Below, piece after piece: positions 1 to 64,000 of a DNA stretch of 64,000 bases. Source of the stretch: Chryseobacterium piscicola (lineage in GTDB: Bacteria > Bacteroidota > Bacteroidia > Flavobacteriales > Weeksellaceae); contig NZ_FTOJ01000004.1 in assembly GCF_900156685.1 (NCBI RefSeq), positions 1 to 64,000 on the forward strand. The letters run 5' to 3'. The notes under the pieces are model-generated. The model made no database searches and was not told the DNA's origin. It saw nothing but the letters and a program-made list of their open reading frames with translations. Positions within the stretch are counted from its first letter, which is position 1. Each line of letters begins with the position of its first letter. A program made the translations under genes and the position numbers.

Positions 1-131
1 TAATAGGAAAATTAAAACTTTGCTTAAAGTAGTTTTGCGATAATGGTATTCTTGCAAAAATGCAAAAAAAGGCTTTATACTACATTCAAAATGTAACCCG
101 CTGCGCAAAGTCTCCCGACTTTGTGCAAGAA

Positions 132-168
132 ATATAAAGCACAGATTCCAGGTCTGTGCTTTTTATAT
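132..168. terminator. Bidirectional terminator-like hairpin
   Basis: The arms AAAGCACAGA (136-145) and TCTGTGCTTT (153-162) form a 10-bp stem with a 7-nt loop, followed by a T-rich run. AT pairs extend the stem on both sides, so it could act in either direction. It probably ends a gene lying outside the window. Confidence 0.65.
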
Positions 169-208
169 ATTCAAACATAAAAATTTATAAATTTGAAAAA
201 AACATAAA

Positions 209-309
209 ATGAAAGAAGGTTACATCATAAGAGATCAGAGCTCATTACAATTGAATTAGCAGATAATCCAATCATTGATGTTACCAAAACAAATGAGTTT
301 TGGAAATAA
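209..309 (+). pseudogene. Short frameshifted coding remnant, possibly of a REP-associated transposase
   Basis: An ATG at 209 opens a 16-codon frame beginning MKEGYIIRDQ. It stops at 259, while another frame runs open from 238 to a TAA at 307-309. The first ten residues resemble, from memory, the N-terminus of Bacteroidetes REP-associated tyrosine transposases, and palindromic repeats flank the remnant. The catalytic HUH and Tyr regions are absent, so at best this is a relic. The family assignment is weak. Confidence 0.25.
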
Positions 310-441
310 TAGTAATTATGATAAAGATTAATAGTTTGCTCAAAGTCAGGAGACTTTGCGCAGCGAGGATTAATAGTTTGGACTTTGCGCAGCGAGGGAA
401 CTCAGATTTTAGGGAAGTTCATTTTGATGAAATAAAAAATC

Positions 442-480
442 AAAAAACCCCAATCTGCAGATTATACAAATTGGGTTTTA
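442..480 (-). terminator. Terminator for the split phosphatase gene
   Basis: The arms AAAACCCCAAT and AATTGGGTTTT form a stem with one bulged C. Read on the minus strand the hairpin is followed by a run of six T residues. It lies 22 bp beyond the stop codon of the minus-strand gene ending at 502. Confidence 0.7.
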
Positions 481-501
481 AATTTACTATAGATGCGAAA
501 T

Positions 502-1485
502 TTATTCTATAATCAGTTTTAAAGTAAATAACTTTCGGGTATGTACTTTCACAAAATAAACTCCTTTAGGTAAGTTTTCGTTCACTAAAGAGAATTTTTG
601 ATCATTCACGTTTTTGGTTTCATACAAAAGCTGGCCTGCAGCCGATAACAGCTGGATTTTCTCAATAGGATAATCACTCTTTATAAAGGTTGGTTGGCCT
701 GGTTTTGCAGGATTCGGATAGAGAATCACGTTTTTCTCGGTCTTGCTGTTGGCTTCATTGGTGCCCAAAGTTGCACCCACCACTTCAAAAGAAACTCTAT
801 TAGAAACTTCCGCATAAGAATCATTGGTAAACATTACCATGTAGTAGTTTCCGGTGGTGCTTGGCACACCATTTACGTTTCCGGTGATGGTTTTGTTGCC
901 TTGTGTTATACCGTCGAAATACGTGTAAGAAGTAAACTGGTCATTCGGAGTTTGCACGCTTTGAGGATAAATTCCCAGCCAGTCTTTGATGATGCCCGGA
1001 GAGTCTGTCCATGAAGCGGTAATGTTTTCTCCTAGAGTATACACTGGTTTGTTGATCCATAGATCGGTAACAATATCACCTACCTTGAAGAATGCTTTCT
1101 CTCCGATTTGTGTGTAGCCGTCTTCTAGAAGATAGGTTGCGTAATAATATCCTTTTGGCAATCCTGTAAAGTTTTTGGTTCCTGCAGCGGTGGTTACATA
1201 GCTCCATGTTGCGGAAGGGTTAGCAGTTCCGGGTACTTGGCCCATTTTGTAAATTCCGATCCAGTCGTTGGTTAGGTTCGGTCCGTTGGTGTAATTGATG
1301 ACTACCGTTCCCCCTACAGGATAAGAATCTGCTGTCGGCTGAAGAAGTACTTTTGGGCCTACATAGAAACTTTTTCTTCCTGCGATTTCTGTGTATCCGT
1401 TATTGGCAAAGAAACCTGCGAAATATTGTCCCTTGGTTGCCAATCCGGTATTGAAATTGGCTGTACCTGAAGTCTGTCCGTTGAG
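502..1485 (-). pseudogene. Detached C-terminal part of secreted metallophosphatase (repeat domains plus T9SS sorting domain)
   Basis: This reading frame is the same frame as the upstream phosphatase gene, separated from it only by a TAA at 1488-1486. It has no ATG near its start. The first possible initiator is a TTG at 1443, inside a conserved repeat domain, so independent expression is doubtful. It encodes the rest of a first DW(V/I)GIY-type repeat, two further repeats (DWIGIYKMG and DWLGIYPQS), and an approximately 75-residue T9SS type A sorting domain. That domain starts near ILYPNPAKPG and ends in KLFTLKLIIE. In an intact gene it would send the enzyme across the outer membrane. Most likely it is dead or read only by stop-codon readthrough. 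A sequencing error is the other explanation. Confidence 0.75.
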
Positions 1486-3255
1486 TTACTTGTATTGCTG
1501 AGATGTTGTTGTGGTGGGATTTTGCCCTTTTTTATAAATTCCTACCCAATCCTGCTGATTTCCTGGGCCGTCTGTATAGGTTGCCAGGATCTCTTCATTT
1601 TGAAGATATTCTGTTTTGTTTAAAACCAATTGAGGGTTAGAGACTACACTTCCTATAACTTGGAAAGATTTTACATCACTCCATTCGCTCCACTCAAGAT
1701 TTCGGTCTCTGTATCTTAGTTTTACGTAATAAACGCCGTTGGTAATAGTGTTGGCAGCGATGGTTGCTTTGGTAATATCTACACCAGCGTTAAGGTTTTT
1801 CGTTACATCAGGATTTCCTGTACCGTCTTTACCAAACCAGTTTTCGTAGTCTCGGTAAAATTCTTTATCAATAACAGAGAAGTCTGCTGTTTTACTGATG
1901 AGAAACTGTGTTGTGTTGAGGAGTTCTGTAGTGGTCGTGGTAAAGTTACTTCCGTTTATAGTTAAAGGTAAGGTAACGGGAGTTGTGAATACATTGGTTA
2001 CGGCTGGTTTTGTAGGTTTTGCTAAATTTTTATACCTGTGAAAACTATCAACAGTCACGCTGTTTTTCTTATTATAAATACCCCCGATTGAATAGCTTTC
2101 GATATCCATTTTGCCTGTGTTGACGTCTACTTCAATGATTTGATACGTCCAATCTGTTAAGGTTTTCTGTACATCGTCAAAATCCTGCTCATTAGACATT
2201 CCCCAATATTGATCCCATGCAGTTCCGCCAGAGATAATTTGGTAATTAGGAGAATTTTTGAGCTGACCTCTGTGGTACAAATGGTGGTGCGCACCAATGT
2301 GCATGATGTATTTGTCTGAGGCAGTCAACATTGGTACAGCGGTATTTCGCACCCATGTAGAAATGTCTCCCACATATTGCTCTGCCTGATAAGGTCTGTG
2401 GCTTAAAGAAATGATCCATTGTACAGTATTATCTGCAGCGGCAGCATTCATAATCTGTTGTAGCCATGTTTGCTGCGCAGATCCTGTGTGTTCAGAGCTT
2501 AAACTTACAAACAAAACATTTCCAGCTTGTTGAGCGTAGTAATTCTCATTTCCTGAGCTGATGTTTTTGTAGCTTAGTTCATCAATGAAGAAATGGGCAT
2601 AATAAGAGCTCATTCCTAATGTTCCGTATGTTTCGTGATTTCCTACCGTAGTTTGTATAGGAAGGTAAGGCGATAGTTTCTGATTTTTCTTAAAGTGAAC
2701 ATTTTCGTAATGATCAAGCGTTCCCACGTCTACTTGGTCGCCAACCATAAAAGTAAGGGCAATATTGTCTGAAGGATCATTGCTTGCGCCAAATCTTTCT
2801 TTGATTTTTTTGTACGCATGAAGGTTGAGCGAGTCATATCTCGGTTCATTCTTCAATTGATTATCTCCCATAATGAGAAATCTGATTTTTCCATCTGCTG
2901 TTACAGCTTGTCCTGGCAAAGGAAGTGTTCGGAAATTGTAAACAGAAGATTCGCTTGTGCCAGTTTTGGTTTTGTAGTAATACTTTGTGTTGGGTTGAAG
3001 ATTGGTAATTTTTGCGGTGTGATAATAATAGTTGTTGCTGTATCCCGTATCCGTGAAGATATTGGTAGTTCCGGTAACGGTAACATTGAGTTGGGTAGGC
3101 GAGGTTCCGTAATATACTGTGGTTTCGTTATCGGAGGATGTTTTCCAATTGATAATTATAGAGTTGGGAGTAGGATTCTGCAAGTAAGGAACTATGGTTT
3201 GCCCAAAGCACAAGCTTGTGAATAAGCAACATAGTAACAGAAAATAATGTTTCAT
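1486..3255 (-). CDS. Secreted metallophosphatase with purple-acid-phosphatase-like N-terminus, truncated by in-frame stop
   Basis: The 589-residue product starts with a clear signal peptide (MKHYFLLLCCLFTSLCFGQ). A fibronectin-like domain of the purple acid phosphatase N-terminal type follows at about 20-110. The calcineurin-like phosphoesterase core spans about 125-350. Its metal-binding motifs are all visible: GDNQ, GDQVD, GNHE, SHRP and GAHHH. The reading ends inside a beta-repeat (DWVGIYKKG) at SQQYK followed by TAA, and the same frame continues for 327 codons to a T9SS sorting domain at 502. The full-length protein would be about 917 residues. Aligned to the third repeat (YTYFDG against YK-stop-LNG), the stop replaces a Tyr, a single-base change from TAT or TAC. 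The truncated enzyme could still fold but would stay in the periplasm. Substrate unknown. Confidence 0.85.
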   Translation of the reverse strand: MKHYFLLLCCLFTSLCFGQTIVPYLQNPTPNSIIINWKTSSDNETTVYYGTSPTQLNVTVTGTTNIFTDTGYSNNYYYHTAKITNLQPNTKYYYKTKTGTSESSVYNFRTLPLPGQAVTADGKIRFLIMGDNQLKNEPRYDSLNLHAYKKIKERFGASNDPSDNIALTFMVGDQVDVGTLDHYENVHFKKNQKLSPYLPIQTTVGNHETYGTLGMSSYYAHFFIDELSYKNISSGNENYYAQQAGNVLFVSLSSEHTGSAQQTWLQQIMNAAAADNTVQWIISLSHRPYQAEQYVGDISTWVRNTAVPMLTASDKYIMHIGAHHHLYHRGQLKNSPNYQIISGGTAWDQYWGMSNEQDFDDVQKTLTDWTYQIIEVDVNTGKMDIESYSIGGIYNKKNSVTVDSFHRYKNLAKPTKPAVTNVFTTPVTLPLTINGSNFTTTTTELLNTTQFLISKTADFSVIDKEFYRDYENWFGKDGTGNPDVTKNLNAGVDITKATIAANTITNGVYYVKLRYRDRNLEWSEWSDVKSFQVIGSVVSNPQLVLNKTEYLQNEEILATYTDGPGNQQDWVGIYKKGQNPTTTTSQQYK

Positions 3256-3289
3256 TTGGTAGAATTTGAGGATTAGATTTTTGATGCTC

Positions 3290-3297
3290 CAAAGCTA
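3290..3297 (-). promoter_or_regulatory. Candidate -7 box for the phosphatase gene
   Basis: On the minus strand this reads TAGCTTTG, matching the Bacteroidetes -7 consensus TAnnTTTG, 34 bp upstream of the ATG at 3255. No clear TTG element lies at the expected -33 spacing, so the call rests on the -7 box and its position. Confidence 0.4.
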
Positions 3298-3716
3298 AAT
3301 TCTTCATGTTACCGTATTGTTATTGGTCTGTTAATTAATATTTAATTTAATATATAAATTGAAAAAGGAAGCCTTCCAATGGTTTATTCTGAGGGTGTTG
3401 GTTTTGTGAGCGTGGTTATTATCCACCGCTGCTAAAAAAAAGAGCAAAAAAAACCGGTAGTTTTCTCTTTGGTATGAAAAAAAATAATTTAAGGTTTTCA
3501 AAATTAACCTGCTTTACCGTTGTACATAGCAAGCTGTTTGCGGACAATGTCATAAGTTGTAGTTTTTGCCTTATGATTCATGATATTATCTCATCCCGAA
3601 ATTTAGGTATACATTCCAGCTAAAAAATAAATATTTATACCAAATGAAAATTTTTTTTTCTTTTTATAGATTTAGAGAAAAAAATTTCATAACACGAATT
3701 TTAAATTATTAATATA
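3298..3716. other. Gene-free spacer
   Basis: No convincing gene is present. A 25-codon frame exists on the minus strand (3581-3504, MNHKAKTTTY...), with no visible promoter or homology. An 11-bp word, TCCACCGCTGC, at 3422-3432 recurs at 51906 and 53003. The rest is AT-rich. Confidence 0.5.
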
Positions 3717-3838
3717 AATTAACATAATGTTAGAATAAAATACTTACTTTTGCTGAAGTTAATTGTTTAACATAAATAATTATTGATAAAGTTTGTAAAA
3801 TTTTCGCTTTTAATAAATATGTTATTTTTTAGAAATTT
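3717..3838 (+). promoter_or_regulatory. Conserved promoter and leader of surface module 1
   Basis: The -7 box is TACTTTTG at 3745-3752, preceded by TTAACATAAT. A block of about 55 nt (3783-3838) starting TTGATAAAGTTTG follows. The same three elements occur in the same order upstream of module 2 (12509-12630). In this copy the block cannot be continuously coding into the gene, because a TGA interrupts that frame. Conservation therefore points to a promoter and 5' leader of about 115 nt rather than to protein. Confidence 0.65.
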
Positions 3839-3868
3839 ATGACAATTCAAGTTAAAACGCAAAATAAA

Positions 3869-4606
3869 ATGCGTTTTTTTGGCGTGCTCATCATTTCTCT
3901 TTTTTTACACATTCATTTGTATGGAGCGGTTACAAAAATTAATCATAAAGAAGTAGGTTTAGCTATCAATTGTAAGGGAGCAGAAGAGGTGCGTTCTTAT
4001 CCGGATAATGTAGAAAATACAATTGTATCAGATAGTATATATCAATCTTCAAATGTTTTAGCAGAAAACTCCGGAAAGCAATTTCATGAAGATCCTGCCA
4101 ATATTATTTCTACAAAAACTGTTTCCAAAGAGTCTTCAAATATTCAGGAAGAAGACCATAAAATTATTTTTATTTCTGCAGGAACTACAGTAGTGGGTTT
4201 GGATCAAGTCTATGAGGTGAAGATTGAAGCTGAAACAAGAAAACCTCAATCGAAAGAGGTTTCAAAAGTTTCTTTTTCAGAACAGACGAACGTAGCGCTA
4301 TCTGAGAAAAAAGCCAAAGTAAAACTGGCGCATTTAAGGAATAAAATTCAGGAAAAGCCAGATTATAATTTTTCAAGTTCTCCTTCCAGTGATTCTGGTA
4401 TTTCACAGAGATTAGGTAAAACGCAAACTGCTGTTGTAATATCCTATAATGTGTTACAGAAATACGCGCTTGCTTCAGTTTATGATAAAACGATTGTCAA
4501 AATTGAAAGCCAATTAAAAAAACAAAAATTCTATACCTCTCATTCTTATTTTCTTTTTAGAAGGTATACCTGTGCTTCATTGCGAGCACCGCCGAAGAAC
4601 TCCTAA
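3869..4606 (+). CDS. Exported protein of unknown function, surface module 1 (paralogue of 12661-13401)
   Basis: The 245-residue product starts with a signal peptide (MRFFGVLIISLFLHIHLYGA). I chose the ATG at 3869 rather than the in-frame ATG at 3839, because similarity to the paralogue becomes coding only from MRFFG, while upstream it is nucleotide-level leader. The two paralogues share the signal peptide, a VENTIV...YQS stretch, a central IFISAGTT(V/I)VGLD segment, an ESQL.KQKFYTS segment and a C-terminal SLR(A/G)PP. No known domain was recognised. It has no lipobox and no type A sorting domain. Being first in a conserved three-gene arrangement, it may assist export or anchoring of the large protein downstream, but that is inference. 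Confidence 0.8.
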   Translation: MRFFGVLIISLFLHIHLYGAVTKINHKEVGLAINCKGAEEVRSYPDNVENTIVSDSIYQSSNVLAENSGKQFHEDPANIISTKTVSKESSNIQEEDHKIIFISAGTTVVGLDQVYEVKIEAETRKPQSKEVSKVSFSEQTNVALSEKKAKVKLAHLRNKIQEKPDYNFSSSPSSDSGISQRLGKTQTAVVISYNVLQKYALASVYDKTIVKIESQLKKQKFYTSHSYFLFRRYTCASLRAPPKNS

Positions 4607-4845
4607 TGGCTTAATTCAGCAGTCGATTCTATGTAATAAAAAAGATTTCTTTTTTATTAATTTCTTTATTTTTTTCTGAAATGCTTACTATAATGATTGA
4701 TATTTTATTTAAAATATTGAATTGTTGTGTTTATTAAGTGTTTGATGGGTAATTAATATTCATCCGTTATTGACTGCGAAATTTGGGTGAATTCTGTTTA
4801 AGAACTCCCTTACCTACATTCTAATAATAATTTAATTTTATTCAC

Positions 4846-7800
4846 ATGATAGAAAAATCTATTCAGTTATTGCACAATGCAATGTCAATGATTTGGGGTT
4901 CCATCAATACTGAGAAATACAGTGTTTACCCAAGTCGTAATGAGCGCAGTGTAAATTACACTTCAACCTCAAAATTGCGAGCCGTTTTAGTAGCGACTTT
5001 AGTTTTGAGCAGTGTCTTTACATTCGCGCAAACCGTTATAGGTAGTTATACTACTTCTGGTACGCAAACATTTGTTGTACCGCCAGGTGTAACAAGCATT
5101 ACAACCCAAGTATGGGGTGGTGGTGGTCGCGGAGGCGATCGTACAGGATTAATTGGTCTTGGCACTGCCGGTGGTGGTGGTGGAGGCGGGGGAGCTTATT
5201 CCTTGCAAACCATTGCTGTAACACCGGGTCAGGTTCTAACTATAAACGTTGGAAATGGAAGTAATAGTGCTTCTGCAGGTGGTGATTCTTGGGTTTCTAC
5301 AAGCGCGGTCGTTGCAAACGCCGTTGTATTAGCTAAAGGAGGAAACTCTGTTGGTGGAAATAATACCAATGGTGCGTCTGGCGGTAGTGCAGCTGCCGGA
5401 ATAGGTAGCACAAAATTCAATGGAGGAAACGGATCAAATGCCGCTAGCAATAATGGTGGAGGTGGAGGTGCCTCTGCAGGAACTGCTGCAAACGGTACCA
5501 GTGCAGTAAATACGGCAACTGGAGCAGCAGCTCCTACAGGTGGTGGAAATGGTGGTAACGGTCAAACCAGTGGTTCTGGAAATGGAAGTAATGGAGCCTC
5601 TCCTGGAGGTGCGGGTGGTGGAGCGAGAAGTTTATGTATTGCTCTTTGTGGTAGTGGTAGTGGAGGTAATGGTGCTGCAGGGCAGGTAATTATTACTTGT
5701 ACCGATATTGGTACCCCGGTTTTTGCACTGGGTGCAACTTCTACGCGTTGTCAAGCTGCAGGTACCGTAAATTATACCGCATCTTCTACGAATACAACGA
5801 ACTTAACTTATGCTTTAGATGCTGCCAGTTTAGCAGCAGGAAATACGATTAATGCATCTACTGGCGCGGTGACATACGCTGCAGCTTGGAGTGGAACGAG
5901 TACAGTAACTGTAACAGCAGTAGGATGTGCTGGTCCTAAAACGGCTACTCATACTATAACGAATACAGCCAGTGCAGGTGTTCCTGTTTTTACATTAGGT
6001 GCTACATCTCAGCGTTGTGCTGGTGCGGGTACTGTTTCTTATGTTGCAACTTCTGCAAATTCTACGGGTATTGTTTATGCTTTAGATCCTGCCAGTTTAG
6101 CTGCAGGAAATACAATTAATACAAGCACAGGTCTTGTAACGTACACTGCTTCTTGGTCTGGAATTTCTACAATTACGGCAACCGCTTCTGGGTGTTTTAA
6201 TGTTTCTGCAACTCATCAAGCGGATTCAGGCAGTTTTTTTGTGAATGATGATGCTTATATTACCAACCAAGGACAGCCCATTACATTTAATGTTCTGGCT
6301 AATGATTTGTGTAATATCAATCCATCTATGGTTACAATTACACAACAACCTGTTGGAGGATTTGTGACTCTAGGAGCTAATGGACAAATGACTTATGTAT
6401 CGTTTGGTGCATTTCTTGGAACGGAGACCATAAAATACCAAGTATGTTCTAACGGACCAACGGTAACCTGTAAAATTGCTACAGTGACTATCAATGTTCT
6501 GGAGGTTCCTGATGATCCTTGTTTCTTAGCAAATAAAGAAAAAACATACTATTTGCCATTTCCTGAAAATGATGCACAACTTAAACAAAGTCTTTTAAGT
6601 GCAGCAAGTGCTAATTTACTTACTGCTAATGTGCGAAGTATTGTGAGTATTTCTGTGCCTTATCCTGGTACAAATTTAATTTATGATCAGTGGGAAGATG
6701 GATATGAAGCAGATATTAAAAATCCTGCTCAGGGTTCAACTCAAATTTGGGGTGATGGTATTATCTCAAATGGTGTTGCACCAGGATTCCCAACAGATGT
6801 TATTCCTGCTGGTGGATTCATCACATTAGATAATACTTTTCCTTGGAGTAGACCAACGACAACTCTTGCATTTGATGGTAAGGACAAAATATTTTCAACG
6901 GCAAATATTTCTGTTTCTAAAGTAAATGGTGATGCAGGTACTGTTGCTGGTCCTCCTATTACTCCGTTATTTAATGTTCAATCGGTGAAGACCAATGTAT
7001 CAGACATTACGCGATTTGGTAATTTCTTCGTATTGCCATTTGGTGAGAATGTTATAGATGGCCCGACTACAGCATTTAGATATACAGGTCTTTTTGTACG
7101 TGCAAAAGATAACGGAACGGTAGTTGAACTGGATTATGATGCTGATGGTGATTTTGATGTGACCTCACCAACACTAAATGAAGGTGAAGTATGGTTCTAT
7201 AACGGTGTAGGTTCTACGCCAGGAATTTTTATAGCTACATCACCACCAGCCGACGATGTGGATAATGCAACCGATATAAAAGCGGGAGCCAGAGTTAGTG
7301 CAAACAATCCTGTAGGTATTGATCTTGTATTTGGAGGAATTGATACTTATGGCACCCGTAATATTCCTGTGCTTCCGAGTCAGTTTTATGGGACTACCTA
7401 TTACTCGCCAGTTTATTCTACAAATGCGGCAGCACCGGCTCTTGCGTATTTTGTAAATCCAACCGGTAGCGCCATTACAATCAATTGGTCTAGGGCATCA
7501 GGAACACCGTTATCAGGTTCTTTCACTGTGCCTGCAAACAATGGTAGAGTAACTTTTAATTTAAATGTAGCAACAGGAACTAAGTTTACAAGTGCTGGTG
7601 GTGAATCTTATACCGCAGTAGTTATCATGGATGCAGATAATGCTGGTACTACATATGATTGGGCATTTAATATGATCCCCGAAAAAAGATTGTCTTCAGC
7701 AGCTTTGGTTGCTTGGGCACCAGGTAGTTCTGATGGAAGTGCAAATTATAACCCGGTTTGGGTAACGCCAAAAACAACGACAACAGTTTATGTAAAGTAT

Positions 7801-10800
7801 GATGGTAATGTTACTGCAGGACCTAATCAAAGTCCATGTGGTGGTTATTATGATGTCAGTTTCACAGTGAATGCTTTAGAATCTAGACAAATTAAAAATC
7901 CGGGTTCAAGTAATGACAATTCGGGTATGGCTGTGTATAATTGTAATGATGTTCCTATGGCTATGGTTTGGGGACAATCTTCAGAAACTACTACTCCAGG
8001 AGGTTCACCTGCGCTTGATGTAGGTTATACCATGGAACCAAAATGTTTTGCCAAAATTGTTTTTGCAGCAGATGATAAAGTAATTACCCCTCAGAATACA
8101 CCAATTACGATAAACGTAGCGGGTAATGATACGGGTTTCTTAGTGGTATTAAATCCTGCCAATAGTGTTGTTATTACACAACCAACTAATGGTACCATTG
8201 TAAAAAATCCTAGTGGAACCTATACTTATACACCAAATGCTGGGTTTACAGGTCAGGATTCTTTTACTTATAATATTTGTGGACAAGGTGCTGACAGCAG
8301 TATTTGTGATCTTGCTACCGTATTTATCAATATCCCATGTGCTATTGTTGTAGATGCTAATGTGATTTCGGGTACTGTATATAATGATGTAAATGGCAAC
8401 GGAACTCCAAATGCTGGGGAAGCAGGGGTGTCGGCAATTTCTGTTCAATTATATGATGATTTAAACAGTAACGGAGTAATAGATACACTTGAGCCGGTAC
8501 TTCAAACTCAATCAACTACTAGTGGTGCAAATGCTGGTACATTCCAGTTTAATTTGCCAAACAGTACTTATTTAGATCAGTTTAACACGAACGGTAGTGC
8601 TACAGGAAGCAATGGTACTACAACATGGGTAGCTCCTTGGTTAGAAATCGGTGAAGCAACTGGTTTTGGTCTTGGAAATATTCAGGTAATTGGAAATAAA
8701 TTGAGAATACAGGGGAATGGGTTAATCACTCAAATTGGTGCATCTCGTACCGCAAATTTATTAGGTGCAGGTCAAGCGGAGCTTACTTTTGATTTTGATA
8801 AATCTGCTTTCAATACTACTCCTAATGATTGGGTGGATGTTCAGGTTGCATCTTCGCCTTTAGGTCCTTGGGTTACCTTAGCTAGATACAGTGGTCTTCC
8901 AGCGGCTACCGGCAGTCAAACTTTTGCTATTCCTACCGCGCTTATTTCTGCAACAACTACAATCCGTTTTTTAGAATCTGATAATGCTGGATTTACTAAC
9001 ACGGAAAGAGTAGATTTTGATAATGTTAAAATACGCTATGTATTAGACAAAAAATACATCGTGAAGTTAGCCTCACCAATTGCAAACAGTTGGGTTCAAT
9101 CTTCAACTCCTGTAACTACAGCAGTGGGAATCAAAAATTTCTCAGATGGTGATTGTAGTACTAAGTTTGGTTTAGTAAAATCTGATGTAGTAATTACGAA
9201 AACAGTAAACAATCCGTTCCCAATTTTTGGCAGCAATGTTACTTTTACTTTAACTGCGAACAATGCGGGTCCAAGTGATGCCCCATCGGTTACCGTAAAT
9301 GATGCTCTGCCAACTGGGTATATGTTTGTAAGTGCTACACCAAGTGTTGGTACGTATACAGGTGGAGTTTGGACTATTGGTACTTTAGCGAATGGCGCTA
9401 CAGAAACATTAACAATCGTTGCGACCTTTAAAAATACTGGAAATTATACCAATACTGCTGTTATTTCAACAACAGGGAATGATCCTAATCTAACGAATAA
9501 TACCTCATCAGTTACTCCAATACCACAAATGGATTCCGATGGTGATGGTGTAGGAGATTTGGTGGATATAGATGATGATAATGATGGGATTTTAGATACA
9601 GATGAACAAACTTGTCTGTCTCCTATTTCAATAGGTGTAAATCCTAATCCTACCGCTTCAGAAATCTATGGTGGAACTACAGCCACCTATACAGAAGTGT
9701 TGGGCTCAGTGGCGCCAATTAGTTTTGGAGGTTACAATGGTTTTAATCCTTCTGGTTACCCTTCTAAATTAAAAATAGACTATTCAAAAACTTTAACAAA
9801 TTATGCTTTCAGAATTTCTGATTTAGATAATCTTGAAAAAGTAAGAGTTTTAGTTTATGATAAAAATGGTGTTTTAGTACCCAATATATTACCTTATATA
9901 ACTTATCAAGGCGCGGATGTATTAGCAAGTGCACAATCTAGCATGAGTGTATTAGTTGAATCTAATACCAATATTGGAGGAACTGGTAACTCGTTCAACG
10001 CTAATATTTATATTGATTTCAAATTACCTTTCGAGGTTTCAAGAATTGATTTCGATTTTTATGATAGAAGTAATGGTTCACCAGAATACTATTTCTTATC
10101 AGGCTGTGTTGTGAAAGACACCGATGGAGATACAATATCGGATTATCTAGATTTAGATTCAGATAATGACGGTTGCTTGGATGCAATAGAGGGTTCTGCT
10201 AATATTTCATTAAGTGAATTGGTAAGTTCTGGAGGTACGGTTGTAGTGGGTACAGGTTCCACCGCTTCTAACCAAAATCTATGTGAAAATGGAGCGTGTG
10301 TAAATGCGCAAGGTTTACCACAATTATCACCATTGATAAGTGGCTATAGCAATACTACCGGACAAGGCGTGGGTACTTCTGCTAATTCTAGTATTAAGAA
10401 TGCCCAATGTGCGAATGCATTTGGTTGTGACTCTAGAATGTATCTTTCTCAGGTAGATACTCTTTATGATGTAGACACTACATCTAACCCATTTACTTAT
10501 CCTTCGGTAGGTACATCTTCTGTGAACTACAACGCAATAGCAATTAATCCTTTAGATGGACGTTTGTACGGAATGCAGGTTTCTAATTCAAATAATGTTG
10601 TTGTAATCAATACAGATGGTAGTTCAATTAATCTAGGTCCTGTAACCAATCTTCCTACAGGTGTTACTTATAATGCAGGAGAGATTGATAACTTAGGGAA
10701 TTATTATGTAAAAGTAAACAATGAAAATCCACAACTCTATAAAATCAATCTCAATACATTAACAGCAACGTTAATAACATTAAATACCTCAATATATGTT

Positions 10801-11787
10801 CCAGATATTGCTTTTAATATAACAACTGGGTTGTTGTATGGCGTAAATGTTACAACCGGTCAATTAGTGTCTATTAATCCAGCTACTTCTGTTGTAACTC
10901 CAATTGGAATAACTCCAGGCTCTGCACTTTTTGGGGCGATGTTTGCCTCAAGTACTGGTGAAATTTATGGTGCGGAAAATGGAGGTGGTTTCTATCAGTT
11001 CAATCTTACGACTGGGCAAAGAGTTTTAATCTCCAATGCACCTGCAAGTTCAGGAAATGACGGTGCGCATTGCGTTACTGCGCCTATTGTATTCAGTGCA
11101 GATTTAGCAATTACCAAAACTGATGGTAAAATCAATTATTCATCAGGAACCACAAACACCTATACTGTGGTAGTAAGTAATAATGGTCCTTTTGGTGTGT
11201 TGGGAGCAACGGTTTCAGATCCGGTTCCAGCAGGTATTCCTGCAGGAAATGTGAGTTACTCAGTTCCTGTGGTAACAGGTGGTGCAACTACAAGTATTAC
11301 TTCTGCACAAACAGGAGCGTTAAATGATGTTGTTAATGTACCTGTTGGAGGAACCATTACATATACCATTACTATTGCAATTCCTATTTCGTATTCAGGA
11401 GACTTAGTGAATGTAGCTACGGTTACCTCACCAGCAAATTCTACAGATTCAGACTCTACAAATAATACAGCAACGGATACTGATACAGCAGCTGTATGTT
11501 ACAATAACCCAAATACTACGGGAACAGGAGTAGATACAAAACATGGTATTACTTTGTTACAACGTGCAGGGTCAAACAATGGTGGATGGCCAATGATAAG
11601 AAAATCGGCACACACTGTTTTAGAATCTAATACCAAAGGATTTGTTGTTTCTAGAGTGACGACTTTAGGTTTATCGGCTATTACCAATCCACAAGAAGGA
11701 ATGATGGTGTATGACACCGTAGCTGAATGTTTGAAAATTTTTGACGGAACAGTATGGAGTTGTTTTAATACTCCGGCGTGTCCATAA
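4846..11787 (+). CDS. Giant multidomain surface protein, surface module 1
   Basis: The 2313-residue product has an unusually long leader (about 62 residues, hydrophobic part near 47-60, ending TFAQ). After it come a glycine-rich segment (about 85-285) and two Ig-like repeats sharing P-V-F-x-LGAT and CxxAGTV (about 287-460). Next are cadherin-like domains with a VLANDLC-type motif (465-555 and 1075-1165). Between them is a large beta-rich region faintly like IgGFc-binding domains (555-1072). An SdrD B-like domain (SGTVYNDVNGNG, about 1170-1240) and two DUF11 domains (about 1446-1558 and 2086-2215) follow. Thrombospondin type 3 Ca-binding repeats (DSDGDGVGD, DSDNDGCLD) and a propeller-like DUF6923-type region (about 1864-2078) are also present. 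It ends in a Cys-containing module (LESNTKGFV...GMMVYDT...WSCFNTPACP) instead of a type A domain. Probably a cell-surface adhesin. The ligand and export signal are unknown. Confidence 0.85.
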   Translation: MIEKSIQLLHNAMSMIWGSINTEKYSVYPSRNERSVNYTSTSKLRAVLVATLVLSSVFTFAQTVIGSYTTSGTQTFVVPPGVTSITTQVWGGGGRGGDRTGLIGLGTAGGGGGGGGAYSLQTIAVTPGQVLTINVGNGSNSASAGGDSWVSTSAVVANAVVLAKGGNSVGGNNTNGASGGSAAAGIGSTKFNGGNGSNAASNNGGGGGASAGTAANGTSAVNTATGAAAPTGGGNGGNGQTSGSGNGSNGASPGGAGGGARSLCIALCGSGSGGNGAAGQVIITCTDIGTPVFALGATSTRCQAAGTVNYTASSTNTTNLTYALDAASLAAGNTINASTGAVTYAAAWSGTSTVTVTAVGCAGPKTATHTITNTASAGVPVFTLGATSQRCAGAGTVSYVATSANSTGIVYALDPASLAAGNTINTSTGLVTYTASWSGISTITATASGCFNVSATHQADSGSFFVNDDAYITNQGQPITFNVLANDLCNINPSMVTITQQPVGGFVTLGANGQMTYVSFGAFLGTETIKYQVCSNGPTVTCKIATVTINVLEVPDDPCFLANKEKTYYLPFPENDAQLKQSLLSAASANLLTANVRSIVSISVPYPGTNLIYDQWEDGYEADIKNPAQGSTQIWGDGIISNGVAPGFPTDVIPAGGFITLDNTFPWSRPTTTLAFDGKDKIFSTANISVSKVNGDAGTVAGPPITPLFNVQSVKTNVSDITRFGNFFVLPFGENVIDGPTTAFRYTGLFVRAKDNGTVVELDYDADGDFDVTSPTLNEGEVWFYNGVGSTPGIFIATSPPADDVDNATDIKAGARVSANNPVGIDLVFGGIDTYGTRNIPVLPSQFYGTTYYSPVYSTNAAAPALAYFVNPTGSAITINWSRASGTPLSGSFTVPANNGRVTFNLNVATGTKFTSAGGESYTAVVIMDADNAGTTYDWAFNMIPEKRLSSAALVAWAPGSSDGSANYNPVWVTPKTTTTVYVKYDGNVTAGPNQSPCGGYYDVSFTVNALESRQIKNPGSSNDNSGMAVYNCNDVPMAMVWGQSSETTTPGGSPALDVGYTMEPKCFAKIVFAADDKVITPQNTPITINVAGNDTGFLVVLNPANSVVITQPTNGTIVKNPSGTYTYTPNAGFTGQDSFTYNICGQGADSSICDLATVFINIPCAIVVDANVISGTVYNDVNGNGTPNAGEAGVSAISVQLYDDLNSNGVIDTLEPVLQTQSTTSGANAGTFQFNLPNSTYLDQFNTNGSATGSNGTTTWVAPWLEIGEATGFGLGNIQVIGNKLRIQGNGLITQIGASRTANLLGAGQAELTFDFDKSAFNTTPNDWVDVQVASSPLGPWVTLARYSGLPAATGSQTFAIPTALISATTTIRFLESDNAGFTNTERVDFDNVKIRYVLDKKYIVKLASPIANSWVQSSTPVTTAVGIKNFSDGDCSTKFGLVKSDVVITKTVNNPFPIFGSNVTFTLTANNAGPSDAPSVTVNDALPTGYMFVSATPSVGTYTGGVWTIGTLANGATETLTIVATFKNTGNYTNTAVISTTGNDPNLTNNTSSVTPIPQMDSDGDGVGDLVDIDDDNDGILDTDEQTCLSPISIGVNPNPTASEIYGGTTATYTEVLGSVAPISFGGYNGFNPSGYPSKLKIDYSKTLTNYAFRISDLDNLEKVRVLVYDKNGVLVPNILPYITYQGADVLASAQSSMSVLVESNTNIGGTGNSFNANIYIDFKLPFEVSRIDFDFYDRSNGSPEYYFLSGCVVKDTDGDTISDYLDLDSDNDGCLDAIEGSANISLSELVSSGGTVVVGTGSTASNQNLCENGACVNAQGLPQLSPLISGYSNTTGQGVGTSANSSIKNAQCANAFGCDSRMYLSQVDTLYDVDTTSNPFTYPSVGTSSVNYNAIAINPLDGRLYGMQVSNSNNVVVINTDGSSINLGPVTNLPTGVTYNAGEIDNLGNYYVKVNNENPQLYKINLNTLTATLITLNTSIYVPDIAFNITTGLLYGVNVTTGQLVSINPATSVVTPIGITPGSALFGAMFASSTGEIYGAENGGGFYQFNLTTGQRVLISNAPASSGNDGAHCVTAPIVFSADLAITKTDGKINYSSGTTNTYTVVVSNNGPFGVLGATVSDPVPAGIPAGNVSYSVPVVTGGATTSITSAQTGALNDVVNVPVGGTITYTITIAIPISYSGDLVNVATVTSPANSTDSDSTNNTATDTDTAAVCYNNPNTTGTGVDTKHGITLLQRAGSNNGGWPMIRKSAHTVLESNTKGFVVSRVTTLGLSAITNPQEGMMVYDTVAECLKIFDGTVWSCFNTPACP

Positions 11788-11800
11788 ATAAAAACAGATT

Positions 11801-11838
11801 GAAGGGGAGGGTATTTCCAAAAAGAAATACTTTCCTTC
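11801..11838 (+). promoter_or_regulatory. Intercistronic hairpin, module 1
   Basis: An imperfect inverted repeat lies between the giant gene and its small partner. The left arm 11801-11817 starts GAAGG and ends GTATTTC; the right arm 11824-11838 is GAAATACTTTCCTTC. No long T-run follows. It may act as a partial terminator or an mRNA-processing and stability element. Module 2 has a hairpin of different sequence at the same place. Confidence 0.55.
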
Positions 11839-11868
11839 TCAATTTTAATTTATAAAAATACTTTAAAA

Positions 11869-12414
11869 ATGAAAAGATTAATCATAAGTATATTTCTAGG
11901 AGCTGTTGCTCTGTGTAATGCGCAGGTAATCATAGGAGATGCTGTAGGAACAGCGAGTGTTAAAACCTCAGTTCTTTTAGAATTTGCAGCAGGTCAAAAC
12001 AAAGGTATCATATTACCATACGTAAGAACGTTGCCTTCTGGTACATCACTCACGGCAGGAACTATTTTACTAGATGCGAGTACAGCAACAGCATCCAGAG
12101 TGAAATATTATGCAGGAACTACAAAAGGATGGGTTGATTTAAGTGGTCAAAACGCAAACCTTACCACTGTATTAGCACAACAACCTGCTGGAGTAACTGA
12201 AAGTATTTCTAAGGCAATAATAGGTTCAGATACAAGTAGTGCAGATGGTGTTTTAATATTGGAAAGCATTACCAAAGCGATGGTTTTGCCTACGGTGGCA
12301 GACACGAATGATGTGCCAAGTCCGAGTCCGGGTATGATGGTTTACATCAACAAGGCAGGCGCAAAAAGATTAGCCGTTTTCAATGGCAGTAAATGGAGTT
12401 ATTGGAAACCGTAA
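11869..12414 (+). CDS. Small secreted partner protein, surface module 1
   Basis: The 181-residue product starts with a signal peptide (MKRLIISIFLGAVALCNAQ). The mature part reads as two tandem copies of one beta-rich module. Copy one has LLEFAAGQNKGIILPYVRT...GTILLD...KYYAGT..WVDLSG. Copy two has LILESITKAMVLPTVAD...PGMMVYI...LAVFNGSKWSYW. The second copy is clearly related to the last ~60 residues of the giant protein encoded 81 bp upstream. The module resembles the tail-fibre-like KG(L/F)(L/V)xxRMT...GMMVYDT segments common in Bacteroidetes surface proteins. A strong terminator follows, so it closes the module. Inferred role: an accessory subunit binding or capping the large protein through the shared domain. 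Confidence 0.8.
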   Translation: MKRLIISIFLGAVALCNAQVIIGDAVGTASVKTSVLLEFAAGQNKGIILPYVRTLPSGTSLTAGTILLDASTATASRVKYYAGTTKGWVDLSGQNANLTTVLAQQPAGVTESISKAIIGSDTSSADGVLILESITKAMVLPTVADTNDVPSPSPGMMVYINKAGAKRLAVFNGSKWSYWKP

Positions 12415-12426
12415 CAAAAACAAGAG

Positions 12427-12458
12427 AAAAGCCGAATCAATTTTGATTCGGCTTTTTT
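12427..12458 (+). terminator. Terminator of surface module 1
   Basis: A perfect stem AAAGCCGAATCA / TGATTCGGCTTT with a short loop is followed by a T-run, 13 bp after the stop codon at 12414. Confidence 0.85.
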
Positions 12459-12508
12459 GTTTTTAAGAAGTAGACTTAATGAATCCAAAATGTAATTTAT
12501 TAATAAAC

Positions 12509-12630
12509 TTAACATAATATCATAAAAAAATACTTAATTTTGCCACCATTATTTTTTTTTCAGGTATAAACCATTGATAAGGTTTGTAAAATTTTCGCTT
12601 TTAATAAAAATGTTATTTTTCAGAAATTTT
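12509..12630 (+). promoter_or_regulatory. Conserved promoter and leader of surface module 2
   Basis: TTAACATAAT at 12509-12518, the -7 box TAATTTTG at 12535-12542, and the leader block at 12573-12630 match module 1 in order and spacing. The leader block differs from that copy at only a few positions. Confidence 0.65.
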
Positions 12631-12660
12631 AAAACAGCTCATAGTAAAGCGCAAAATAAA

Positions 12661-13401
12661 ATGCGTTTTTTTGGCGTGCTCATCATTTCTTTTTTTTTAC
12701 ATATTCAATTGTTTGGAGCGGCTACAAAAATTAATCTTAAGAAAGAAAGTTTAGCGCTCATCAGTACGAAGGTTTCTATAGAATTGTATTCTTACCCAAA
12801 TAATGTAGAAAACACCATTGTAACAGATACTATATATCAATCTGCACATGTTTTAGCAGAAAACTCAGAGAAGCAATTTGATGAAAATCTAACCAACATT
12901 ATTTCTTCAGATGATATTTCCCAAGAGTCTCCAGATATTCAGGAAAAAGACAATAAAACGATTTTTATTTCGGCTGGAACAACAATAGTCGGTTTAGATA
13001 AAATCTACAAAGTAAAAATTGTTGTTGAAAAAAGAAAATCCCAACCAACAGAGTTTTCAAAAACTTCTTTTTTAGAACAAACTAACAAAACGTTATCTGA
13101 AAATAAAGCCGATAAAAAATTAGCGCTGTTAGTACAAAGGATTCAGGAAGAGGCAAAAAATAACTTTTTGGTTTCTTCCAGTGGTGATTCTGGGATTACA
13201 GTAAGTTCAGGTAAAACCAAAACGGCTATTCTAGTTTCTTCTAATATAGTACAAAATCATGCTCTTGCTTCAACTTATGATCAAACAATTCTTAAGATTG
13301 AAAGCCAATTACAAAAGCAAAAATTCTATACCTCACTTTCTTATTTGCAATTTGGCAAATTCAGAAGTTCTTCACTTCGGGGGCCACCATACGTTGCATA
13401 G
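12661..13401 (+). CDS. Exported protein of unknown function, surface module 2 (paralogue of 3869-4606)
   Basis: The 246-residue product starts with a signal peptide, MRFFGVLIISFFLHIQLFGA, nearly identical to its paralogue. The ATG at 12661 is preferred. In-frame codons run further upstream, to a TTG at 12574, but that stretch is the leader block shared with module 1, where the frame is broken. Shared segments are VENTIV.D.IYQS..VLAENS, FISAGTTIVGLDKIYKVKI and ESQLQKQKFYTSLSYLQFGKF, with the tail SSLRGPP. No catalytic motif or known domain was recognised. Similarity is highest in the signal peptide and these islands and lower between them, which suggests divergence after duplication. Confidence 0.8.
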   Translation: MRFFGVLIISFFLHIQLFGAATKINLKKESLALISTKVSIELYSYPNNVENTIVTDTIYQSAHVLAENSEKQFDENLTNIISSDDISQESPDIQEKDNKTIFISAGTTIVGLDKIYKVKIVVEKRKSQPTEFSKTSFLEQTNKTLSENKADKKLALLVQRIQEEAKNNFLVSSSGDSGITVSSGKTKTAILVSSNIVQNHALASTYDQTILKIESQLQKQKFYTSLSYLQFGKFRSSSLRGPPYVA

Positions 13402-13656
13402 CTTTTCAATGTTTTATCTCGTAATTGTCTAAAGCCATTACAATTTTACAATTCAGTTTGTAATATAATCGTACCCCTTCTATTGCGAGGGAAAAAACTT
13501 TCAAATTAAAAACATATAATAAAAACCCTAGAAAATTATGCTATTTTGGTAATTATAACGATTTTTTTTATGGTTCTTTTGTTGAAGCGCTAGATAACGA
13601 CAAATCCAAATTTTTTAGATGACATACAGAATAATAAAAACTGACAAATTAAATTA

Positions 13657-15966
13657 ATGAAAAATAAAAAAATAACAAAAACTTACTCATTTATCCTGAA
13701 GCTTACATTTTTGGCTTGCTTCATATTAGGATTAAGTCAATATCAAGCGCAATGTAGTGTTGATTATTTTGGTTTTTTTGGTGATACACCAACCAATACT
13801 CCTAATGCCACAGCTCAAAATGGAATAACTGGCGTTACTGCATCTGCAATGACGGGAGGACCAGGAATTACGTTAAATAATGTTACAGAAAGCGGAAGTA
13901 CAGGTAGTTCTTCTGTTTTTCAGATGCAAAATTTAGGTTCGGCTAATTTTGCTGCAGCTGTAACCAATAATGATTATATGTTTACCACAATTACGGTGCC
14001 TGCTAATTATAATAGCGTAAGATTACAAGCTGCTCGTATGAAAAATATCGGTGGATTGGCTTCAGGTCGTGGTAATGCGCAATGGGCTATACAGGTTTTT
14101 GATGTAACAGCCAGTGCTTCAACCACAATCTTTCAAGGTGTAACTATTAATAATGCGGCAACTGTAACAGGCACTGCTACGACGAATTTTGATATGTTAC
14201 CTGGAAGAACATATCAAATTCGTTATTTTATTTACAATCTAAATACACCAGCTACTACTACAAGGAGTTATGATAATCCTGTTTTAACTTTTAATGCATT
14301 ACCTGTTTTATCTAGTACAACAGCCACTTTTTGTCCAGGGACAAGCTTTAACTTAAATTCTTTAGTTACAAATACTAATGTATCTACTGCTAATACTACT
14401 TTACAATGGTATACCAATGCTGCTTTAACAACATTGGTTGGTAATCCTAGTGCTGTAGGAGCAGGAACTTATTATGCTTCTTATAGAGATAACACAAACA
14501 ATTGTAATAACCCAGCTACAGGTCCTGTAACAATAACTGAGTCCACCGCAGGGTGTCCCGATGCTGATGGTGATGGAGTTATTGATACTTTAGACCTAGA
14601 TGATGATAACGATGGAATTTTGGACTGTGTTGAACAAGGGTTAGATAAACCAATAAATCAAATATTTGAATTAAATGGAAACGCTTCACAAATCAGCGCC
14701 TCAGAAGTTCAACTTACCTCTGCTGTAAATAACCAAGGTGGGCAAATGTGGTCTTATGGTAAAGTTGATTTCACGAAAAATTTCCGTATTTCTTTTGATG
14801 CATTCTTAGGGAATAATGATGTTGGAGCAGATGGTATAGCTATAGTATTTCATAACGATCCAGCTGGCATTAATGCTACAGGTGCAAATGGTGATGGAAT
14901 CGGTGCTAGAGGTATACAAAACGGTATTGTTTTAGAATTAGATACATATACAAATGCTTTTGACCCAGGTTCTCCTTCTGGTCCAGATCATGGTCAAATC
15001 TGGCGTTCTTCTGATCAATCTGCAATAACTACTGCGATAAGTTTGCCAGATTTAGAAAATGGAATTTGGCAACCAGTGCTTGTTAATTGGGATGCTTCTT
15101 CACAAACATTATCGTACTCTGTAAATGGCACAGCTGCTGGTACTTATACTGGAAACGTTGTAACTAACTTTTTTGGTGGAGCAAATAAAGTCTATTTTGG
15201 ATTTACCGCTTCTACGGGTGGTTTAAATAACGACCAAAGAGTTAGATTCTCATCTTTATGTGCGCTACCAATAGAAATAGATACAGACAATGATGGAATA
15301 CCTAATCATTTAGACACCGATAGTGATGGTGATACTTGCCCGGATGCTGTAGAAGGTTCAGAAAATGTTTCGATAGAGCAGGTTTGGTCTTTGAATTTGC
15401 CAATTGCAGACGCGAACTATGCTAATAGAGGAAAGATAAAAGTTATTTATGATGGGATAACAACCAATACACAACCTAATATTGTAAGCCAATCTGCATC
15501 TGCTTTAGGGGTGCCACAATTGGTAAACAATGCAGGGAATAACTTACATTCTGTTACTAACCCTTCAAATTTAGCTGGTTTTGCAGATAACACAGATGTA
15601 CCGGGACCTACTACAGCAGACATTGGCCAAGGAGCTGGTTCTTCTACCAATGCAGCAGTAAATGCTTGTATTTGTTACAATGATCCCAATACCACCACGG
15701 CAGGCGCAGATACCAAACACGGAATCACGTTATTGAGAAGAGCGGGTGCAGCACCTCAACCCAATAACTGGCCTATGGTAAGAAAATCTGCTTTCACAGC
15801 ATTAGAATCCAATACGAAAGGTTTTGTGATTACCAGAATGACTACCGCAGAGATCAATGCACTTACCGGTCAAAGTGGGATGATGGTTTACGATACCGAT
15901 TTGAAATGTTTAAAATTATTTAACGGGACTGCATGGAGCTGTTTCAATACACCAACCTGTCCTTAA
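13657..15966 (+). CDS. Surface lectin-like multidomain protein, surface module 2
   Basis: The 769-residue product has an export signal in about the first 32 residues (ending SQYQAQ), then a beta-rich region and an Ig-like domain (to about 300). A thrombospondin type 3 repeat (DADGDGVID...DDDNDGILDC) comes next. The domain at about 330-545 has features of L-type (legume-like) lectins: GGQMWS, FDAFLGNNDVGADGIAIVFH, GIVLELDTY, a DHGQIW segment and VNWDASSQTLSYSVNG. A second TSP3 repeat (DTDNDGIPNHLDTDSDGD) precedes the C-terminal module CYNDPNTT...TKHGITLLRRAG...ESNTKGFVITRMTT...GMMVYDT...WSCFNTPTCP. That terminal ~100 residues is closely similar to the end of the giant protein of module 1. Probably a secreted carbohydrate-binding surface protein. 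It lacks a type A sorting domain. Confidence 0.85.
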   Translation: MKNKKITKTYSFILKLTFLACFILGLSQYQAQCSVDYFGFFGDTPTNTPNATAQNGITGVTASAMTGGPGITLNNVTESGSTGSSSVFQMQNLGSANFAAAVTNNDYMFTTITVPANYNSVRLQAARMKNIGGLASGRGNAQWAIQVFDVTASASTTIFQGVTINNAATVTGTATTNFDMLPGRTYQIRYFIYNLNTPATTTRSYDNPVLTFNALPVLSSTTATFCPGTSFNLNSLVTNTNVSTANTTLQWYTNAALTTLVGNPSAVGAGTYYASYRDNTNNCNNPATGPVTITESTAGCPDADGDGVIDTLDLDDDNDGILDCVEQGLDKPINQIFELNGNASQISASEVQLTSAVNNQGGQMWSYGKVDFTKNFRISFDAFLGNNDVGADGIAIVFHNDPAGINATGANGDGIGARGIQNGIVLELDTYTNAFDPGSPSGPDHGQIWRSSDQSAITTAISLPDLENGIWQPVLVNWDASSQTLSYSVNGTAAGTYTGNVVTNFFGGANKVYFGFTASTGGLNNDQRVRFSSLCALPIEIDTDNDGIPNHLDTDSDGDTCPDAVEGSENVSIEQVWSLNLPIADANYANRGKIKVIYDGITTNTQPNIVSQSASALGVPQLVNNAGNNLHSVTNPSNLAGFADNTDVPGPTTADIGQGAGSSTNAAVNACICYNDPNTTTAGADTKHGITLLRRAGAAPQPNNWPMVRKSAFTALESNTKGFVITRMTTAEINALTGQSGMMVYDTDLKCLKLFNGTAWSCFNTPTCP

Positions 15967-15975
15967 TCTAAACGC

Positions 15976-16026
15976 AAAACCGGTCGGCTGATATACACAT
16001 CTTTATATAAACCGATCCGGAGTTTT
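15976..16026 (+). promoter_or_regulatory. Intercistronic hairpin, module 2
   Basis: The arms CCGGTCGG (15980-15987) and CCGATCCGG (16012-16020) pair with one bulge, extended by AAAA/TTTT. The loop is about 24 nt. It sits between the lectin gene and its small partner, the position of the module 1 hairpin, with unrelated sequence. Confidence 0.5.
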
Positions 16027-16047
16027 ATAATTTAAAATTTAAATAAA

Positions 16048-16617
16048 ATGAAAAAAGTAATATTCACCCTATTGATAGCAAGTTTTTCTTTTGCAAATGC
16101 GCAGGTCATTCTAGGTGATGCAGTGGGTACTGCAGCTAATAAAACATCGGTTCTTCTGGATTTTGCTGCAAATCAAAACAAGGGTATTATAGTTCCCTAT
16201 GTTAGAACCTTACCTACGGGAAATGCGTTGGTAGGAGGTTCCATTATTTTAGATGCCACTACCGCAACAGCAGCAAGAATGAAGTATTATAACGAAACTG
16301 TTTGGGTAGACTTGAGTGGTCAAAATGCTAATGTAACCACAGCGTTGGCCAATCAACCAACAGGAATAACAGAAGCTGCGGAAGCCAGAGCAATCATTGG
16401 CACGGTACCAGACCCTATCCCAGGTACATTTCCTGAAGGGGCACTGGTTTTAAACAGTACCACCAAAGCGATGGTATTACCAACTGTTGCAGATGTACAA
16501 GATATTCTAAGTCCTTCACCGGGCATGATGGTTTATGTGGCAGGTGTATCGCCTACTTTCTATAAGCGTCTGGCTGTATTTAACGGAAGCAAATGGAGCT
16601 TCTGGAAACCGGAATAA
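16048..16617 (+). CDS. Small secreted partner protein, surface module 2
   Basis: The 189-residue product is a close paralogue of the protein at 11869-12414. It has a signal peptide (MKKVIFTLLIASFSFANAQ), then V-I-L-GDAVGTAANKTSVLL and two tandem copies of the same beta-rich module (NKGIIVPYVRTLPTG...; STTKAMVLPTVAD...GMMVY...LAVFNGSKWSFW). It is larger than its paralogue by an insert near residue 115 (VPDPIPGTFPEG). It lies 81 bp downstream of the lectin gene, the same spacing as in module 1, and is followed by a strong terminator. Function unknown. The conserved pairing with a large protein that carries the same terminal module argues for a physical partnership. Confidence 0.8.
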   Translation: MKKVIFTLLIASFSFANAQVILGDAVGTAANKTSVLLDFAANQNKGIIVPYVRTLPTGNALVGGSIILDATTATAARMKYYNETVWVDLSGQNANVTTALANQPTGITEAAEARAIIGTVPDPIPGTFPEGALVLNSTTKAMVLPTVADVQDILSPSPGMMVYVAGVSPTFYKRLAVFNGSKWSFWKPE

Positions 16618-16635
16618 AGTTTTATACCTAATTGT

Positions 16636-16674
16636 AAACCATCCCGAAATTTATTTTTGGGATGGTTTTTTTTG
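16636..16674 (+). terminator. Terminator of surface module 2
   Basis: A perfect 10-bp stem AAACCATCCC (16636-16645) / GGGATGGTTT (16659-16668) is followed by eight T residues. Its T-run overlaps the -33 element of the rpoB promoter. Confidence 0.85.
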
Positions 16675-16701
16675 TTTAATAGAAATTTTATCGTAATTTT
16701 G
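16671..16701 (+). promoter_or_regulatory. rpoBC promoter
   Basis: TTTG (16671-16674), 19 bp of spacer, then TAATTTTG (16694-16701) is a full match to the Bacteroidetes -33/-7 consensus. The predicted leader before the rpoB ATG is about 305 nt and contains no ORF of note, so post-initiation control is possible. Confidence 0.65.
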
Positions 16702-17013
16702 CAGTCCTGTTTGAAGTCAATTATTATATTATCTATTGAAAATCAATGTTTTACTCTTTTATTTGGTTAAAAGGGTTTTGTTGTTTTTCTACCATAAATA
16801 AATGATTTTCTTCTCGCAGAAAAAATATTTTGCATTACGCTGTGAAAAGATATACCAGTGTTGCAGTTAGAAAGATTTAGAAATCAATATATTAGTTATA
16901 GGTTCTTCGTGCGTATTAAAGCACTTTTGCCCTTATCTCACTCTATTTGTTTTCTTTGCTCTCTGATATTTTTTTAAACAAAATATTTTTTAACCCCCTT
17001 TCTTAAAAGTTTT
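16702..17013 (+). other. Long untranslated leader of rpoB
   Basis: There is no gene here. The stretch is AT-rich, with no strong hairpin and no second good -7 box. rplL, the usual neighbour upstream of rpoB, is absent. Confidence 0.5.
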
Positions 17014-20000
17014 ATGAGTAAAACAACAGCTACAACTCAGGAGAAGAGAATTAATTTCTCTACAGCGAAAGGAAAAATCGTAACGCCAGATTTTTTGGAC
17101 ATCCAAATCGAGTCGTTTTCAGAATTTTTTCAGCTAGATACACTTCCTGAAGACAGAACAGACGAAGGTTTGTATAAGACTTTCCAGGAGAATTTTCCTA
17201 TTACAGACTCTAGAAATCAATTCGTTTTAGAATTTATTGATTATCTAGTAGACTCACCACGTTATTCAATTAACGAATGTGTGGAAAGAGGATTGACGTA
17301 TTCAGTTCCTCTAAAAGCAAGACTTAAATTATACTGTACGGATCCGGAACATGAGGATTTCCAGACTGTTGTACAAGATGTGTATTTAGGTCCGGTTCCT
17401 TATATGACTCCGAGTGGTTCTTTCATCATTAATGGTGCAGAAAGAGTTATCGTTACGCAGCTTCACCGTTCACCTGGTGTATTCTTCGGACAGACATACC
17501 ACGCTAACGGAACAAAATTATATTATTCAAGAATTATCCCTTTCAAAGGATCTTGGATGGAATTTACTACCGATATCAACAGCGTAATGTACGCGTATAT
17601 CGATCGTAAGAAAAAATTACCTTTAACTACACTATTAAGAGCAATCGGTTTCGAATCTGATAAAGACATTCTTCAAATCTTTGACCTTGCAGAAGAAGTG
17701 AAAGTTTCTAAAGCAGCTCTTAAAAAAGTAGAAGGTAGAACTTTAGCAGCGAGAGTTTTGAACACTTGGTTCGAAGATTTCGTAGACGAAGACACAGGAG
17801 AGGTGGTTTCTATCGAAAGAAACGAAATCATCTTAGACAGAGAAACGATTCTTGAAAAAGAACATTTAGATCTTATTTTGGAAGCTGGTGTGAAATCTAT
17901 TTTGATTCACAAAGAAAATGCAAACGAATTTTCTATCATCCAAAATACATTACAAAAAGATCCTACCAACTCAGAAAAAGAAGCGGTAGAATATATTTAT
18001 CGTCAGCTAAGAAATGCAGATCCACCAGATGAGGAAACTGCAAGAGGAATTATAGAAAAATTATTCTTCTCTGAGCAAAGATATTCTCTTGGTGAAGTAG
18101 GACGTTACAGACTAAACAAAAAATTAGGTCTTAATATCCCTACTACTACTGAGGTTCTTACAAAAGAAGATATCATCGCGATTGTAAGACACTTAATTGA
18201 ATTGGTAAACTCTAAAGCTGAGGTTGATGATATTGACCACTTATCAAACAGAAGAATTAAAACTGTAGGTGAGCAATTGGCAGGACAGTTCGGTGTAGGT
18301 CTTTCTAGAATTGCAAGAACAATCAAAGAGAGAATGAACGTTAGAGATAACGAGATATTTACTCCACTTGATCTTGTTAATGCTAAAACTTTAACATCAG
18401 TAATCAACTCATTCTTTGGTACCAACCAGCTTTCTCAGTTTATGGACCAAACCAACCCTCTATCAGAAATCACGCACAAGCGTAGACTTTCTGCCCTAGG
18501 ACCTGGTGGTTTATCAAGAGAAAGAGCAGGTTTCGAGGTTCGTGACGTTCACCATACTCACTATGGCCGTATCTGTCCAATCGAAACTCCTGAGGGACCA
18601 AACATTGGTTTGATTTCTTCTTTAGGTATTTATGCTAAAATCAACAGATTAGGTTTCATAGAAACACCTTACAGAAAAGTAGATAGCGGAAAAGTGGCAC
18701 TTAATGACGCTCCTATTTACTTAAATGCTGAAGACGAAGAAGACAAAGTAATCGCTCAGGCAAACGTTGAGCTAGATGATAACGGAGCATTCTTAACAGA
18801 CAGAATTATTGCGCGTCTAGACGGCGATTATCCTGTAGTAGAGCCTTCTCAAGTTAATTTGATCGACGTTGCACCAAACCAGATTTCTGGTATTTCAGCT
18901 TCATTAATTCCTTTCTTGGAACATGATGATGCCAACCGTGCATTGATGGGATCAAACATGATGCGTCAAGCAGTTCCTTTATTGAAGCCACAAGCTCCAA
19001 TCGTGGGTACAGGTCTTGAGCAGCAGGTTGCAAGAGATTCTAGAATTTTGATCAATGCTGAAGGTACAGGTACTGTAGAGTATGTAGATGCTGATAAAAT
19101 TATAATTAAATATGACAGAAGTGAAGACGAAGATTTAGTACAATTCGAGTCTGCTACTAAAACATATAAACTAACTAAATTTAGAAAAACCAACCAAAGT
19201 ACTACTATTACATTAAGACCAAACGTAAGAGTAGGTGAGGTAGTACAAAAAGGTCAGGTTCTTTGCGACGGTTATGCAACCGAAGACGGAGAATTGGCTT
19301 TAGGTAGAAATTTAGTCGTAGCCTTCATGCCTTGGAAAGGATATAACTTTGAGGATGCTATCGTAATCAACGAAAAAGTGGTACGTGAAGACTGGTTTAC
19401 TTCTATTCACGTAGATGAGTATTCTCTTGAAGTTCGTGATACCAAATTGGGTATGGAAGAACTGACAGCAGATATTCCAAACGTATCTGAAGAAGCTACA
19501 AAAGATCTTGATGAGAACGGGATGATCAGAATCGGTGCTGAAGTGAAGCCTGGTGATATCATGATTGGTAAGATTACTCCTAAAGGTGAATCTGATCCTA
19601 CTCCTGAAGAAAAACTTCTTAGAGCGATTTTTGGTGATAAAGCAGGTGATGTGAAAGATGCTTCATTGAAAGCAGATTCTTCATTAAGAGGTGTTGTTAT
19701 CAACAAAAAATTATTCTCAAGAAACATCAAAGACAAAAAGAAAAGAACTGAAGAAAAACTAAAGCTGGAAGAGATTGAAAATACTTATAAAGCTAAGTTT
19801 GAAGAGTTAAGAAATACTTTAATTGAAAAATTAAACACATTGGTGAGTGGTAAAACTTCTCAGGGAGTTACCAACGATCTTGATGAAGAAATTATCGGTA
19901 AAGGTGTGAAATTCACTCACAAATTATTAACTTCAGTTGAAGATTATGTAAATGTAAGTGGTTCAGATTGGACGGTTGATAACGATAAGAATGAATTGAT

Positions 20001-20832
20001 CAAACAATTGATTCACAACTACAAAATCAAATTCAATGATATCCAAGGGGTTAAAAACCGTGAGAAATTTGCAATTTCTATCGGAGATGAGCTTCCTGCA
20101 GGGATCATGAAGTTGGCTAAAGTATATATCGCTAAAAAACGTAAACTAAACGTTGGTGATAAGATGGCAGGTCGTCACGGTAACAAAGGTATCGTTTCGA
20201 GAATCGTACGTCAGGAAGATATGCCATTCTTGGAAGACGGAACTCCGGTTGATATCGTTTTGAATCCACTTGGGGTACCTTCTCGTATGAACATCGGACA
20301 GATTTATGAGACAGTTCTAGGATGGGCTGGTCAAAAATTAGGTTTAAAGTTTGCTACGCCAATTTTTGATGGAGCTACTCTTGATCAGATTACAGAGTAT
20401 ACTGAGAAAGCTGGAGTTCCTAAATTCGGACATACTCACCTTTACGATGGTGGTACCGGAGAAAGATTTACACAAGCTGCAACGGTAGGTATTATCTATA
20501 TGTTGAAACTTGGGCACATGGTAGATGACAAAATGCACGCACGTTCTATCGGACCTTATTCATTGATTACTCAGCAGCCGTTAGGAGGTAAAGCTCAGTT
20601 TGGTGGTCAGAGATTCGGAGAGATGGAGGTTTGGGCTCTTGAAGCATTTGGAGCATCCAATATCTTGAGAGAAATCTTGACTGTGAAGTCGGATGACGTG
20701 ATTGGTAGAGCAAAAACTTATGAAGCGATTGCGAAAGGAGAAGCAATGCCTGAACCAGGTATTCCGGAATCTTTCAACGTATTACTTCACGAGTTACAAG
20801 GTCTTGGATTAGACGTAAGATTGGAGGAGTAA
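17014..20832 (+). CDS. rpoB: RNA polymerase beta subunit
   Basis: The 1272-residue product is the catalytic beta subunit of RNA polymerase. The rifampicin region is complete ([20 protein letters not shown]...[12 protein letters not shown]) and carries the ordinary residues at the positions usually changed in resistant mutants (FMDQ Asp, THKRR His, RLSAL Ser). Other hallmarks are [35 protein letters not shown] and the C-terminal [21 protein letters not shown]-type clamp. The start [15 protein letters not shown] follows an A-rich leader. It is transcribed with rpoC, 113 bp downstream. It lies directly behind two surface-protein modules, not behind rplL, and so depends on its own promoter. Confidence 0.98.
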
Positions 20833-20945
20833 ATTAAAAGATTTAATTATTAAAAAATTAAAACATTAATTAACTCTGAGATGATAAGAGCGAAAGTGAT
20901 TTTTAAATCTTTCAATCTTTTAATCTTTTAATCAAAAATTAAATT
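20833..20945 (+). repeat. Palindromic spacer between rpoB and rpoC
   Basis: ATTAAAAGATTTAATTA at 20833-20849 faces AATCTTTTAATCTTTTAAT at 20914-20932, so the spacer can fold into a long AT-rich stem. No promoter is visible. The rpoC-DUF3467 spacer is built the same way. Confidence 0.5.
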
Positions 20946-23900
20946 ATGTCAAATAAAAATAAATCAAGTAGATTTAATAAAATAACCATCGGTTTAGCTT
21001 CACCTGAGTCAATTTTACAAGACTCAAGAGGAGAAGTTCTTAAGCCGGAAACTATTAACTACAGAACGCATAAACCAGAAAGAGACGGTTTGTTCTGTGA
21101 AAAAATCTTCGGTCCTATCAAAGATTACGAATGTGCTTGTGGTAAATACAAGAGAATTCGTTACAAAGGGATCGTTTGTGACCGTTGTGGTGTAGAGGTT
21201 ACGGAGAAAAAAGTACGTAGAGAAAGAATCGGACACATTGGTTTGGTTGTTCCTATTGCGCATATTTGGTATTTCCGTTCTTTACCAAACAAAATCGGTT
21301 ACCTTTTGGGTATTCCTTCCAAGAAATTAGATATGATCATCTATTACGAGAGATATGTTGTTATTCAGCAAGGTATCGCTAAGAAAGCAGATGGTTCAGA
21401 TTTTGACGAGAAAGAATTCCTTACAGAAGAAGAATATCTGGATGTTTTGGAAACTCTTCCTCCAGATAATCAATATCTTGATGATGCAGATCCAAATAAA
21501 TTCCTCGCCAAAATGGGTGCGGAAGCTGTTGAAGAATTGCTAAAAAGAATTGATCTTGATGCATTGTCTTTCGACTTAAGACACAAAGCTCACAACGAAG
21601 GTTCTAAACAAAGAAGAACTGAAGCTCTAAAAAGATTGAACGTTGTAGAAGCATTGAGAGGTGCTAATACAAGAATGATCAACAGACCAGAGTGGATGAT
21701 TATGCGTGTGCTTCCTGTAATACCACCAGAATTAAGACCATTAGTTCCGTTGGATGGAGGACGTTTCGCAACTTCAGATTTAAATGACCTTTACAGAAGA
21801 GTAATCATCAGAAACAACCGTTTGAAGAGATTATTGGAGATCAAAGCTCCAGAAGTAATCTTAAGAAACGAGAAGCGTATGCTTCAGGAATCTGTAGATT
21901 CATTATTCGATAATACAAGAAAATCTTCTGCAGTAAAATCTGAATCAAACAGACCATTGAAATCACTTTCAGATTCATTGAAAGGGAAGCAAGGTCGTTT
22001 CCGTCAAAACTTACTTGGGAAAAGGGTAGATTACTCTGCGCGTTCGGTAATTGTTGTAGGTCCAAACTTACAGCTTCACGAATGTGGTATTCCTAAAGAC
22101 ATGGCAGCTGAATTGTACAAACCATTTATCATCAGAAAACTGATCGAAAGAGGTATTGTAAAAACAGTAAAATCTGCAAAAAGAATTATAGATAGAAAAG
22201 AACCGGTAGTATATGATATCTTAGAAGGTGTAATGAAAGGTCACCCTGTTTTACTAAACAGAGCACCTACTTTGCACAGACTGGGTATTCAGGCTTTCCA
22301 ACCTAAGATGATCGAAGGTAAGGCAATCCAATTACACCCATTAGTAACAACAGCATTCAACGCCGATTTTGATGGTGACCAGATGGCGGTACATTTACCG
22401 TTGGGCCCAGAGGCAATTTTGGAAGCTCAGTTATTGATGTTGGGTTCTCAAAATATCTTGAACCCTGCAAACGGTTCTCCAATTACGGTACCATCTCAAG
22501 ACATGGTTCTTGGTCTATATTTTATGACCAAAGAATTAAGCTCTACAGATGATATGAAAGTTTTGGGAGAAGGTCTTGCATTCTATTCTCCAGAAGAAGC
22601 GGAAATCGCTTATGCGGAAGGTAGAGTTTCATTGAACGCTAAAGTAAGATGTAGACTTCCTATCAAGGAAAACGGTGAAATCACTACGAAATTAACTGAA
22701 ACTTCTGTTGGTAGAATCTTATTTAACCAAATCGTTCCTAAGCAGTCAGGATATATTAATGAGCTTCTTACTAAGAAATCATTAAGAAATGTAATTGGTA
22801 AAGTACTTGCCGATACAGATTTCCCTACCACTGTGAAGTTCTTGGATGCAATGAAAGACTTAGGTTATTCAAATGCATTTAAAGGAGGTCTTTCGTTCTC
22901 ATTAGGTGACATCGTAGTTCCTGTTGAGAAAAAGAAAATGATTGCTACATCTATTGAAACTGTAGACGAAATTAGAGCCAACTATAACATGGGTCTTATT
23001 ACAGATACAGAAAGATACAATCAGGTAATCGACGTTTGGACGAATACCAACGCCGGATTAACTGAAATGATCATGAGCAGAATGAAAGTTGACCAAGGTG
23101 GATTCAATTCTGTATACATGATGCTTGATTCTGGTGCGAGGGGTTCTAAGGAACAGATCCGTCAGTTATCTGGGATGAGAGGTTTGATGGCAAAACCGCA
23201 GAAAGCTGGTTCTACTGGTGCGGAAATTATCGAAAACCCGATTCTTGCAAACTTTAAGGAAGGTCTTTCCATCTTAGAATACTTTATCTCTACTCACGGT
23301 GCTCGTAAGGGTCTTGCGGATACCGCATTGAAAACTGCCGATGCAGGTTACTTAACGAGAAGATTGGTAGACGTTGCACAAGATGTTATCGTTACAGAAG
23401 TAGACTGTGGTACATTAAGAGGTACTGAAGTTACAGCACTGAAGAAAAATGACGAGATTGTTGAAAAAATCTCTGAAAGAATCTTAGGTAGAGTTTCTCT
23501 ACACAACATCTATGATCCTGAAACCGATGAGTTAATCATTAATGCAGACGAAGTAATCAACGAAGCATTAGCTAAGAAAATCGAAGAGGTTGGATTAGAA
23601 GCTGTTGAAGTACGTTCACCATTAACTTGTGAAGCTAAAAAAGGTATCTGTGCTAAATGTTACGGTAGAAACCTTGCTACAGGGAAAACCATCCACATGG
23701 GTGAAGCCGTAGGTGTAATTGCTGCACAATCCATCGGGGAACCAGGAACTCAGCTTACGTTGAGAACCTTCCACCAAGGGGGTGTATCTACAAACGTATC
23801 AGAAAACCCTTCTATCGTTGCAAGAAGAGATGGTATCGTAGAATTGGATGAGGTAAGAACAATTACTTCTGAAGACGAAGACGGTAAAACTGCAGAAGTT

Positions 23901-25211
23901 GTAGTATCTCGTACAACAGAATTTAGATTGGTGGCTGATAACGAAGCGAGAACGCCGTTGATGATTGCCAACGTACCTTACGGTGCTATATTGGCTGTGA
24001 AACCAGGTGATAAAGTAAGCAAAGGTGATCTAATCTGTAAGTGGGATCCGTATAACGCGGTAATCATTGCTGAAACTGCTGGTAAAGTAGAATACGAAGA
24101 TATTATCCAAGGTATTTCATTCCAGTTGGAGATTGACGAACAGACAGGATTTGAAGAGAAAGTAATCTCTGAATCTAGAAATAAGAAAGCTGTACCTACA
24201 TTGAAGGTGGTAGATTCTAAAGGTGTTGAGCAAAAAGGCTACAACTTACCAGTAGGAGCCCACTTAATGGTAAATGATGGTGAGAAAATTAAGGCAGGTA
24301 AAGTTTTAATCAAGATCCCAAGAAAAGCTGCAAAGACAGGGGATATCACCGGAGGTCTTCCAAGAGTTACAGAATTATTTGAAGCAAGAAACCCTTCAAA
24401 CCCAGCGGTTGTTACAGAAATTGATGGGGTAGTTTCTTACGGAAAAATAAAGAGAGGTAACCGTGAATTGATCGTTGAAGCTAAAACTGGAGAAAGAAAA
24501 ATTTACTTAGTTAAATTATCAAACCAGATATTAGTACAAGAGAATGACTTCGTGAGAGCTGGTTCGCCACTTTCTGACGGTTCAGTTACTCCAGACGACA
24601 TCCTGAAAATCAAAGGACCAACTGCGGTGCAAGAATATTTAGTAAACGAAATTCAAGAAGTTTACCGTCTACAAGGGGTAAAAATCGACGACAAACACTT
24701 CGAAATCATCGTAAGACAGATGATGACTAAAGTATCTATCGTTGATGGAGGTGATACTCAGTTCCTTGAAGCTGCTTTGGAGCACAAATACGATTTCCTA
24801 GAGGAAAACAACAGAGTATTTGGTCTTAAAGTAGTAACAGAAGCTGGAGATTCTAAAACCTTCAAACCGGGACAAATGATTACTGCAAGAGAATTGAGAG
24901 ACGAAAACTCTAAACTGAAGCGTGAAGATCAAGCTTTGGTTGAAGTAAGAGAAGCGCTTCCTGCTACAGCAACGCCTGTATTACAAGGGATTACAAGAGC
25001 AGCTCTACAGACCAAGTCGTTCATGTCTGCAGCATCATTCCAGGAAACAACTAAGGTTCTTAACGAAGCAGCAGTTGCTGGTAAAGTAGACAGCTTAAAC
25101 GGTCTTAAAGAAAATGTAATTGTAGGACACAGAATTCCTGCAGGTACAGGTCTTAAAGAATACCAAAATGTAATCGTAGGTTCTAGAAAAGAATTCGAAG
25201 ATCTTAACTAA
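20946..25211 (+). CDS. rpoC: RNA polymerase beta' subunit
   Basis: The 1421-residue product is the beta' subunit carrying the active-site metal. The N-terminal zinc site (CACGKY...CDRCGVEV), the [12 protein letters not shown] catalytic loop with its three Asp, the bridge-helix and trigger-loop region ([22 protein letters not shown]) and the second zinc site ([13 protein letters not shown]) are all present. Length and order are normal for Bacteroidetes. The ATG at 20946 starts [12 protein letters not shown]. It forms an operon with rpoB upstream and a DUF3467 gene downstream. Confidence 0.98.
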
Positions 25212-25214
25212 TAA

Positions 25215-25301
25215 AGACACTAGATAATAGACCGATAGATAAAAGATTTTAATTTAATAATAATTTCTCTTGTCTATTAGTCTATCATCTATTATCTTGC
25301 A
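25215..25301 (+). repeat. Palindromic spacer between rpoC and the DUF3467 gene
   Basis: AGATAATAGACCGATAGA at 25222-25239 pairs with TCTATCATCTATTATCT at 25281-25297, with one small bulge, around a loop of about 40 nt. There is no T-run immediately after it, so it is more likely an mRNA stability or processing element than a terminator. Confidence 0.55.
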
Positions 25302-25329
25302 ATCTATAATTTAAAATTTTTAAAAACAA

Positions 25330-25635
25330 ATGGACAATAATCAAAATCCACAAGACGGAAACATCAACATCCAACTGAACGAAATGGTAGCTTCAGGAGT
25401 TTACTGTAACCTTGCTTTAGTAAACCATTCTCCATCTGAGTTTGTAGTAGACTTCATCCAAATGATGCCAGGTGTACAGCAAGCAAACGTAAGATCAAGA
25501 GTAATTCTTGCTCCTCTTCACGCGAAGAGAGTATTGGCTGCACTTCAGCAAAACATCACCAACTACGAGCAGCAGTTTGGAGAGATCAAAGAAGTTGAGC
25601 CTTTCGTATTAGGAGGAAACAACGTACAAGCGTAA
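25330..25635 (+). CDS. DUF3467 domain-containing protein
   Basis: A small soluble protein of 101 residues with the DUF3467 signature: VYCNLALVNHSPSEFVVDF, then a VRSRVILAPLHAKRVLAAL segment and a C-terminal helix (QQNITNYEQQFGEIK). In Bacteroidetes this gene commonly follows rpoC, as here, and a strong terminator ends the operon after it. Function is not established; an accessory role near RNA polymerase is only a guess from context. The last 12 codons (EPFVLGGNNVQA) and the bases just beyond the stop resemble the 3' end of the gene ending at 33377. Confidence 0.88.
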   Translation: MDNNQNPQDGNINIQLNEMVASGVYCNLALVNHSPSEFVVDFIQMMPGVQQANVRSRVILAPLHAKRVLAALQQNITNYEQQFGEIKEVEPFVLGGNNVQA

Positions 25636-25655
25636 TATTTTTCAATAAATAGAAG

Positions 25656-25689
25656 AATGCCCCAGCGAAAGTTGGGGCATTTTTTTTTC
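25656..25689 (+). terminator. Terminator of the rpoBC operon
   Basis: An 8-bp stem ATGCCCCA / TGGGGCAT is followed by a run of nine T residues, 22 bp after the DUF3467 stop. Confidence 0.85.
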
Positions 25690-25710
25690 AATATTTACTG
25701 AATTTTTAGT

Positions 25711-25793
25711 GGGGCGCCTTCATCCGTCCTCCACTCCCGCTTTTTTGCTCGTCGTTCCTCCTCACAAAAAGAGCTCCGTTCAGGCCGGGGCGC
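25711..25793. repeat. Dispersed flavobacterial hairpin element, copy 1
   Basis: The ends are GGCGCCTTCATCCGTCCTCC and CGTTCAGGCCGGGGCGC, with an internal T-rich/A-rich stem (TTTTTG...CAAAAA). The same ends frame a different stem at 44155-44247. I recognise this design as a common uncharacterised intergenic element of flavobacterial genomes. Confidence 0.6.
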
Positions 25794-26126
25794 AATATTC
25801 TGCTTTTTTTCAAACTAATCATCAGCTACAAATGTTTTACCTTTTAAAACTAGAATCCCAATAAAGAATTGTGCATTCGCAACCCCAAAAATCCTCAACC
25901 ACAAATCACAAAAATTCGCATTCTTAAATTCGAAATTTTTAATAAGTTTACGCCTTTTTGTGTCTTAAAAACAGCCAGAATAAATTGCTCTTGCTGTTAT
26001 AAAAATTAGCGCATCTGAGGCACTTTCCAAATCCCAATTTAGTTTCCAAAAAAATGTATTAGTACAATTTTTTTAAAAATCCGTATTTCTTTAAAAATAA
26101 ATTCCCAAAAAAATCATTCAATTTTA
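25794..26126. other. Gene-free spacer before the Crp/Fnr gene
   Basis: I see no gene, repeat or strong hairpin here beyond the element that ends at 25793. The region is AT-rich. Confidence 0.5.
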
Positions 26127-26134
26127 TACCTTTG
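26127..26134 (+). promoter_or_regulatory. Candidate -7 box for the Crp/Fnr gene
   Basis: TACCTTTG matches TAnnTTTG and ends 22 bp before the ATG at 26157. No clear -33 element was seen. Confidence 0.5.
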
Positions 26135-26156
26135 ATTCCGCATTTGTTTAAAGTAT

Positions 26157-26807
26157 ATGTCAGATAATCCGTTTATCGTTGAAAAGTTTGAATTTTTAGG
26201 CCCTGAATTTTTAAAAGAAATCAGTAAACATGCTGTTGTTAATCATATAAAAGCTAAAACTGAAATCATAAGAGAAGGCCAAAAAAACAAATACATTCCC
26301 TTCGTACTCAAAGGCTCAATCAAAGTTTTTACATTAAATGATGATAGAGAGCTGATCTATTATTGCATGAGAGAATATGACAGCTGTATGATGACATTTT
26401 CATCTATTTTTTCGGATTATATAAGTCGTATTTATTCAGTTGCAGAAGAAGATTCAGAGCTTTTATTAATTCCCGTTTCTGTAATGCATGATTGGTTGAT
26501 TCAGTTTCCAGCAATCAATAAACTTTTTTTTCAAGAGTATGACAAACGATTTTCTGAAGTCATGAATATGGTCAACGAAGCTGTATTCCATAAGCTCGAC
26601 AAAAGAATTCTAAGCTACATCAAACAGCAAATCTCTCTCACAGGTAATCATCCTATTAAACTTACCCATCGTGAAATTGCCACCAACCTTGGTACATCAA
26701 GAGAGGTAGTAAGCAGAGTCATGAAAAAAATAGAAAACGAAGGCGAAATCTCCCAAAGCAGAGAAGGCATCAGAATTCCTAAAGACACCAATGTAAGTCC
26801 TGTTTAA
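26157..26807 (+). CDS. Crp/Fnr family transcriptional regulator
   Basis: The 216-residue product has a cyclic-nucleotide-binding-fold sensor domain (about 10-125, with IIREGQKNKYIPFVLKGSIKVF). It lacks the N-terminal Cys cluster of classical Fnr, so it is not obviously an iron-sulfur oxygen sensor. A C-terminal winged helix follows (about 145-210), with the recognition helix in LTHREIATNLGTSREVVSRVMKK. The gene precedes a five-gene redox-type operon. A CRP-like palindrome lies in the intervening 122 bp, so control of that operon is likely. The ligand cannot be read from the sequence. Confidence 0.9.
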   Translation: MSDNPFIVEKFEFLGPEFLKEISKHAVVNHIKAKTEIIREGQKNKYIPFVLKGSIKVFTLNDDRELIYYCMREYDSCMMTFSSIFSDYISRIYSVAEEDSELLLIPVSVMHDWLIQFPAINKLFFQEYDKRFSEVMNMVNEAVFHKLDKRILSYIKQQISLTGNHPIKLTHREIATNLGTSREVVSRVMKKIENEGEISQSREGIRIPKDTNVSPV

Positions 26808-26857
26808 TGAATTTGTTTTCAAAGTTTTATAAAACCGATTGATAAAAACAATATCTT

Positions 26858-26873
26858 CCGTGACTTTTGTCAC
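26858..26873 (+). promoter_or_regulatory. CRP/FNR-type operator upstream of the redox operon
   Basis: CGTGACTTTTGTCACA is a palindrome of the form (T/C)GTGA-N6-TCACA, one base from the E. coli CRP consensus half-sites. Its centre lies about 42 bp upstream of the start inferred from the -7 box at 26897. That is the usual place for a class II activator and takes the place of a -33 element. The regulator is probably the adjacent Crp/Fnr protein. Confidence 0.6.
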
Positions 26874-26896
26874 ACACTTTTAAAACTTTTAGTTGA

Positions 26897-26904
26897 TAAG
26901 TTTG
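26897..26904 (+). promoter_or_regulatory. -7 box of the redox operon
   Basis: TAAGTTTG matches TAnnTTTG, 25 bp before the ATG at 26930. No TTG lies at the -33 position, which fits activator-dependent transcription. Confidence 0.55.
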
Positions 26905-26929
26905 TTATATTAATTCTAATTAAATTGAT

Positions 26930-27772
26930 ATGACAAAAACTCTCCTATTTTTGTCGATTTTTTCTTCGGTTCTTGCCTTTTCACAAGAAGATCTGCTTAA
27001 AGATATCGACACCATTTCAACTAGCAACACAAGCTCCCCGCCAGCATTTAAAGCACTTCAAATCGTTACCGGACAATCTACCAAACTCACTGCAAAAAAT
27101 GAATGGTACTTCGTAGTAGCACACCGTTTTGGAGATGTGAGTGAAGGTTTCAAAAACTTTTTCGGATTAGACGGTGCTTCTACAAAGCTCGGTGCAATCT
27201 ATGGCTTAACCGACGGAATTTCTTTAAGCCTTTCCAGAGAAACCAATATGAAAACCTTTGAATTTGGAGCAAAATATAAGCTCCTGAAACAAAACGATAA
27301 TGTTCCGGTAGATATTGTAGGCTACAATGTGATGGCAATTAATACAGATTTGGATAAAGAAGCTTATCCGCATCTGAAGTTTGGCGACAGACTTTCTTAC
27401 CTCACACAAGCTTTGATTTCAAGAAGGTTTAACGACAGCTTTTCGCTGCAATTATCGCCCTCTTATGTTCACAAAAATCTCTACGAACCTACTATTGAAA
27501 GCAACAATCAATTCTTAACCGGATTGGGAGGACGGTACAAAATTTCCAAAAGAATATCCGTCAACGCAGAATATTTTGTGAATTTTGATAAAAACAGTTT
27601 TTACAAAAATCCGTTGTCTTTGGTAATGGATATTGAAACTGGTGGCCACGTTTTTCAGCTTTTGTTCAGCAACTCTCAGTTGAATTCTGATATTGGATAC
27701 TTAACAAACGCTACCGGGAAGTGGGAAAAAGGACAGGTTTTCTTTGGATTTAATCTTTACAGAGTATTTTAA
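26930..27772 (+). CDS. DUF5777 family outer-membrane beta-barrel protein
   Basis: The 280-residue product has a signal peptide (MTKTLLFLSIFSSVLAFSQ) followed by alternating beta-strand sequence, consistent with an outer-membrane barrel. Features typical of DUF5777 are the FKALQIVTGQSTKL start, WYFVVAHRFGDVSEGFKNFFGLD and a terminal aromatic strand (GFNLYRVF). It is the first gene of a tight operon; the cytochrome gene begins one base after its stop. Inferred role: an outer-membrane partner or conduit for the redox proteins encoded behind it. Substrate unknown. Confidence 0.82.
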   Translation: MTKTLLFLSIFSSVLAFSQEDLLKDIDTISTSNTSSPPAFKALQIVTGQSTKLTAKNEWYFVVAHRFGDVSEGFKNFFGLDGASTKLGAIYGLTDGISLSLSRETNMKTFEFGAKYKLLKQNDNVPVDIVGYNVMAINTDLDKEAYPHLKFGDRLSYLTQALISRRFNDSFSLQLSPSYVHKNLYEPTIESNNQFLTGLGGRYKISKRISVNAEYFVNFDKNSFYKNPLSLVMDIETGGHVFQLLFSNSQLNSDIGYLTNATGKWEKGQVFFGFNLYRVF

Positions 27773-27773
27773 A

Positions 27774-28115
27774 ATGAAAAAGATAATTTACATTGTATGT
27801 CTTGTTATTTTCATTACTTCTTGCGAAAGCAGAACTTATGAAGAAATTTCAGACAATACACCAATTACCAATGGGGTAAAGTACGAATCAGATTTAAAAC
27901 CAATTATAGAAAGCAGTTGTATCAATTGTCATTCTGCATCAGGTTTTAAACCTTTGAATAATTACAACCAAGTAAAAGCAAACATCGACATTATCATTAA
28001 CCGTATTCAAAAACCAAACGGAGATCCTTTAAGAATGCCTCTCGGCGGATCTTTATCATCAAATCAAATCAATCTTTTTGTAAAATGGAAAACTGATGGT
28101 CTTGTTGAAAAATAA
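27774..28115 (+). CDS. Mono-haem c-type cytochrome lipoprotein
   Basis: The 113-residue product starts at the ATG at 27774. Ten extra in-frame codons exist upstream, but they overlap the previous gene and spoil the signal. It has a lipoprotein signal peptide (MKKIIYIVCLVIFITSC, lipobox ITSC) and a single haem-attachment motif, CINCH. RMPLGGSL near the C-terminus offers a likely axial Met. The protein is therefore expected to be tethered to a membrane facing the periplasm. Its place between an outer-membrane barrel and a YceI protein suggests electron transfer in the cell envelope. Confidence 0.85.
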   Translation: MKKIIYIVCLVIFITSCESRTYEEISDNTPITNGVKYESDLKPIIESSCINCHSASGFKPLNNYNQVKANIDIIINRIQKPNGDPLRMPLGGSLSSNQINLFVKWKTDGLVEK

Positions 28116-28128
28116 AAAAGATTTTAAA

Positions 28129-28674
28129 ATGAAAAATGGACTATTCATATTAACTTCATTATTGCTTAGCAATTTTATTTCAGCTCAAAAATTCAGCTCA
28201 AAAACAGGAAAAGTAACAATCGAAGCATCAATTCCTATGTTTGAAGATGTTTTTGCTCAAGACGATAATAATGTAGTGATCCTTAATGCTGATACAGGAG
28301 AAATGGCTTCTGTTTCAGTAGTAAAAAACTTTAAATTTAAAGTTAAATTGATGGAAGAGCATTTCAATGAAAGCTATGCCGAAACTGCAAAGTATCCGAA
28401 GGCAACTTTTAAAGGAAAAGTGATGGGTTTTGATAAAACAAAACTGACTACAAATCCTCAAAAAGTAACCGTTCAAGGCATATTAAATTTTCATGGTGTA
28501 GACAGAAACGTTTCTTCTAAAGCAACGATTTCTGCCAAAGACGGAAAAATGTATATGAAAGGAAATTTTATTGCAAAATCTGCGGATTTCAAAGTGACTA
28601 TTCCAAAAATGGTCATGAAAAAAGTAGCTGAAAATGTAAATGTAGAGTATAATTATACATTAGTAAAACAATGA
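28129..28674 (+). CDS. YceI-like periplasmic protein
   Basis: The 181-residue product starts at the ATG at 28129 (MKNGLFILTSLLLSNFISAQ, signal peptide), in preference to upstream in-frame codons that overlap the previous gene. The lipocalin-like YceI pattern is recognisable: FKFKVKLMEEHFNESYAETAKYPKATFKG, then a VTVQGILNFHGVDRNVSSKA segment and a terminal strand. YceI proteins bind long isoprenoid or quinone-like lipids, but this one lacks the classical H-S-x-(V/I)-x-F start, so its ligand is uncertain. The stop overlaps the next start (ATGA), so the two genes are translationally coupled. Confidence 0.82.
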   Translation: MKNGLFILTSLLLSNFISAQKFSSKTGKVTIEASIPMFEDVFAQDDNNVVILNADTGEMASVSVVKNFKFKVKLMEEHFNESYAETAKYPKATFKGKVMGFDKTKLTTNPQKVTVQGILNFHGVDRNVSSKATISAKDGKMYMKGNFIAKSADFKVTIPKMVMKKVAENVNVEYNYTLVKQ

Positions 28675-29198
28675 AAAAGCTAATTTTATTCACAGTTTTT
28701 TTTCTGAGTTTATCATTTGTATCCGCTCAGGAAAAAGCAAAATCAGTATACGATGTTGCAAGAAGCGGCACGGTTCAGGAATTGAAAGATTTAATGAAAA
28801 ATAATCCGGATATTATCAATCAAACCAATGAAAACGGTTTTTCTCCTTTAATCTTAGCTTGTTACAGAGGAAACACTGAGGTCGCAGATTTTTTAATAGA
28901 CCATGTGAAAAATCTCGACTACAAGAGCCAAGAAGGAACAGCTTTGGCAGGACTTTCTATACGTTATAACAAAAATTTGGTAGAGCATTTATTAAAAAAA
29001 AATGCAAACCCAAATATTGCAGATGCCACTGGAACTACACCCTTATTTTGGGCAGTAAAATCTGGAAACACAGAATTAGTTGAGCTTTTACTTCAGTACA
29101 AAGCCGACAAATTAATGAAAGACTCAATGGGAATGACGCCTTTTGAATATGCCTTAAAAGCAGACAACAAAGAAATTATTAAACTACTAAAAAATTAA
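28671..29198 (+). CDS. Secreted ankyrin-repeat protein
   Basis: The 175-residue product has a signal peptide (MKKLILFTVFFLSLSFVSAQ) and about four ankyrin repeats, recognisable by NGFSPLILACYRGNTEVADFL, LVEHLLKKNANPNIADATG, TTPLFWAVKSGNTELVELLL and MTPFEYALKADNKEIIKLL. Exported ankyrin proteins in bacteria often sit beside haem enzymes such as catalases and support their function. Here the neighbours are a c-type cytochrome, a YceI protein and a DOMON protein. It overlaps the YceI gene by 4 bp and ends 5 bp before the next gene. Confidence 0.87.
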   Translation: MKKLILFTVFFLSLSFVSAQEKAKSVYDVARSGTVQELKDLMKNNPDIINQTNENGFSPLILACYRGNTEVADFLIDHVKNLDYKSQEGTALAGLSIRYNKNLVEHLLKKNANPNIADATGTTPLFWAVKSGNTELVELLLQYKADKLMKDSMGMTPFEYALKADNKEIIKLLKN

Positions 29199-29203
29199 AA
29201 TAG

Positions 29204-29947
29204 ATGAAAAAACTTCTACTCATTACAAGTTTAGCTTTTGCAAGCCTTGCACAAGCTCAATTCTCATCTGGAACAGTGAATTTAACTGCAGCGGCAATGA
29301 CCGTAAAATTAGATACTAGCCCTACAACTGTTACCATCACGTTAATTGGCGATAGCAATTCTATGATGGGAATTGGCTTTGGAAATTCTGGTATGGCAAA
29401 TGGTGCAGATGGTTTTATTTATAATTCATCGGCTAATAGAGATTATAATTTTGTAGGATTTTCTACACCATCAACGGATGCCGTACAAGATTGGACTGAA
29501 ACCTCAAATACAGTTTCAGGAAGCACAAGAACCGTGGTAGCAACGAGATCCCTTACAGGAGGAACCGGAGATTTCGCCATAGCAAATACTGCCGGAACTA
29601 TCAATATTTTCTACGCTAGAACTGCCGGAGGAACGGGGCTTTCTTATCACAGCGGGTCACGTGGCTATGAGTCTTTAACGATGGCGGGCGTATTGGCAAC
29701 TTCTGATTTAGCTCTGGAAAGCAAAAAAACTTTGTTGTATCCTAATCCTGCAAAGGAAACAGTGAGTTTCAAAAATGCAGATCAGATAAAATCAATAGAA
29801 ATTTACGAATCTACCGGGAGAAAAGTAAAATCCGCTACATTAGAAGGAGAAAGTTTGGATGTTTCAGATTTAAATGCAGGAAACTACTACTTCGAAATCA
29901 CTTTAAAAGACGGAAGTTTGATGTTTGAGAAATTAATTAAACAATAG
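29204..29947 (+). CDS. DOMON-like protein with T9SS type A sorting domain
   Basis: The 247-residue product has a signal peptide (MKKLLLITSLAFASLAQAQ). The domain at about 35-155 carries DOMON hallmarks: GIGFGNSGMANGADGFI, a TRTVVATRSLTGGTGDF segment, INIFYARTAGG and the YHSGSRG motif near its end. DOMON domains bind haem or sugars. From about 175 comes a T9SS type A sorting domain (LLYPNPAKETVSFKN ... YYFEITLKDGSLMFEKLIKQ), so the protein should be secreted or anchored on the surface. As last gene of the operon it would place a possible haem protein outside the cell, opposite the periplasmic cytochrome. The DOMON call is from motif reading and moderately sure. Confidence 0.75.
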   Translation: MKKLLLITSLAFASLAQAQFSSGTVNLTAAAMTVKLDTSPTTVTITLIGDSNSMMGIGFGNSGMANGADGFIYNSSANRDYNFVGFSTPSTDAVQDWTETSNTVSGSTRTVVATRSLTGGTGDFAIANTAGTINIFYARTAGGTGLSYHSGSRGYESLTMAGVLATSDLALESKKTLLYPNPAKETVSFKNADQIKSIEIYESTGRKVKSATLEGESLDVSDLNAGNYYFEITLKDGSLMFEKLIKQ

Positions 29948-29949
29948 AG

Positions 29950-29977
29950 AAAAGCCACTGAGAAGTGGCTTTTTTGG
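29950..29977. terminator. Terminator between convergent genes
   Basis: A perfect 10-bp stem AAAAGCCACT / AGTGGCTTTT with a 4-nt loop is followed by T residues. It ends the redox operon and may also serve the minus-strand gene ending at 29978. Confidence 0.85.
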
Positions 29978-30679
29978 TTATACTTTTGTTAGAAGAAAAT
30001 CAATCAATTTCGGATGTCTTTTCTGTAAAAAAGGATTCCAACTTTGAGGAGAAAAAAAAGACGAACAGTGCTGAATAAAACTCACATTAATCATTTGCTC
30101 ATCAATGGTTACAGAGCCTTCCAAAGGCGTCATATTCCCAATCTTCGGAGCGTAGGAATGATCAAACTCTGTCACTTTGTTATCGGTTTTCAAATTCCCA
30201 AATCCTTCGGAAGCTTTTAGTCCAAGAAAAATACAGTCGGTAGGTTTCAATACTTTTACAAGTTCAGCAAAAACCGCCCATCCGTTTTTAAAATCAGCAT
30301 TGTTGGGCTGTTCTCTTTTCTCGCCATCGAAACTGCTGTAATCCATCGATCTCTGTACAAAATTGTAAAACGAAACATGCTTCCAGACCTCAGATTTATT
30401 GGGCTGTTTTTCAAAAAGTGCCTGCCAGAAATTATCTAACAAATGATACTTGTATAGTTTCTGAATCTGCGTTTCTTCAATCAACTTTCGGGTAAAATCC
30501 GGATTTTTATGTCTCAACAAATCTTCCTCATATTCTCCTCTTGTTTTGCCCATTGCGTAGTGAGATTCGCCTACAATAAGCAATCTTCTTTCTGCATAAT
30601 TAAATTCAGAACCTACCCACGGGAGGCGGGAGAGGTTGGGGATTGTGGTGAGGAGGTGGTCTTTTTGGGTGGAGAGCAT
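29978..30679 (-). CDS. Cytoplasmic protein of unknown function, distantly uracil-DNA-glycosylase-like
   Basis: The 233-residue product has no signal peptide. Visible motifs are RLLIVGESHYAMG near residue 32, FYNFVQRS in the middle, a LKPTDCIFLGLKA segment and FIQHCSSFFSPQSWNPF near the C-terminus. The order (GE near the N-terminus, a hydrophobic LG strand, then a late H-containing loop) recalls the uracil-DNA glycosylase fold. Key residues of known families are not clearly present, so I leave function open. It is convergent with the redox operon and lies 54 bp downstream of the EcsC gene on the same strand. Confidence 0.7.
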   Translation of the reverse strand: MLSTQKDHLLTTIPNLSRLPWVGSEFNYAERRLLIVGESHYAMGKTRGEYEEDLLRHKNPDFTRKLIEETQIQKLYKYHLLDNFWQALFEKQPNKSEVWKHVSFYNFVQRSMDYSSFDGEKREQPNNADFKNGWAVFAELVKVLKPTDCIFLGLKASEGFGNLKTDNKVTEFDHSYAPKIGNMTPLEGSVTIDEQMINVSFIQHCSSFFSPQSWNPFLQKRHPKLIDFLLTKV

Positions 30680-30733
30680 AAAATATAGTAATCTTTTGAA
30701 TTCATATTAATTTTAATTTCAAAAATTGTATTT

Positions 30734-31795
30734 CTATTCTGTTGGATTGATTGTTGCCATCAATTCCTCGAGTTCTTCAACTGAAAATCCTATCTGAATA
30801 CCAACATTCTTTATGAACATCTTTTCCAAAATATGAAATTCGTTATCAATTTTTGCAAGTTTAATTAGATTGGTTATCAATTCTAAAGAGTCATTTATAT
30901 TATTCTTAAAATTTGAGTAATCTACATCTAAGTTTTCTTTAGAATGAAGCCTATTAATCAAATCTAACTTTAATTCCTCAGATAAAATTGATTGATTTAA
31001 TTCCTTCTCAAAAACGTTTAATTCTTCAGCAGCAATTTTTCCATCAACTTTTATAAGATTGACATAAGAATTAAATTTTAATAGATTTAAATCAGGCGTC
31101 TCTGTAAATTCAGCATCTTCGTAGATTTTATAAGTTGTTGAGTTATGTTGTGAATCATTGTTTTCAATAAAAGTTTTTCTTGCTAAGTTTCCTATAGTAT
31201 TGGTTCCAATCGCATTAACTGTTCCTCCAATTATTCCTCCCGCAACAGGTATGAATTTTATGAGATTAACAGCACCTTTTTCACCAAATTTTGTAACTAA
31301 CCTAAATCCAACCATGCGATTAATTTTTGTTAGTGTTTTACCAGAAACTGATTTTAGAGAGCTCATTGCGAGTTTACTGCCGATTGCAATTCCCCCATCT
31401 TTAAGAATGTCTTTAACAGATTCACCCACTAAACACAAATATATTAATGATTTTACTTTATCTTCTTTAATATCATAACCACCAATATGTGCAATTGCTG
31501 CAATCATTCGCATATGAACATATATGCCAGTAGAAATATCAGCAGGAATTGCAACTGGTAAAGTTATCAGTCCGCCTAGCCCTGTCAAAAATCCGGACGT
31601 CGTTGTTTTGCTTATTTGCCAACGAATAAGTGAGTTCACATTCTGCAATGTAGTCCCTTCGCCTTTAGTGTAACTTGAAGCAAATACCTCTATCGAATCG
31701 GAAACACCTGGTATCCCGTTTAGTGATTTTTCATAAGCCCAATCAAGAACTTGTAACATTTTAGTCGATTTTTCATTTTCAATTGTTGTATCCAT
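30734..31795 (-). CDS. EcsC family protein with C-terminal TerB-like domain
   Basis: The 353-residue product starts with an EcsC-like part (about 20-215). It is helical with glycine-rich membrane-active stretches (SGFLTGLGGLITLPVAIPAD, FIPVAGGIIGGTVNAIG) and an IRWQ...HMRMIAAIAHIGGYD pattern. A linker follows, then an acidic helical domain (about 240-350) resembling TerB: YVNLIKVDGKIAAEELNVFEK and LIKLAKIDNEFHILEKMFI, with paired Asp/Glu. EcsC-TerB combinations are linked to membrane-associated stress or conflict systems, but no toxin or nuclease partner is seen here. A -7 box lies 31 bp upstream. Confidence 0.82.
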   Translation of the reverse strand: MDTTIENEKSTKMLQVLDWAYEKSLNGIPGVSDSIEVFASSYTKGEGTTLQNVNSLIRWQISKTTTSGFLTGLGGLITLPVAIPADISTGIYVHMRMIAAIAHIGGYDIKEDKVKSLIYLCLVGESVKDILKDGGIAIGSKLAMSSLKSVSGKTLTKINRMVGFRLVTKFGEKGAVNLIKFIPVAGGIIGGTVNAIGTNTIGNLARKTFIENNDSQHNSTTYKIYEDAEFTETPDLNLLKFNSYVNLIKVDGKIAAEELNVFEKELNQSILSEELKLDLINRLHSKENLDVDYSNFKNNINDSLELITNLIKLAKIDNEFHILEKMFIKNVGIQIGFSVEELEELMATINPTE

Positions 31796-31825
31796 TTAAT
31801 AGGTTTTAATTTTATTATTATTCCA

Positions 31826-31833
31826 CAAATCTA
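31826..31833 (-). promoter_or_regulatory. Candidate -7 box for the EcsC-TerB gene
   Basis: On the minus strand it reads TAGATTTG, a match to TAnnTTTG, 30 bp before the ATG at 31795. Confidence 0.45.
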
Positions 31834-32014
31834 CACTCTCACCCAGCCAAACCACGTCCGTGTAAAAAAGCATTTTAGTTTTATTGCTAAACTAAAAATT
31901 TGTTTTCAGAGTTTTTTACGGGATGTCGTAATTTGATGTTTATTTTTAAAATTAGAATGTAATTCTCCATTTTTCTTTTCAAGCGCTTACCTCATATTTC
32001 AGCAAACTTAAAAC

Positions 32015-32061
32015 CTCAAACAGTCAAAAGATGACCTTTTGCTGTTTGAGATTAATTTTTT
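32015..32061 (+). terminator. Orphan hairpin with T-run between divergent genes
   Basis: CTCAAACAG-t-CAAAAG (32015-32030) pairs with CTTTTGCTGTTTGAG (32036-32050): 15 bp with one bulged T and a 5-nt loop, followed by ATTAATTTTTTT. It has the form of an intrinsic terminator on the plus strand. No plus-strand gene precedes it, because the flanking genes diverge. It could end a small RNA. Confidence 0.5.
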
Positions 32062-32112
32062 TCCATCATTTGTTTTTCGGGTCACAATTTATGTTAATTT
32101 TTTGTCGATTTT

Positions 32113-32130
32113 TTGTACAATTTTGTACAA
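32113..32130. promoter_or_regulatory. Tandem TTGTACAA palindromes
   Basis: Two perfect 8-bp palindromes, TTGTACAA at 32113-32120 and 32123-32130, repeat at one helical turn. They lie 19 bp upstream of the -7 box TATATTTG (32149-32156), where an operator would sit. Confidence 0.4.
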
Positions 32131-32148
32131 GAATACTGTGGTTATAAC

Positions 32149-32156
32149 TATATTTG
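32149..32156 (+). promoter_or_regulatory. -7 box for the HTH-like gene
   Basis: TATATTTG matches TAnnTTTG, 18 bp before the ATG at 32175. It overlaps the alternative TTG start at 32154 and thereby favours the ATG. Confidence 0.5.
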
Positions 32157-32174
32157 GATTCCATTTTTAAAACT

Positions 32175-33377
32175 ATGAACCGGGAAATAAGTGTTGTGAA
32201 CCAATTGCGGAAGAACATCGAAAAACAATTTGGGAAAGATATACAAACAGCTACAGATTGTGATAATCTGGTAAGTCTCATCACCCGGGATTGTAAAACA
32301 AACATCAGTTCTCAAACACTTCGTCGGTTTTTTGGCTTGATAAAAACTACCACAAGATCCAGTCATTTTACTTTAGATTTGCTTAGTCAATTTTGTGGAT
32401 ATGGCAATTTTAAAGAGTTTAGAAATGCCTGCAACAATCAGGAACTCGAACTGTTTTTTGGAAACTCAGACAATACAAATCATAATTATTGGGACAGAAG
32501 TGAGCAGTTGTGCCAGCAGATTATCAAGTCGCCAGACCTTTTGGTAAGCACACATCACCGTTTGATGTCTTTTCCGATGGCCAGAAAATATTTTATGGAA
32601 AATCATCCGCTTCGTGATTTGTTAGGTTCGGTTTACGTACAATATTTTTCTGCTTATCTAAAATACAACACCAGCAACGAAGCTAAAATCTTTGCCTACG
32701 GTTTCCTTTTTCAAAGTAGTTTTCTTCTTCAAAATACAGAGTCGATGGATTTGTATTACAACAAAGTGAAAGAAACCGAACTTACGGAGAATGTCCACGT
32801 AATTCCTGCAGGGTTGAAATTCGGCGTGCAGCTTCTTTATGCCGATTTTACCGGCAACGAAAATCTTTTTAAAAGGTATTTCGCCGAAATGAAAAAAGCA
32901 AGGCTTCGTTATCGGACAGCGTCAGAGAAATCGGTTTGCAGTTTTGAATCTACGGTTCTGGAATCCCTTATTTTTACCAATCGTTCCCAAGAGATGAAAT
33001 TTTTGATCGAAAATAATACCTTTCAAGTAAATAATGATGAAGATTACATTCCTTCAAAAAGAAAAGAAACACACGATGAGGTTTGGAAAATTCTTTGTGC
33101 TGTAGCTTATCAAAAAATGAGAGACAAGAAGAATACAGAGCGTTTTTTGAACCAAATTAATCTAAAGAATTTGGGAACAGGTTGGAAAAAATATTACTCA
33201 TTGCTGTACTATTCTGTCTATTTTCATTCGGCTCAGCAAGACCAAAAAATAGAATGTTTTTCCAAATTAAAAATCTTGATTGGTGAAACTTATTTCTGCT
33301 ATTATCAAAATTATTTAATTGAGTTTTCAAAAGAATTGGAGCCTTTCGTAGTAGGAGATATCAACTTGCAGGCGTAA
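32175..33377 (+). CDS. Protein with N-terminal HTH-like segment, unknown function
   Basis: The 400-residue product is cytoplasmic. The ATG at 32175 is chosen because the upstream TTG lies inside the -7 box. Near residues 35-75 is a helix-turn-helix-like stretch (ISSQTLRRFFGLI ... FTLDLLSQFCGYGNFKEF). The rest is helix-rich and contains repeated aromatic helices, compatible with TPR-like packing but without a clear repeat consensus. I do not recognise the family; proteins of this shape are common in Chryseobacterium. Paired TTGTACAA palindromes in front of its promoter hint at regulation, perhaps of itself. Its last codons (EPFVVGDINLQA) are strikingly like those of the DUF3467 gene. Confidence 0.75.
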   Translation: MNREISVVNQLRKNIEKQFGKDIQTATDCDNLVSLITRDCKTNISSQTLRRFFGLIKTTTRSSHFTLDLLSQFCGYGNFKEFRNACNNQELELFFGNSDNTNHNYWDRSEQLCQQIIKSPDLLVSTHHRLMSFPMARKYFMENHPLRDLLGSVYVQYFSAYLKYNTSNEAKIFAYGFLFQSSFLLQNTESMDLYYNKVKETELTENVHVIPAGLKFGVQLLYADFTGNENLFKRYFAEMKKARLRYRTASEKSVCSFESTVLESLIFTNRSQEMKFLIENNTFQVNNDEDYIPSKRKETHDEVWKILCAVAYQKMRDKKNTERFLNQINLKNLGTGWKKYYSLLYYSVYFHSAQQDQKIECFSKLKILIGETYFCYYQNYLIEFSKELEPFVVGDINLQA

Positions 33378-33518
33378 AATTTTTCTTAACACACACACAT
33401 AATCCAGCTTCGTTTTATTACTAAGCGGTTTTTTTGTTTACAGTCTGAAAAAAAGCACAGCAGATTAGGATTATTATTAAATTAATCCGTCATTCTTTCA
33501 GTTACAAGTTGCAGTGTT

Positions 33519-33526
33519 TATCTTTG
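33519..33526 (+). promoter_or_regulatory. -7 box for the phosphodiesterase gene
   Basis: TATCTTTG matches TAnnTTTG and ends 14 bp before the ATG at 33541. That rules out the earlier in-frame GTG. Confidence 0.5.
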
Positions 33527-33540
33527 CCAAAATCTTACTA

Positions 33541-34818
33541 ATGAAGAAAACTTTTGCAATTTTCCTCCTCACGTTATCTATCATCATTACTGGCCAACAG
33601 GTAATTTCGGATACAGCGCAAGTTGTTATTCCCAACCGGTTCAATAATGCAGATGCGAAGACGAAGCCTTACGTTATTATGATTTCTACTGATGGTTTCA
33701 GGTATGATTATGCTAAAAAATACAATGCTCAGAATCTTTTGAAATTTTCAAACGAGGGCGTTCAGGCAAAAGCAATGATTCCGAGTTATCCTAGTATTAC
33801 TTTCCCCAATCACTGGAGTTTGATTACCGGATTATATCCTTCTCATCACGGTTTAATTGATAACTATTTCTACGATTATGGAAGGAAAGAAAAGTATGCG
33901 ATGAGCAAAAAGGAGAATGCCGAAGATGGAAGCTGGTATGGTGGAATTCCTCTTTGGGCATTGGCAGAAAAACAGGGAATGGTATCGGCTTCTATGCAGT
34001 GGGTTGGCTCTGCAAGTGATGCTGGAGGGTTGAGACCAACTTATTATTACCATTACCACGAAAAATTCAAACCAACGGAGAAAGTAGATAAAGTTATCAA
34101 TTGGCTGAAGCTTCCAGAAAGTCAAAGGCCACATTTTATCGCAATGTATTTTCCTGAAGTAGATGCAGCAGGGCATCATTTTGGTCCTGAAGCTAGGGAA
34201 ACGGAAACCGCAGTTCAGTTGGTAGATGCTGCGATTGGAAGTTTGGTTCAGAAAGTTAATGATTTAGGTTTAGAAAATGTCAATTTTATCTTCGTTTCAG
34301 ACCACGGAATGATCCAGGTTGATGGTGGAAATCCTCTAGAAATCCCAATGATGCTTTTTGATAAGAAAAGATTTGATTTTTATAATTCCCAAACTTTATT
34401 AAGGGTTTATGTGAAAAATCCGGAAGAGGTAAAAAAGGTCTATAAAAATTTAAAAATTAATAAAACGGATGATTACGAAGTTTATTTGGATAAAAAATTA
34501 CCTAGATATCTACACTTTTCTAGCAGAGATGATAGATACAACAGGATAGGACAGATTCTTTTGATACCGAAAGCTCCAAAAGTATTTTTAGAAAAAAATC
34601 AGAAAACTTCTGTAGGAAAACACGGTTATGATCCGATGTTGGTTCCTGAAATGAAAGCCACATTTTTTGCTTGGGGCCCTGAATTTAAAAATAATTTCGT
34701 CATTGATGAATTCTCTAATGTGAATGTTTATCCGTTGGTTGCCAAGTTGCTAGGTTTAAAAACAGAAAACAAGATAGATGGAAAACTAAAAGTTTTAAAA
34801 GAAACCTTGAAACAATAA
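33541..34818 (+). CDS. Nucleotide pyrophosphatase/phosphodiesterase-like alkaline phosphatase family protein
   Basis: The 425-residue product has a signal peptide (MKKTFAIFLLTLSIIITGQQ). All features of the NPP branch of the alkaline phosphatase superfamily are visible: ISTDGFRYDY (metal Asp), SYPSITFPNHWSLITGLYPSHHG with the nucleophilic Thr, FPEVDAAGHHFGP, FVSDHGM and KHGYDP. Together these supply two zinc sites. It should hydrolyse phosphodiester or pyrophosphate bonds in nucleotides in the periplasm or outside the cell. No sorting domain is present, so periplasmic is most likely. Single-gene transcription unit. Confidence 0.92.
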   Translation: MKKTFAIFLLTLSIIITGQQVISDTAQVVIPNRFNNADAKTKPYVIMISTDGFRYDYAKKYNAQNLLKFSNEGVQAKAMIPSYPSITFPNHWSLITGLYPSHHGLIDNYFYDYGRKEKYAMSKKENAEDGSWYGGIPLWALAEKQGMVSASMQWVGSASDAGGLRPTYYYHYHEKFKPTEKVDKVINWLKLPESQRPHFIAMYFPEVDAAGHHFGPEARETETAVQLVDAAIGSLVQKVNDLGLENVNFIFVSDHGMIQVDGGNPLEIPMMLFDKKRFDFYNSQTLLRVYVKNPEEVKKVYKNLKINKTDDYEVYLDKKLPRYLHFSSRDDRYNRIGQILLIPKAPKVFLEKNQKTSVGKHGYDPMLVPEMKATFFAWGPEFKNNFVIDEFSNVNVYPLVAKLLGLKTENKIDGKLKVLKETLKQ

Positions 34819-35040
34819 TTAAAATCTTAATGGAACAAGGTAAAATCTTATATGTTTGTTTGTCTGCTTTGTATAATTATACTGATGTTTTACTACAAAG
34901 CCCACAGATATTTTACTACAAATGCTTGTTTTGCAATGTCTTAAAAATCGAAAAGCTGTTAACAATACTTAATCAGCATTTATATTTTCTATTATGATAG
35001 ATAGTAAAGAATTCTATTAAAAAGAAGTTGATGTAAAACA

Positions 35041-35072
35041 ATTTTGGCGGACTCCCAGAGTCCGCCAAAATT
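35041..35072. terminator. Bidirectional terminator between convergent genes
   Basis: A 13-bp perfect stem ATTTTGGCGGACT / AGTCCGCCAAAAT surrounds a 5-nt loop, flanked by A-rich and T-rich tracts. It sits 20 bp past the stop of the minus-strand peptidase. Confidence 0.8.
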
Positions 35073-35092
35073 GTGATCAATATTGAAAAATA

Positions 35093-37474
35093 TTAATTTT
35101 TCTTCTCCGCAGCTTGCATAGGATTTACTTTTCCGTTTGAAGCCCCTCTTGTATTGCCTTGCTGATTTTGCTTAAACAATTGGATTTTAGAAGGTGCTAC
35201 AGTAGATTTCTCACTACTCCAGAAATTATTATCCGTATCAATATCTGCCGTTTCTCTTAAAGGATCCAGCTGAATAGATTTTAATTTTTTGTCAAAATAA
35301 TATGTTTTAGATACTTTTTGTTCGTTTTGTCTCCAAATTTGAGCGGAAGCTTTATCTTTTAACGTTGAACCATCTTCAAAAGTAAATTCTAAAATTATAG
35401 GCATTACCAAGCCTCCTTTATTTACAAAATCTATTTGGTAGGCAGTGATGTTTTTCAATCTTTCTTTATCAGACTTGTCTAATTTTGATGTGGGTTCAGA
35501 TTTAGAAGAATATTCTTTATCAATATTTACTTTTTCTAGACCGCGATCGTATCTATAATAGAAATCTTGAAGATTTTTGTCTTTTTCTACTTCAAAAGTT
35601 ATAGATTTATCATCCCTATTTCTCATTTTTGAGATGTCATCATATTTATTTTGAATTGGGGCATCTACTTTATATTTTGTTTCTGAGGCTTCTCTTGGAG
35701 CTGTTTCAAAATCAGGAGTTGCAATAGTTACTTTTTCGATAGCGATGTCTACGGGATCAGTTCCATAAAACCATCCTCTCCAAAACCAATCCAAATCTTC
35801 TCCTGATGCATCTTCAATTGTTCTGAAGAAGTCAGCCGGTTCAGGATGTTTAAAAGCCCATCTTTTGGCATAAGTTTTAAAAGCTTTGTCAAAAAGTTCT
35901 CTTCCAATAATAGTTTCACGAAGAATATTAAGTCCTGTGGCAGGTTTAGCATAAGCATTTGGCCCAAATTGAATGATATTTTCAGAATTACTCATAATAG
36001 GCTCCAGCTGGTCTTTAGGAAGTTTCATATAGTCTACTATCGTCCAAGCCGGCCCTCTTCTAGAAGGGAATTTATTATCCCATTTTTCTTCTGTAAGATA
36101 TTCGGTAAATGTATTTAAACCTTCATCCATCCAGCTCCATTGTCTTTCATCTGAGTTGATTATCATTGGGAAAAAATTGTGGCCCACTTCGTGAATAATT
36201 ACACCAATCATTCCGTTTTTAATAGCTTCAGAATAAGTTCCGTCTTTTTCTGTTCTGCCATAATTGAAGCATATCATTGGATATTCCATGCCGTTGGAGG
36301 CTTCAATAGATTGTGCAACAGGGTAAGGATAAGGAATTGTATATTCTGAATACGTTTTTATGGTATGAGCAACAGCTTTAGTAGAGAATTTTCTGTACAA
36401 TCCGTAAGCTTCTTTTGGGTAAAAGCTCATTGCCATTACTTTTTTGTTGTTTTCAGGAATAGTAACTCTCATCCCGTCCCAGACAAATTTTCTTGATGAG
36501 GTCCAAGCAAAATCTCTTACGTCTTTGGCTTCAAAAACCCATGTTTTTCTTTCTTTTGAGTGATTTTTTTCTGCTTTTTTAGCTTCATCTAAAGTTGCAA
36601 TTTCTATTGGCTCAGAAGCATTTTCAGCTTTTTGATATCTTGAATATTGAGCAGCAGTAAGAACTTCGCTGTAATTTTTACATTCTCCGGTTCCACCAAT
36701 CAAATGATCAGCAGGAACGTTCATTTTCACTTTGAAATCTCCGAAAACCAGTGCAAATTCTCCACGGCCAGTAAACTGATGATTCTGCCATCCCTTGAAA
36801 TCACTGTACACACACATTCTAGGGTACCATTGTGTAATGGTGTAAAGATCATTTCCGTCTTCGGTGAAGTTTTCATAACCACCTCTTCCACCCATTTGCA
36901 TACGGTTTGGGATATTGTAATTCCAATCAATTTTAAAGACAAATTTTTCTCCCTTCTTAAGTATTTTTGGCAGATCAATACGCATCATGGTTTTGTTGAC
37001 TGTATATTTCAAAGGATTTCCAGAAGCGTCTGTTACTTTATCTAAATTTACACCATAACCGTTATCTTTTATAGGAAGCTCTGTAGTTTTCAACTGTTGA
37101 TCGGTTGATGCTTTTGGCAAAGTAGAAGAAAAAGGATAATCTGCTTTTTTTACGGTAGATTGTTGATTTTCATCTAATTGTAACCATATATAGTCTAGGT
37201 CATCTGGGGAATTGTTATGATATGTAATGGTTTCGGAACCTTTTAGATTTCGTTTTTCTTCATCCAAATATGCGGTGATGTCGTAATCTGCTCTATTTTG
37301 CCAATATCCGTGTCCTGGAGCTCCGGAGGCAGCTCTGTAAATGTTGGGAGTAGGTAAAATTCCGCCCAGTTGCTCAAACTTATTTCCATGATTACTTCCT
37401 GGATTATGCTGAATGTTTTGAGCATTTGCAACCGAACAAATAAATAGTGTAAATGCAGTTATTGTGAATTTCAT
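35093..37474 (-). CDS. M1 family metallopeptidase
   Basis: The 793-residue product has a signal peptide (MKFTITAFTLFICSVANAQ). The N-terminal beta domain (about 50-300) begins around YWQNRADYDITAYLDEEKRNLKG. The gluzincin catalytic domain carries HEVGH at 428-432 and the downstream zinc Glu in DEGLNTFTEYL. A long C-terminal region follows, ending in a Gln/Asn-rich basic tail. The usual GAMEN exopeptidase motif appears in altered form (ASNGMEYPM), as in many bacterial M1 enzymes. It is periplasmic or surface-exposed with no sorting domain. Together with the HupE/UreJ gene and the divergent DUF6702 gene it makes a cluster that I recall as recurring in Flavobacteriia. Confidence 0.93.
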   Translation of the reverse strand: MKFTITAFTLFICSVANAQNIQHNPGSNHGNKFEQLGGILPTPNIYRAASGAPGHGYWQNRADYDITAYLDEEKRNLKGSETITYHNNSPDDLDYIWLQLDENQQSTVKKADYPFSSTLPKASTDQQLKTTELPIKDNGYGVNLDKVTDASGNPLKYTVNKTMMRIDLPKILKKGEKFVFKIDWNYNIPNRMQMGGRGGYENFTEDGNDLYTITQWYPRMCVYSDFKGWQNHQFTGRGEFALVFGDFKVKMNVPADHLIGGTGECKNYSEVLTAAQYSRYQKAENASEPIEIATLDEAKKAEKNHSKERKTWVFEAKDVRDFAWTSSRKFVWDGMRVTIPENNKKVMAMSFYPKEAYGLYRKFSTKAVAHTIKTYSEYTIPYPYPVAQSIEASNGMEYPMICFNYGRTEKDGTYSEAIKNGMIGVIIHEVGHNFFPMIINSDERQWSWMDEGLNTFTEYLTEEKWDNKFPSRRGPAWTIVDYMKLPKDQLEPIMSNSENIIQFGPNAYAKPATGLNILRETIIGRELFDKAFKTYAKRWAFKHPEPADFFRTIEDASGEDLDWFWRGWFYGTDPVDIAIEKVTIATPDFETAPREASETKYKVDAPIQNKYDDISKMRNRDDKSITFEVEKDKNLQDFYYRYDRGLEKVNIDKEYSSKSEPTSKLDKSDKERLKNITAYQIDFVNKGGLVMPIILEFTFEDGSTLKDKASAQIWRQNEQKVSKTYYFDKKLKSIQLDPLRETADIDTDNNFWSSEKSTVAPSKIQLFKQNQQGNTRGASNGKVNPMQAAEKKN

Positions 37475-37535
37475 TATGAATAGTTTAAGAATCTGTAAAT
37501 ATAATGATAAGTAATTGTAAAATAATTAAAATAAA

Positions 37536-38114
37536 TTAGAAAGGAAGTCTTTCGATAGTCATTTTTAAAGAAAGTGCAAAAACGCCTGATGAAACAAAGA
37601 GAATCCAGTCTTTTTTGTTGACTTTAAATAAGTTTAAAAGGATAAATAAAATAATAAGAATTGCAAAAACAATCACAATTTGCCCAAGCTCCAAGCCAAT
37701 GTTGAAGCCTAAAAGTGGTAGTGCGATACTTTGGCTTTTCGCAATCATTACGCGTGCGGTATTGGCAAATCCCATCCCGTGAATGAGCCCGAAAAATAGA
37801 GCTAAATAAAAATTGATTTTACTTTTAGACTGATTTTTATTTTTACTTATAATATTCCCCAAAGCTGTCAAAACAATAGTTAAAGGAATAAGAAATTCTA
37901 CCCAATCAGAGGGCAATCTTATAATGTCTAAAGTGTTGATTGCTAGTGTTATTGAGTGTCCTATAGTAAAGTAGGTAACTAAAACGAAAATTTTTTTCCA
38001 GTCTGTGTAAGAATAGATGGCAATTAAAGCCAATATAAATAATTGATGATCTAGTGCATCTAGAGAAATGATGTGTTCCCAGCCTAAATTGAGGTAGAAT
38101 AAAAAATCCTGCAT
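37536..38114 (-). CDS. HupE/UreJ-like membrane protein
   Basis: The 192-residue product is an integral membrane protein with about six hydrophobic segments. Conserved features are GWEHIISLDALDHQLFILAL at the N-terminus, FTIGHSITLA, and LIHGMGFA in the second half. The His residues in these segments resemble the metal-binding pattern of the HupE/UreJ family of nickel permeases. No hydrogenase or urease gene is in the window, and the flavobacterial members may do something else. It lies 61 bp upstream of the M1 peptidase and is probably cotranscribed with it. Confidence 0.85.
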   Translation of the reverse strand: MQDFLFYLNLGWEHIISLDALDHQLFILALIAIYSYTDWKKIFVLVTYFTIGHSITLAINTLDIIRLPSDWVEFLIPLTIVLTALGNIISKNKNQSKSKINFYLALFFGLIHGMGFANTARVMIAKSQSIALPLLGFNIGLELGQIVIVFAILIILFILLNLFKVNKKDWILFVSSGVFALSLKMTIERLPF

Positions 38115-38157
38115 TTTGGTTTACTTTTTTAAAAAAGCGATTATACGGAAATTATTT

Positions 38158-38165
38158 TAACTTTG
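38158..38165 (+). promoter_or_regulatory. Candidate -7 box for the DUF6702 gene
   Basis: TAACTTTG matches TAnnTTTG, in the short divergent spacer between the HupE/UreJ-like and DUF6702 genes. Confidence 0.45.
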
Positions 38166-38234
38166 TGTAAATTTCACGGATTTAGCTTGTGCAAATGAAA
38201 GTTGGCATCTGTTATAATGATTAACATTACCTCA

Positions 38235-38741
38235 ATGAAGAAATTATATTATATACAAATCTTTTTATTCCTCGTTTTTTTAACAGCTTCATTTTCAGAA
38301 AAACACCCTTATCATGTAGGTTCTGTAGAAATAAATTATGCCAAGAATTCTAATAATTTTGAGATTACAGGAAGATTTTTTATGGATGATTTGGAGAATG
38401 CTTTAAGCAAAAAGTATGGTAAATCTTTTCATTTCAATGATTCTAAATTTAAAATGCAATTGAACGAAGCATTAAAAAGTTATAGTGCAGAATATTTTAA
38501 GTTGAAATGTGACGGAAAATTTCTAAAAATTAATTTTGTTGGCTACGAAGAAGACCATGAATCTGTAAATGTCTATTTGGAAAGTGAGTTTGTTGAAAAA
38601 CCTAAAAAAGTGGAAGTAGCAGTGAGTTTTTTATATAATTATTTTGATGACCAAATCAACATTGTGCATTTAATTAATAATGGAAATAGGAAAAGTGAAA
38701 AATTAAGCTATCCTAATCGCTATATGTTTGGGGTTTTTTAA
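38235..38741 (+). CDS. DUF6702 family exported protein
   Basis: The 168-residue product starts at the ATG at 38235 (MKKLYYIQIFLFLVFLTASF, signal peptide). An in-frame ATG at 38217 would add only six residues and cannot be excluded. The mature part starts HPYHVGSVEINYA and includes FEITGRFFMDDLENAL, a KINFVGYE segment and VAVSFLYNYFDDQINIVH, which are typical of DUF6702. Function is unknown. It is transcribed away from the HupE-M1 pair, and the three families commonly occur together, so a joint role in envelope metal or peptide handling is possible but unproven. Confidence 0.82.
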   Translation: MKKLYYIQIFLFLVFLTASFSEKHPYHVGSVEINYAKNSNNFEITGRFFMDDLENALSKKYGKSFHFNDSKFKMQLNEALKSYSAEYFKLKCDGKFLKINFVGYEEDHESVNVYLESEFVEKPKKVEVAVSFLYNYFDDQINIVHLINNGNRKSEKLSYPNRYMFGVF

Positions 38742-38762
38742 TTTTTTTGAAATAAAACAATA

Positions 38763-38801
38763 AATCTCGGCACGGCTTAAATAACCGTGCCGAGATTGTT
38801 T
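38763..38801. terminator. Bidirectional terminator
   Basis: A perfect 13-bp stem AATCTCGGCACGG / CCGTGCCGAGATT with a 9-nt loop and T residues after it, shared by convergent genes. Confidence 0.85.
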
Positions 38802-39013
38802 TAAGGATAAACCTCTTTAAATTTCTCTATAATATGATCAATATTGTGACGCTGCACATACACTGATTTCACTTCTTCATATCTTGGAGATTTGTAAAAT
38901 ACCTCATGAAAATCCATGCTGCCATTTCCTACTTTCACTATTTTTTCTACGTTAATGTTTAATTTTTTCAATTCTTCTTTGAAGTACTCAAATTCATCTT
39001 GTATGTTTTTCAT
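38801..39013 (-). CDS. Small protein of unknown function
   Basis: The product is 70 residues, highly charged, with no signal peptide. It is predicted largely helical at both ends (MKNIQDEFEYFKEELKKLNI, IIEKFKEVYP) with a central basic strand (SPRYEEVKSVYVQRHNI). It is a plausible real gene because the frame is open, ends at a shared terminator, and has codon use like its neighbours. No family was recognised and no promoter box was found. Confidence 0.55.
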   Translation of the reverse strand: MKNIQDEFEYFKEELKKLNINVEKIVKVGNGSMDFHEVFYKSPRYEEVKSVYVQRHNIDHIIEKFKEVYP

Positions 39014-39235
39014 TTTATAAAATTGGAATTTATTAATAATGCTTTTTTATTATTAAACACCCTAATAAAAAAGGTGTTTATTGTCAAATTAATAAATAAA
39101 GTTACTAATTATTTTAAACAAAATGCGTGAATTTGATAAAATTTTAATAAAAAGTTTGAAGTGAAAGGGGTTTTAATGAAAAAATGTGAATTTAAAATTA
39201 AAGTAAGAAGCAATGGAGGTTTTTCAAGAAACAAA

Positions 39236-39268
39236 AAAATCCCAAATTATTAATTTGGGATTTAAATT
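39236..39268 (-). terminator. Terminator of the ABC exporter gene
   Basis: A 12-bp stem AATCCCAAATTA / TAATTTGGGATT lies just past the stop at 39270. On the minus strand it is followed by a T-run. Confidence 0.8.
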
Positions 39269-39269
39269 T

Positions 39270-41027
39270 TTAAGAGTTTTTAAGTTCATCGGCTTCTATA
39301 TCATTTCTCAGCTGCGCTTTATACAAAGTAGAGTAGTAGCCATTTTGATTTAAAAGCTGGATATGTTTTCCTTCCTCAACTATTTTACCATTCTCCATCA
39401 CAATAATTTTATCAGCCTTTTCTATGGTAGAAAGTCGGTGAGCGATAATAATTGATGTTCTGTTTTTGGTGATTTTTTCGGTAGCTTTTTGTATTAATTT
39501 TTCACTTTCATGGTCAATAGAAGAGGTTGCTTCATCCAAAATAAGAATTTTCGGATTTGATAAGTATGCTCTTAAGAAAGACAACAATTGTCTTTGCCCC
39601 AAAGAGATAGACGAGCCTCTTTCGCTTACCACGTATTGATAACCACCAGGTAAGCTTTCTATGAAATCATCAACTTCAATTTCTTTTGCACCGGCTTTTA
39701 TTTTTTCTAGAGTTACGCTTTCATCTCCAAATGCAAGATTCTCGAAAATACTTCCGTGGAACAAGAAAACATCCTGCAAAACTACACCAATGTGACTTCT
39801 CAGATTATACAGTTCGTAATCTTTCAATTCTACATCGTCTATATAAATTTCGCCGGAATTGATATCATACAACCTTGTAATCAAACTGATAATCGTAGAT
39901 TTACCTGCTCCGGTGGCACCAACGATAGCAACCGTTTCTCCGGGATTTACTTTAAAATCAATCCCTTTTAAAACTTCCTGCTTTTCATCGTAAGCAAAAC
40001 GCACATCTTTAAATTCTATTTTCCCGTCGAAATGGTCTTTAGAAACCTTACCATCGTTTGGCATGGCATAATCTTCATCCATAATTCCTAACACCCTTTC
40101 TGCACCCACAATTCCGCGCTGAATGTTGTTGAATCTATCTGCAATCTGTCTCAAAGGACGAATCAACATTGATATAAACTGAATAAATGCAATCACAACC
40201 CCAGCACTGATGGTAATATAACCACCATAAAAAAGCACGAAACCAATAAAAAGTGAAGAAATTAATTCCACTACAGGGAAAAATAGAGAGAATATGAAAA
40301 CTGTTTTCAGCAAGGCATTTTTTAAAGTAATATTGATGTCATTAAATTTTTCAAATTCAGCTTTTTGTCTGTTGAAAACTTGTATAATGGGCATACCAGC
40401 CAATCTTTCTTGCACAAAAGAGTTTTGATTGGATGTCCAAGTTCTTTCATCACCAAAAGCTTTCTTCAGCTTTTTCTGGAAAAATCTTGTAATAACTACC
40501 ATCAAAGGTAAAATTGCCAATGAAATATAGCTGAGATGTACATCCACCTGAAACATCATGAAGAGCACGAAAATAATTCTTAAAACATCTCCAAAAACCA
40601 TTAGAAAGCCGTCTGTGTAAACCGTTGCGATGGTTTCTACATCGCCAACTGCTCGCGTTACCAATTGTCCTATTGGAGTTTTATCAAAAAATGCCGTTCT
40701 AAAGTAAATCAGTTTGTTGTACAATCGCTCACGAATATCTCTGATGACATTCTGCGAAATATAATTTGAAAAATATACCAGAAAGAAATTTAATAATGTT
40801 TCCGCAAAAACCAGCCCTACCAACCCATAAATATGCTTCATCATTAAGGCTTTATCTTTCAGTTTGGTAATATCGTTATCTACAATCTGCATTGTAAGAT
40901 AGGGTCTGTAAGTGGAAACAATAGACAGAAAGATAGAAATAAGCAGGGTGAAAATAAACCAAGAACGAAACTTCATACCGATGAAGAAAAGCCTTTTTAC
41001 AATTGCCCAGGTATCTTGTTTTTTCAT
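39270..41027 (-). CDS. ABC exporter, fused permease and ATPase (MsbA/MdlB type)
   Basis: The 585-residue half-transporter has an N-terminal six-helix membrane domain (about 15-310) and a nucleotide-binding domain (about 335-575). The NBD has Walker A VGATGAGKST, a variant signature SLGQRQL (LSGGQ type), Walker B ILILDEATSS and the IAHRLST switch His. It should work as a homodimer or with a partner, exporting lipids or hydrophobic compounds. The closest named types are MsbA and multidrug exporters, and the substrate cannot be fixed. It follows truA on the same strand, 140 bp apart. Confidence 0.92.
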   Translation of the reverse strand: MKKQDTWAIVKRLFFIGMKFRSWFIFTLLISIFLSIVSTYRPYLTMQIVDNDITKLKDKALMMKHIYGLVGLVFAETLLNFFLVYFSNYISQNVIRDIRERLYNKLIYFRTAFFDKTPIGQLVTRAVGDVETIATVYTDGFLMVFGDVLRIIFVLFMMFQVDVHLSYISLAILPLMVVITRFFQKKLKKAFGDERTWTSNQNSFVQERLAGMPIIQVFNRQKAEFEKFNDINITLKNALLKTVFIFSLFFPVVELISSLFIGFVLFYGGYITISAGVVIAFIQFISMLIRPLRQIADRFNNIQRGIVGAERVLGIMDEDYAMPNDGKVSKDHFDGKIEFKDVRFAYDEKQEVLKGIDFKVNPGETVAIVGATGAGKSTIISLITRLYDINSGEIYIDDVELKDYELYNLRSHIGVVLQDVFLFHGSIFENLAFGDESVTLEKIKAGAKEIEVDDFIESLPGGYQYVVSERGSSISLGQRQLLSFLRAYLSNPKILILDEATSSIDHESEKLIQKATEKITKNRTSIIIAHRLSTIEKADKIIVMENGKIVEEGKHIQLLNQNGYYSTLYKAQLRNDIEADELKNS

Positions 41028-41167
41028 TTATAGAATTGACGTAAAGAATTAATTTGAAAAATTCTTTGCAAAAATACGGCTTTAAAATTTTACACAATGA
41101 TATGTGAGTAGAAAAAACCTATTAAAACTATTGTTCAAAACAACTTTAAGAAATGTAAACAATTCCA

Positions 41168-41899
41168 TTAAAATTTATACCCAACATCCACCAAATACAG
41201 TGCGTGCGCTGGTGCAGAAATTCCTGCGGAGTTTCTATTTTTGTTTTCTATTACTTTTCTCACATCTTCTGGCTGTATCTTCCCCGAACCCACTTCAATC
41301 ATCGTTCCTACAATCGCTCTTACCATATTTCTGAGGAAACGGTTGGCTGAAACAGTGAATTTCAGTTCTGTTCCTTTCTGTTCCCATTCTGCTTTATATA
41401 TTTTGCAGAGATTGGTTTTGTTGTCGGTATGGAGTTTCGCAAAACTTGTGAAATCTTCATATTCAAAAAGAATCTTGCAAGCTTCATTCATTTTATCAAC
41501 ATCAATATTTCTTCTCCAAAGTTGCCACGCAGAATCCTGAGTAAAAGGGTTTTTCTCTAATGAGATATAGTATTCATAGGTTCTGAAAGTAGCATCAAAT
41601 CTTGCATGAAAATCATCATTAACCTTAAAAATTCTTTCAATTGAAATATCTGCGGGCAGAAAACTATTGAGTTTATAAGAAAGCTGCTGGTCTATAACTT
41701 GGTTAGTATCAAAATGGGCAAACATTTTTTTTGCATGAACTCCCGTATCGGTTCTACCAGCTCCAACAGTTTTAATTGATTCTCTCAAAATTGTAGAAAG
41801 CGCTTTTTCCAGTTCTTCTTGTACAGAAATGTCTTTAGGCTGAATTTGATAGCCAAAATAATTTTTTCCGTTGTAAGAAAATTCTATAAAATATCTCAA
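41168..41899 (-). CDS. truA: tRNA pseudouridine synthase A
   Basis: The 243-residue product converts uridines 38-40 of the tRNA anticodon arm to pseudouridine. The catalytic Asp is Asp51 in GAGRTDTGVHA. FHARFDATFRTYEYYI and RFLRNMVRAIVGTMIEVG complete the TruA pattern. The start codon is TTG (41899-41897): no ATG is available upstream in frame, and MRYFIEFSYNGKNYFGYQ is the conserved beginning of the family. Confidence 0.95.
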   Translation of the reverse strand: MRYFIEFSYNGKNYFGYQIQPKDISVQEELEKALSTILRESIKTVGAGRTDTGVHAKKMFAHFDTNQVIDQQLSYKLNSFLPADISIERIFKVNDDFHARFDATFRTYEYYISLEKNPFTQDSAWQLWRRNIDVDKMNEACKILFEYEDFTSFAKLHTDNKTNLCKIYKAEWEQKGTELKFTVSANRFLRNMVRAIVGTMIEVGSGKIQPEDVRKVIENKNRNSAGISAPAHALYLVDVGYKF

Positions 41900-42281
41900 A
41901 GTAATTTTAAATTTAATTTTTATATGATTGCCCGCTATCCGTAATAATTAACAACCCTTTGTATTCTTTGCTAAGTTTACGGTTTTACCGACAACTTTTT
42001 ACAATTGCAACGGAATCGGTGAATTTTCATTTGCGGGCTTTAAAACGGTTGGTAGTAAAAATAAAACTTTGTAAACTTTCCGTTAAAATCAGCATGATGA
42101 TTAATAACAGACCATCACAAATTTTCAAAAAAAAATTCAATCAAGAATGGTTTACTATAAATAATTCGAATTTACCTTCCAGCTAAAACATTCTTGCAAA
42201 AATACTCTAATTTGATGATAAAAAAATACAGATTATTTTGAAAACGGAACAAAAATATCCGTCAAAAGGTTTTAAAATTCT
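41900..42281. other. Gene-free divergent spacer between truA and lpxK
   Basis: About 380 bp without a convincing gene. A 75-codon frame at 41959-42186 starts with hydrophobic and basic residues but shows no promoter or family features. The lpxK -7 box lies at its right end. Confidence 0.5.
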
Positions 42282-42289
42282 TATTTTTG
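42282..42289 (+). promoter_or_regulatory. lpxK -7 box, nearly leaderless
   Basis: TATTTTTG matches TAnnTTTG and ends 7 bp before the ATG at 42297. Transcription would start within a few bases of the start codon. Confidence 0.55.
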
Positions 42290-42296
42290 CCAATGT

Positions 42297-43322
42297 ATGA
42301 AAAGATGGTATCTCTATCCTTTTTCTCTGGGTTATCGTACAGTAACCGGTCTTCGGAACACATGCTACGATCTAGGGATTTTTAAATCTACGAAATTTCA
42401 AACTCCGGTCATCAACGTCGGTAATCTTTCTGTGGGAGGAAGCGGAAAATCACCAATGGTAATGTATCTTGCGAAAAGCCTTTCTAAACAATATAGAACT
42501 GGTGTTTTATCAAGAGGTTACGGAAGAATGAGCAAGGGGTATGCAGTTACCAACTACGAGAGCAACTATAAAACCGTAGGTGATGAGGCAATGCAACTTT
42601 TCGAAAGATTTAAAAACAGATTCGTTATTGCGGTTTCAGAAAAACGTGTTCTTGGAGCGCAAAAAGTGATTGAAGACATGGATCTCGATGTTTTAATTCT
42701 GGATGACGCGCTTCAGCATAGAGCGATAAAAGCAGGATTAAATATTCTGATGACCGATTTTAATGACCCTTATTTTAAAGACTATCTGCTTCCTGCAGGC
42801 GATTTGAGAGAATCGCGTGCCGGATCTAGGCGTGCAGACATAATTATGGTAAGCAAATGTCCTGATGAATTGACGGATGAAACCAAGCAATATTATATTT
42901 CAAGAATTCGGCCAGAACGAGGCCAGAAAGTATTTTTCTCCTCAATCGGATATGATGAAAACGTCTACGGAAGAGAAAAAATACTTCCAGATAACAATCT
43001 GAATTATTATGATATTCTTTTGATAACGGGAATTGCTAATCCGAAACCTTTACTAAATCATTTGGCTAAATTTTCTCAGCGCGTAAAGCATCTTAAATTC
43101 AGAGATCATCACAACTTCACAGATGGAGACATTAAAAATATTGTCGCTGAATACAAAAAATTGGGCGAATACAAATTGATTTTAACAACTGAAAAAGATT
43201 TCGTTCGCCTCAAAACCTTTGATTATCTGCGTGATTTGGTGTATTATTGGCCTATAAATGTTGTGATAGATAAAAAAGAAGAGTTCAATCAGGAGATTAT
43301 GAATTTTGTGAATAAAAGATAG
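42297..43322 (+). CDS. lpxK: Tetraacyldisaccharide 4'-kinase
   Basis: The 341-residue product phosphorylates the 4' position of the lipid A disaccharide at the inner membrane. It has a hydrophobic N-terminal segment (WYLYPFSLGYRTVTGLRN), a P-loop at about 47-52 (VGGSGKSPM), the TGVLSRGYGR motif, VLILDDALQHR with the catalytic Asp, LLPAGDLRES, and a late TTEKDFVRL. All are typical LpxK features. It stands as a single gene. Confidence 0.96.
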   Translation: MKRWYLYPFSLGYRTVTGLRNTCYDLGIFKSTKFQTPVINVGNLSVGGSGKSPMVMYLAKSLSKQYRTGVLSRGYGRMSKGYAVTNYESNYKTVGDEAMQLFERFKNRFVIAVSEKRVLGAQKVIEDMDLDVLILDDALQHRAIKAGLNILMTDFNDPYFKDYLLPAGDLRESRAGSRRADIIMVSKCPDELTDETKQYYISRIRPERGQKVFFSSIGYDENVYGREKILPDNNLNYYDILLITGIANPKPLLNHLAKFSQRVKHLKFRDHHNFTDGDIKNIVAEYKKLGEYKLILTTEKDFVRLKTFDYLRDLVYYWPINVVIDKKEEFNQEIMNFVNKR

Positions 43323-43436
43323 TAAACTAATCCACAACAGCTGTTGCGGAATATATTGTATTGAAAATAGAATTTCTCAATGTCTCTAATTTTGTTAAAT
43401 GATACAATTTCATCATTAAAATTATTTTTCAATGTT

Positions 43437-43444
43437 TAGATTTG
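43437..43444 (+). promoter_or_regulatory. Candidate -7 box for the thioredoxin-like gene
   Basis: TAGATTTG matches TAnnTTTG, 13 bp before the ATG at 43458. A second match, TAATTTTG at 43387-43394, is farther away. Confidence 0.4.
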
Positions 43445-43457
43445 TAAAAAAAATAAA

Positions 43458-43973
43458 ATGAAGCAGTTACTGACTTTTATAATGATGAGCGTTTTCACTT
43501 TAGGATGTTCTCAAAAAACACCAAACGTTTCTAAAACGGAATTCTCAAAAGAAGCTTTAGATCAAAAGTTGGAAGATGAAAACGGAAAAAGTCTCACTAT
43601 TAATGAAATTTTGAAAAAGCATCAAGGAAAAGTTTTGGTAATCGATTTTTGGGCGGGATGGTGTAGAGATTGTCTGAAAGCAATGCCAAAAGCAAAAGAA
43701 CTTGAGCAAAACAATCCGGATATAGACTTTGTTTTCCTGTCATTGGAACAATCTAAAGAAGGATTTGATAAAAGTCTGGAAAAGCATAATATGAAAGATA
43801 AAGAAAACTACTGGTTTTCTACAGGTTGGAAAAATGATTTTAACAATTACATAGAGCTGAATTGGATACCGAGATACATGGTCATCAATCAAAAATCTTC
43901 AATTGCAAAATATTACGCCATTTCTCCAGAAGATCCAGAAATTCAGAAAACGATTGATCTACTTTTGAAATAA
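43458..43973 (+). CDS. Thioredoxin-like (TlpA/redoxin type) lipoprotein
   Basis: The 171-residue product has a lipoprotein signal (MKQLLTFIMMSVFTLGC) and a thioredoxin fold from about residue 38: VLVIDFWAGWCRDCLKAMPKA with active site WCRDC, then the NWIPRYMVINQ segment with the cis-Pro. It should act as a periplasmic membrane-tethered thiol-disulfide oxidoreductase. The CRDC dipeptide differs from CGPC and would change its redox potential. It is followed by a terminator, so it is probably monocistronic. Confidence 0.9.
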   Translation: MKQLLTFIMMSVFTLGCSQKTPNVSKTEFSKEALDQKLEDENGKSLTINEILKKHQGKVLVIDFWAGWCRDCLKAMPKAKELEQNNPDIDFVFLSLEQSKEGFDKSLEKHNMKDKENYWFSTGWKNDFNNYIELNWIPRYMVINQKSSIAKYYAISPEDPEIQKTIDLLLK

Positions 43974-44017
43974 GCTTGTTGATAAGTATTTTAGGTTTAA
44001 GAAGAATTAGCATATAT

Positions 44018-44049
44018 AAAATCATCTCTATCTAGAGGTGATTTTTTTG
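44018..44049 (+). terminator. Terminator of the thioredoxin-like gene
   Basis: The stem AAATCATCTCT / AGAGGTGATTT (one G-U pair) is followed by a run of T residues. Confidence 0.75.
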
Positions 44050-44154
44050 TTTTTGGAAACGAAAATTTTTCAAAATTTAAAATATCAGAATTTAAATTGA
44101 GCATATTTTTTTAAAACTAAACATCTCGGTTAAGGGAATCGAGGTATTTTTTTT

Positions 44155-44247
44155 GGCGCCTTTATCCGCCCTCCGTTCCCAATCTTTTTTTGGTGGCTTC
44201 GGCAAGCTCAGCCACCAAAAAAAGGATTTCCACTCAGGTCGGGGCGT
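44155..44247. repeat. Dispersed flavobacterial hairpin element, copy 2
   Basis: GGCGCCTTTATCCGCCCTCC starts it and CACTCAGGTCGGGGCG ends it, as in copy 1 (25711-25793). The stem here is TTTTTTTGGTGGCT (44185-44198) with AGCCACCAAAAAAA (44210-44223), a perfect 14-bp pairing unrelated to that of copy 1 except for the T/A tract. Confidence 0.6.
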
Positions 44248-44297
44248 AAGCAATTCACCGTTAGAAAAAAGACAATCAAATTTTAAATAATTGTCAG

Positions 44298-44305
44298 TAA
44301 TTTTG
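44298..44305 (+). promoter_or_regulatory. dinB -7 box, nearly leaderless
   Basis: TAATTTTG matches TAnnTTTG and ends only 5 bp before the ATG at 44311, so the dinB mRNA would have almost no leader. No LexA-like palindrome was seen. Confidence 0.5.
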
Positions 44306-44310
44306 TAGAA

Positions 44311-45399
44311 ATGAGTTTTCTTTCCCGCAAAATTATTCATGTCGATATGGATGCATTCTATGCTTCCGTGGAGCAGCATGACAATCCTGCGCTTCGCGGA
44401 AAACCCGTTGCCGTGGGTGGTGGCCATCGTGGTGTAGTTTCCGCAGCAAGTTATGAAGCCAGAAAATATGGCGTGCGCTCTGCAATGCCAAGTAAAACAG
44501 CAAAAGAAAAATGTCCGCATCTTATTTTTGTTCCACCAAGATTTGCACGATATAAAGAAATTTCAAAAAAGATCCGTGAGATTTTCTACGAATATACAGA
44601 TCTCGTAGAGCCACTTTCTTTGGATGAAGCTTATTTAGATGTTACCGAAAACAAAAAACAAATAGAATCTGCCAATCAAATTGCCAGAGAAATCCGCCAG
44701 AAAATATATGAACAGACTGGTTTAACGGCTTCCGCAGGAATTTCTATTAATAAATTTTTAGCCAAAGTAGCTTCAGATATCAATAAACCAAACGGGCAAA
44801 AAACAATCCATCCCGATAAAGTAGAAAAATTCTTAGAAGAGTTACCTGTCGAGAAATTTTATGGAGTAGGGAAAGTTACCGCCAACAAAATGTTTAGTCT
44901 TGCTATTTATAAAGGAAAAGACTTAAAAAATAAACAGCTGGAAGAACTAACCAGACTTTTCGGAAAATCCGGAAAATATTATTACGACGTAGTCCGTGGT
45001 ATTCATCATTCACATGTAAAACCTCACAGGATACAAAAAAGTGTAGCCGTAGAACAAACTTTCTTCGAAGATCTTTTTGATCAGCAACAAATTGATGAAA
45101 AATTGAAGAATCTCAGTGAAGAACTTTATAACAGATTGCAGAAAAACAATATCCTAGGAAGATCTTTAACCTTGAAAATCAAATACAAAGATTTTTCATT
45201 ATTCACACGTAGTTTTACTAAAGAAGAATATTTTACCTCTCCAGAACAGTTTTTTAAAATTTCAAAAAAACTTTGGGAACTTCGCCCCTTCAACAAAGCG
45301 GTACGATTATTGGGTTTATCGTTATCGCAACTCAATACGGAAGGAAAAAAACAGATTTCTGTTCAACTAAAAATTCCGTTTGAGGAGTTTGAAAATTAA
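44311..45399 (+). CDS. dinB: DNA polymerase IV (Y-family translesion polymerase)
   Basis: The 362-residue product performs error-prone bypass of DNA lesions. Active-site motifs are IIHVDMDAFYASVE near the N-terminus and SLDEAYLDVT in the palm. The helix-hairpin-helix region (KFLEELPVEKFYGVGKVTANKM) and a little-finger domain follow. Unlike many DinB proteins, its C-terminus (SVQLKIPFEEFEN) lacks an obvious clamp-binding QxxLF motif. It is probably cotranscribed with the amylase gene 45 bp downstream. Confidence 0.96.
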   Translation: MSFLSRKIIHVDMDAFYASVEQHDNPALRGKPVAVGGGHRGVVSAASYEARKYGVRSAMPSKTAKEKCPHLIFVPPRFARYKEISKKIREIFYEYTDLVEPLSLDEAYLDVTENKKQIESANQIAREIRQKIYEQTGLTASAGISINKFLAKVASDINKPNGQKTIHPDKVEKFLEELPVEKFYGVGKVTANKMFSLAIYKGKDLKNKQLEELTRLFGKSGKYYYDVVRGIHHSHVKPHRIQKSVAVEQTFFEDLFDQQQIDEKLKNLSEELYNRLQKNNILGRSLTLKIKYKDFSLFTRSFTKEEYFTSPEQFFKISKKLWELRPFNKAVRLLGLSLSQLNTEGKKQISVQLKIPFEEFEN

Positions 45400-45444
45400 A
45401 AGTTTAGTTTTCAACGCAATACAATCACCCAATATTTATAAAAT

Positions 45445-46926
45445 ATGAACCAAACGATGATTCAATTTTTCCACTGGTATACAGAAGGAGAAGGAAAGCT
45501 ATGGAAACACGCCGAAGAGCAGGCAGACTATTTATCTCAACTCGGAATCACATCAGTTTGGTTTCCTCCGGCTTATAAAAGTACGAATGGTGGAAATTCT
45601 GTTGGATATGATGCTTACGATCTTTTTGATCTAGGAGAATTTGATCAGAAAAATTCTGTTCCTACCAAGTACGGAACTAAAGAGGATTATACAAAAGCAA
45701 TTAAGGCTTTAAAAGAAAAAAACATTCAGGTTATCGTAGATATTGTTTTAGGACACAAAGCTGGAGGTGATGAATTAGAAAAATTTAAAGTTGTAAAAGT
45801 TGACGAAAATAATCGCGATAAAATCATTTCCTCAGAAATTGAAATCGAGTCATACACCAAATTTACATTTCCTGGACGTGGAAAAAAATACTCAGATTTT
45901 GAATGGAATTTTACTTGCTTCAGCGGTGTAGATTATGCAGAAGGAAAAGAATCCCACATTTATAAAATTAAATCTGAATACGGAGACGATTGGGAAAAAA
46001 TGATTGATGATGAAAAAGGGAATTACGATTATTTGATGTACAATGATGTAGAACACCGTAATCCTCACGTTCGGGAAGAACTTAATAATTGGGCCAATTG
46101 GTATTTTCAGCAAACCAACTTTGATGGTGTAAGGCTAGATGCTTTAAAACACATTTCTTTCGAATTTTATAAAGAATGGTTGACGATGCTTCGTTCTAAT
46201 TCAGAAAAAAATATTTTTGCTGTAGGAGAATACTGGGCACCAGGACAGCTCAGTTTATTGCAAAAATATATAGAGGCTACAGAAGGTTGTATGAGTCTTT
46301 TTGACAGTTCGCTCCAAAACAATTTCCATACTGCATCTCAAGAAGGAGATTCTTATGATATGAGAAATATTTTCACAGAAACTTTGACCGATGCAGATCC
46401 AATGCACTCTGTAAGTTTGGTAGATAACCACGATACCCAACCACTTCAGGATTTGGAAGCTCCTGTTGAAGAATGGTTTAAACCTATTGCTTATGCTTTG
46501 ATTTTGTTAAGAGAAAAAGGTTATCCTTGTGTTTTCTATCCAGATTTGTACGGTGCAAGCTATAAAGATAATGGCAACGATGGCAATGAATATGAAATTA
46601 CACTCAATAAAGTGGATGGAATTGAAGAACTCCTTAAAGCCAGAAAAAATAATGCCTACGGACTTCAGAGGGATTATTTTGAAGATGCCAATTGTTTAGG
46701 CTGGACGCGTGAAGGAGATGATGAGCATCATGGTTGTGCCGTAGTTTTGAGCAACAAAGATCAATACGAAAAACCTATGGAAATGGGGGAGAGGTATATA
46801 GGTAAAACATTTTTTGATGTTTTAGGAAGATTCGAAGATAAAGTTATTATTGATGAAAATGGTTGGGGAAATTTCAAAGTTCCGGCTGGGAACGTAAGTG
46901 TTTGGCTTGTTGAAAGTGAAAAATAG
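45445..46926 (+). CDS. Cytoplasmic alpha-amylase (GH13)
   Basis: The 493-residue product has no signal peptide and should hydrolyse alpha-1,4-glucans inside the cell. The GH13 motifs are in order: VIVDIVLGHKAGGDE, GVRLDALKH with the nucleophilic Asp, AVGEYW with the acid Glu, and LVDNHDTQP with the third Asp. The N-terminus (MIQFFHWYTEGEGKLWKHAE) and the length match the cytoplasmic AmyS-type subfamily (GH13_5). Glycogen or maltodextrin use is inferred. Confidence 0.94.
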   Translation: MNQTMIQFFHWYTEGEGKLWKHAEEQADYLSQLGITSVWFPPAYKSTNGGNSVGYDAYDLFDLGEFDQKNSVPTKYGTKEDYTKAIKALKEKNIQVIVDIVLGHKAGGDELEKFKVVKVDENNRDKIISSEIEIESYTKFTFPGRGKKYSDFEWNFTCFSGVDYAEGKESHIYKIKSEYGDDWEKMIDDEKGNYDYLMYNDVEHRNPHVREELNNWANWYFQQTNFDGVRLDALKHISFEFYKEWLTMLRSNSEKNIFAVGEYWAPGQLSLLQKYIEATEGCMSLFDSSLQNNFHTASQEGDSYDMRNIFTETLTDADPMHSVSLVDNHDTQPLQDLEAPVEEWFKPIAYALILLREKGYPCVFYPDLYGASYKDNGNDGNEYEITLNKVDGIEELLKARKNNAYGLQRDYFEDANCLGWTREGDDEHHGCAVVLSNKDQYEKPMEMGERYIGKTFFDVLGRFEDKVIIDENGWGNFKVPAGNVSVWLVESEK

Positions 46927-47297
46927 TATTGTTTAGATAAATTGAGGTCGCTATATATTTAAGCTGATTTTTGTGCCAATTTTTGGTTCAAGGAGTTCTG
47001 GATGATTGTAATTTGTGTTCAGAATCTGTTTACAAATGATTCAATAATTAAATTTGCAATTCATTTTTCTTTTTCATCTTTAAAGAACGGAAAAATACGT
47101 TGAAAATCTCAACAAAATCCTGCGCTTTAGGGTTGAGGAAAATAATTTCTATACAATTTAAAACGTTCACGATATGAAATCCTAAGTTCCAAAAAAACTA
47201 ATTCTAATAAATAAATCTATAAAAAAGGTTAGTGGTTTTCAGAAAAAGGTCGGAAATTTGATACAACAAGATTTAAGTTTAAAAATTATTAAAAAAT
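46927..47297. other. Gene-free spacer between amylase and alcohol dehydrogenase
   Basis: No gene was seen. A weak inverted repeat (ATTTGTG facing ACAAAT) lies near 47012-47038. No good TAnnTTTG box precedes the dehydrogenase. Confidence 0.45.
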
Positions 47298-48353
47298 ATG
47301 AGCACATATTCTGTAAAAGCATTTGGAGCAGAATCCAAAGAAGCTGATCTTAAAGAAATGAATATCGAAAGAAGAGAAATTACCACCAATGATGTAGAAA
47401 TTGAAATTCTTTATTGTGGAGTTTGTCATTCAGATTTACATACAGCAAGAAATGATTGGGGCGGAACAAAATATCCATCTGTACCAGGTCATGAAATTGT
47501 AGGGAAAATTACAAAAATAGGATCTAATGTTTCTAAATTTCAGGTAGGTGATCTTGCTGGGGTAGGTTGTATTGTAGATTCTTGCGGAGAATGTAACAGT
47601 TGTAAGCAAGATCTTGAACAATATTGTGAAAATGGCTTTACTGGTACTTATAACGCAAAAGACAAGCATTTAGGGGGACATACTTTTGGAGGATATTCTC
47701 AAAAAGTGGTTGTAGATGCAGATCACGTACTGAAAGTTCCTGCAAATCTTGATTTGGCTGCTGTTGCACCTCTTCTTTGTGCCGGTATTACAACTTGGTC
47801 TCCATTAAAGCATTGGAAGGTTGGTAAAGGTTCTAAAGTAGCAGTTGTTGGCTTAGGAGGCTTGGGGCACATGGCAATAAAGCTTGCAAAAGGCTTGGGC
47901 GCTGAGGTGACTTTATTTTCAAGAACTCCCGGAAAAACCGATGATGCCAAAAGTCTTGGTGCAGATTACGTAGTTATTTCTACAGACGAAGATCAGATGG
48001 CTTCCGTAAAAAGTAAATTTGATTTAATTATCGATACCGTTCCTTACGATCATGATGTAAATCCCTATGTAACAACTTTGAACATTAATGGTACTCATGT
48101 TTTGGTAGGATTTATAGGTAAGATGGACGAAGCACTCTTCACTCCTCCAATGATTATGGGTAGAAGAGCGGTTGCAGGATCTGTAATTGGTGGAATTGCA
48201 GAAACTCAGGAAATGCTTGATTTCTGTGGTGAACACAATATCGTTTCTGAAATTGAAATGATCAAAATGCAAGACATCAACGATGCTTACGAAAGAATGC
48301 TTAAAAGCGATGTAAGATATCGTTTTGTGATTGATATGCAGTCTTTGTCATAA
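47298..48353 (+). CDS. Zinc-dependent NAD(P) alcohol dehydrogenase
   Basis: The 351-residue medium-chain dehydrogenase oxidises alcohols or reduces aldehydes. It has the catalytic zinc ligands (CGVCHSDLH and GHE), a structural zinc cluster (CGECNSC...YC) and a Rossmann cofactor motif (GLGGLGHMAIKLAKGLG). The CAHD/YahK-type branch, generally NADPH-linked and active on aromatic or aliphatic aldehydes, is the closest match. It is a single gene with its own terminator. Confidence 0.93.
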   Translation: MSTYSVKAFGAESKEADLKEMNIERREITTNDVEIEILYCGVCHSDLHTARNDWGGTKYPSVPGHEIVGKITKIGSNVSKFQVGDLAGVGCIVDSCGECNSCKQDLEQYCENGFTGTYNAKDKHLGGHTFGGYSQKVVVDADHVLKVPANLDLAAVAPLLCAGITTWSPLKHWKVGKGSKVAVVGLGGLGHMAIKLAKGLGAEVTLFSRTPGKTDDAKSLGADYVVISTDEDQMASVKSKFDLIIDTVPYDHDVNPYVTTLNINGTHVLVGFIGKMDEALFTPPMIMGRRAVAGSVIGGIAETQEMLDFCGEHNIVSEIEMIKMQDINDAYERMLKSDVRYRFVIDMQSLS

Positions 48354-48370
48354 AAAGATTCTAATAATTA

Positions 48371-48411
48371 AAAAAAACTTGGCCAACACTTAATTGCGCC
48401 AAGTTTTTTTG
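48371..48411 (+). terminator. Terminator of the alcohol dehydrogenase gene
   Basis: The arms AAAAAACTTGGC and GCCAAGTTTTTT form a 12-bp stem with a T-run. Confidence 0.82.
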
Positions 48412-48514
48412 TATCAATTAGAAAGATTTTAAATGGGCGAGCTCATCTAAATGATATTGTAAGCCTGTATTATTTTGGAAATTAAATATTTTCAACTTTA
48501 ATTTAGCTAAAAAC

Positions 48515-48553
48515 AAAAAAAGCCGTTTCGATTGGTTTGAAACGGCTTTTTTT
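48515..48553 (-). terminator. Terminator of the minus-strand secreted protein gene
   Basis: The arms AAAAAAGCCGTTTC and GAAACGGCTTTTTT surround a 10-nt loop, 5 bp beyond the stop of the gene ending at 48559. Confidence 0.82.
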
Positions 48554-48558
48554 ACTTT

Positions 48559-49113
48559 CTATAAAATTGAAAAAGTAGCAATAATTGTACTTTTTTCATC
48601 AAGTGCGTTAGGATTCGTCACTGTGATGCCATACTCTCCAGGAGGTTTATCTTTTAAACTTATTAAATAAGAGTTTTGTCCGTATTTTTTCCCGCTGAAG
48701 TTAAGGTAATGCAATTTATTGGTTTTTGTAGTACCAAAAGTATTCACAGATGCCAACTCTGCTCTTCTGAATTTTTTACTAGAATCGAATTCAAAAATTT
48801 TGATGATAGCCATAGGGTCAGTGTTGTTATCCACTGCACGTACAATAAACTGAATATCATCACCAGATTTTAATTTAGTGGTAGAACAGCAACCTTCAAT
48901 CTGCAGTTTAGATTTCATGCTTCCAAAACCAGTTATTATCATCCCTGCATTCATGGCGGAACGAGTTTGTGTCATGTGTTTTTCTAAAAGTACAGTGCTT
49001 TGGTCGGGCTTTAATAACATACACTCACCAATGAATTCTGGCTCAACTGTAGTTTGTGAATAAACACTCATGCCCAAGAAGCTCATTGCGGCAAATAATA
49101 AAATCTTTCTCAT
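48559..49113 (-). CDS. Secreted protein of unknown function
   Basis: The 184-residue product has a signal peptide (MRKILLFAAMSFLGMSVYSQ). The mature part contains a GCCSTTKLKSGDDIQFIVRAVDN-like segment (adjacent Cys pair), IIKIFEFDSSKKFRRAEL and a C-terminal GEYGITVTNPNALDE, all predicted as beta strands. No family was recognised. A -7 box (TATTTTTG on the minus strand, 49147-49140) lies 27 bp upstream. The gene diverges from groES, and nothing else links the two. Confidence 0.78.
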   Translation of the reverse strand: MRKILLFAAMSFLGMSVYSQTTVEPEFIGECMLLKPDQSTVLLEKHMTQTRSAMNAGMIITGFGSMKSKLQIEGCCSTTKLKSGDDIQFIVRAVDNNTDPMAIIKIFEFDSSKKFRRAELASVNTFGTTKTNKLHYLNFSGKKYGQNSYLISLKDKPPGEYGITVTNPNALDEKSTIIATFSIL

Positions 49114-49139
49114 CTAATTAGTTTTTCAAAATATTTACA

Positions 49140-49147
49140 CAAAAATA
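49140..49147 (-). promoter_or_regulatory. -7 box of the secreted protein gene
   Basis: On the minus strand it reads TATTTTTG, a match to TAnnTTTG, 26 bp before the ATG at 49113. Confidence 0.4.
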
Positions 49148-49214
49148 TAATTTTATTCTAAACATAAAACTCTTTTACTTAAATTATTTTCATTTATTAC
49201 TTCATTGTTTTTTT

Positions 49215-49285
49215 TCTGCCAAAATTTCACATCTTAAAAAAAAATCTGCCAAAAGTCTAGTTTCGGTTGCTTGGCATAGATTTAG
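49215..49285 (+). promoter_or_regulatory. Repeated TGCCAA motifs upstream of groES
   Basis: TCTGCCAAAA occurs at 49215-49224 and again exactly 30 bp later at 49245-49254. The inverted form, TTGGCA, lies at 49271-49276. No TAnnTTTG box and no CIRCE element were seen. The arrangement looks like an operator or alternative promoter for heat-shock control. TTGGCATAGATTTAG recalls a sigma-54 -24 element, but the -12 GC is missing. Confidence 0.35.
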
Positions 49286-49324
49286 AGATTTACGATACAG
49301 AAATAATTAAAAAATAAAAATATT

Positions 49325-49603
49325 ATGTCAGTAAACTTTAAACCACTAGCAGACAGAGTGCTTATCGAGCCTATCGCTGCAGAAACTAAAACAGCTTCAG
49401 GTATTATTATCCCAGACACTGCAAAAGAAAAACCTCAAGAAGGTACAGTAGTAGCAGTAGGCCCTGGTAAAGTAGACGAGCCTACCACTGTAAAAGTAGG
49501 AGACAAAGTTCTTTATGGAAAATATTCAGGTTCTGAATTAAAATTAGACGGAAAAGATTTCTTAATTGTAAAAGAAGGAGATTTACTGGGTGTAATTGGG
49601 TAA
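49325..49603 (+). CDS. groES: Co-chaperonin GroES
   Basis: The 92-residue product is the seven-fold lid of the GroEL folding chamber. The conserved opening ([11 protein letters not shown]), the mobile loop ([20 protein letters not shown]), VVAVGPGK, the [13 protein letters not shown] strand and the terminal [14 protein letters not shown] are complete. It is first in groES-S23-groEL, with no terminator before groEL. Confidence 0.97.
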
Positions 49604-49609
49604 TAGCAG

Positions 49610-51708
<2,099 letters not shown>

Positions 51709-51733
51709 TCATCAACGAAGCTTTAAATATATT

Positions 51734-51766
51734 AAAACCGTTCAGATTTCTTCTGAGCGGTTTTTA
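51734..51766 (+). terminator. Terminator of groESL
   Basis: The stem AAAACCGTTCAGA / TCTGAGCGGTTTT (one mismatch) is followed by T residues, 25 bp after groEL. Confidence 0.8.
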
Positions 51767-51823
51767 GTATTATGGTTTTCCATTAGGAAATAGTATATTT
51801 ATATTTTGTATCTAATAATCCCC

Positions 51824-51886
51824 CGCTGGTGCGAGCGTCTCGCTCGTACCTACTAGACGGTCACAAGCGAGACGCTTGCGCCAGCG
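51824..51886. repeat. Long GC-rich palindrome (REP-like)
   Basis: CGCTGGTGCGAGCGTCTCGC starts the left arm (51824-51850). The right arm (51859-51886) is its near-complement, 23 of 27 positions pairing. Each arm is itself palindromic (GCGAGCGTCTCGCTCG). GC content is far above the surroundings. It is typical of REP elements mobilised by tyrosine transposases, but no transposase gene is nearby. Confidence 0.6.
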
Positions 51887-52067
51887 AAATGCATTTTAAT
51901 ACTAATCCACCGCTGCCGCACGAATCCCTTCGTGTGGCTTTTGTATAAAAAAACAACCTTTAATTCACTTTCTTGAACTAATAGATTTAAAATCCGATCT
52001 CGCAGATTTCCAATCCATCACTTTTCTCTATATTTAAACATATTTTTCAACCCAAACTTCCACGCCC
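51887..52067. other. Spacer between palindrome and kelch gene
   Basis: It contains TCCACCGCTGC at 51906-51916, and CACGAATCCCTTCGTG at 51919-51934, a short palindrome. No -7 box is visible. Confidence 0.4.
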
Positions 52068-52994
52068 TTGAAAACAAAACTATTCCTCCTTTCTCTTTTC
52101 GGTTTATGTGTAGCCAATGCACAAACCTTAAATTTTAAACATCTTTCGGATATGTCTGTGAGAAGAGGAGCAATAAGCAGTGCTATTGCAGGTGACAATA
52201 TCTATTTGAGCAATGGGTATAAAGATACGGATGGTAATGCTACTTTTATTGAAAAATACAGCATTAAAGATAACCGCTGGAGTGTGATTAATTCTACTTT
52301 GGTTCCTAAAAGATTTGCCAATTCGGAGACTTACGATAATAAAATTTATATTTTTAACGGGTGGGGAAACAGCCATCTTGAAATTGTAGACCTTGAAACT
52401 CATAAAAAAACGAAGGGAGCTGTTAACCGTGCCTACACTGGAAATGCAGGTTCTGCCCTCCATAACGGAAAAATATATACGTTCGGAGGAAGTGGGCTAA
52501 ACAATGCCGCCACCACAGTATTTTCTGACCGATTTCAATATTATGACATCGCTTCAGACACATGGCATCCATTACCGAATATGCCAACAGCGAAAGAAGC
52601 AAGGGGCAAAATTGTGAATGATAAGCTATATGTCATTGGAGGTTTTAACGGTACGTCATCCCGCTTGGTTAATGTATATGATCTCAAAAAAAATCTTTGG
52701 ACTGAGCAATATACGATGCCAGCTGCGATATCCGGACATTCATTAGCGGTATCTGGTAATAAGATTTTTATTGCAGGCGGTTACAACAATCAGAATTTTC
52801 TGGCCTACTTTGATACAGAAACCAACAAGTTGCATAGGTTATCATCCAATATGATTCCCAGAAGACATGCTGCTGCGGAAATCTATAACAATAAATTATA
52901 CATCATGGGCGGAAGTACAGCATCCTCAACCAAATCATCTATTAAAAGCATTCAGGTTGCAGATATTAGCGAAGAAGTGCTTTCCGCTAAATAA
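52068..52994 (+). CDS. Exported kelch-repeat protein
   Basis: The 308-residue product has a signal peptide (KTKLFLLSLFGLCVANAQ) and about six kelch motifs forming one beta propeller. Repeating features are DNIYLSNGY, NKIYIFNGW, GKIYTFGGSG, DKLYVIGGFNG, NKIFIAGGY and NKLYIMGGS. The start is a TTG at 52068: no ATG precedes the signal peptide in frame. It lacks a T9SS sorting domain and is likely periplasmic. The propeller could bind a ligand or act enzymatically. Function unknown. Confidence 0.85.
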   Translation: MKTKLFLLSLFGLCVANAQTLNFKHLSDMSVRRGAISSAIAGDNIYLSNGYKDTDGNATFIEKYSIKDNRWSVINSTLVPKRFANSETYDNKIYIFNGWGNSHLEIVDLETHKKTKGAVNRAYTGNAGSALHNGKIYTFGGSGLNNAATTVFSDRFQYYDIASDTWHPLPNMPTAKEARGKIVNDKLYVIGGFNGTSSRLVNVYDLKKNLWTEQYTMPAAISGHSLAVSGNKIFIAGGYNNQNFLAYFDTETNKLHRLSSNMIPRRHAAAEIYNNKLYIMGGSTASSTKSSIKSIQVADISEEVLSAK

Positions 52995-53235
52995 ACCCCA
53001 TGTCCACCGCTGCTCAATGAGTCTCCTTATGGAGTTGTCGTTTTTAGAATTTAGATACAAGGCAGTTTTTTAGAAGGACTGCTTTTTTTTGTGGCGTTTG
53101 GTAGTATCTCTTGCAATCTTAAAGTGTTCTCTATACTCCAGCACGCTTTCATCCTGTTTTTTATTCAAAAAAAAGCAAGAAACTGTTGAAAATCGATTTT
53201 TAATTTTAAAATAATTGAATACATTTAAAAAAACT

Positions 53236-53673
53236 ATGATTAATAATAAGACCAAAGAAACTCATGTGAATGTTACAGATTTCATCAATTCTTACGTTGA
53301 TAACGAACAAAAGAAAATAGACAGCCTTCAACTAATCAAACTAATGAGCGAATGGACTGGTTTTGAACCTAAAATGTGGGGACCTACAATCATCGGATTT
53401 GGCAGTTATCATTATAAATACGAAAGTGGGCATGAAGGCGATATGCCCATACTAGGATTCTCGCCGCGCAAAGCAGAGTTTTCGCTCTACGTCTACTCAC
53501 CCATTGAAGAGCACAAGCCTTTATTGGATAATCTTGGGAAATTCAAAATGGGCAAAGCTTGTATTTACGTTAAAAAATTGTCTGACATAAATCTGGAGGC
53601 CTTAGAAAAAATTTGTAACGCAACTATTATTTATTTAAATAAACATCATGAATGTGCTTGCAGAGAAAAATAA
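53236..53673 (+). CDS. DUF1801 domain-containing protein
   Basis: The 145-residue cytoplasmic protein starts at the ATG at 53236, in preference to the upstream TTG at 53215. It has the DUF1801 pattern: ETHVNVTDFINSYVD, MWGPTIIGFGSYHYKYESG, DMPILGFSPRKAEFSLYV and a C-terminal LGKFKMGKACIYVKKLSDIN. The family fold is known, but its biochemical role is not established. No promoter box was identified. It is a single gene. Confidence 0.87.
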   Translation: MINNKTKETHVNVTDFINSYVDNEQKKIDSLQLIKLMSEWTGFEPKMWGPTIIGFGSYHYKYESGHEGDMPILGFSPRKAEFSLYVYSPIEEHKPLLDNLGKFKMGKACIYVKKLSDINLEALEKICNATIIYLNKHHECACREK

Positions 53674-53756
53674 TGTTATTCTGCAAAGTTAAGAAAATCT
53701 TAAAATTTCTTAAAATTTGGTCGAATTTTTGTTTAATTTTATAAAAAATTTACCTC

Positions 53757-54728
53757 ATGAGAAAAATTCTACTTTCTTTAACACTTTGTGTTTCATTGTT
53801 TAATGCTCAAACAACCATCACAAAAGCATTTCACGATCCCGTTGCAGGTGATGTGGCCAATAACGTAAATTTGGTAGGCACTCCAGATAATTCTGCAACA
53901 GGTGCTAGTACCGTTTTTAATAATGCTGCACTCACGCAAGGAGTGGGAGTATCGGGAACGTATTCTGTGCCAAGTAGTTCAGAGATTTCATCTTATCCAG
54001 GATCTACTTTAAAGTATGTAAATGGTTCTACTACCGTATTTTATAAGCAAACAGCTGCAAAACTTGAGATTACAGGCTTGGTAACACCAGATGCAACACT
54101 AAATTTTAGTGGAAATAATGGTACATTCATATCATATCCTGCTACCTTTGGATATTCTGAAACAGATATAGCATCCGGTACATTTTCTACCACACAAGGT
54201 TCTGGTAATTTCAGTGGAAATATCAATCTCTCTGCTGATGCTTGGGGAACTCTTCTCATTGGATCAAAAACGTATACGAATGTTACAAGAATAAAATCTG
54301 TACAAAATTTTAATCTTACCGTTTTTGGTTTTTCCGCAGGTACTGTTGTTAATACTTCCTATACCTATTATGACAGTTTGCACAAGTTTCCATTGTTTAA
54401 TACGACCAACGCTGTAATTACTCCATCAGGTGGTGCTGCACAAACTAGCAATGGAGCTCAGGCTTTAAATGAAGTTTATCTCGCAGTTAAAGATTTAAGT
54501 TCAAATACTAATCTAGAATTTTATCCTAATCCTGCCTCTGATGAGGTGTATTTTAAAAATGCAGAAAATGCAAATGTTATGATTTACAACGCTGAAGGCA
54601 AAATGCTGAAACAGATAAAAAATAATCAGAATGCAGTAGATGTTTCAGATTTGCCAGAAGGAGTTTATTTTATTACAGCAGAAAAACAAGGTAACTTTAC
54701 TAAAACTAAAAAATTAATCAAAAAGTGA
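53757..54728 (+). CDS. Secreted protein with T9SS type A sorting domain
   Basis: The 323-residue product has a signal peptide (MRKILLSLTLCVSLFNAQ) and a beta-rich region of unknown type (about 19-240) rich in Ser, Thr and Asn. A T9SS type A domain ends it (LEFYPNPASDEVYFKN ... GVYFITAEKQGNFTKTKKLIKK). It should cross the outer membrane by type IX secretion. The middle region has no recognised enzyme motif. The gene precedes an outer-membrane barrel gene by 47 bp, so the two may be cotranscribed. Confidence 0.87.
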   Translation: MRKILLSLTLCVSLFNAQTTITKAFHDPVAGDVANNVNLVGTPDNSATGASTVFNNAALTQGVGVSGTYSVPSSSEISSYPGSTLKYVNGSTTVFYKQTAAKLEITGLVTPDATLNFSGNNGTFISYPATFGYSETDIASGTFSTTQGSGNFSGNINLSADAWGTLLIGSKTYTNVTRIKSVQNFNLTVFGFSAGTVVNTSYTYYDSLHKFPLFNTTNAVITPSGGAAQTSNGAQALNEVYLAVKDLSSNTNLEFYPNPASDEVYFKNAENANVMIYNAEGKMLKQIKNNQNAVDVSDLPEGVYFITAEKQGNFTKTKKLIKK

Positions 54729-54775
54729 TTTGTATAGATCATTTTTTATAACACTAGCAAAATACACCAAATCAG

Positions 54776-55552
54776 ATGAATATAACTAGAAACTTAGCAA
54801 CTATAGTGGCTTGTTGCATGATTTCATTCGCGCAGGCTCAGATTGAAAACCCTACACCACAGGCAGAAGAAATGCCTGAGAAAATGAATATCGTGAAGAC
54901 AAATGTCACCGCGTATGCTTTCAGAAACTTTAATTTAACTTATGAAAGAGCCATCAATCAATGGTTTTCTCTAAACATAGGTTTTGGAACAATGCCCGAA
55001 GGTAAGGTACCTTTTATGAGTTCTTTCTTGAATGAAGAAGATGAAAAACAATTTCAGAATCTTGAAATAAAAGCCACCAATTTTACTCTGGAACCAAGGT
55101 TTTACATCGGTCACGGTTATGGTAAAGGTTTTTACTTTGCCCCATATTATCGGTATTCAAGCGTAGAGACAAACTCTTTCGATTTTTATTATAATTATCA
55201 ACCTGTAAACGGAGTTACTTATCAAATTCCATTAACTGGAAAAGGAGATACAAGAGGACATAGCGGTGGTTTGATGGTAGGAGCGCAGTTTTTCTTAAAC
55301 AGAGCCCAAAATTTAGTACTTGATTTTTGGATTGCCGGTGCCCATTACGGAACAGGAAAAGGAGATTTTGAATTAAAAAGTGATGTTTACCTTAATCCCG
55401 AAATGCAGGCTCAGCTTAAAAAAGAAATTGAAGATCTTGACGTTCCTTTTGTAGAATATACAGTAGAGACCAATACCGAAGGAGCAAGGATAAAAGTTGA
55501 TGGTCCGTGGGCTGGTCTTAGAAGTGGCCTTTCTTTGGGATATAGATTTTAA
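54776..55552 (+). CDS. Outer-membrane beta-barrel protein (DUF3575-like)
   Basis: The 258-residue product has a signal peptide ending FAQAQ. Amphipathic strands then follow, including TYERAINQWFSLNIGFGTMP, a FTLEPRFYIGHGYGKGFYFAPYYRY-type strand pair and a final LRSGLSLGYRF strand ending in Phe, as in many outer-membrane barrels. It is similar to DUF3575 proteins of Bacteroidetes. Substrate and role unknown. Confidence 0.78.
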   Translation: MNITRNLATIVACCMISFAQAQIENPTPQAEEMPEKMNIVKTNVTAYAFRNFNLTYERAINQWFSLNIGFGTMPEGKVPFMSSFLNEEDEKQFQNLEIKATNFTLEPRFYIGHGYGKGFYFAPYYRYSSVETNSFDFYYNYQPVNGVTYQIPLTGKGDTRGHSGGLMVGAQFFLNRAQNLVLDFWIAGAHYGTGKGDFELKSDVYLNPEMQAQLKKEIEDLDVPFVEYTVETNTEGARIKVDGPWAGLRSGLSLGYRF

Positions 55553-55580
55553 TTAAGTTTAAGATAAAAAGTATTTAAAT

Positions 55581-56171
55581 CTAAATTTTCTTCATCATAT
55601 CATTAACAGTCTTTGCATGAAGATATAATTCCTGAAAGAAGTTATCATAACATTCTTTCAGGAATTTTTTATGTTCTAAAAAAGCTTCAAAAACAGGAAT
55701 GTCTTTTTCCAGATATTTTGCCTTATGCAAAACGTTTTTCATACTGAAACCTATGTTTTTATCTACTCGGTAATTGTAAAGCCAATCTTCAGATTCCATT
55801 CTTGAAAGCATAAGTTTGAAATTTTCAGGGAAAAGATGAAGATGCTGGTTTAGAACTTTATAAACATGTTTTGAGTGGTCTTTCCAGCCTTGTAATGTTT
55901 TTAAAGTGAAGTCATTAGCTAGAAAATAATCCATCGAAACATCAACGAAAGCTCCGGAATATAATCTTACCAACGGACTAAAAACCTTCTTTGCTTCATG
56001 TATCGCAGGATGAGAATCTGTAAAAGTATCAATTGCTCTGTGCATCGTAATGCCATCCTGAATATCTTTCGAAAAAGAATATCGCTCTTTGTTACGGATA
56101 TAATCTTCCAGAAATTGCCCGACAATTTGTTCGTCGGAAAAAGATAAGAAAGAATGGGCTAGGAAGTTCAT
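55581..56171 (-). CDS. acpH: Acyl carrier protein phosphodiesterase family protein
   Basis: The 196-residue product matches AcpH, which removes the phosphopantetheine group from acyl carrier protein. Features are MNFLAHSFLSFSDEQIVGQFLEDYI, HRAIDTFTDSHPA with the HD-type metal residues, and YSGAFVDVSMDYFLA. Length is normal for the family. It is the last of three minus-strand genes, with 77 bp between it and the WG-repeat gene. Confidence 0.88.
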   Translation of the reverse strand: MNFLAHSFLSFSDEQIVGQFLEDYIRNKERYSFSKDIQDGITMHRAIDTFTDSHPAIHEAKKVFSPLVRLYSGAFVDVSMDYFLANDFTLKTLQGWKDHSKHVYKVLNQHLHLFPENFKLMLSRMESEDWLYNYRVDKNIGFSMKNVLHKAKYLEKDIPVFEAFLEHKKFLKECYDNFFQELYLHAKTVNDMMKKI

Positions 56172-56248
56172 ACTGCAATTTAAGATTTAAAATCAAAATT
56201 CTCTTTAAAATAATTTCTAAGAGAATATTTTTACTACAAAAATCAAAA

Positions 56249-57667
56249 TTATTTCACCAAATAACCATGAAAATCAACTGATGAAACTTTTCCTTTTTTC
56301 ACGGCTTCTGTTTGTTTCGTTTTCGGATTAAACTCAAGAGAATCATACTTGGCAGGAATAAGTATTTTCCCTTCAAAATCCATCGTTCCGAATTTTCCAT
56401 CTTTCTTTAGGGTAATGTATTTTAAGCTGATGTCAATAGATTCAAAATCTAGGTTGGTAATCCATCTTTTTTCACCTAAATGAAAGACTCCGAATTTTTT
56501 GTCTTTCCCTACAATAAGTTTGTATTCCTCAGGTTTGCTGAGGTCGGTATCCAGAGAAATTTCAACTGAATCGTATGTACAGTCCAGAATTGTTTTGAAA
56601 TTTGCATCCACAATTCCTTTCTTACCGCCATTTGTAACTTCATAATTTGTATCGTCGAACCTTCTTATACGATCGAATTTCGGAGATATTTCTTTAAAAG
56701 TTTGAAAATCTACAATCACCTGTTTATCATCTTTATCAGCCAGAAAAAGTAATGGCCCAGATTTTAAATATTGAAGATTGTCATAAACCGATGGCTTTAA
56801 AATCTTGTAGTTCCCGTCGATAAAGTTCGCTTTACCGGCTATTTTCACCTGAAAAAAATGTTTTAATTCAGGATTTGAGTTGATCATCATTGAATAAGTG
56901 AATAATGGAATAAATTCATCAAATATATCCGAAACTTTTTCATTTTTAGAATTCACAATAAAAAATTTGGAATCTTTCTTCACCAAAAAATCTTTATTTA
57001 TAAGCTGAATCTGCTCATATTCAAAAGGTAGAATTTCTTCTTTTTTGCTGCTTACAACGCCATATTTTCCTTTAATATTGGCTATAATAAAAGATTTATT
57101 CACAAAAGTGACGTGGCCAAACTCCTGAGGATAAAGATTAAGGTCTACTTTGTTGTAGCTTACGTTTGATGCATAAGACAAGTGAACTAGGTCATTTTTA
57201 AAAATAGGCTGATCACTTTTTTTAGTTAAAATATTTGGAACGCTGGCATAGTATGATTTTTTAGCATCTAGATCGGCAATTCCGAAACCAAAACTTGGCT
57301 TTTCCCTTTCAAAATGAGGGTTTGATGTTCCATAATTTCCTTTAGGTTGTGGCTTATCCTTTTCTGCCGTAAGAGAAGCTGTATATGTCGCCATCGATGG
57401 GCTGTAGTAATTTTCCGGATAATAATTTTTACCGTAATAATAGACAGAAACTTTAATTTTAGCGCTGTTTTCTACCACATAAATTTCGGGTAGAAGGTGG
57501 AAAGCTTCCGTGTCCGGATTTTTTATTTCTAAACATTCAAGCAGAAGTTGATGAAGAATTTTTTGATCTCCCACCAAGTTTTTACGATCGGTAAGTGTTG
57601 GTTTTTCCTGGCTTTTACCCAGCCCAAAAAAAGCCAGAAAACACAACATATAAACTATTTTTATCAT
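56249..57667 (-). CDS. WG-repeat-containing exported protein
   Basis: The 472-residue product has a short signal peptide (MIKIVYMLCFLAFFGLGKSQ). Several WG-type beta repeats follow: KGKYGVVSSKKEEILPFEYE, GGKKGIVDANFKTILDCTYD, DGKFGTMDFEGKILIPAKYD and others. Such repeats usually mediate binding. It starts 9 bp after the radA stop, so it is read with radA, although no functional link is known. Confidence 0.85.
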   Translation of the reverse strand: MIKIVYMLCFLAFFGLGKSQEKPTLTDRKNLVGDQKILHQLLLECLEIKNPDTEAFHLLPEIYVVENSAKIKVSVYYYGKNYYPENYYSPSMATYTASLTAEKDKPQPKGNYGTSNPHFEREKPSFGFGIADLDAKKSYYASVPNILTKKSDQPIFKNDLVHLSYASNVSYNKVDLNLYPQEFGHVTFVNKSFIIANIKGKYGVVSSKKEEILPFEYEQIQLINKDFLVKKDSKFFIVNSKNEKVSDIFDEFIPLFTYSMMINSNPELKHFFQVKIAGKANFIDGNYKILKPSVYDNLQYLKSGPLLFLADKDDKQVIVDFQTFKEISPKFDRIRRFDDTNYEVTNGGKKGIVDANFKTILDCTYDSVEISLDTDLSKPEEYKLIVGKDKKFGVFHLGEKRWITNLDFESIDISLKYITLKKDGKFGTMDFEGKILIPAKYDSLEFNPKTKQTEAVKKGKVSSVDFHGYLVK

Positions 57668-57676
57668 GAGTAATTT

Positions 57677-59026
57677 TTAAAAAAGTCTCTCGTGGAAATC
57701 TTCCACCTTACTTACTTCCTCAATCTTAATTCCAAATTTTTTCTTAGGAAGTTTATTAAGATTTGAAATAAAAATTTTCTCATATCCCAATTTTTCGGCT
57801 TCTGTAATTCTTTGTTCGGCCTGTGCAATTGGTCGTATTTCTCCACTTAACCCAATTTCACCTGCAAAACAGTAATGTTCTGAAATCGCAATATCTTCAT
57901 TAGAAGAAAGAATTGAAGCCACAACCGCTAAATCTAATGCAGGGTCATCGGTTTTTATACCGCCGGTAATGTTTAAGAAAACGTCTTTTGCGCCCAACTG
58001 AAAGCCTGCTCTTTTCTCTAAAACTGCCAAAAGCATATTGAGTCTTTTAGAATCGAAACCAGTGCAGCTTCTTTGTGGAGTTCCGTAAACTGCAGTACTC
58101 ACCAAGGCCTGAATTTCCAGCAACATCGGTCGGTTTCCTTCTAAGGTTACCGCAACAGAATTTCCTGAAAGCTCTTCAGATTTTTTGGTTATTAAAATTT
58201 CAGACGGATTTTTTATTTCTTTTAAACCTTGGGATACCATTTCGTATATCCCTATTTCTGCAGTTGATCCGAAACGATTTTTATTTGCTCTCAATAGTCT
58301 GAAAAGATGATTTCTGTCGCCATCAAAGTTGAGTACAACATCTACCATGTGTTCCAATACTTTTGGTCCGGCAATTTGACCGTCTTTTGTGATGTGACCA
58401 ACTAAAAATACAGGAACATTATATTCTTTGGCATATTTAATAATTTCATTAGAGCATTCACGGATTTGAGAAACGGTTCCGGGCGAACTTTCAATCAGTT
58501 GAGATTGCAGCGTTTGAATAGAATCAATAATAACAAAATCGGGTTCTAATTTTTTAGCTTCATGAAGAATTTTTTCTAAAGAAGTTTCGGTGTAAAGAAA
58601 ACAATTTGGGTTTTTAATTTCCGCCAAACGATCGGCTCTCATTTTAATCTGAGAAGCGCTTTCCTCACCAGAAACATAGAAAACTTTCTTTTTCATTTTC
58701 AGTGCAAGCTGGAGAAGAAGGGTAGATTTACCAATTCCCGGTTCACCACCAATTAAAGTGACGGATCCTAAAACAATTCCACCTCCTAAAACTCTGTTGA
58801 GTTCATCAGAAGGTGTTTTTATCCTCGGTTCTTCCACGGCTTCAACTTCAATAATGTTGATGACGTTTTGTTTTGCTTTTGAAAAAGGTGGTGTTTTTGA
58901 AGATGTTTTTTCTACAATTTCCTCCACCAAGGTGTTCCATTCAAGACAATTTTTGCATTGCCCAGTCCATTGCGGATATTGTGAGCCACAGTTCTGACAG
59001 AAATATGCCGTTTTGAGTTTTGCCAT
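57677..59026 (-). CDS. radA: DNA repair protein RadA
   Basis: The 449-residue RecA-like ATPase promotes branch migration in recombination. It has an N-terminal zinc finger with Cys10, Cys13, Cys24 and Cys27, Walker A GEPGIGKSTLLLQ, the RadA-specific KNRFG motif, and a Lon-protease-like C-terminal domain (TGGIKTDDPALDLAV, GEIGLSGEIRPIAQ). All domains are complete. It is first in a minus-strand unit with the WG-repeat gene. Confidence 0.96.
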   Translation of the reverse strand: MAKLKTAYFCQNCGSQYPQWTGQCKNCLEWNTLVEEIVEKTSSKTPPFSKAKQNVINIIEVEAVEEPRIKTPSDELNRVLGGGIVLGSVTLIGGEPGIGKSTLLLQLALKMKKKVFYVSGEESASQIKMRADRLAEIKNPNCFLYTETSLEKILHEAKKLEPDFVIIDSIQTLQSQLIESSPGTVSQIRECSNEIIKYAKEYNVPVFLVGHITKDGQIAGPKVLEHMVDVVLNFDGDRNHLFRLLRANKNRFGSTAEIGIYEMVSQGLKEIKNPSEILITKKSEELSGNSVAVTLEGNRPMLLEIQALVSTAVYGTPQRSCTGFDSKRLNMLLAVLEKRAGFQLGAKDVFLNITGGIKTDDPALDLAVVASILSSNEDIAISEHYCFAGEIGLSGEIRPIAQAEQRITEAEKLGYEKIFISNLNKLPKKKFGIKIEEVSKVEDFHERLF

Positions 59027-59086
59027 ACTGCGAAGTTGGAGATTTTTTTTGAAATTTTCTTTCCAATTTTTGCTTAATTTTCAGTT

Positions 59087-59500
59087 ATGAAAAATATTTT
59101 TTTAAGTTTGTTGATTTTCATTGTAATGTCGCTTTTGCATGCTCAATTTACTGAATGGGCTGTAAAATTTTTAGGTTTGCCCGGTGGAGATTTTGGAATG
59201 TATTCTTATTTTATTCTTATTTTTTGTTCAATCATTACAGGAATAGGTTTGGTAACAGTGATTATTTTTAGAAAAAGTTATGGCTCAATATTAAAAATTG
59301 CAATTTTATTTGAAGTCATTTATTTACTTTTTTTAATAATTTCAGGGAATAATCCATTCTTGTATTTTTCAGAATCAAACAATCAAAATCTTTTGATGAT
59401 CTTAATGTATTGTATATCAGCAGTAATATTCTTTTTAATGTTTTTAACTCACTTATTGTACTTGAAAATAATTTCGTCCAGCAACAAGAACTTATCATAG
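59087..59500 (+). CDS. Small integral membrane protein of unknown function
   Basis: The 137-residue product has four hydrophobic segments (about 3-20, 38-60, 70-87 and 103-127) and short polar loops. No family motif was recognised. It diverges from radA by 60 bp and precedes a yceI-type gene that has its own promoter. Confidence 0.7.
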   Translation: MKNIFLSLLIFIVMSLLHAQFTEWAVKFLGLPGGDFGMYSYFILIFCSIITGIGLVTVIIFRKSYGSILKIAILFEVIYLLFLIISGNNPFLYFSESNNQNLLMILMYCISAVIFFLMFLTHLLYLKIISSSNKNLS

Positions 59501-59527
59501 GTCAATGATTCTATTCGGAACTAGGTC

Positions 59528-59535
59528 TAATTTTG
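59528..59535 (+). promoter_or_regulatory. -7 box of the YceI gene
   Basis: TAATTTTG matches TAnnTTTG, 20 bp before the ATG at 59556. Confidence 0.5.
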
Positions 59536-59555
59536 CCACTATAAATTTTTAAAAA

Positions 59556-60125
59556 ATGAAAAAATTACTATTAAGTTTCGCTTTCGCTTTGGTGAGCATG
59601 TTCACATTTGCACAATCAACCTGGTCAGTAGATCCCATGCATTCGTCAGTGAATTTCAATATCAAGCACATGGGAATCAGTTTCGTGCAGGGTAGATTTG
59701 ATAAATTTGACGGAACTGTTGTAACTCCGGGAGCAGGTTTAGACAATGCTAAATTTAGCTTCTCTGTACAAACAGAATCTATTAATACAGGAGTAGAGCC
59801 AAGAGATAAGCATTTGAAAAGTGCAGACTTCTTTGATGCTGAAAAATTCCCGGAAATGAAATTCGAAAGTGCTTCAATTGTAAAAGGAAAAAATAATTCT
59901 TATACTTTGAAAGGTAAATTAACCATTAAAAACGTTACAAAAGAGGTAAATATTCCGATGATTTTTGGTGGTATTATAAAAAATAAGCAAGGAAAAGAAA
60001 TTGCAGGTTTACAAGCAAAATTTTCTGTAAACCGAATTGATTATAATATCGTATATGATCCTACAGGAGCAGGTGTTGCTAAAGATGTTGAGGTAAATGC
60101 ATACTTCGAATTGGTGAAAAAATAA
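59556..60125 (+). CDS. YceI family periplasmic lipid-binding protein
   Basis: The 189-residue product has a signal peptide (MKKLLLSFAFALVSMFTFAQ) and canonical YceI features. These are STWSVDPMHSSVNFNIKHMG, GRFDKFDGTV, TGVEPRDKHLKSADFFDAEKFP, GKLTIKNVTKEV and FSVNRIDYNIVYD. The fold is a lipocalin-like barrel that holds long isoprenoid lipids. It is closer to E. coli YceI than the operonic copy at 28129-28674. Single gene. Confidence 0.93.
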   Translation: MKKLLLSFAFALVSMFTFAQSTWSVDPMHSSVNFNIKHMGISFVQGRFDKFDGTVVTPGAGLDNAKFSFSVQTESINTGVEPRDKHLKSADFFDAEKFPEMKFESASIVKGKNNSYTLKGKLTIKNVTKEVNIPMIFGGIIKNKQGKEIAGLQAKFSVNRIDYNIVYDPTGAGVAKDVEVNAYFELVKK

Positions 60126-60156
60126 TAGTTTTCATATTATATAATTTGGTTTGGAT

Positions 60157-60190
60157 AGGGCTTTCAATTTTTTTTGAAAGCCTTTTTTTA
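60157..60190 (+). terminator. Terminator of the YceI gene
   Basis: The stem AGGGCTTTCAA / TTGAAAGCCT is followed by a run of seven T residues. Confidence 0.85.
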
Positions 60191-60241
60191 TTTGAAAAAA
60201 ATTAAATTAAATAAATTTCAGAATTAAAAATATCAACAAAA

Positions 60242-60272
60242 TTGCTTTGCTTTTCTTTTTGTCCTAACTTTG
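60242..60272 (+). promoter_or_regulatory. pyrG promoter
   Basis: TTG (60242-60244), 20 bp, then TAACTTTG (60265-60272) is a good Bacteroidetes promoter. It ends 15 bp before the ATG at 60288, which excludes the earlier in-frame TTG at 60270. Confidence 0.6.
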
Positions 60273-60287
60273 CACAAACCTAATCTA

Positions 60288-61901
60288 ATGAGTAAAAAGA
60301 ATACAAAGTACATCTTTGTGACAGGAGGTGTAACTTCATCTTTGGGAAAGGGAATCGTTTCTGCTTCTCTGGGACTTCTGCTAAAATCACGCGGCTTTAA
60401 TGTAACAATCCAGAAACTGGATCCCTATATTAATATTGACCCAGGAACATTAAACCCTTACGAACACGGTGAATGCTATGTAACCGAAGATGGTGCGGAG
60501 ACAGATCTGGATTTAGGACACTACGAGCGTTATCTTGACTCGCCGACTTCTCAAAACAACAACGTTACTACTGGGAAAATCTACCAAACTGTAATAGAAA
60601 AAGAAAGAAAAGGAGATTTCCTTGGAAAAACAGTTCAGGTAATTCCTCACATTACAAACGAAATTAAACGTAGAATAAAAATTCTTTCTAAACAAAACTA
60701 CGATATCATTATTACTGAAATCGGAGGAACTGTGGGAGATATTGAATCTTTGCCTTACATTGAAACTGTTCGTCAGCTAAAATGGGAATTGGGTGAGAAA
60801 AATTCTATGGTGATTCACCTTACTTTATTGCCTTATCTGGCTTCAAGTGGAGAATTAAAAACAAAACCATCTCAGCATTCTGTGCGTCAATTGATGGAAA
60901 GCGGTATTATGGCTGATGTTTTAGTTTGTAGAACAGAGCATAAAATCCCGAAAGATCAGAGAGCAAAATTGGCTCAGTTCTGTAACGTTCCTTTAGACAA
61001 TGTGATTGAATGTAAAGATTTGGAAACAATCTATGAGGTTCCTATGTATCTTCAAAAACAAAACTTTGATGATGTAGTTCTTAAAGGATTGGATCTGAAA
61101 AGTGATAAAGAAGCTGATCTTAAAGACTGGAAAACTTTTGTGAAGAAATTCCAAAATCCAAAGAGAACCGTAGAAATTGCTTTGGTTGGAAAATATATTT
61201 CTCTTCAGGATTCTTATATTTCAATTGCAGAAGCATTCAAACATGCAGGAGCAGATATTGAAACAGAAGTGAAGATCAGATGGGTTTACAGTGGTGATTT
61301 AACCAAAGAAAACATCAAAGAAAGTTTAGAAGGCGTTTGCGGAATCTTGGTTGCTCCAGGTTTTGGCGATAGAGGAATTGAAGGTAAAATTCTTACGGCT
61401 CAGTATGCAAGAGAAAACAAAGTTCCGATGTTGGGAATCTGTTTAGGAATGCAAATCATGACTGTGGAGTTTGCAAGAAATGTTTTAGGATATACAAAAG
61501 CCAACTCAATGGAATTTGATACCTCTACAGAACATCCTGTAATTTCTTTAATGGAAGAACAGAAAAATGTAGTAGATAAAGGAGGTACAATGCGTCTTGG
61601 AGCTTGGAAATGTTCTTTAAAAAATGGTTCAAAATTGCATGAAATTTACGGAACTAAAAACATCTCTGAAAGACACCGTCACCGTTATGAATTCAATAGT
61701 GAATACATTGAGGAATTCGAAAAAAACGGCTTAATGGCAACAGGTACAAACCCCGAAACCGGTTTGGTAGAAGCTTTAGAAATGCAAGACCATCCTTTCT
61801 ATGTAGGAGTTCAGTACCATCCGGAATACAAAAGTACGGTTGCTACACCACATCCTTTATTCAGAGCTTTCATCAAAGCTTGTGAAAAAGAGATAAAGTA
61901 A
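60288..61901 (+). CDS. pyrG: CTP synthase
   Basis: The 537-residue product makes CTP from UTP, ATP and glutamine. The N-terminal synthetase domain (about 1-268) has KYIFVTGGVTSSLGKGI and DPYINIDPGTLNPYEHGE. The C-terminal class I glutaminase domain has the nucleophile Cys in MLGICLGMQ and the His-Glu pair in QYHPEYKS. The start at ATG 60288 (MSKKNTKYIFV) is set by the promoter position. Single gene. Confidence 0.98.
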   Translation: MSKKNTKYIFVTGGVTSSLGKGIVSASLGLLLKSRGFNVTIQKLDPYINIDPGTLNPYEHGECYVTEDGAETDLDLGHYERYLDSPTSQNNNVTTGKIYQTVIEKERKGDFLGKTVQVIPHITNEIKRRIKILSKQNYDIIITEIGGTVGDIESLPYIETVRQLKWELGEKNSMVIHLTLLPYLASSGELKTKPSQHSVRQLMESGIMADVLVCRTEHKIPKDQRAKLAQFCNVPLDNVIECKDLETIYEVPMYLQKQNFDDVVLKGLDLKSDKEADLKDWKTFVKKFQNPKRTVEIALVGKYISLQDSYISIAEAFKHAGADIETEVKIRWVYSGDLTKENIKESLEGVCGILVAPGFGDRGIEGKILTAQYARENKVPMLGICLGMQIMTVEFARNVLGYTKANSMEFDTSTEHPVISLMEEQKNVVDKGGTMRLGAWKCSLKNGSKLHEIYGTKNISERHRHRYEFNSEYIEEFEKNGLMATGTNPETGLVEALEMQDHPFYVGVQYHPEYKSTVATPHPLFRAFIKACEKEIK

Positions 61902-61925
61902 TAAATCAATTACAAACGTTATAAA

Positions 61926-61960
61926 TAAACTCAGGTTGATTTTTGTCAGTCTGAGTTTAT
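61926..61960 (+). terminator. Weak terminator after pyrG
   Basis: AAACTCAG pairs with CTGAGTTT around a 16-nt loop that can pair further. The following T-run is short, so efficiency is uncertain. Confidence 0.5.
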
Positions 61961-62004
61961 TATATACTAATACATTATAGCATAGAGTTTTGATAAAAAA
62001 ACAG

Positions 62005-62012
62005 TATTTTTG
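62005..62012 (+). promoter_or_regulatory. -7 box of yidC
   Basis: TATTTTTG matches TAnnTTTG and overlaps the in-frame TTG at 62010. The true start is therefore downstream, at the ATG at 62076. Confidence 0.5.
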
Positions 62013-62075
62013 TCGACTCTAAAATGTGATGGCATCGTCACTTTATTAATTTTTAAAATTTTAATTAAATATAAA

Positions 62076-63899
62076 ATGCAACAGAACAAAGGACTCGATA
62101 AAAGTCAGATGATTAGTTTTTCTGTTTTATGCTTAGTTCTTTTTGGTTTCATGTTTTATTTTCAAAACAAGCAACAGAAAGAAGATACAGCTAAAGCCGA
62201 GCAGCAAAAAACCGAACAGGTAAAGAGTGCTGTAAAGCCAACTCAGGCGAGCAACATCAATTCTAATATAACTCCGGGAGCAATTCAGACAGCCAACATT
62301 GCCAATAATGAGCTCAAAATTGAATTCTCAAGTCTTGGTGGCCAAGTTTCTAAAGTAGAGTTAGTAAAATACAAAGCTTACAACCAAAAGACCGATGTAG
62401 CTGATCTTCCGCTTTATCTGATTACCAAAAACAATTCAAACTATGGTTTTCAGTTTAAAGATAAAACAGGGAAAGTAATCAATACTAAAGATTTAGTTTT
62501 TACCCCTACAATCAACGGAAGTGTAGCAACCATGACTGCCAATTTGAATGGAGCAGCAATTCATTTTGTTTATACTTTGAATAATAATCCTAAGGCTGAA
62601 CTTAAAGATCAATATACATTAGATTTTAAAGTAAGGACTCAGGGTTTAGCTAATATTTCTTCTGATAATAAAGCAGATTTTATCTGGAATTACAATGTAA
62701 GAAACGTTGAAAAGGGTAGAGCTCAAGAGCAGTCGCATTCAGAATTTTCTTATGCATTTAATAATTATAAAGACTATGATTATGATGGAAGAACTGAAAT
62801 GGAAGAAGCGGAAGAAACCCTTAATTGGATTGGTGTAAAACAACAGTTTTTCTCTTCTGTAATTGAATCTAAAACCGGCTTTACGCAAAGCAAAGGTAAT
62901 CAGGAGACTTTGGAAGAGGGCGAATATCTTAAAAAACTCAATTTCGAAGGTTTCGTTCAAATGCAAGGCAGTGAACTGAATCAGGATTTCACTTGGTACT
63001 TTATGCCTTTGGATTTACCATTATTAAAATCTTACGACAAAAACTTTGACGAAATCTTACCGTTAGGTTGGTCATTCATAGGAGCAATGAACCGTTATTT
63101 CTTCATGCCTATGTATAATTTCATCGCAGGTTGGGGGCTTACAGCAGGTTGGGTGATTTTACTAATGACAATTATTGTTAAGTTGATTTTATCTCCAATC
63201 ATGTACAAACAGCACAAATTAAGTGCGATGATGAGAGTGATTCGTCCGGAAATTGATGAAGCAAATGCTAAATTTAAGGATGCAGATCCTATGAAAAAGC
63301 AACAAGCAACGATGGAAATCTATAGAAAAGCAGGGGTGAATCAAATGGCGGGATGTCTTCCGGCGTTGGTGCAGATTCCTATTTTCTATGCATTATTCCG
63401 TTTCTTCCCGAACTTTATCGACCTGAGAGGTCAAGGATTCTGGTTTGCAAAAGATTTAACGGCTTATGATGATTTAATTAAATTACCATTTAATGTACCG
63501 TTTTTAGGAGAGCATTTAAGTGTATTTGCCATTGCTTGTACTGTAGTGATTTTAATTTATACTGTAATGACTTCGGGAAACATGCAACAGCCACAACAAG
63601 AAGGAATGCCAAATATGAAAGTGCTGATGTATATTTTCCCCATCACATTTTTATTCTTCCTGAATACTTCAGCATCTGGTCTCTCTTGGTATTATTTTGT
63701 ATCTAATGCAATTAATATTTTAATTATTTTGGTTATAAAATATCTAATATTAGATGAAAAAAAGATTCATGCACAAATTCAGGCAAACAAAGAAAAACCT
63801 AAAACTGAAAGCAAGTTTCAAAAAAGAATGAGAGAAATGATGGAGAAGGCTCAGGAGCAACAAAAGTCTCAAGGTCAGCAGAAATCAAACAAAAAATAG
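62076..63899 (+). CDS. yidC: Membrane protein insertase YidC
   Basis: The 607-residue product inserts and folds inner-membrane proteins, alone or with Sec. I start it at the ATG at 62076 (MQQNKGLDKSQMISFSV), since upstream codons overlap the promoter. It has a first transmembrane helix (about 12-30), a large periplasmic P1 domain (about 70-340), and the conserved five-helix core from about residue 355 (GWGLTAGWVILLMTIIVKLI, then YRKAGVNQMAGCLPALVQIP). A Lys/Gln-rich cytoplasmic tail (EKAQEQQKSQGQQKSNKK) may contact ribosomes. Confidence 0.97.
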   Translation: MQQNKGLDKSQMISFSVLCLVLFGFMFYFQNKQQKEDTAKAEQQKTEQVKSAVKPTQASNINSNITPGAIQTANIANNELKIEFSSLGGQVSKVELVKYKAYNQKTDVADLPLYLITKNNSNYGFQFKDKTGKVINTKDLVFTPTINGSVATMTANLNGAAIHFVYTLNNNPKAELKDQYTLDFKVRTQGLANISSDNKADFIWNYNVRNVEKGRAQEQSHSEFSYAFNNYKDYDYDGRTEMEEAEETLNWIGVKQQFFSSVIESKTGFTQSKGNQETLEEGEYLKKLNFEGFVQMQGSELNQDFTWYFMPLDLPLLKSYDKNFDEILPLGWSFIGAMNRYFFMPMYNFIAGWGLTAGWVILLMTIIVKLILSPIMYKQHKLSAMMRVIRPEIDEANAKFKDADPMKKQQATMEIYRKAGVNQMAGCLPALVQIPIFYALFRFFPNFIDLRGQGFWFAKDLTAYDDLIKLPFNVPFLGEHLSVFAIACTVVILIYTVMTSGNMQQPQQEGMPNMKVLMYIFPITFLFFLNTSASGLSWYYFVSNAINILIILVIKYLILDEKKIHAQIQANKEKPKTESKFQKRMREMMEKAQEQQKSQGQQKSNKK

Positions 63900-63922
63900 A
63901 ATACTATTTTACTGTAAAGTAC

Positions 63923-63955
63923 AAAGAGAAGCATGATAATGCTTCTCTTTTTTTA
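63923..63955 (+). terminator. Terminator of yidC
   Basis: A perfect 12-bp stem AAAGAGAAGCAT / ATGCTTCTCTTT with a 4-nt loop is followed by T residues. Confidence 0.88.
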
Positions 63956-64000
63956 TTTAGAATTGTTTTAAATAATCTTTTGCAACTTAATGATTCGTTA

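Follow-up and report, generated by a model that had tools for sequence, protein, structure and literature searches.

Candidate arrest-peptide leaders precede a two-gene surface protein cassette in Chryseobacterium piscicola and other Weeksellaceae

Tandem leader, large and small genes in C. piscicola

We analysed the first 64,000 nucleotides of contig NZ_FTOJ01000004.1 of Chryseobacterium piscicola (the window), in which an open reading frame (ORF) check revealed two adjacent units, A and B, lying on the forward strand and sharing an identical gene order: leader, large gene, small gene. The leader ORF of unit A (245 aa, 3869..4606, with an alternative ATG at 3839) has a signal-sequence-like N-terminus and encodes a candidate arrest peptide, whose RAPP codons (4583..4594) lie three residues ahead of the stop. 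After a gap of 239 bp comes the gene for a large putative surface protein of 2313 aa (4846..11787) with a family-specific C-terminal domain (11455..11784), then that for a small, predicted secreted partner of 181 aa (11869..12414), and finally an intrinsic terminator made up of a hairpin and a T-run (12425..12458). Unit B likewise opens with a candidate arrest peptide, encoded by a leader ORF of 246 aa (12661..13401, the frame being open from 12574) with RGPP codons (13378..13389) three residues ahead of the stop, followed after 255 bp by a large putative surface protein of 769 aa (13657..15966, C-terminal domain at 15634..15963), a small, predicted secreted partner of 189 aa (16048..16617) and an intrinsic terminator, again a hairpin and T-run (16636..16668).

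By alignment, the likeness between the two units is far above chance, with identities of 61% for the leaders, 65% over the last ~110 aa of the large proteins and 65% for the small proteins, and the large and small genes are separated by 81 bp in both. These ORFs and identities agree with the original prediction of two adjacent units with the same order, the same 81-bp spacing and a conserved large C-terminus. That the large proteins would differ in their outward domains was confirmed by Pfam, which assigns Gly_rich_2, Big_9/cadherin-like, two DUF11 and DUF6923 domains to unit A and an L-type lectin domain to unit B. A shared promoter and terminator had also been proposed, and this stood in part: ~170 bp 5' of the leaders are conserved between units and contain a TAnnTTTG element (3745..3752 in unit A, 12535..12542 in unit B), also kept in the paralogues, which resembles the Bacteroidota -7 box; both terminators exist, but they are alike in kind and not in sequence.

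One additional unit, with the same 81-bp spacing, is present on each of two further contigs, C28 (4305 bp) and C4 (4260 bp), and two units are therefore a minimum count. Both contigs break within the small gene at identical places (equivalent to window positions 16280 and 16524), as would be expected if a tandem array had been left unresolved in assembly; it is thus uncertain which unit truly adjoins rpoB.

The large-small cassette, its C-terminal end and its probable export

Two sets of loci were assembled; they have genomes in common and cannot be treated as independent samples. Set 1 comprised 41 stretches, namely the window and 40 other loci fetched by matches to the leader, the C-terminal domain or the small protein (486 ORFs of at least 100 aa), and set 2 comprised 76 loci picked by the small protein alone (1018 ORFs). 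The small gene follows 51/53 large genes in set 1, a count biased by the way these loci were fetched, and 84/91 in set 2, a count still biased towards pairs. Together, these two genes make up a conserved cassette, with varied heads and a shared C-terminal end, that is common in the family Weeksellaceae: the large C-terminus was found in 112 and the small protein in 107 of 148 genomes. Judging from their sequences, both proteins look exported, and we infer that they pair with each other. Searches of Pfam, NCBIfam and PHROGs revealed no convincing known family for the leader, the small protein or the common C-terminus (the best PHROGs match, at E 0.003, was to a family of unknown function), and a search by sequence for solved relatives gave none (best E 0.3).

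In structural models, the ends of the large and small proteins resemble the trimerization domains of phage Mtd/tailspike proteins and collagen XV/XVIII. For the last ~45 residues of the large C-terminus (15823..15951 in unit B, model residues 72-114), VIA returned Z scores of ~3.4-6.2 against the Mtd N-terminal domain, CBA120 tailspike 3 and collagen XV/XVIII, with the Mtd chains at Z 5.7-6.2 (rmsd 1.7-1.8 over 43 residues) and a Foldseek probability of 0.96-0.98 at E 0.2-0.4. These predicted fold scores are low to middling; Pfam Mtd_N (PF18454) scored 14.5 bits, below its cut-off of 26.3, and the remainder of the C-terminal domain model is poor (pLDDT 66.8). The small-protein model (trimerization-like end at 16471..16614 in unit B, model residues 142-189) taken alone gave no Foldseek match at E <=0.001 in the PDB or among viral models; by VIA it matched the phage JBD30 baseplate (Z 4.0) and collagen trimerization domains (Z 2.3-2.8), and unrelated SH2 chains score alike. 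Unlike its phage and collagen counterparts, this predicted fold is C-terminal in bacterial adhesins and follows a family-specific segment that contains Cys. Since both proteins appear to end in a phage-fibre-type unit, they probably form (hetero)trimers. The common end had first been described as an anchor, a function that is hypothetical; going by its fold matches, it would rather serve in trimerization.

Export of the cassette over the outer membrane by the T9SS is suggested by co-occurrence, as the large C-terminus is present in 0/7 SprA- and GldM-negative genomes versus 112/141 others (Fisher 3e-5). The T9SS-negative genomes are confined to two genera, corresponding to about two independent losses, and 7 of the 112 positive genomes display weak domain matches only (best E >1e-10), which may represent a phylum-wide motif. 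Outside the family, the matches listed in a phylum-wide search of 247 genomes cover mainly the last ~55 residues of the domain, and the T9SS link is therefore testable only inside the family. This distribution makes it rather unlikely, in our estimation, that the cassette is no T9SS client and takes another route or stays periplasmic, a view favoured by the sorting domains: neither large protein matches the type A CTD (PF18962, Por_Secre_tail), which has 46 matches elsewhere in the home genome, or the type B CTD (PF13585/TIGR04131). Across 52 C-termini, NCBIfam at E <=0.1 gave only five scattered single-member matches, in a library that may lack a type C (ChiA) model. The arrangement recalls the T9SS type B pair SprB/SprF, described in PMC9143113 and PMC12618676 as a large adhesin with a C-terminal domain, a cognate gene immediately downstream and T9SS dependence, the latter being probable here; it differs in having no type B match and in its partner, a secreted protein of ~180 aa, since none of the Pfam matches obtained with 55 small proteins is to a PorP/SprF family.

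The leader and its C-terminal R-[A/G/P]-P-P motif

By sequence, the leader is far less conserved than its neighbour genes: its family was recovered in 11 of the 148 genomes, several by weak matches, and its counterparts share a median identity of 24%, as compared to 56% for the C-terminal domain and 61% for the small protein. Among five close homologues dN/dS is 0.46-0.85, and a value below 1 suggests that the protein sequence is under some constraint. What leaders do keep is the signal-like N-terminus and the terminal R-[A/G/P]-P-P.

In set 1, R[AGP]PP occurs in 28/486 ORFs, within the last 20 residues in 27 of them and 26 residues from the end in the remaining one, and near the N-terminus each of the 28 contains a hydrophobic 15-mer (mean >=1.8). 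The non-motif ORFs of the same stretches (180,921 residues) contain no R[AGP]PP, versus 1.7 expected. In set 2 the motif is found in 39/1018 ORFs, C-terminal in every case and always in ORFs of 100-300 aa; with hydropathy as the only criterion for an N-terminal signal, 36/39 carry a hydrophobic segment versus 144/466 other ORFs of this size, and two of the three leaders without a clear segment are truncated at the locus edge. A motif-bearing ORF is the nearest upstream neighbour of 24/78 large genes versus 9/463 other genes (Fisher 3e-15), and a cassette large gene is among the next three same-strand genes for 32/39 motif ORFs. The other 54/78 large genes do not have such an ORF as nearest upstream neighbour, and the set 1 leader count (22/53) is subject to the same fetching bias as the pair count. 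In the home genome, a leader of this type stands ahead of 6/7 cassettes. Our DNA-pattern control for the motif, using the reversed pattern, is rough, and a search for motif-less leaders by HMM is circular because the profile was trained on motif-bearing ORFs; its three informative motif-less matches were one small protein and two short ORFs, which may be broken leaders.

The original prediction had placed the 245-aa protein in a common anchor and accessory set carrying different heads, and had suggested scoring the co-occurrence of all three families. The large-small cassette upholds this for two of them; the leader, being rare, divergent and mostly not adjacent, probably does not belong to the set. 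That gene 1 is an exported accessory protein, which joins the products of the other two genes in a surface assembly, would accord with its export signal, its place before the other two genes and its dN/dS below 1, yet we consider it very improbable given its much greater divergence, its absence beside most cassettes and the lack of the terminal tetrapeptide in other ORFs of the same stretches. Since gene 1 is poorly conserved and not constantly present, we do not favour a structural complex of three components as the main reading.

Residue x of the C-terminal R.PP is P in 36, A in 16 and G in 16 cases (redundancy included) and nothing else, RPPP being the commonest leader motif; Ser and Asp were never seen. 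In ApdA/ApdP mutants (PMC12992588), A and G at x support arrest and P does so partly, and Ser and Asp are partly permissive. We also weighed whether R-x-P-P is kept for a purpose other than ribosome arrest, for instance because a secreted peptide needs it as a C-terminal ligand or for processing, for which some conserved residues upstream of the motif in the closest leader subfamily (FYTSLSYLQF) could be cited. This seems improbable to us, as x is restricted to residues that permit arrest fully or partly, and motif position, signal, size and upstream placement match the published arrest class. Furthermore, the sole other secretory leader with a C-terminal motif in the home genome, a CxxC/RGPP uORF, heads a TonB receptor gene, a downstream class documented for RAPP/RGPP uORFs in the literature. 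The leader product probably stalls its own ribosome, thereby controlling the amount of adhesin.

Signal and motif are separated by spacers of 145-222 residues, and an IxVxxGAxVxG-like stretch is common to many leaders. Such spacers fit the long, variable ones of Sec monitors (PMC10987492), and the leader could be a classical monitor of the SecM/VemP type, in which poor export would prolong arrest and raise expression by unmasking the next gene's start, with no involvement of Rho; we judge this unlikely, albeit credible, in view of the lack of a conserved masking hairpin and of an output that is itself exported and forms no part of the export machinery. Neither a conserved hairpin nor a conserved terminator was seen 3' of the leaders, where z-scores were -2.2 (unit A) and +0.4 (unit B), and Rfam gave no match at gathering scores. 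C exceeds G in the 150 nt after the leader stop for 31/39 set 2 leaders, and G exceeds C there in unit A. Third-codon-position skew across the whole leader is not unusual, hence the coding-strand C excess is mostly amino-acid composition; as a rut signal it is at most a hint.

A proposed nascent-chain control of adhesin display

The leaders resemble RAPP-type arrest peptides (ApdA, ApdP and the RQH family), which PMC10987492 and PMC12992588 describe as small secretory uORF products with a C-terminal R-A/G-P-P, no overall similarity between members and a position upstream of the regulated gene. They differ in the genes that they precede, which encode surface adhesins where published members head sec/yidC, TonB or copper genes, in ending mostly with RPPP and in their IxVxxGAxVxG-like stretch, and are candidate stallers by sequence. 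RAPP-like uORFs ahead of secA have already been reported in Bacteroidales. CruR of Bordetella (DUF2946; PMC9426467) is similarly a secretory uORF product with a terminal RAPP, a C-rich region around the uORF end and a long gap to an outer-surface gene (162 bp, compared to 239 and 255 bp here); however, neither window leader matches DUF2946, and a role for Rho is suggested here by composition only. Among the matches listed in our literature search, with preprints and most subscription papers outside its scope, papers on RAPP, nascent chains or uORFs made no mention of Flavobacter; one paper within that scope names both arrest peptides and type IX secretion, each a single time.

We propose, with moderate confidence, that expression of a trimeric surface adhesin cassette is gated by a leader of the arrest-peptide type, a model in which we infer the stalling, T9SS export and trimers. 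Gene 1 would encode a short-lived regulatory leader. The Sec translocon would take hold of its signal sequence, and translation would halt over the final codons, at the C-terminal R-[A/G/P]-P-P, such that the stalled ribosome, or its release, would decide expression of the downstream genes. Most likely in a CruR-like manner, the stalled ribosome would cover the C-rich leader end against Rho and allow the large and small genes to be transcribed, and a chain pulled free by export, or by a binder of the exported leader part, would turn the cassette down. The output would consist of two proteins, a small secreted partner and a large adhesin of modular build, in which the head varies and the C-terminal domain is specific to the family; both, ending in a phage-fibre-type unit, would form (hetero)trimers and pass the outer membrane via the T9SS. 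Counting against this model, the purpose of inducing an adhesin under blocked export is not obvious, leaders are not universal, and RPPP is only partly permissive in ApdA/ApdP.

More tentatively, it is possible that across the Weeksellaceae dedicated arrest leaders, mostly of the RPPP type, gate tandem arrays of trimeric phage-fibre-like adhesins, with the exported nascent part sensing envelope export (Sec/T9SS or the adhesin's partner) and acting via Rho, in what would be the first case of a T9SS-type surface system controlled by an arrest peptide. Known arrest peptides are monitors of Sec/YidC and metal systems; if our reading is true, dozens of arrest leaders before a Bacteroidota adhesin cassette would bring the display of adhesins under nascent-chain control, and the reading lends itself to a direct and cheap assay of whether the ribosome stalls. 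As a C-terminal domain with its cognate small partner, lying outside the T9SS signals of types A and B, the cassette is in its own right a testable candidate for a further export or assembly route, and it provides a role for many proteins of the Chryseobacterium group that lack annotation.

Paired large and small genes in the window and across the family

ORF checks recovered both three-gene units of the original prediction at 3869-16617 of the window, with leaders (gene 1, ~245 aa) at 3869-4606 in unit A and 12661-13401 in unit B, the latter followed by a large gene at 13657-15966 and a small gene at 16048-16617. Between the units, the leaders are 61% identical and the large C-termini and small proteins 65% each; both share the 81 bp large-small spacing, and ~170 bp of DNA 5' of the leaders is conserved. 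The heads differ, with Pfam assigning DUF11, DUF6923, Big_9/cadherin-like and Gly_rich_2 to unit A and an L-type lectin to unit B. The original observation thus holds, and is extended by further units in the home genome (3.45 Mb, 28 contigs, the window being the beginning of contig C8): contigs C28 and C4 each carry one more three-gene unit, with the small gene cut in both, and contig C6 carries large-small pairs at 7-10 kb, 13-16 kb and 77-80 kb. The small genes on C28 and C4 (loci L095 and L096; ~4.3 kb, one unit each) are broken at the equivalents of window positions 16280 and 16524. These identical breakpoints fit four or more units in tandem that the assembler did not resolve, the contigs probably being a collapsed repeat of that array.

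Profiles of the small protein and the large C-terminus, run on 148 Weeksellaceae genomes, detected the former in 107 and the latter in 112 (E <= 0.001); in 7 of these 112 the best E lies above 1e-10, and the match may be only an end motif common to the phylum. Across 41 stretches (the window and 40 fetched), 51 of 53 domain-ending genes are followed by a small gene, next on the same strand, with gaps of -31 to 124 bp. In a second set of 76 named loci, selected via the small protein, a small gene follows 84 of 91 large genes and a large gene lies immediately upstream of 84 of 89 small genes; one genome (G030) holds nine pairs on a single contig. In 24 complete leader-large-small triplets, median identity is 16% for the heads (up to 490 residues preceding the domain), as against 56% for the C-terminal domain and 61% for the small protein. 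A shared end and its cognate partner therefore accompany different heads, as had been predicted. None of the libraries searched contains a family for the cassette.

Several further observations concern gene neighbourhoods. Cassettes are often flanked by the ribosomal protein cluster rplK-A-J-L on one side and rpoB on the other: in ten of the 76 loci (L185, L186, L192-L194, L198, L199, L224, L242, L244) rplA precedes and rpoB follows the cassette, four more hold one of the two, and rpoB follows unit B from window 17014 onward. The closest relatives of the unit A and B leaders and small proteins come from another genus (G134) rather than from the 19 sampled members of their own, making transfer between genera possible. 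Between two small genes at L114:11665-12230, a leader-like ORF of 117 aa that lacks the motif, together with a 71-aa fragment of the C-terminal domain, could be the remnant of a second unit. On the minus strand of the window (502-3255), a purple-acid-phosphatase-like metallophosphoesterase precedes a 313-aa ORF carrying a type A T9SS sorting domain, and the two may be a single interrupted gene.

The common C-terminal end and export

The first part of the large C-terminus is family-specific, with conserved Cys, and its last ~55 residues are also found outside the family, with matches in 37 of 247 genomes of the phylum (own family included). Only about residues 70-110 of 118 are modelled confidently by AlphaFold2; this segment matches phage Mtd (Z 5.7-6.2, rmsd 1.7-1.8 across 43 residues), as well as phage CBA120 tailspike 3, a streptococcal phage hyaluronidase and the collagen XV/XVIII trimerization domains, all of which are trimers. 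The small protein model (pLDDT 76.8) has a similar unit at its C-terminal end, matching the phage JBD30 baseplate (Z 4.0) and collagen XV/XVIII (Z 2.3-2.8), with unrelated SH2 chains scoring similarly. Fold scores by themselves are not proof of homology; the best-supported reading of the models is that the common end oligomerizes, probably as a trimer.

Domain searches found neither type A nor type B T9SS sorting domains in cassette proteins. SprA_N was found in 138 of 148 genomes; of the ten negatives, seven from two genera also lack GldM (G022, G023, G045, G046, G062, G074 and G084), two retain it (G096, G107) and one has a partial GldM (G079). None of the seven encodes the C-terminal domain or the small protein, versus domain matches in 112 of the 141 remaining genomes (Fisher 3e-5), a pattern that amounts to about two events when phylogeny is allowed for. 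A congener of five of the seven, G093, encodes SprA and GldM together with the domain and the small protein, in an assembly of 390 contigs with 5% contamination. Taken together, the distribution supports our inference that the cassette is exported via the T9SS.

Leaders ending in R-x-P-P

By sequence, the 245-aa gene 1 family is rare (11 of 148 genomes), and ORFs in leader position at other cassettes have a median pairwise identity of 24% (11% for shuffled sequences). Within a few residues of the stop, these ORFs carry R-A-P-P, R-G-P-P or R-P-P-P. In the 41 stretches, R[AGP]PP occurs in 28 of 486 ORFs of >=100 aa, all leader-type, and never in the 180,921 residues of the other ORFs. Since this set was biased, the search was repeated on the 76 loci, for whose selection the small protein alone was used: the motif is carried by 39 of 1018 ORFs, C-terminally in all 39. 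In every R-x-P-P near a C-terminus, x is P, A or G. A hydrophobic N-terminal segment is present in 36 of the 39, versus 144 of 466 other ORFs of the same size; 145-222 residues separate signal and motif, and a short IxVxxGAxVxG-like stretch follows the signal sequence in many leaders. The gene nearest upstream is a leader for 24 of 78 large genes, compared with 9 of 463 other genes and 1 of 88 small genes. For 32 of the 39, a large cassette gene is among the next three same-strand genes; four (L189, L225, L253, L259) lie farther upstream in a same-strand run reaching a cassette gene, two (L206, L231) precede TonB receptors (Pfam), and one (L187) is at a contig end. The other 54 of the 78 large genes have no R[AGP]PP leader as nearest upstream neighbour: only part of the cassette family carries this added gene.

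In the home genome, a DNA pattern encoding R-[AGPR]-P-P has 46 matches versus 176 for the reversed pattern, a rough control, in agreement with published avoidance of RAPP-like motifs. Within 10 residues of a stop, the motif occurs at six cassette leaders (two in the window, one each on C28 and C4, two on C6), one of them separated from its cassette by a 276-aa ORF, and at one TonB-receptor uORF; six of seven home-genome cassettes thus have a leader, the exception being C6:77-80 kb. This uORF (131 aa, CxxC and terminal RGPP; L179:2629-3024, G000:C8:191629-192024) lies 5' of a 793-aa TonB receptor and resembles a published TonB-related uORF class, with no DUF2946 match. Similar 118-aa ORFs lie upstream of the TonB receptors at L206 and L231. 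A Y2_Tnp transposase fragment (L177:3185-3598, minus strand) carries RGPP at a distance of 13 residues from its stop; an identical 11-base match is present on contigs C15 and C26 (L168, L176), where no ORF of >=60 aa carries the motif. The remaining pattern matches are deeper inside ORFs or have no R[AGP]PP within an ORF of >=60 aa.

Arrest-type features and possible control of the cassette

PMC12992588 shows that no residue can replace the Arg of the arrest motif, that Gly is fully tolerated in place of Ala and that Pro, Ser or Asp there are partly permissive; it also shows small secretory proteins with a C-terminal RAPP/RGPP at the head of functionally diverse operons. The downstream-gene analysis of that paper took RAPP/RGPP alone and omitted genes annotated as unknown, which may be why it did not report these cassettes. 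The motif class itself is not new to the phylum, because sec/yidC uORFs described in PMC10987492 include Bacteroidales members upstream of secA. Like Sec monitors, the cassette leaders have long signal-motif spacers, and by their features they appear to be RAPP-type arrest peptides, a known kind in a new setting. The original interpretation is supported for a large-small cassette with different heads, and is not supported for gene 1, which looks like a different kind of element.

We saw no conserved terminator or hairpin 3' of the leaders. C outnumbers G in their last 75 nt and in the ~225 nt that follow; pooled over leaders and compared with other ORFs with hydrophobic N-termini, the 225 nt past the stop give a chi-square of 8e-6, and 31 of 39 leaders have C > G in the 150 nt past the stop. 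Third codon positions over the whole leader gene show no unusual skew, and unit A has G > C after its leader stop. For CruR, PMC9426467 shows that a stalled ribosome excludes Rho and that the operon thereby stays on. Given the C excess and the lack of a conserved hairpin or terminator, and with the third-position and unit A caveats, we place a CruR-like Rho mechanism first, though only with modest confidence, ahead of a SecM-like mechanism. The best reading of these sequence comparisons is a two-gene cassette with an arrest-type leader, on which, under the CruR-like mechanism, a stalled ribosome would control the cassette.
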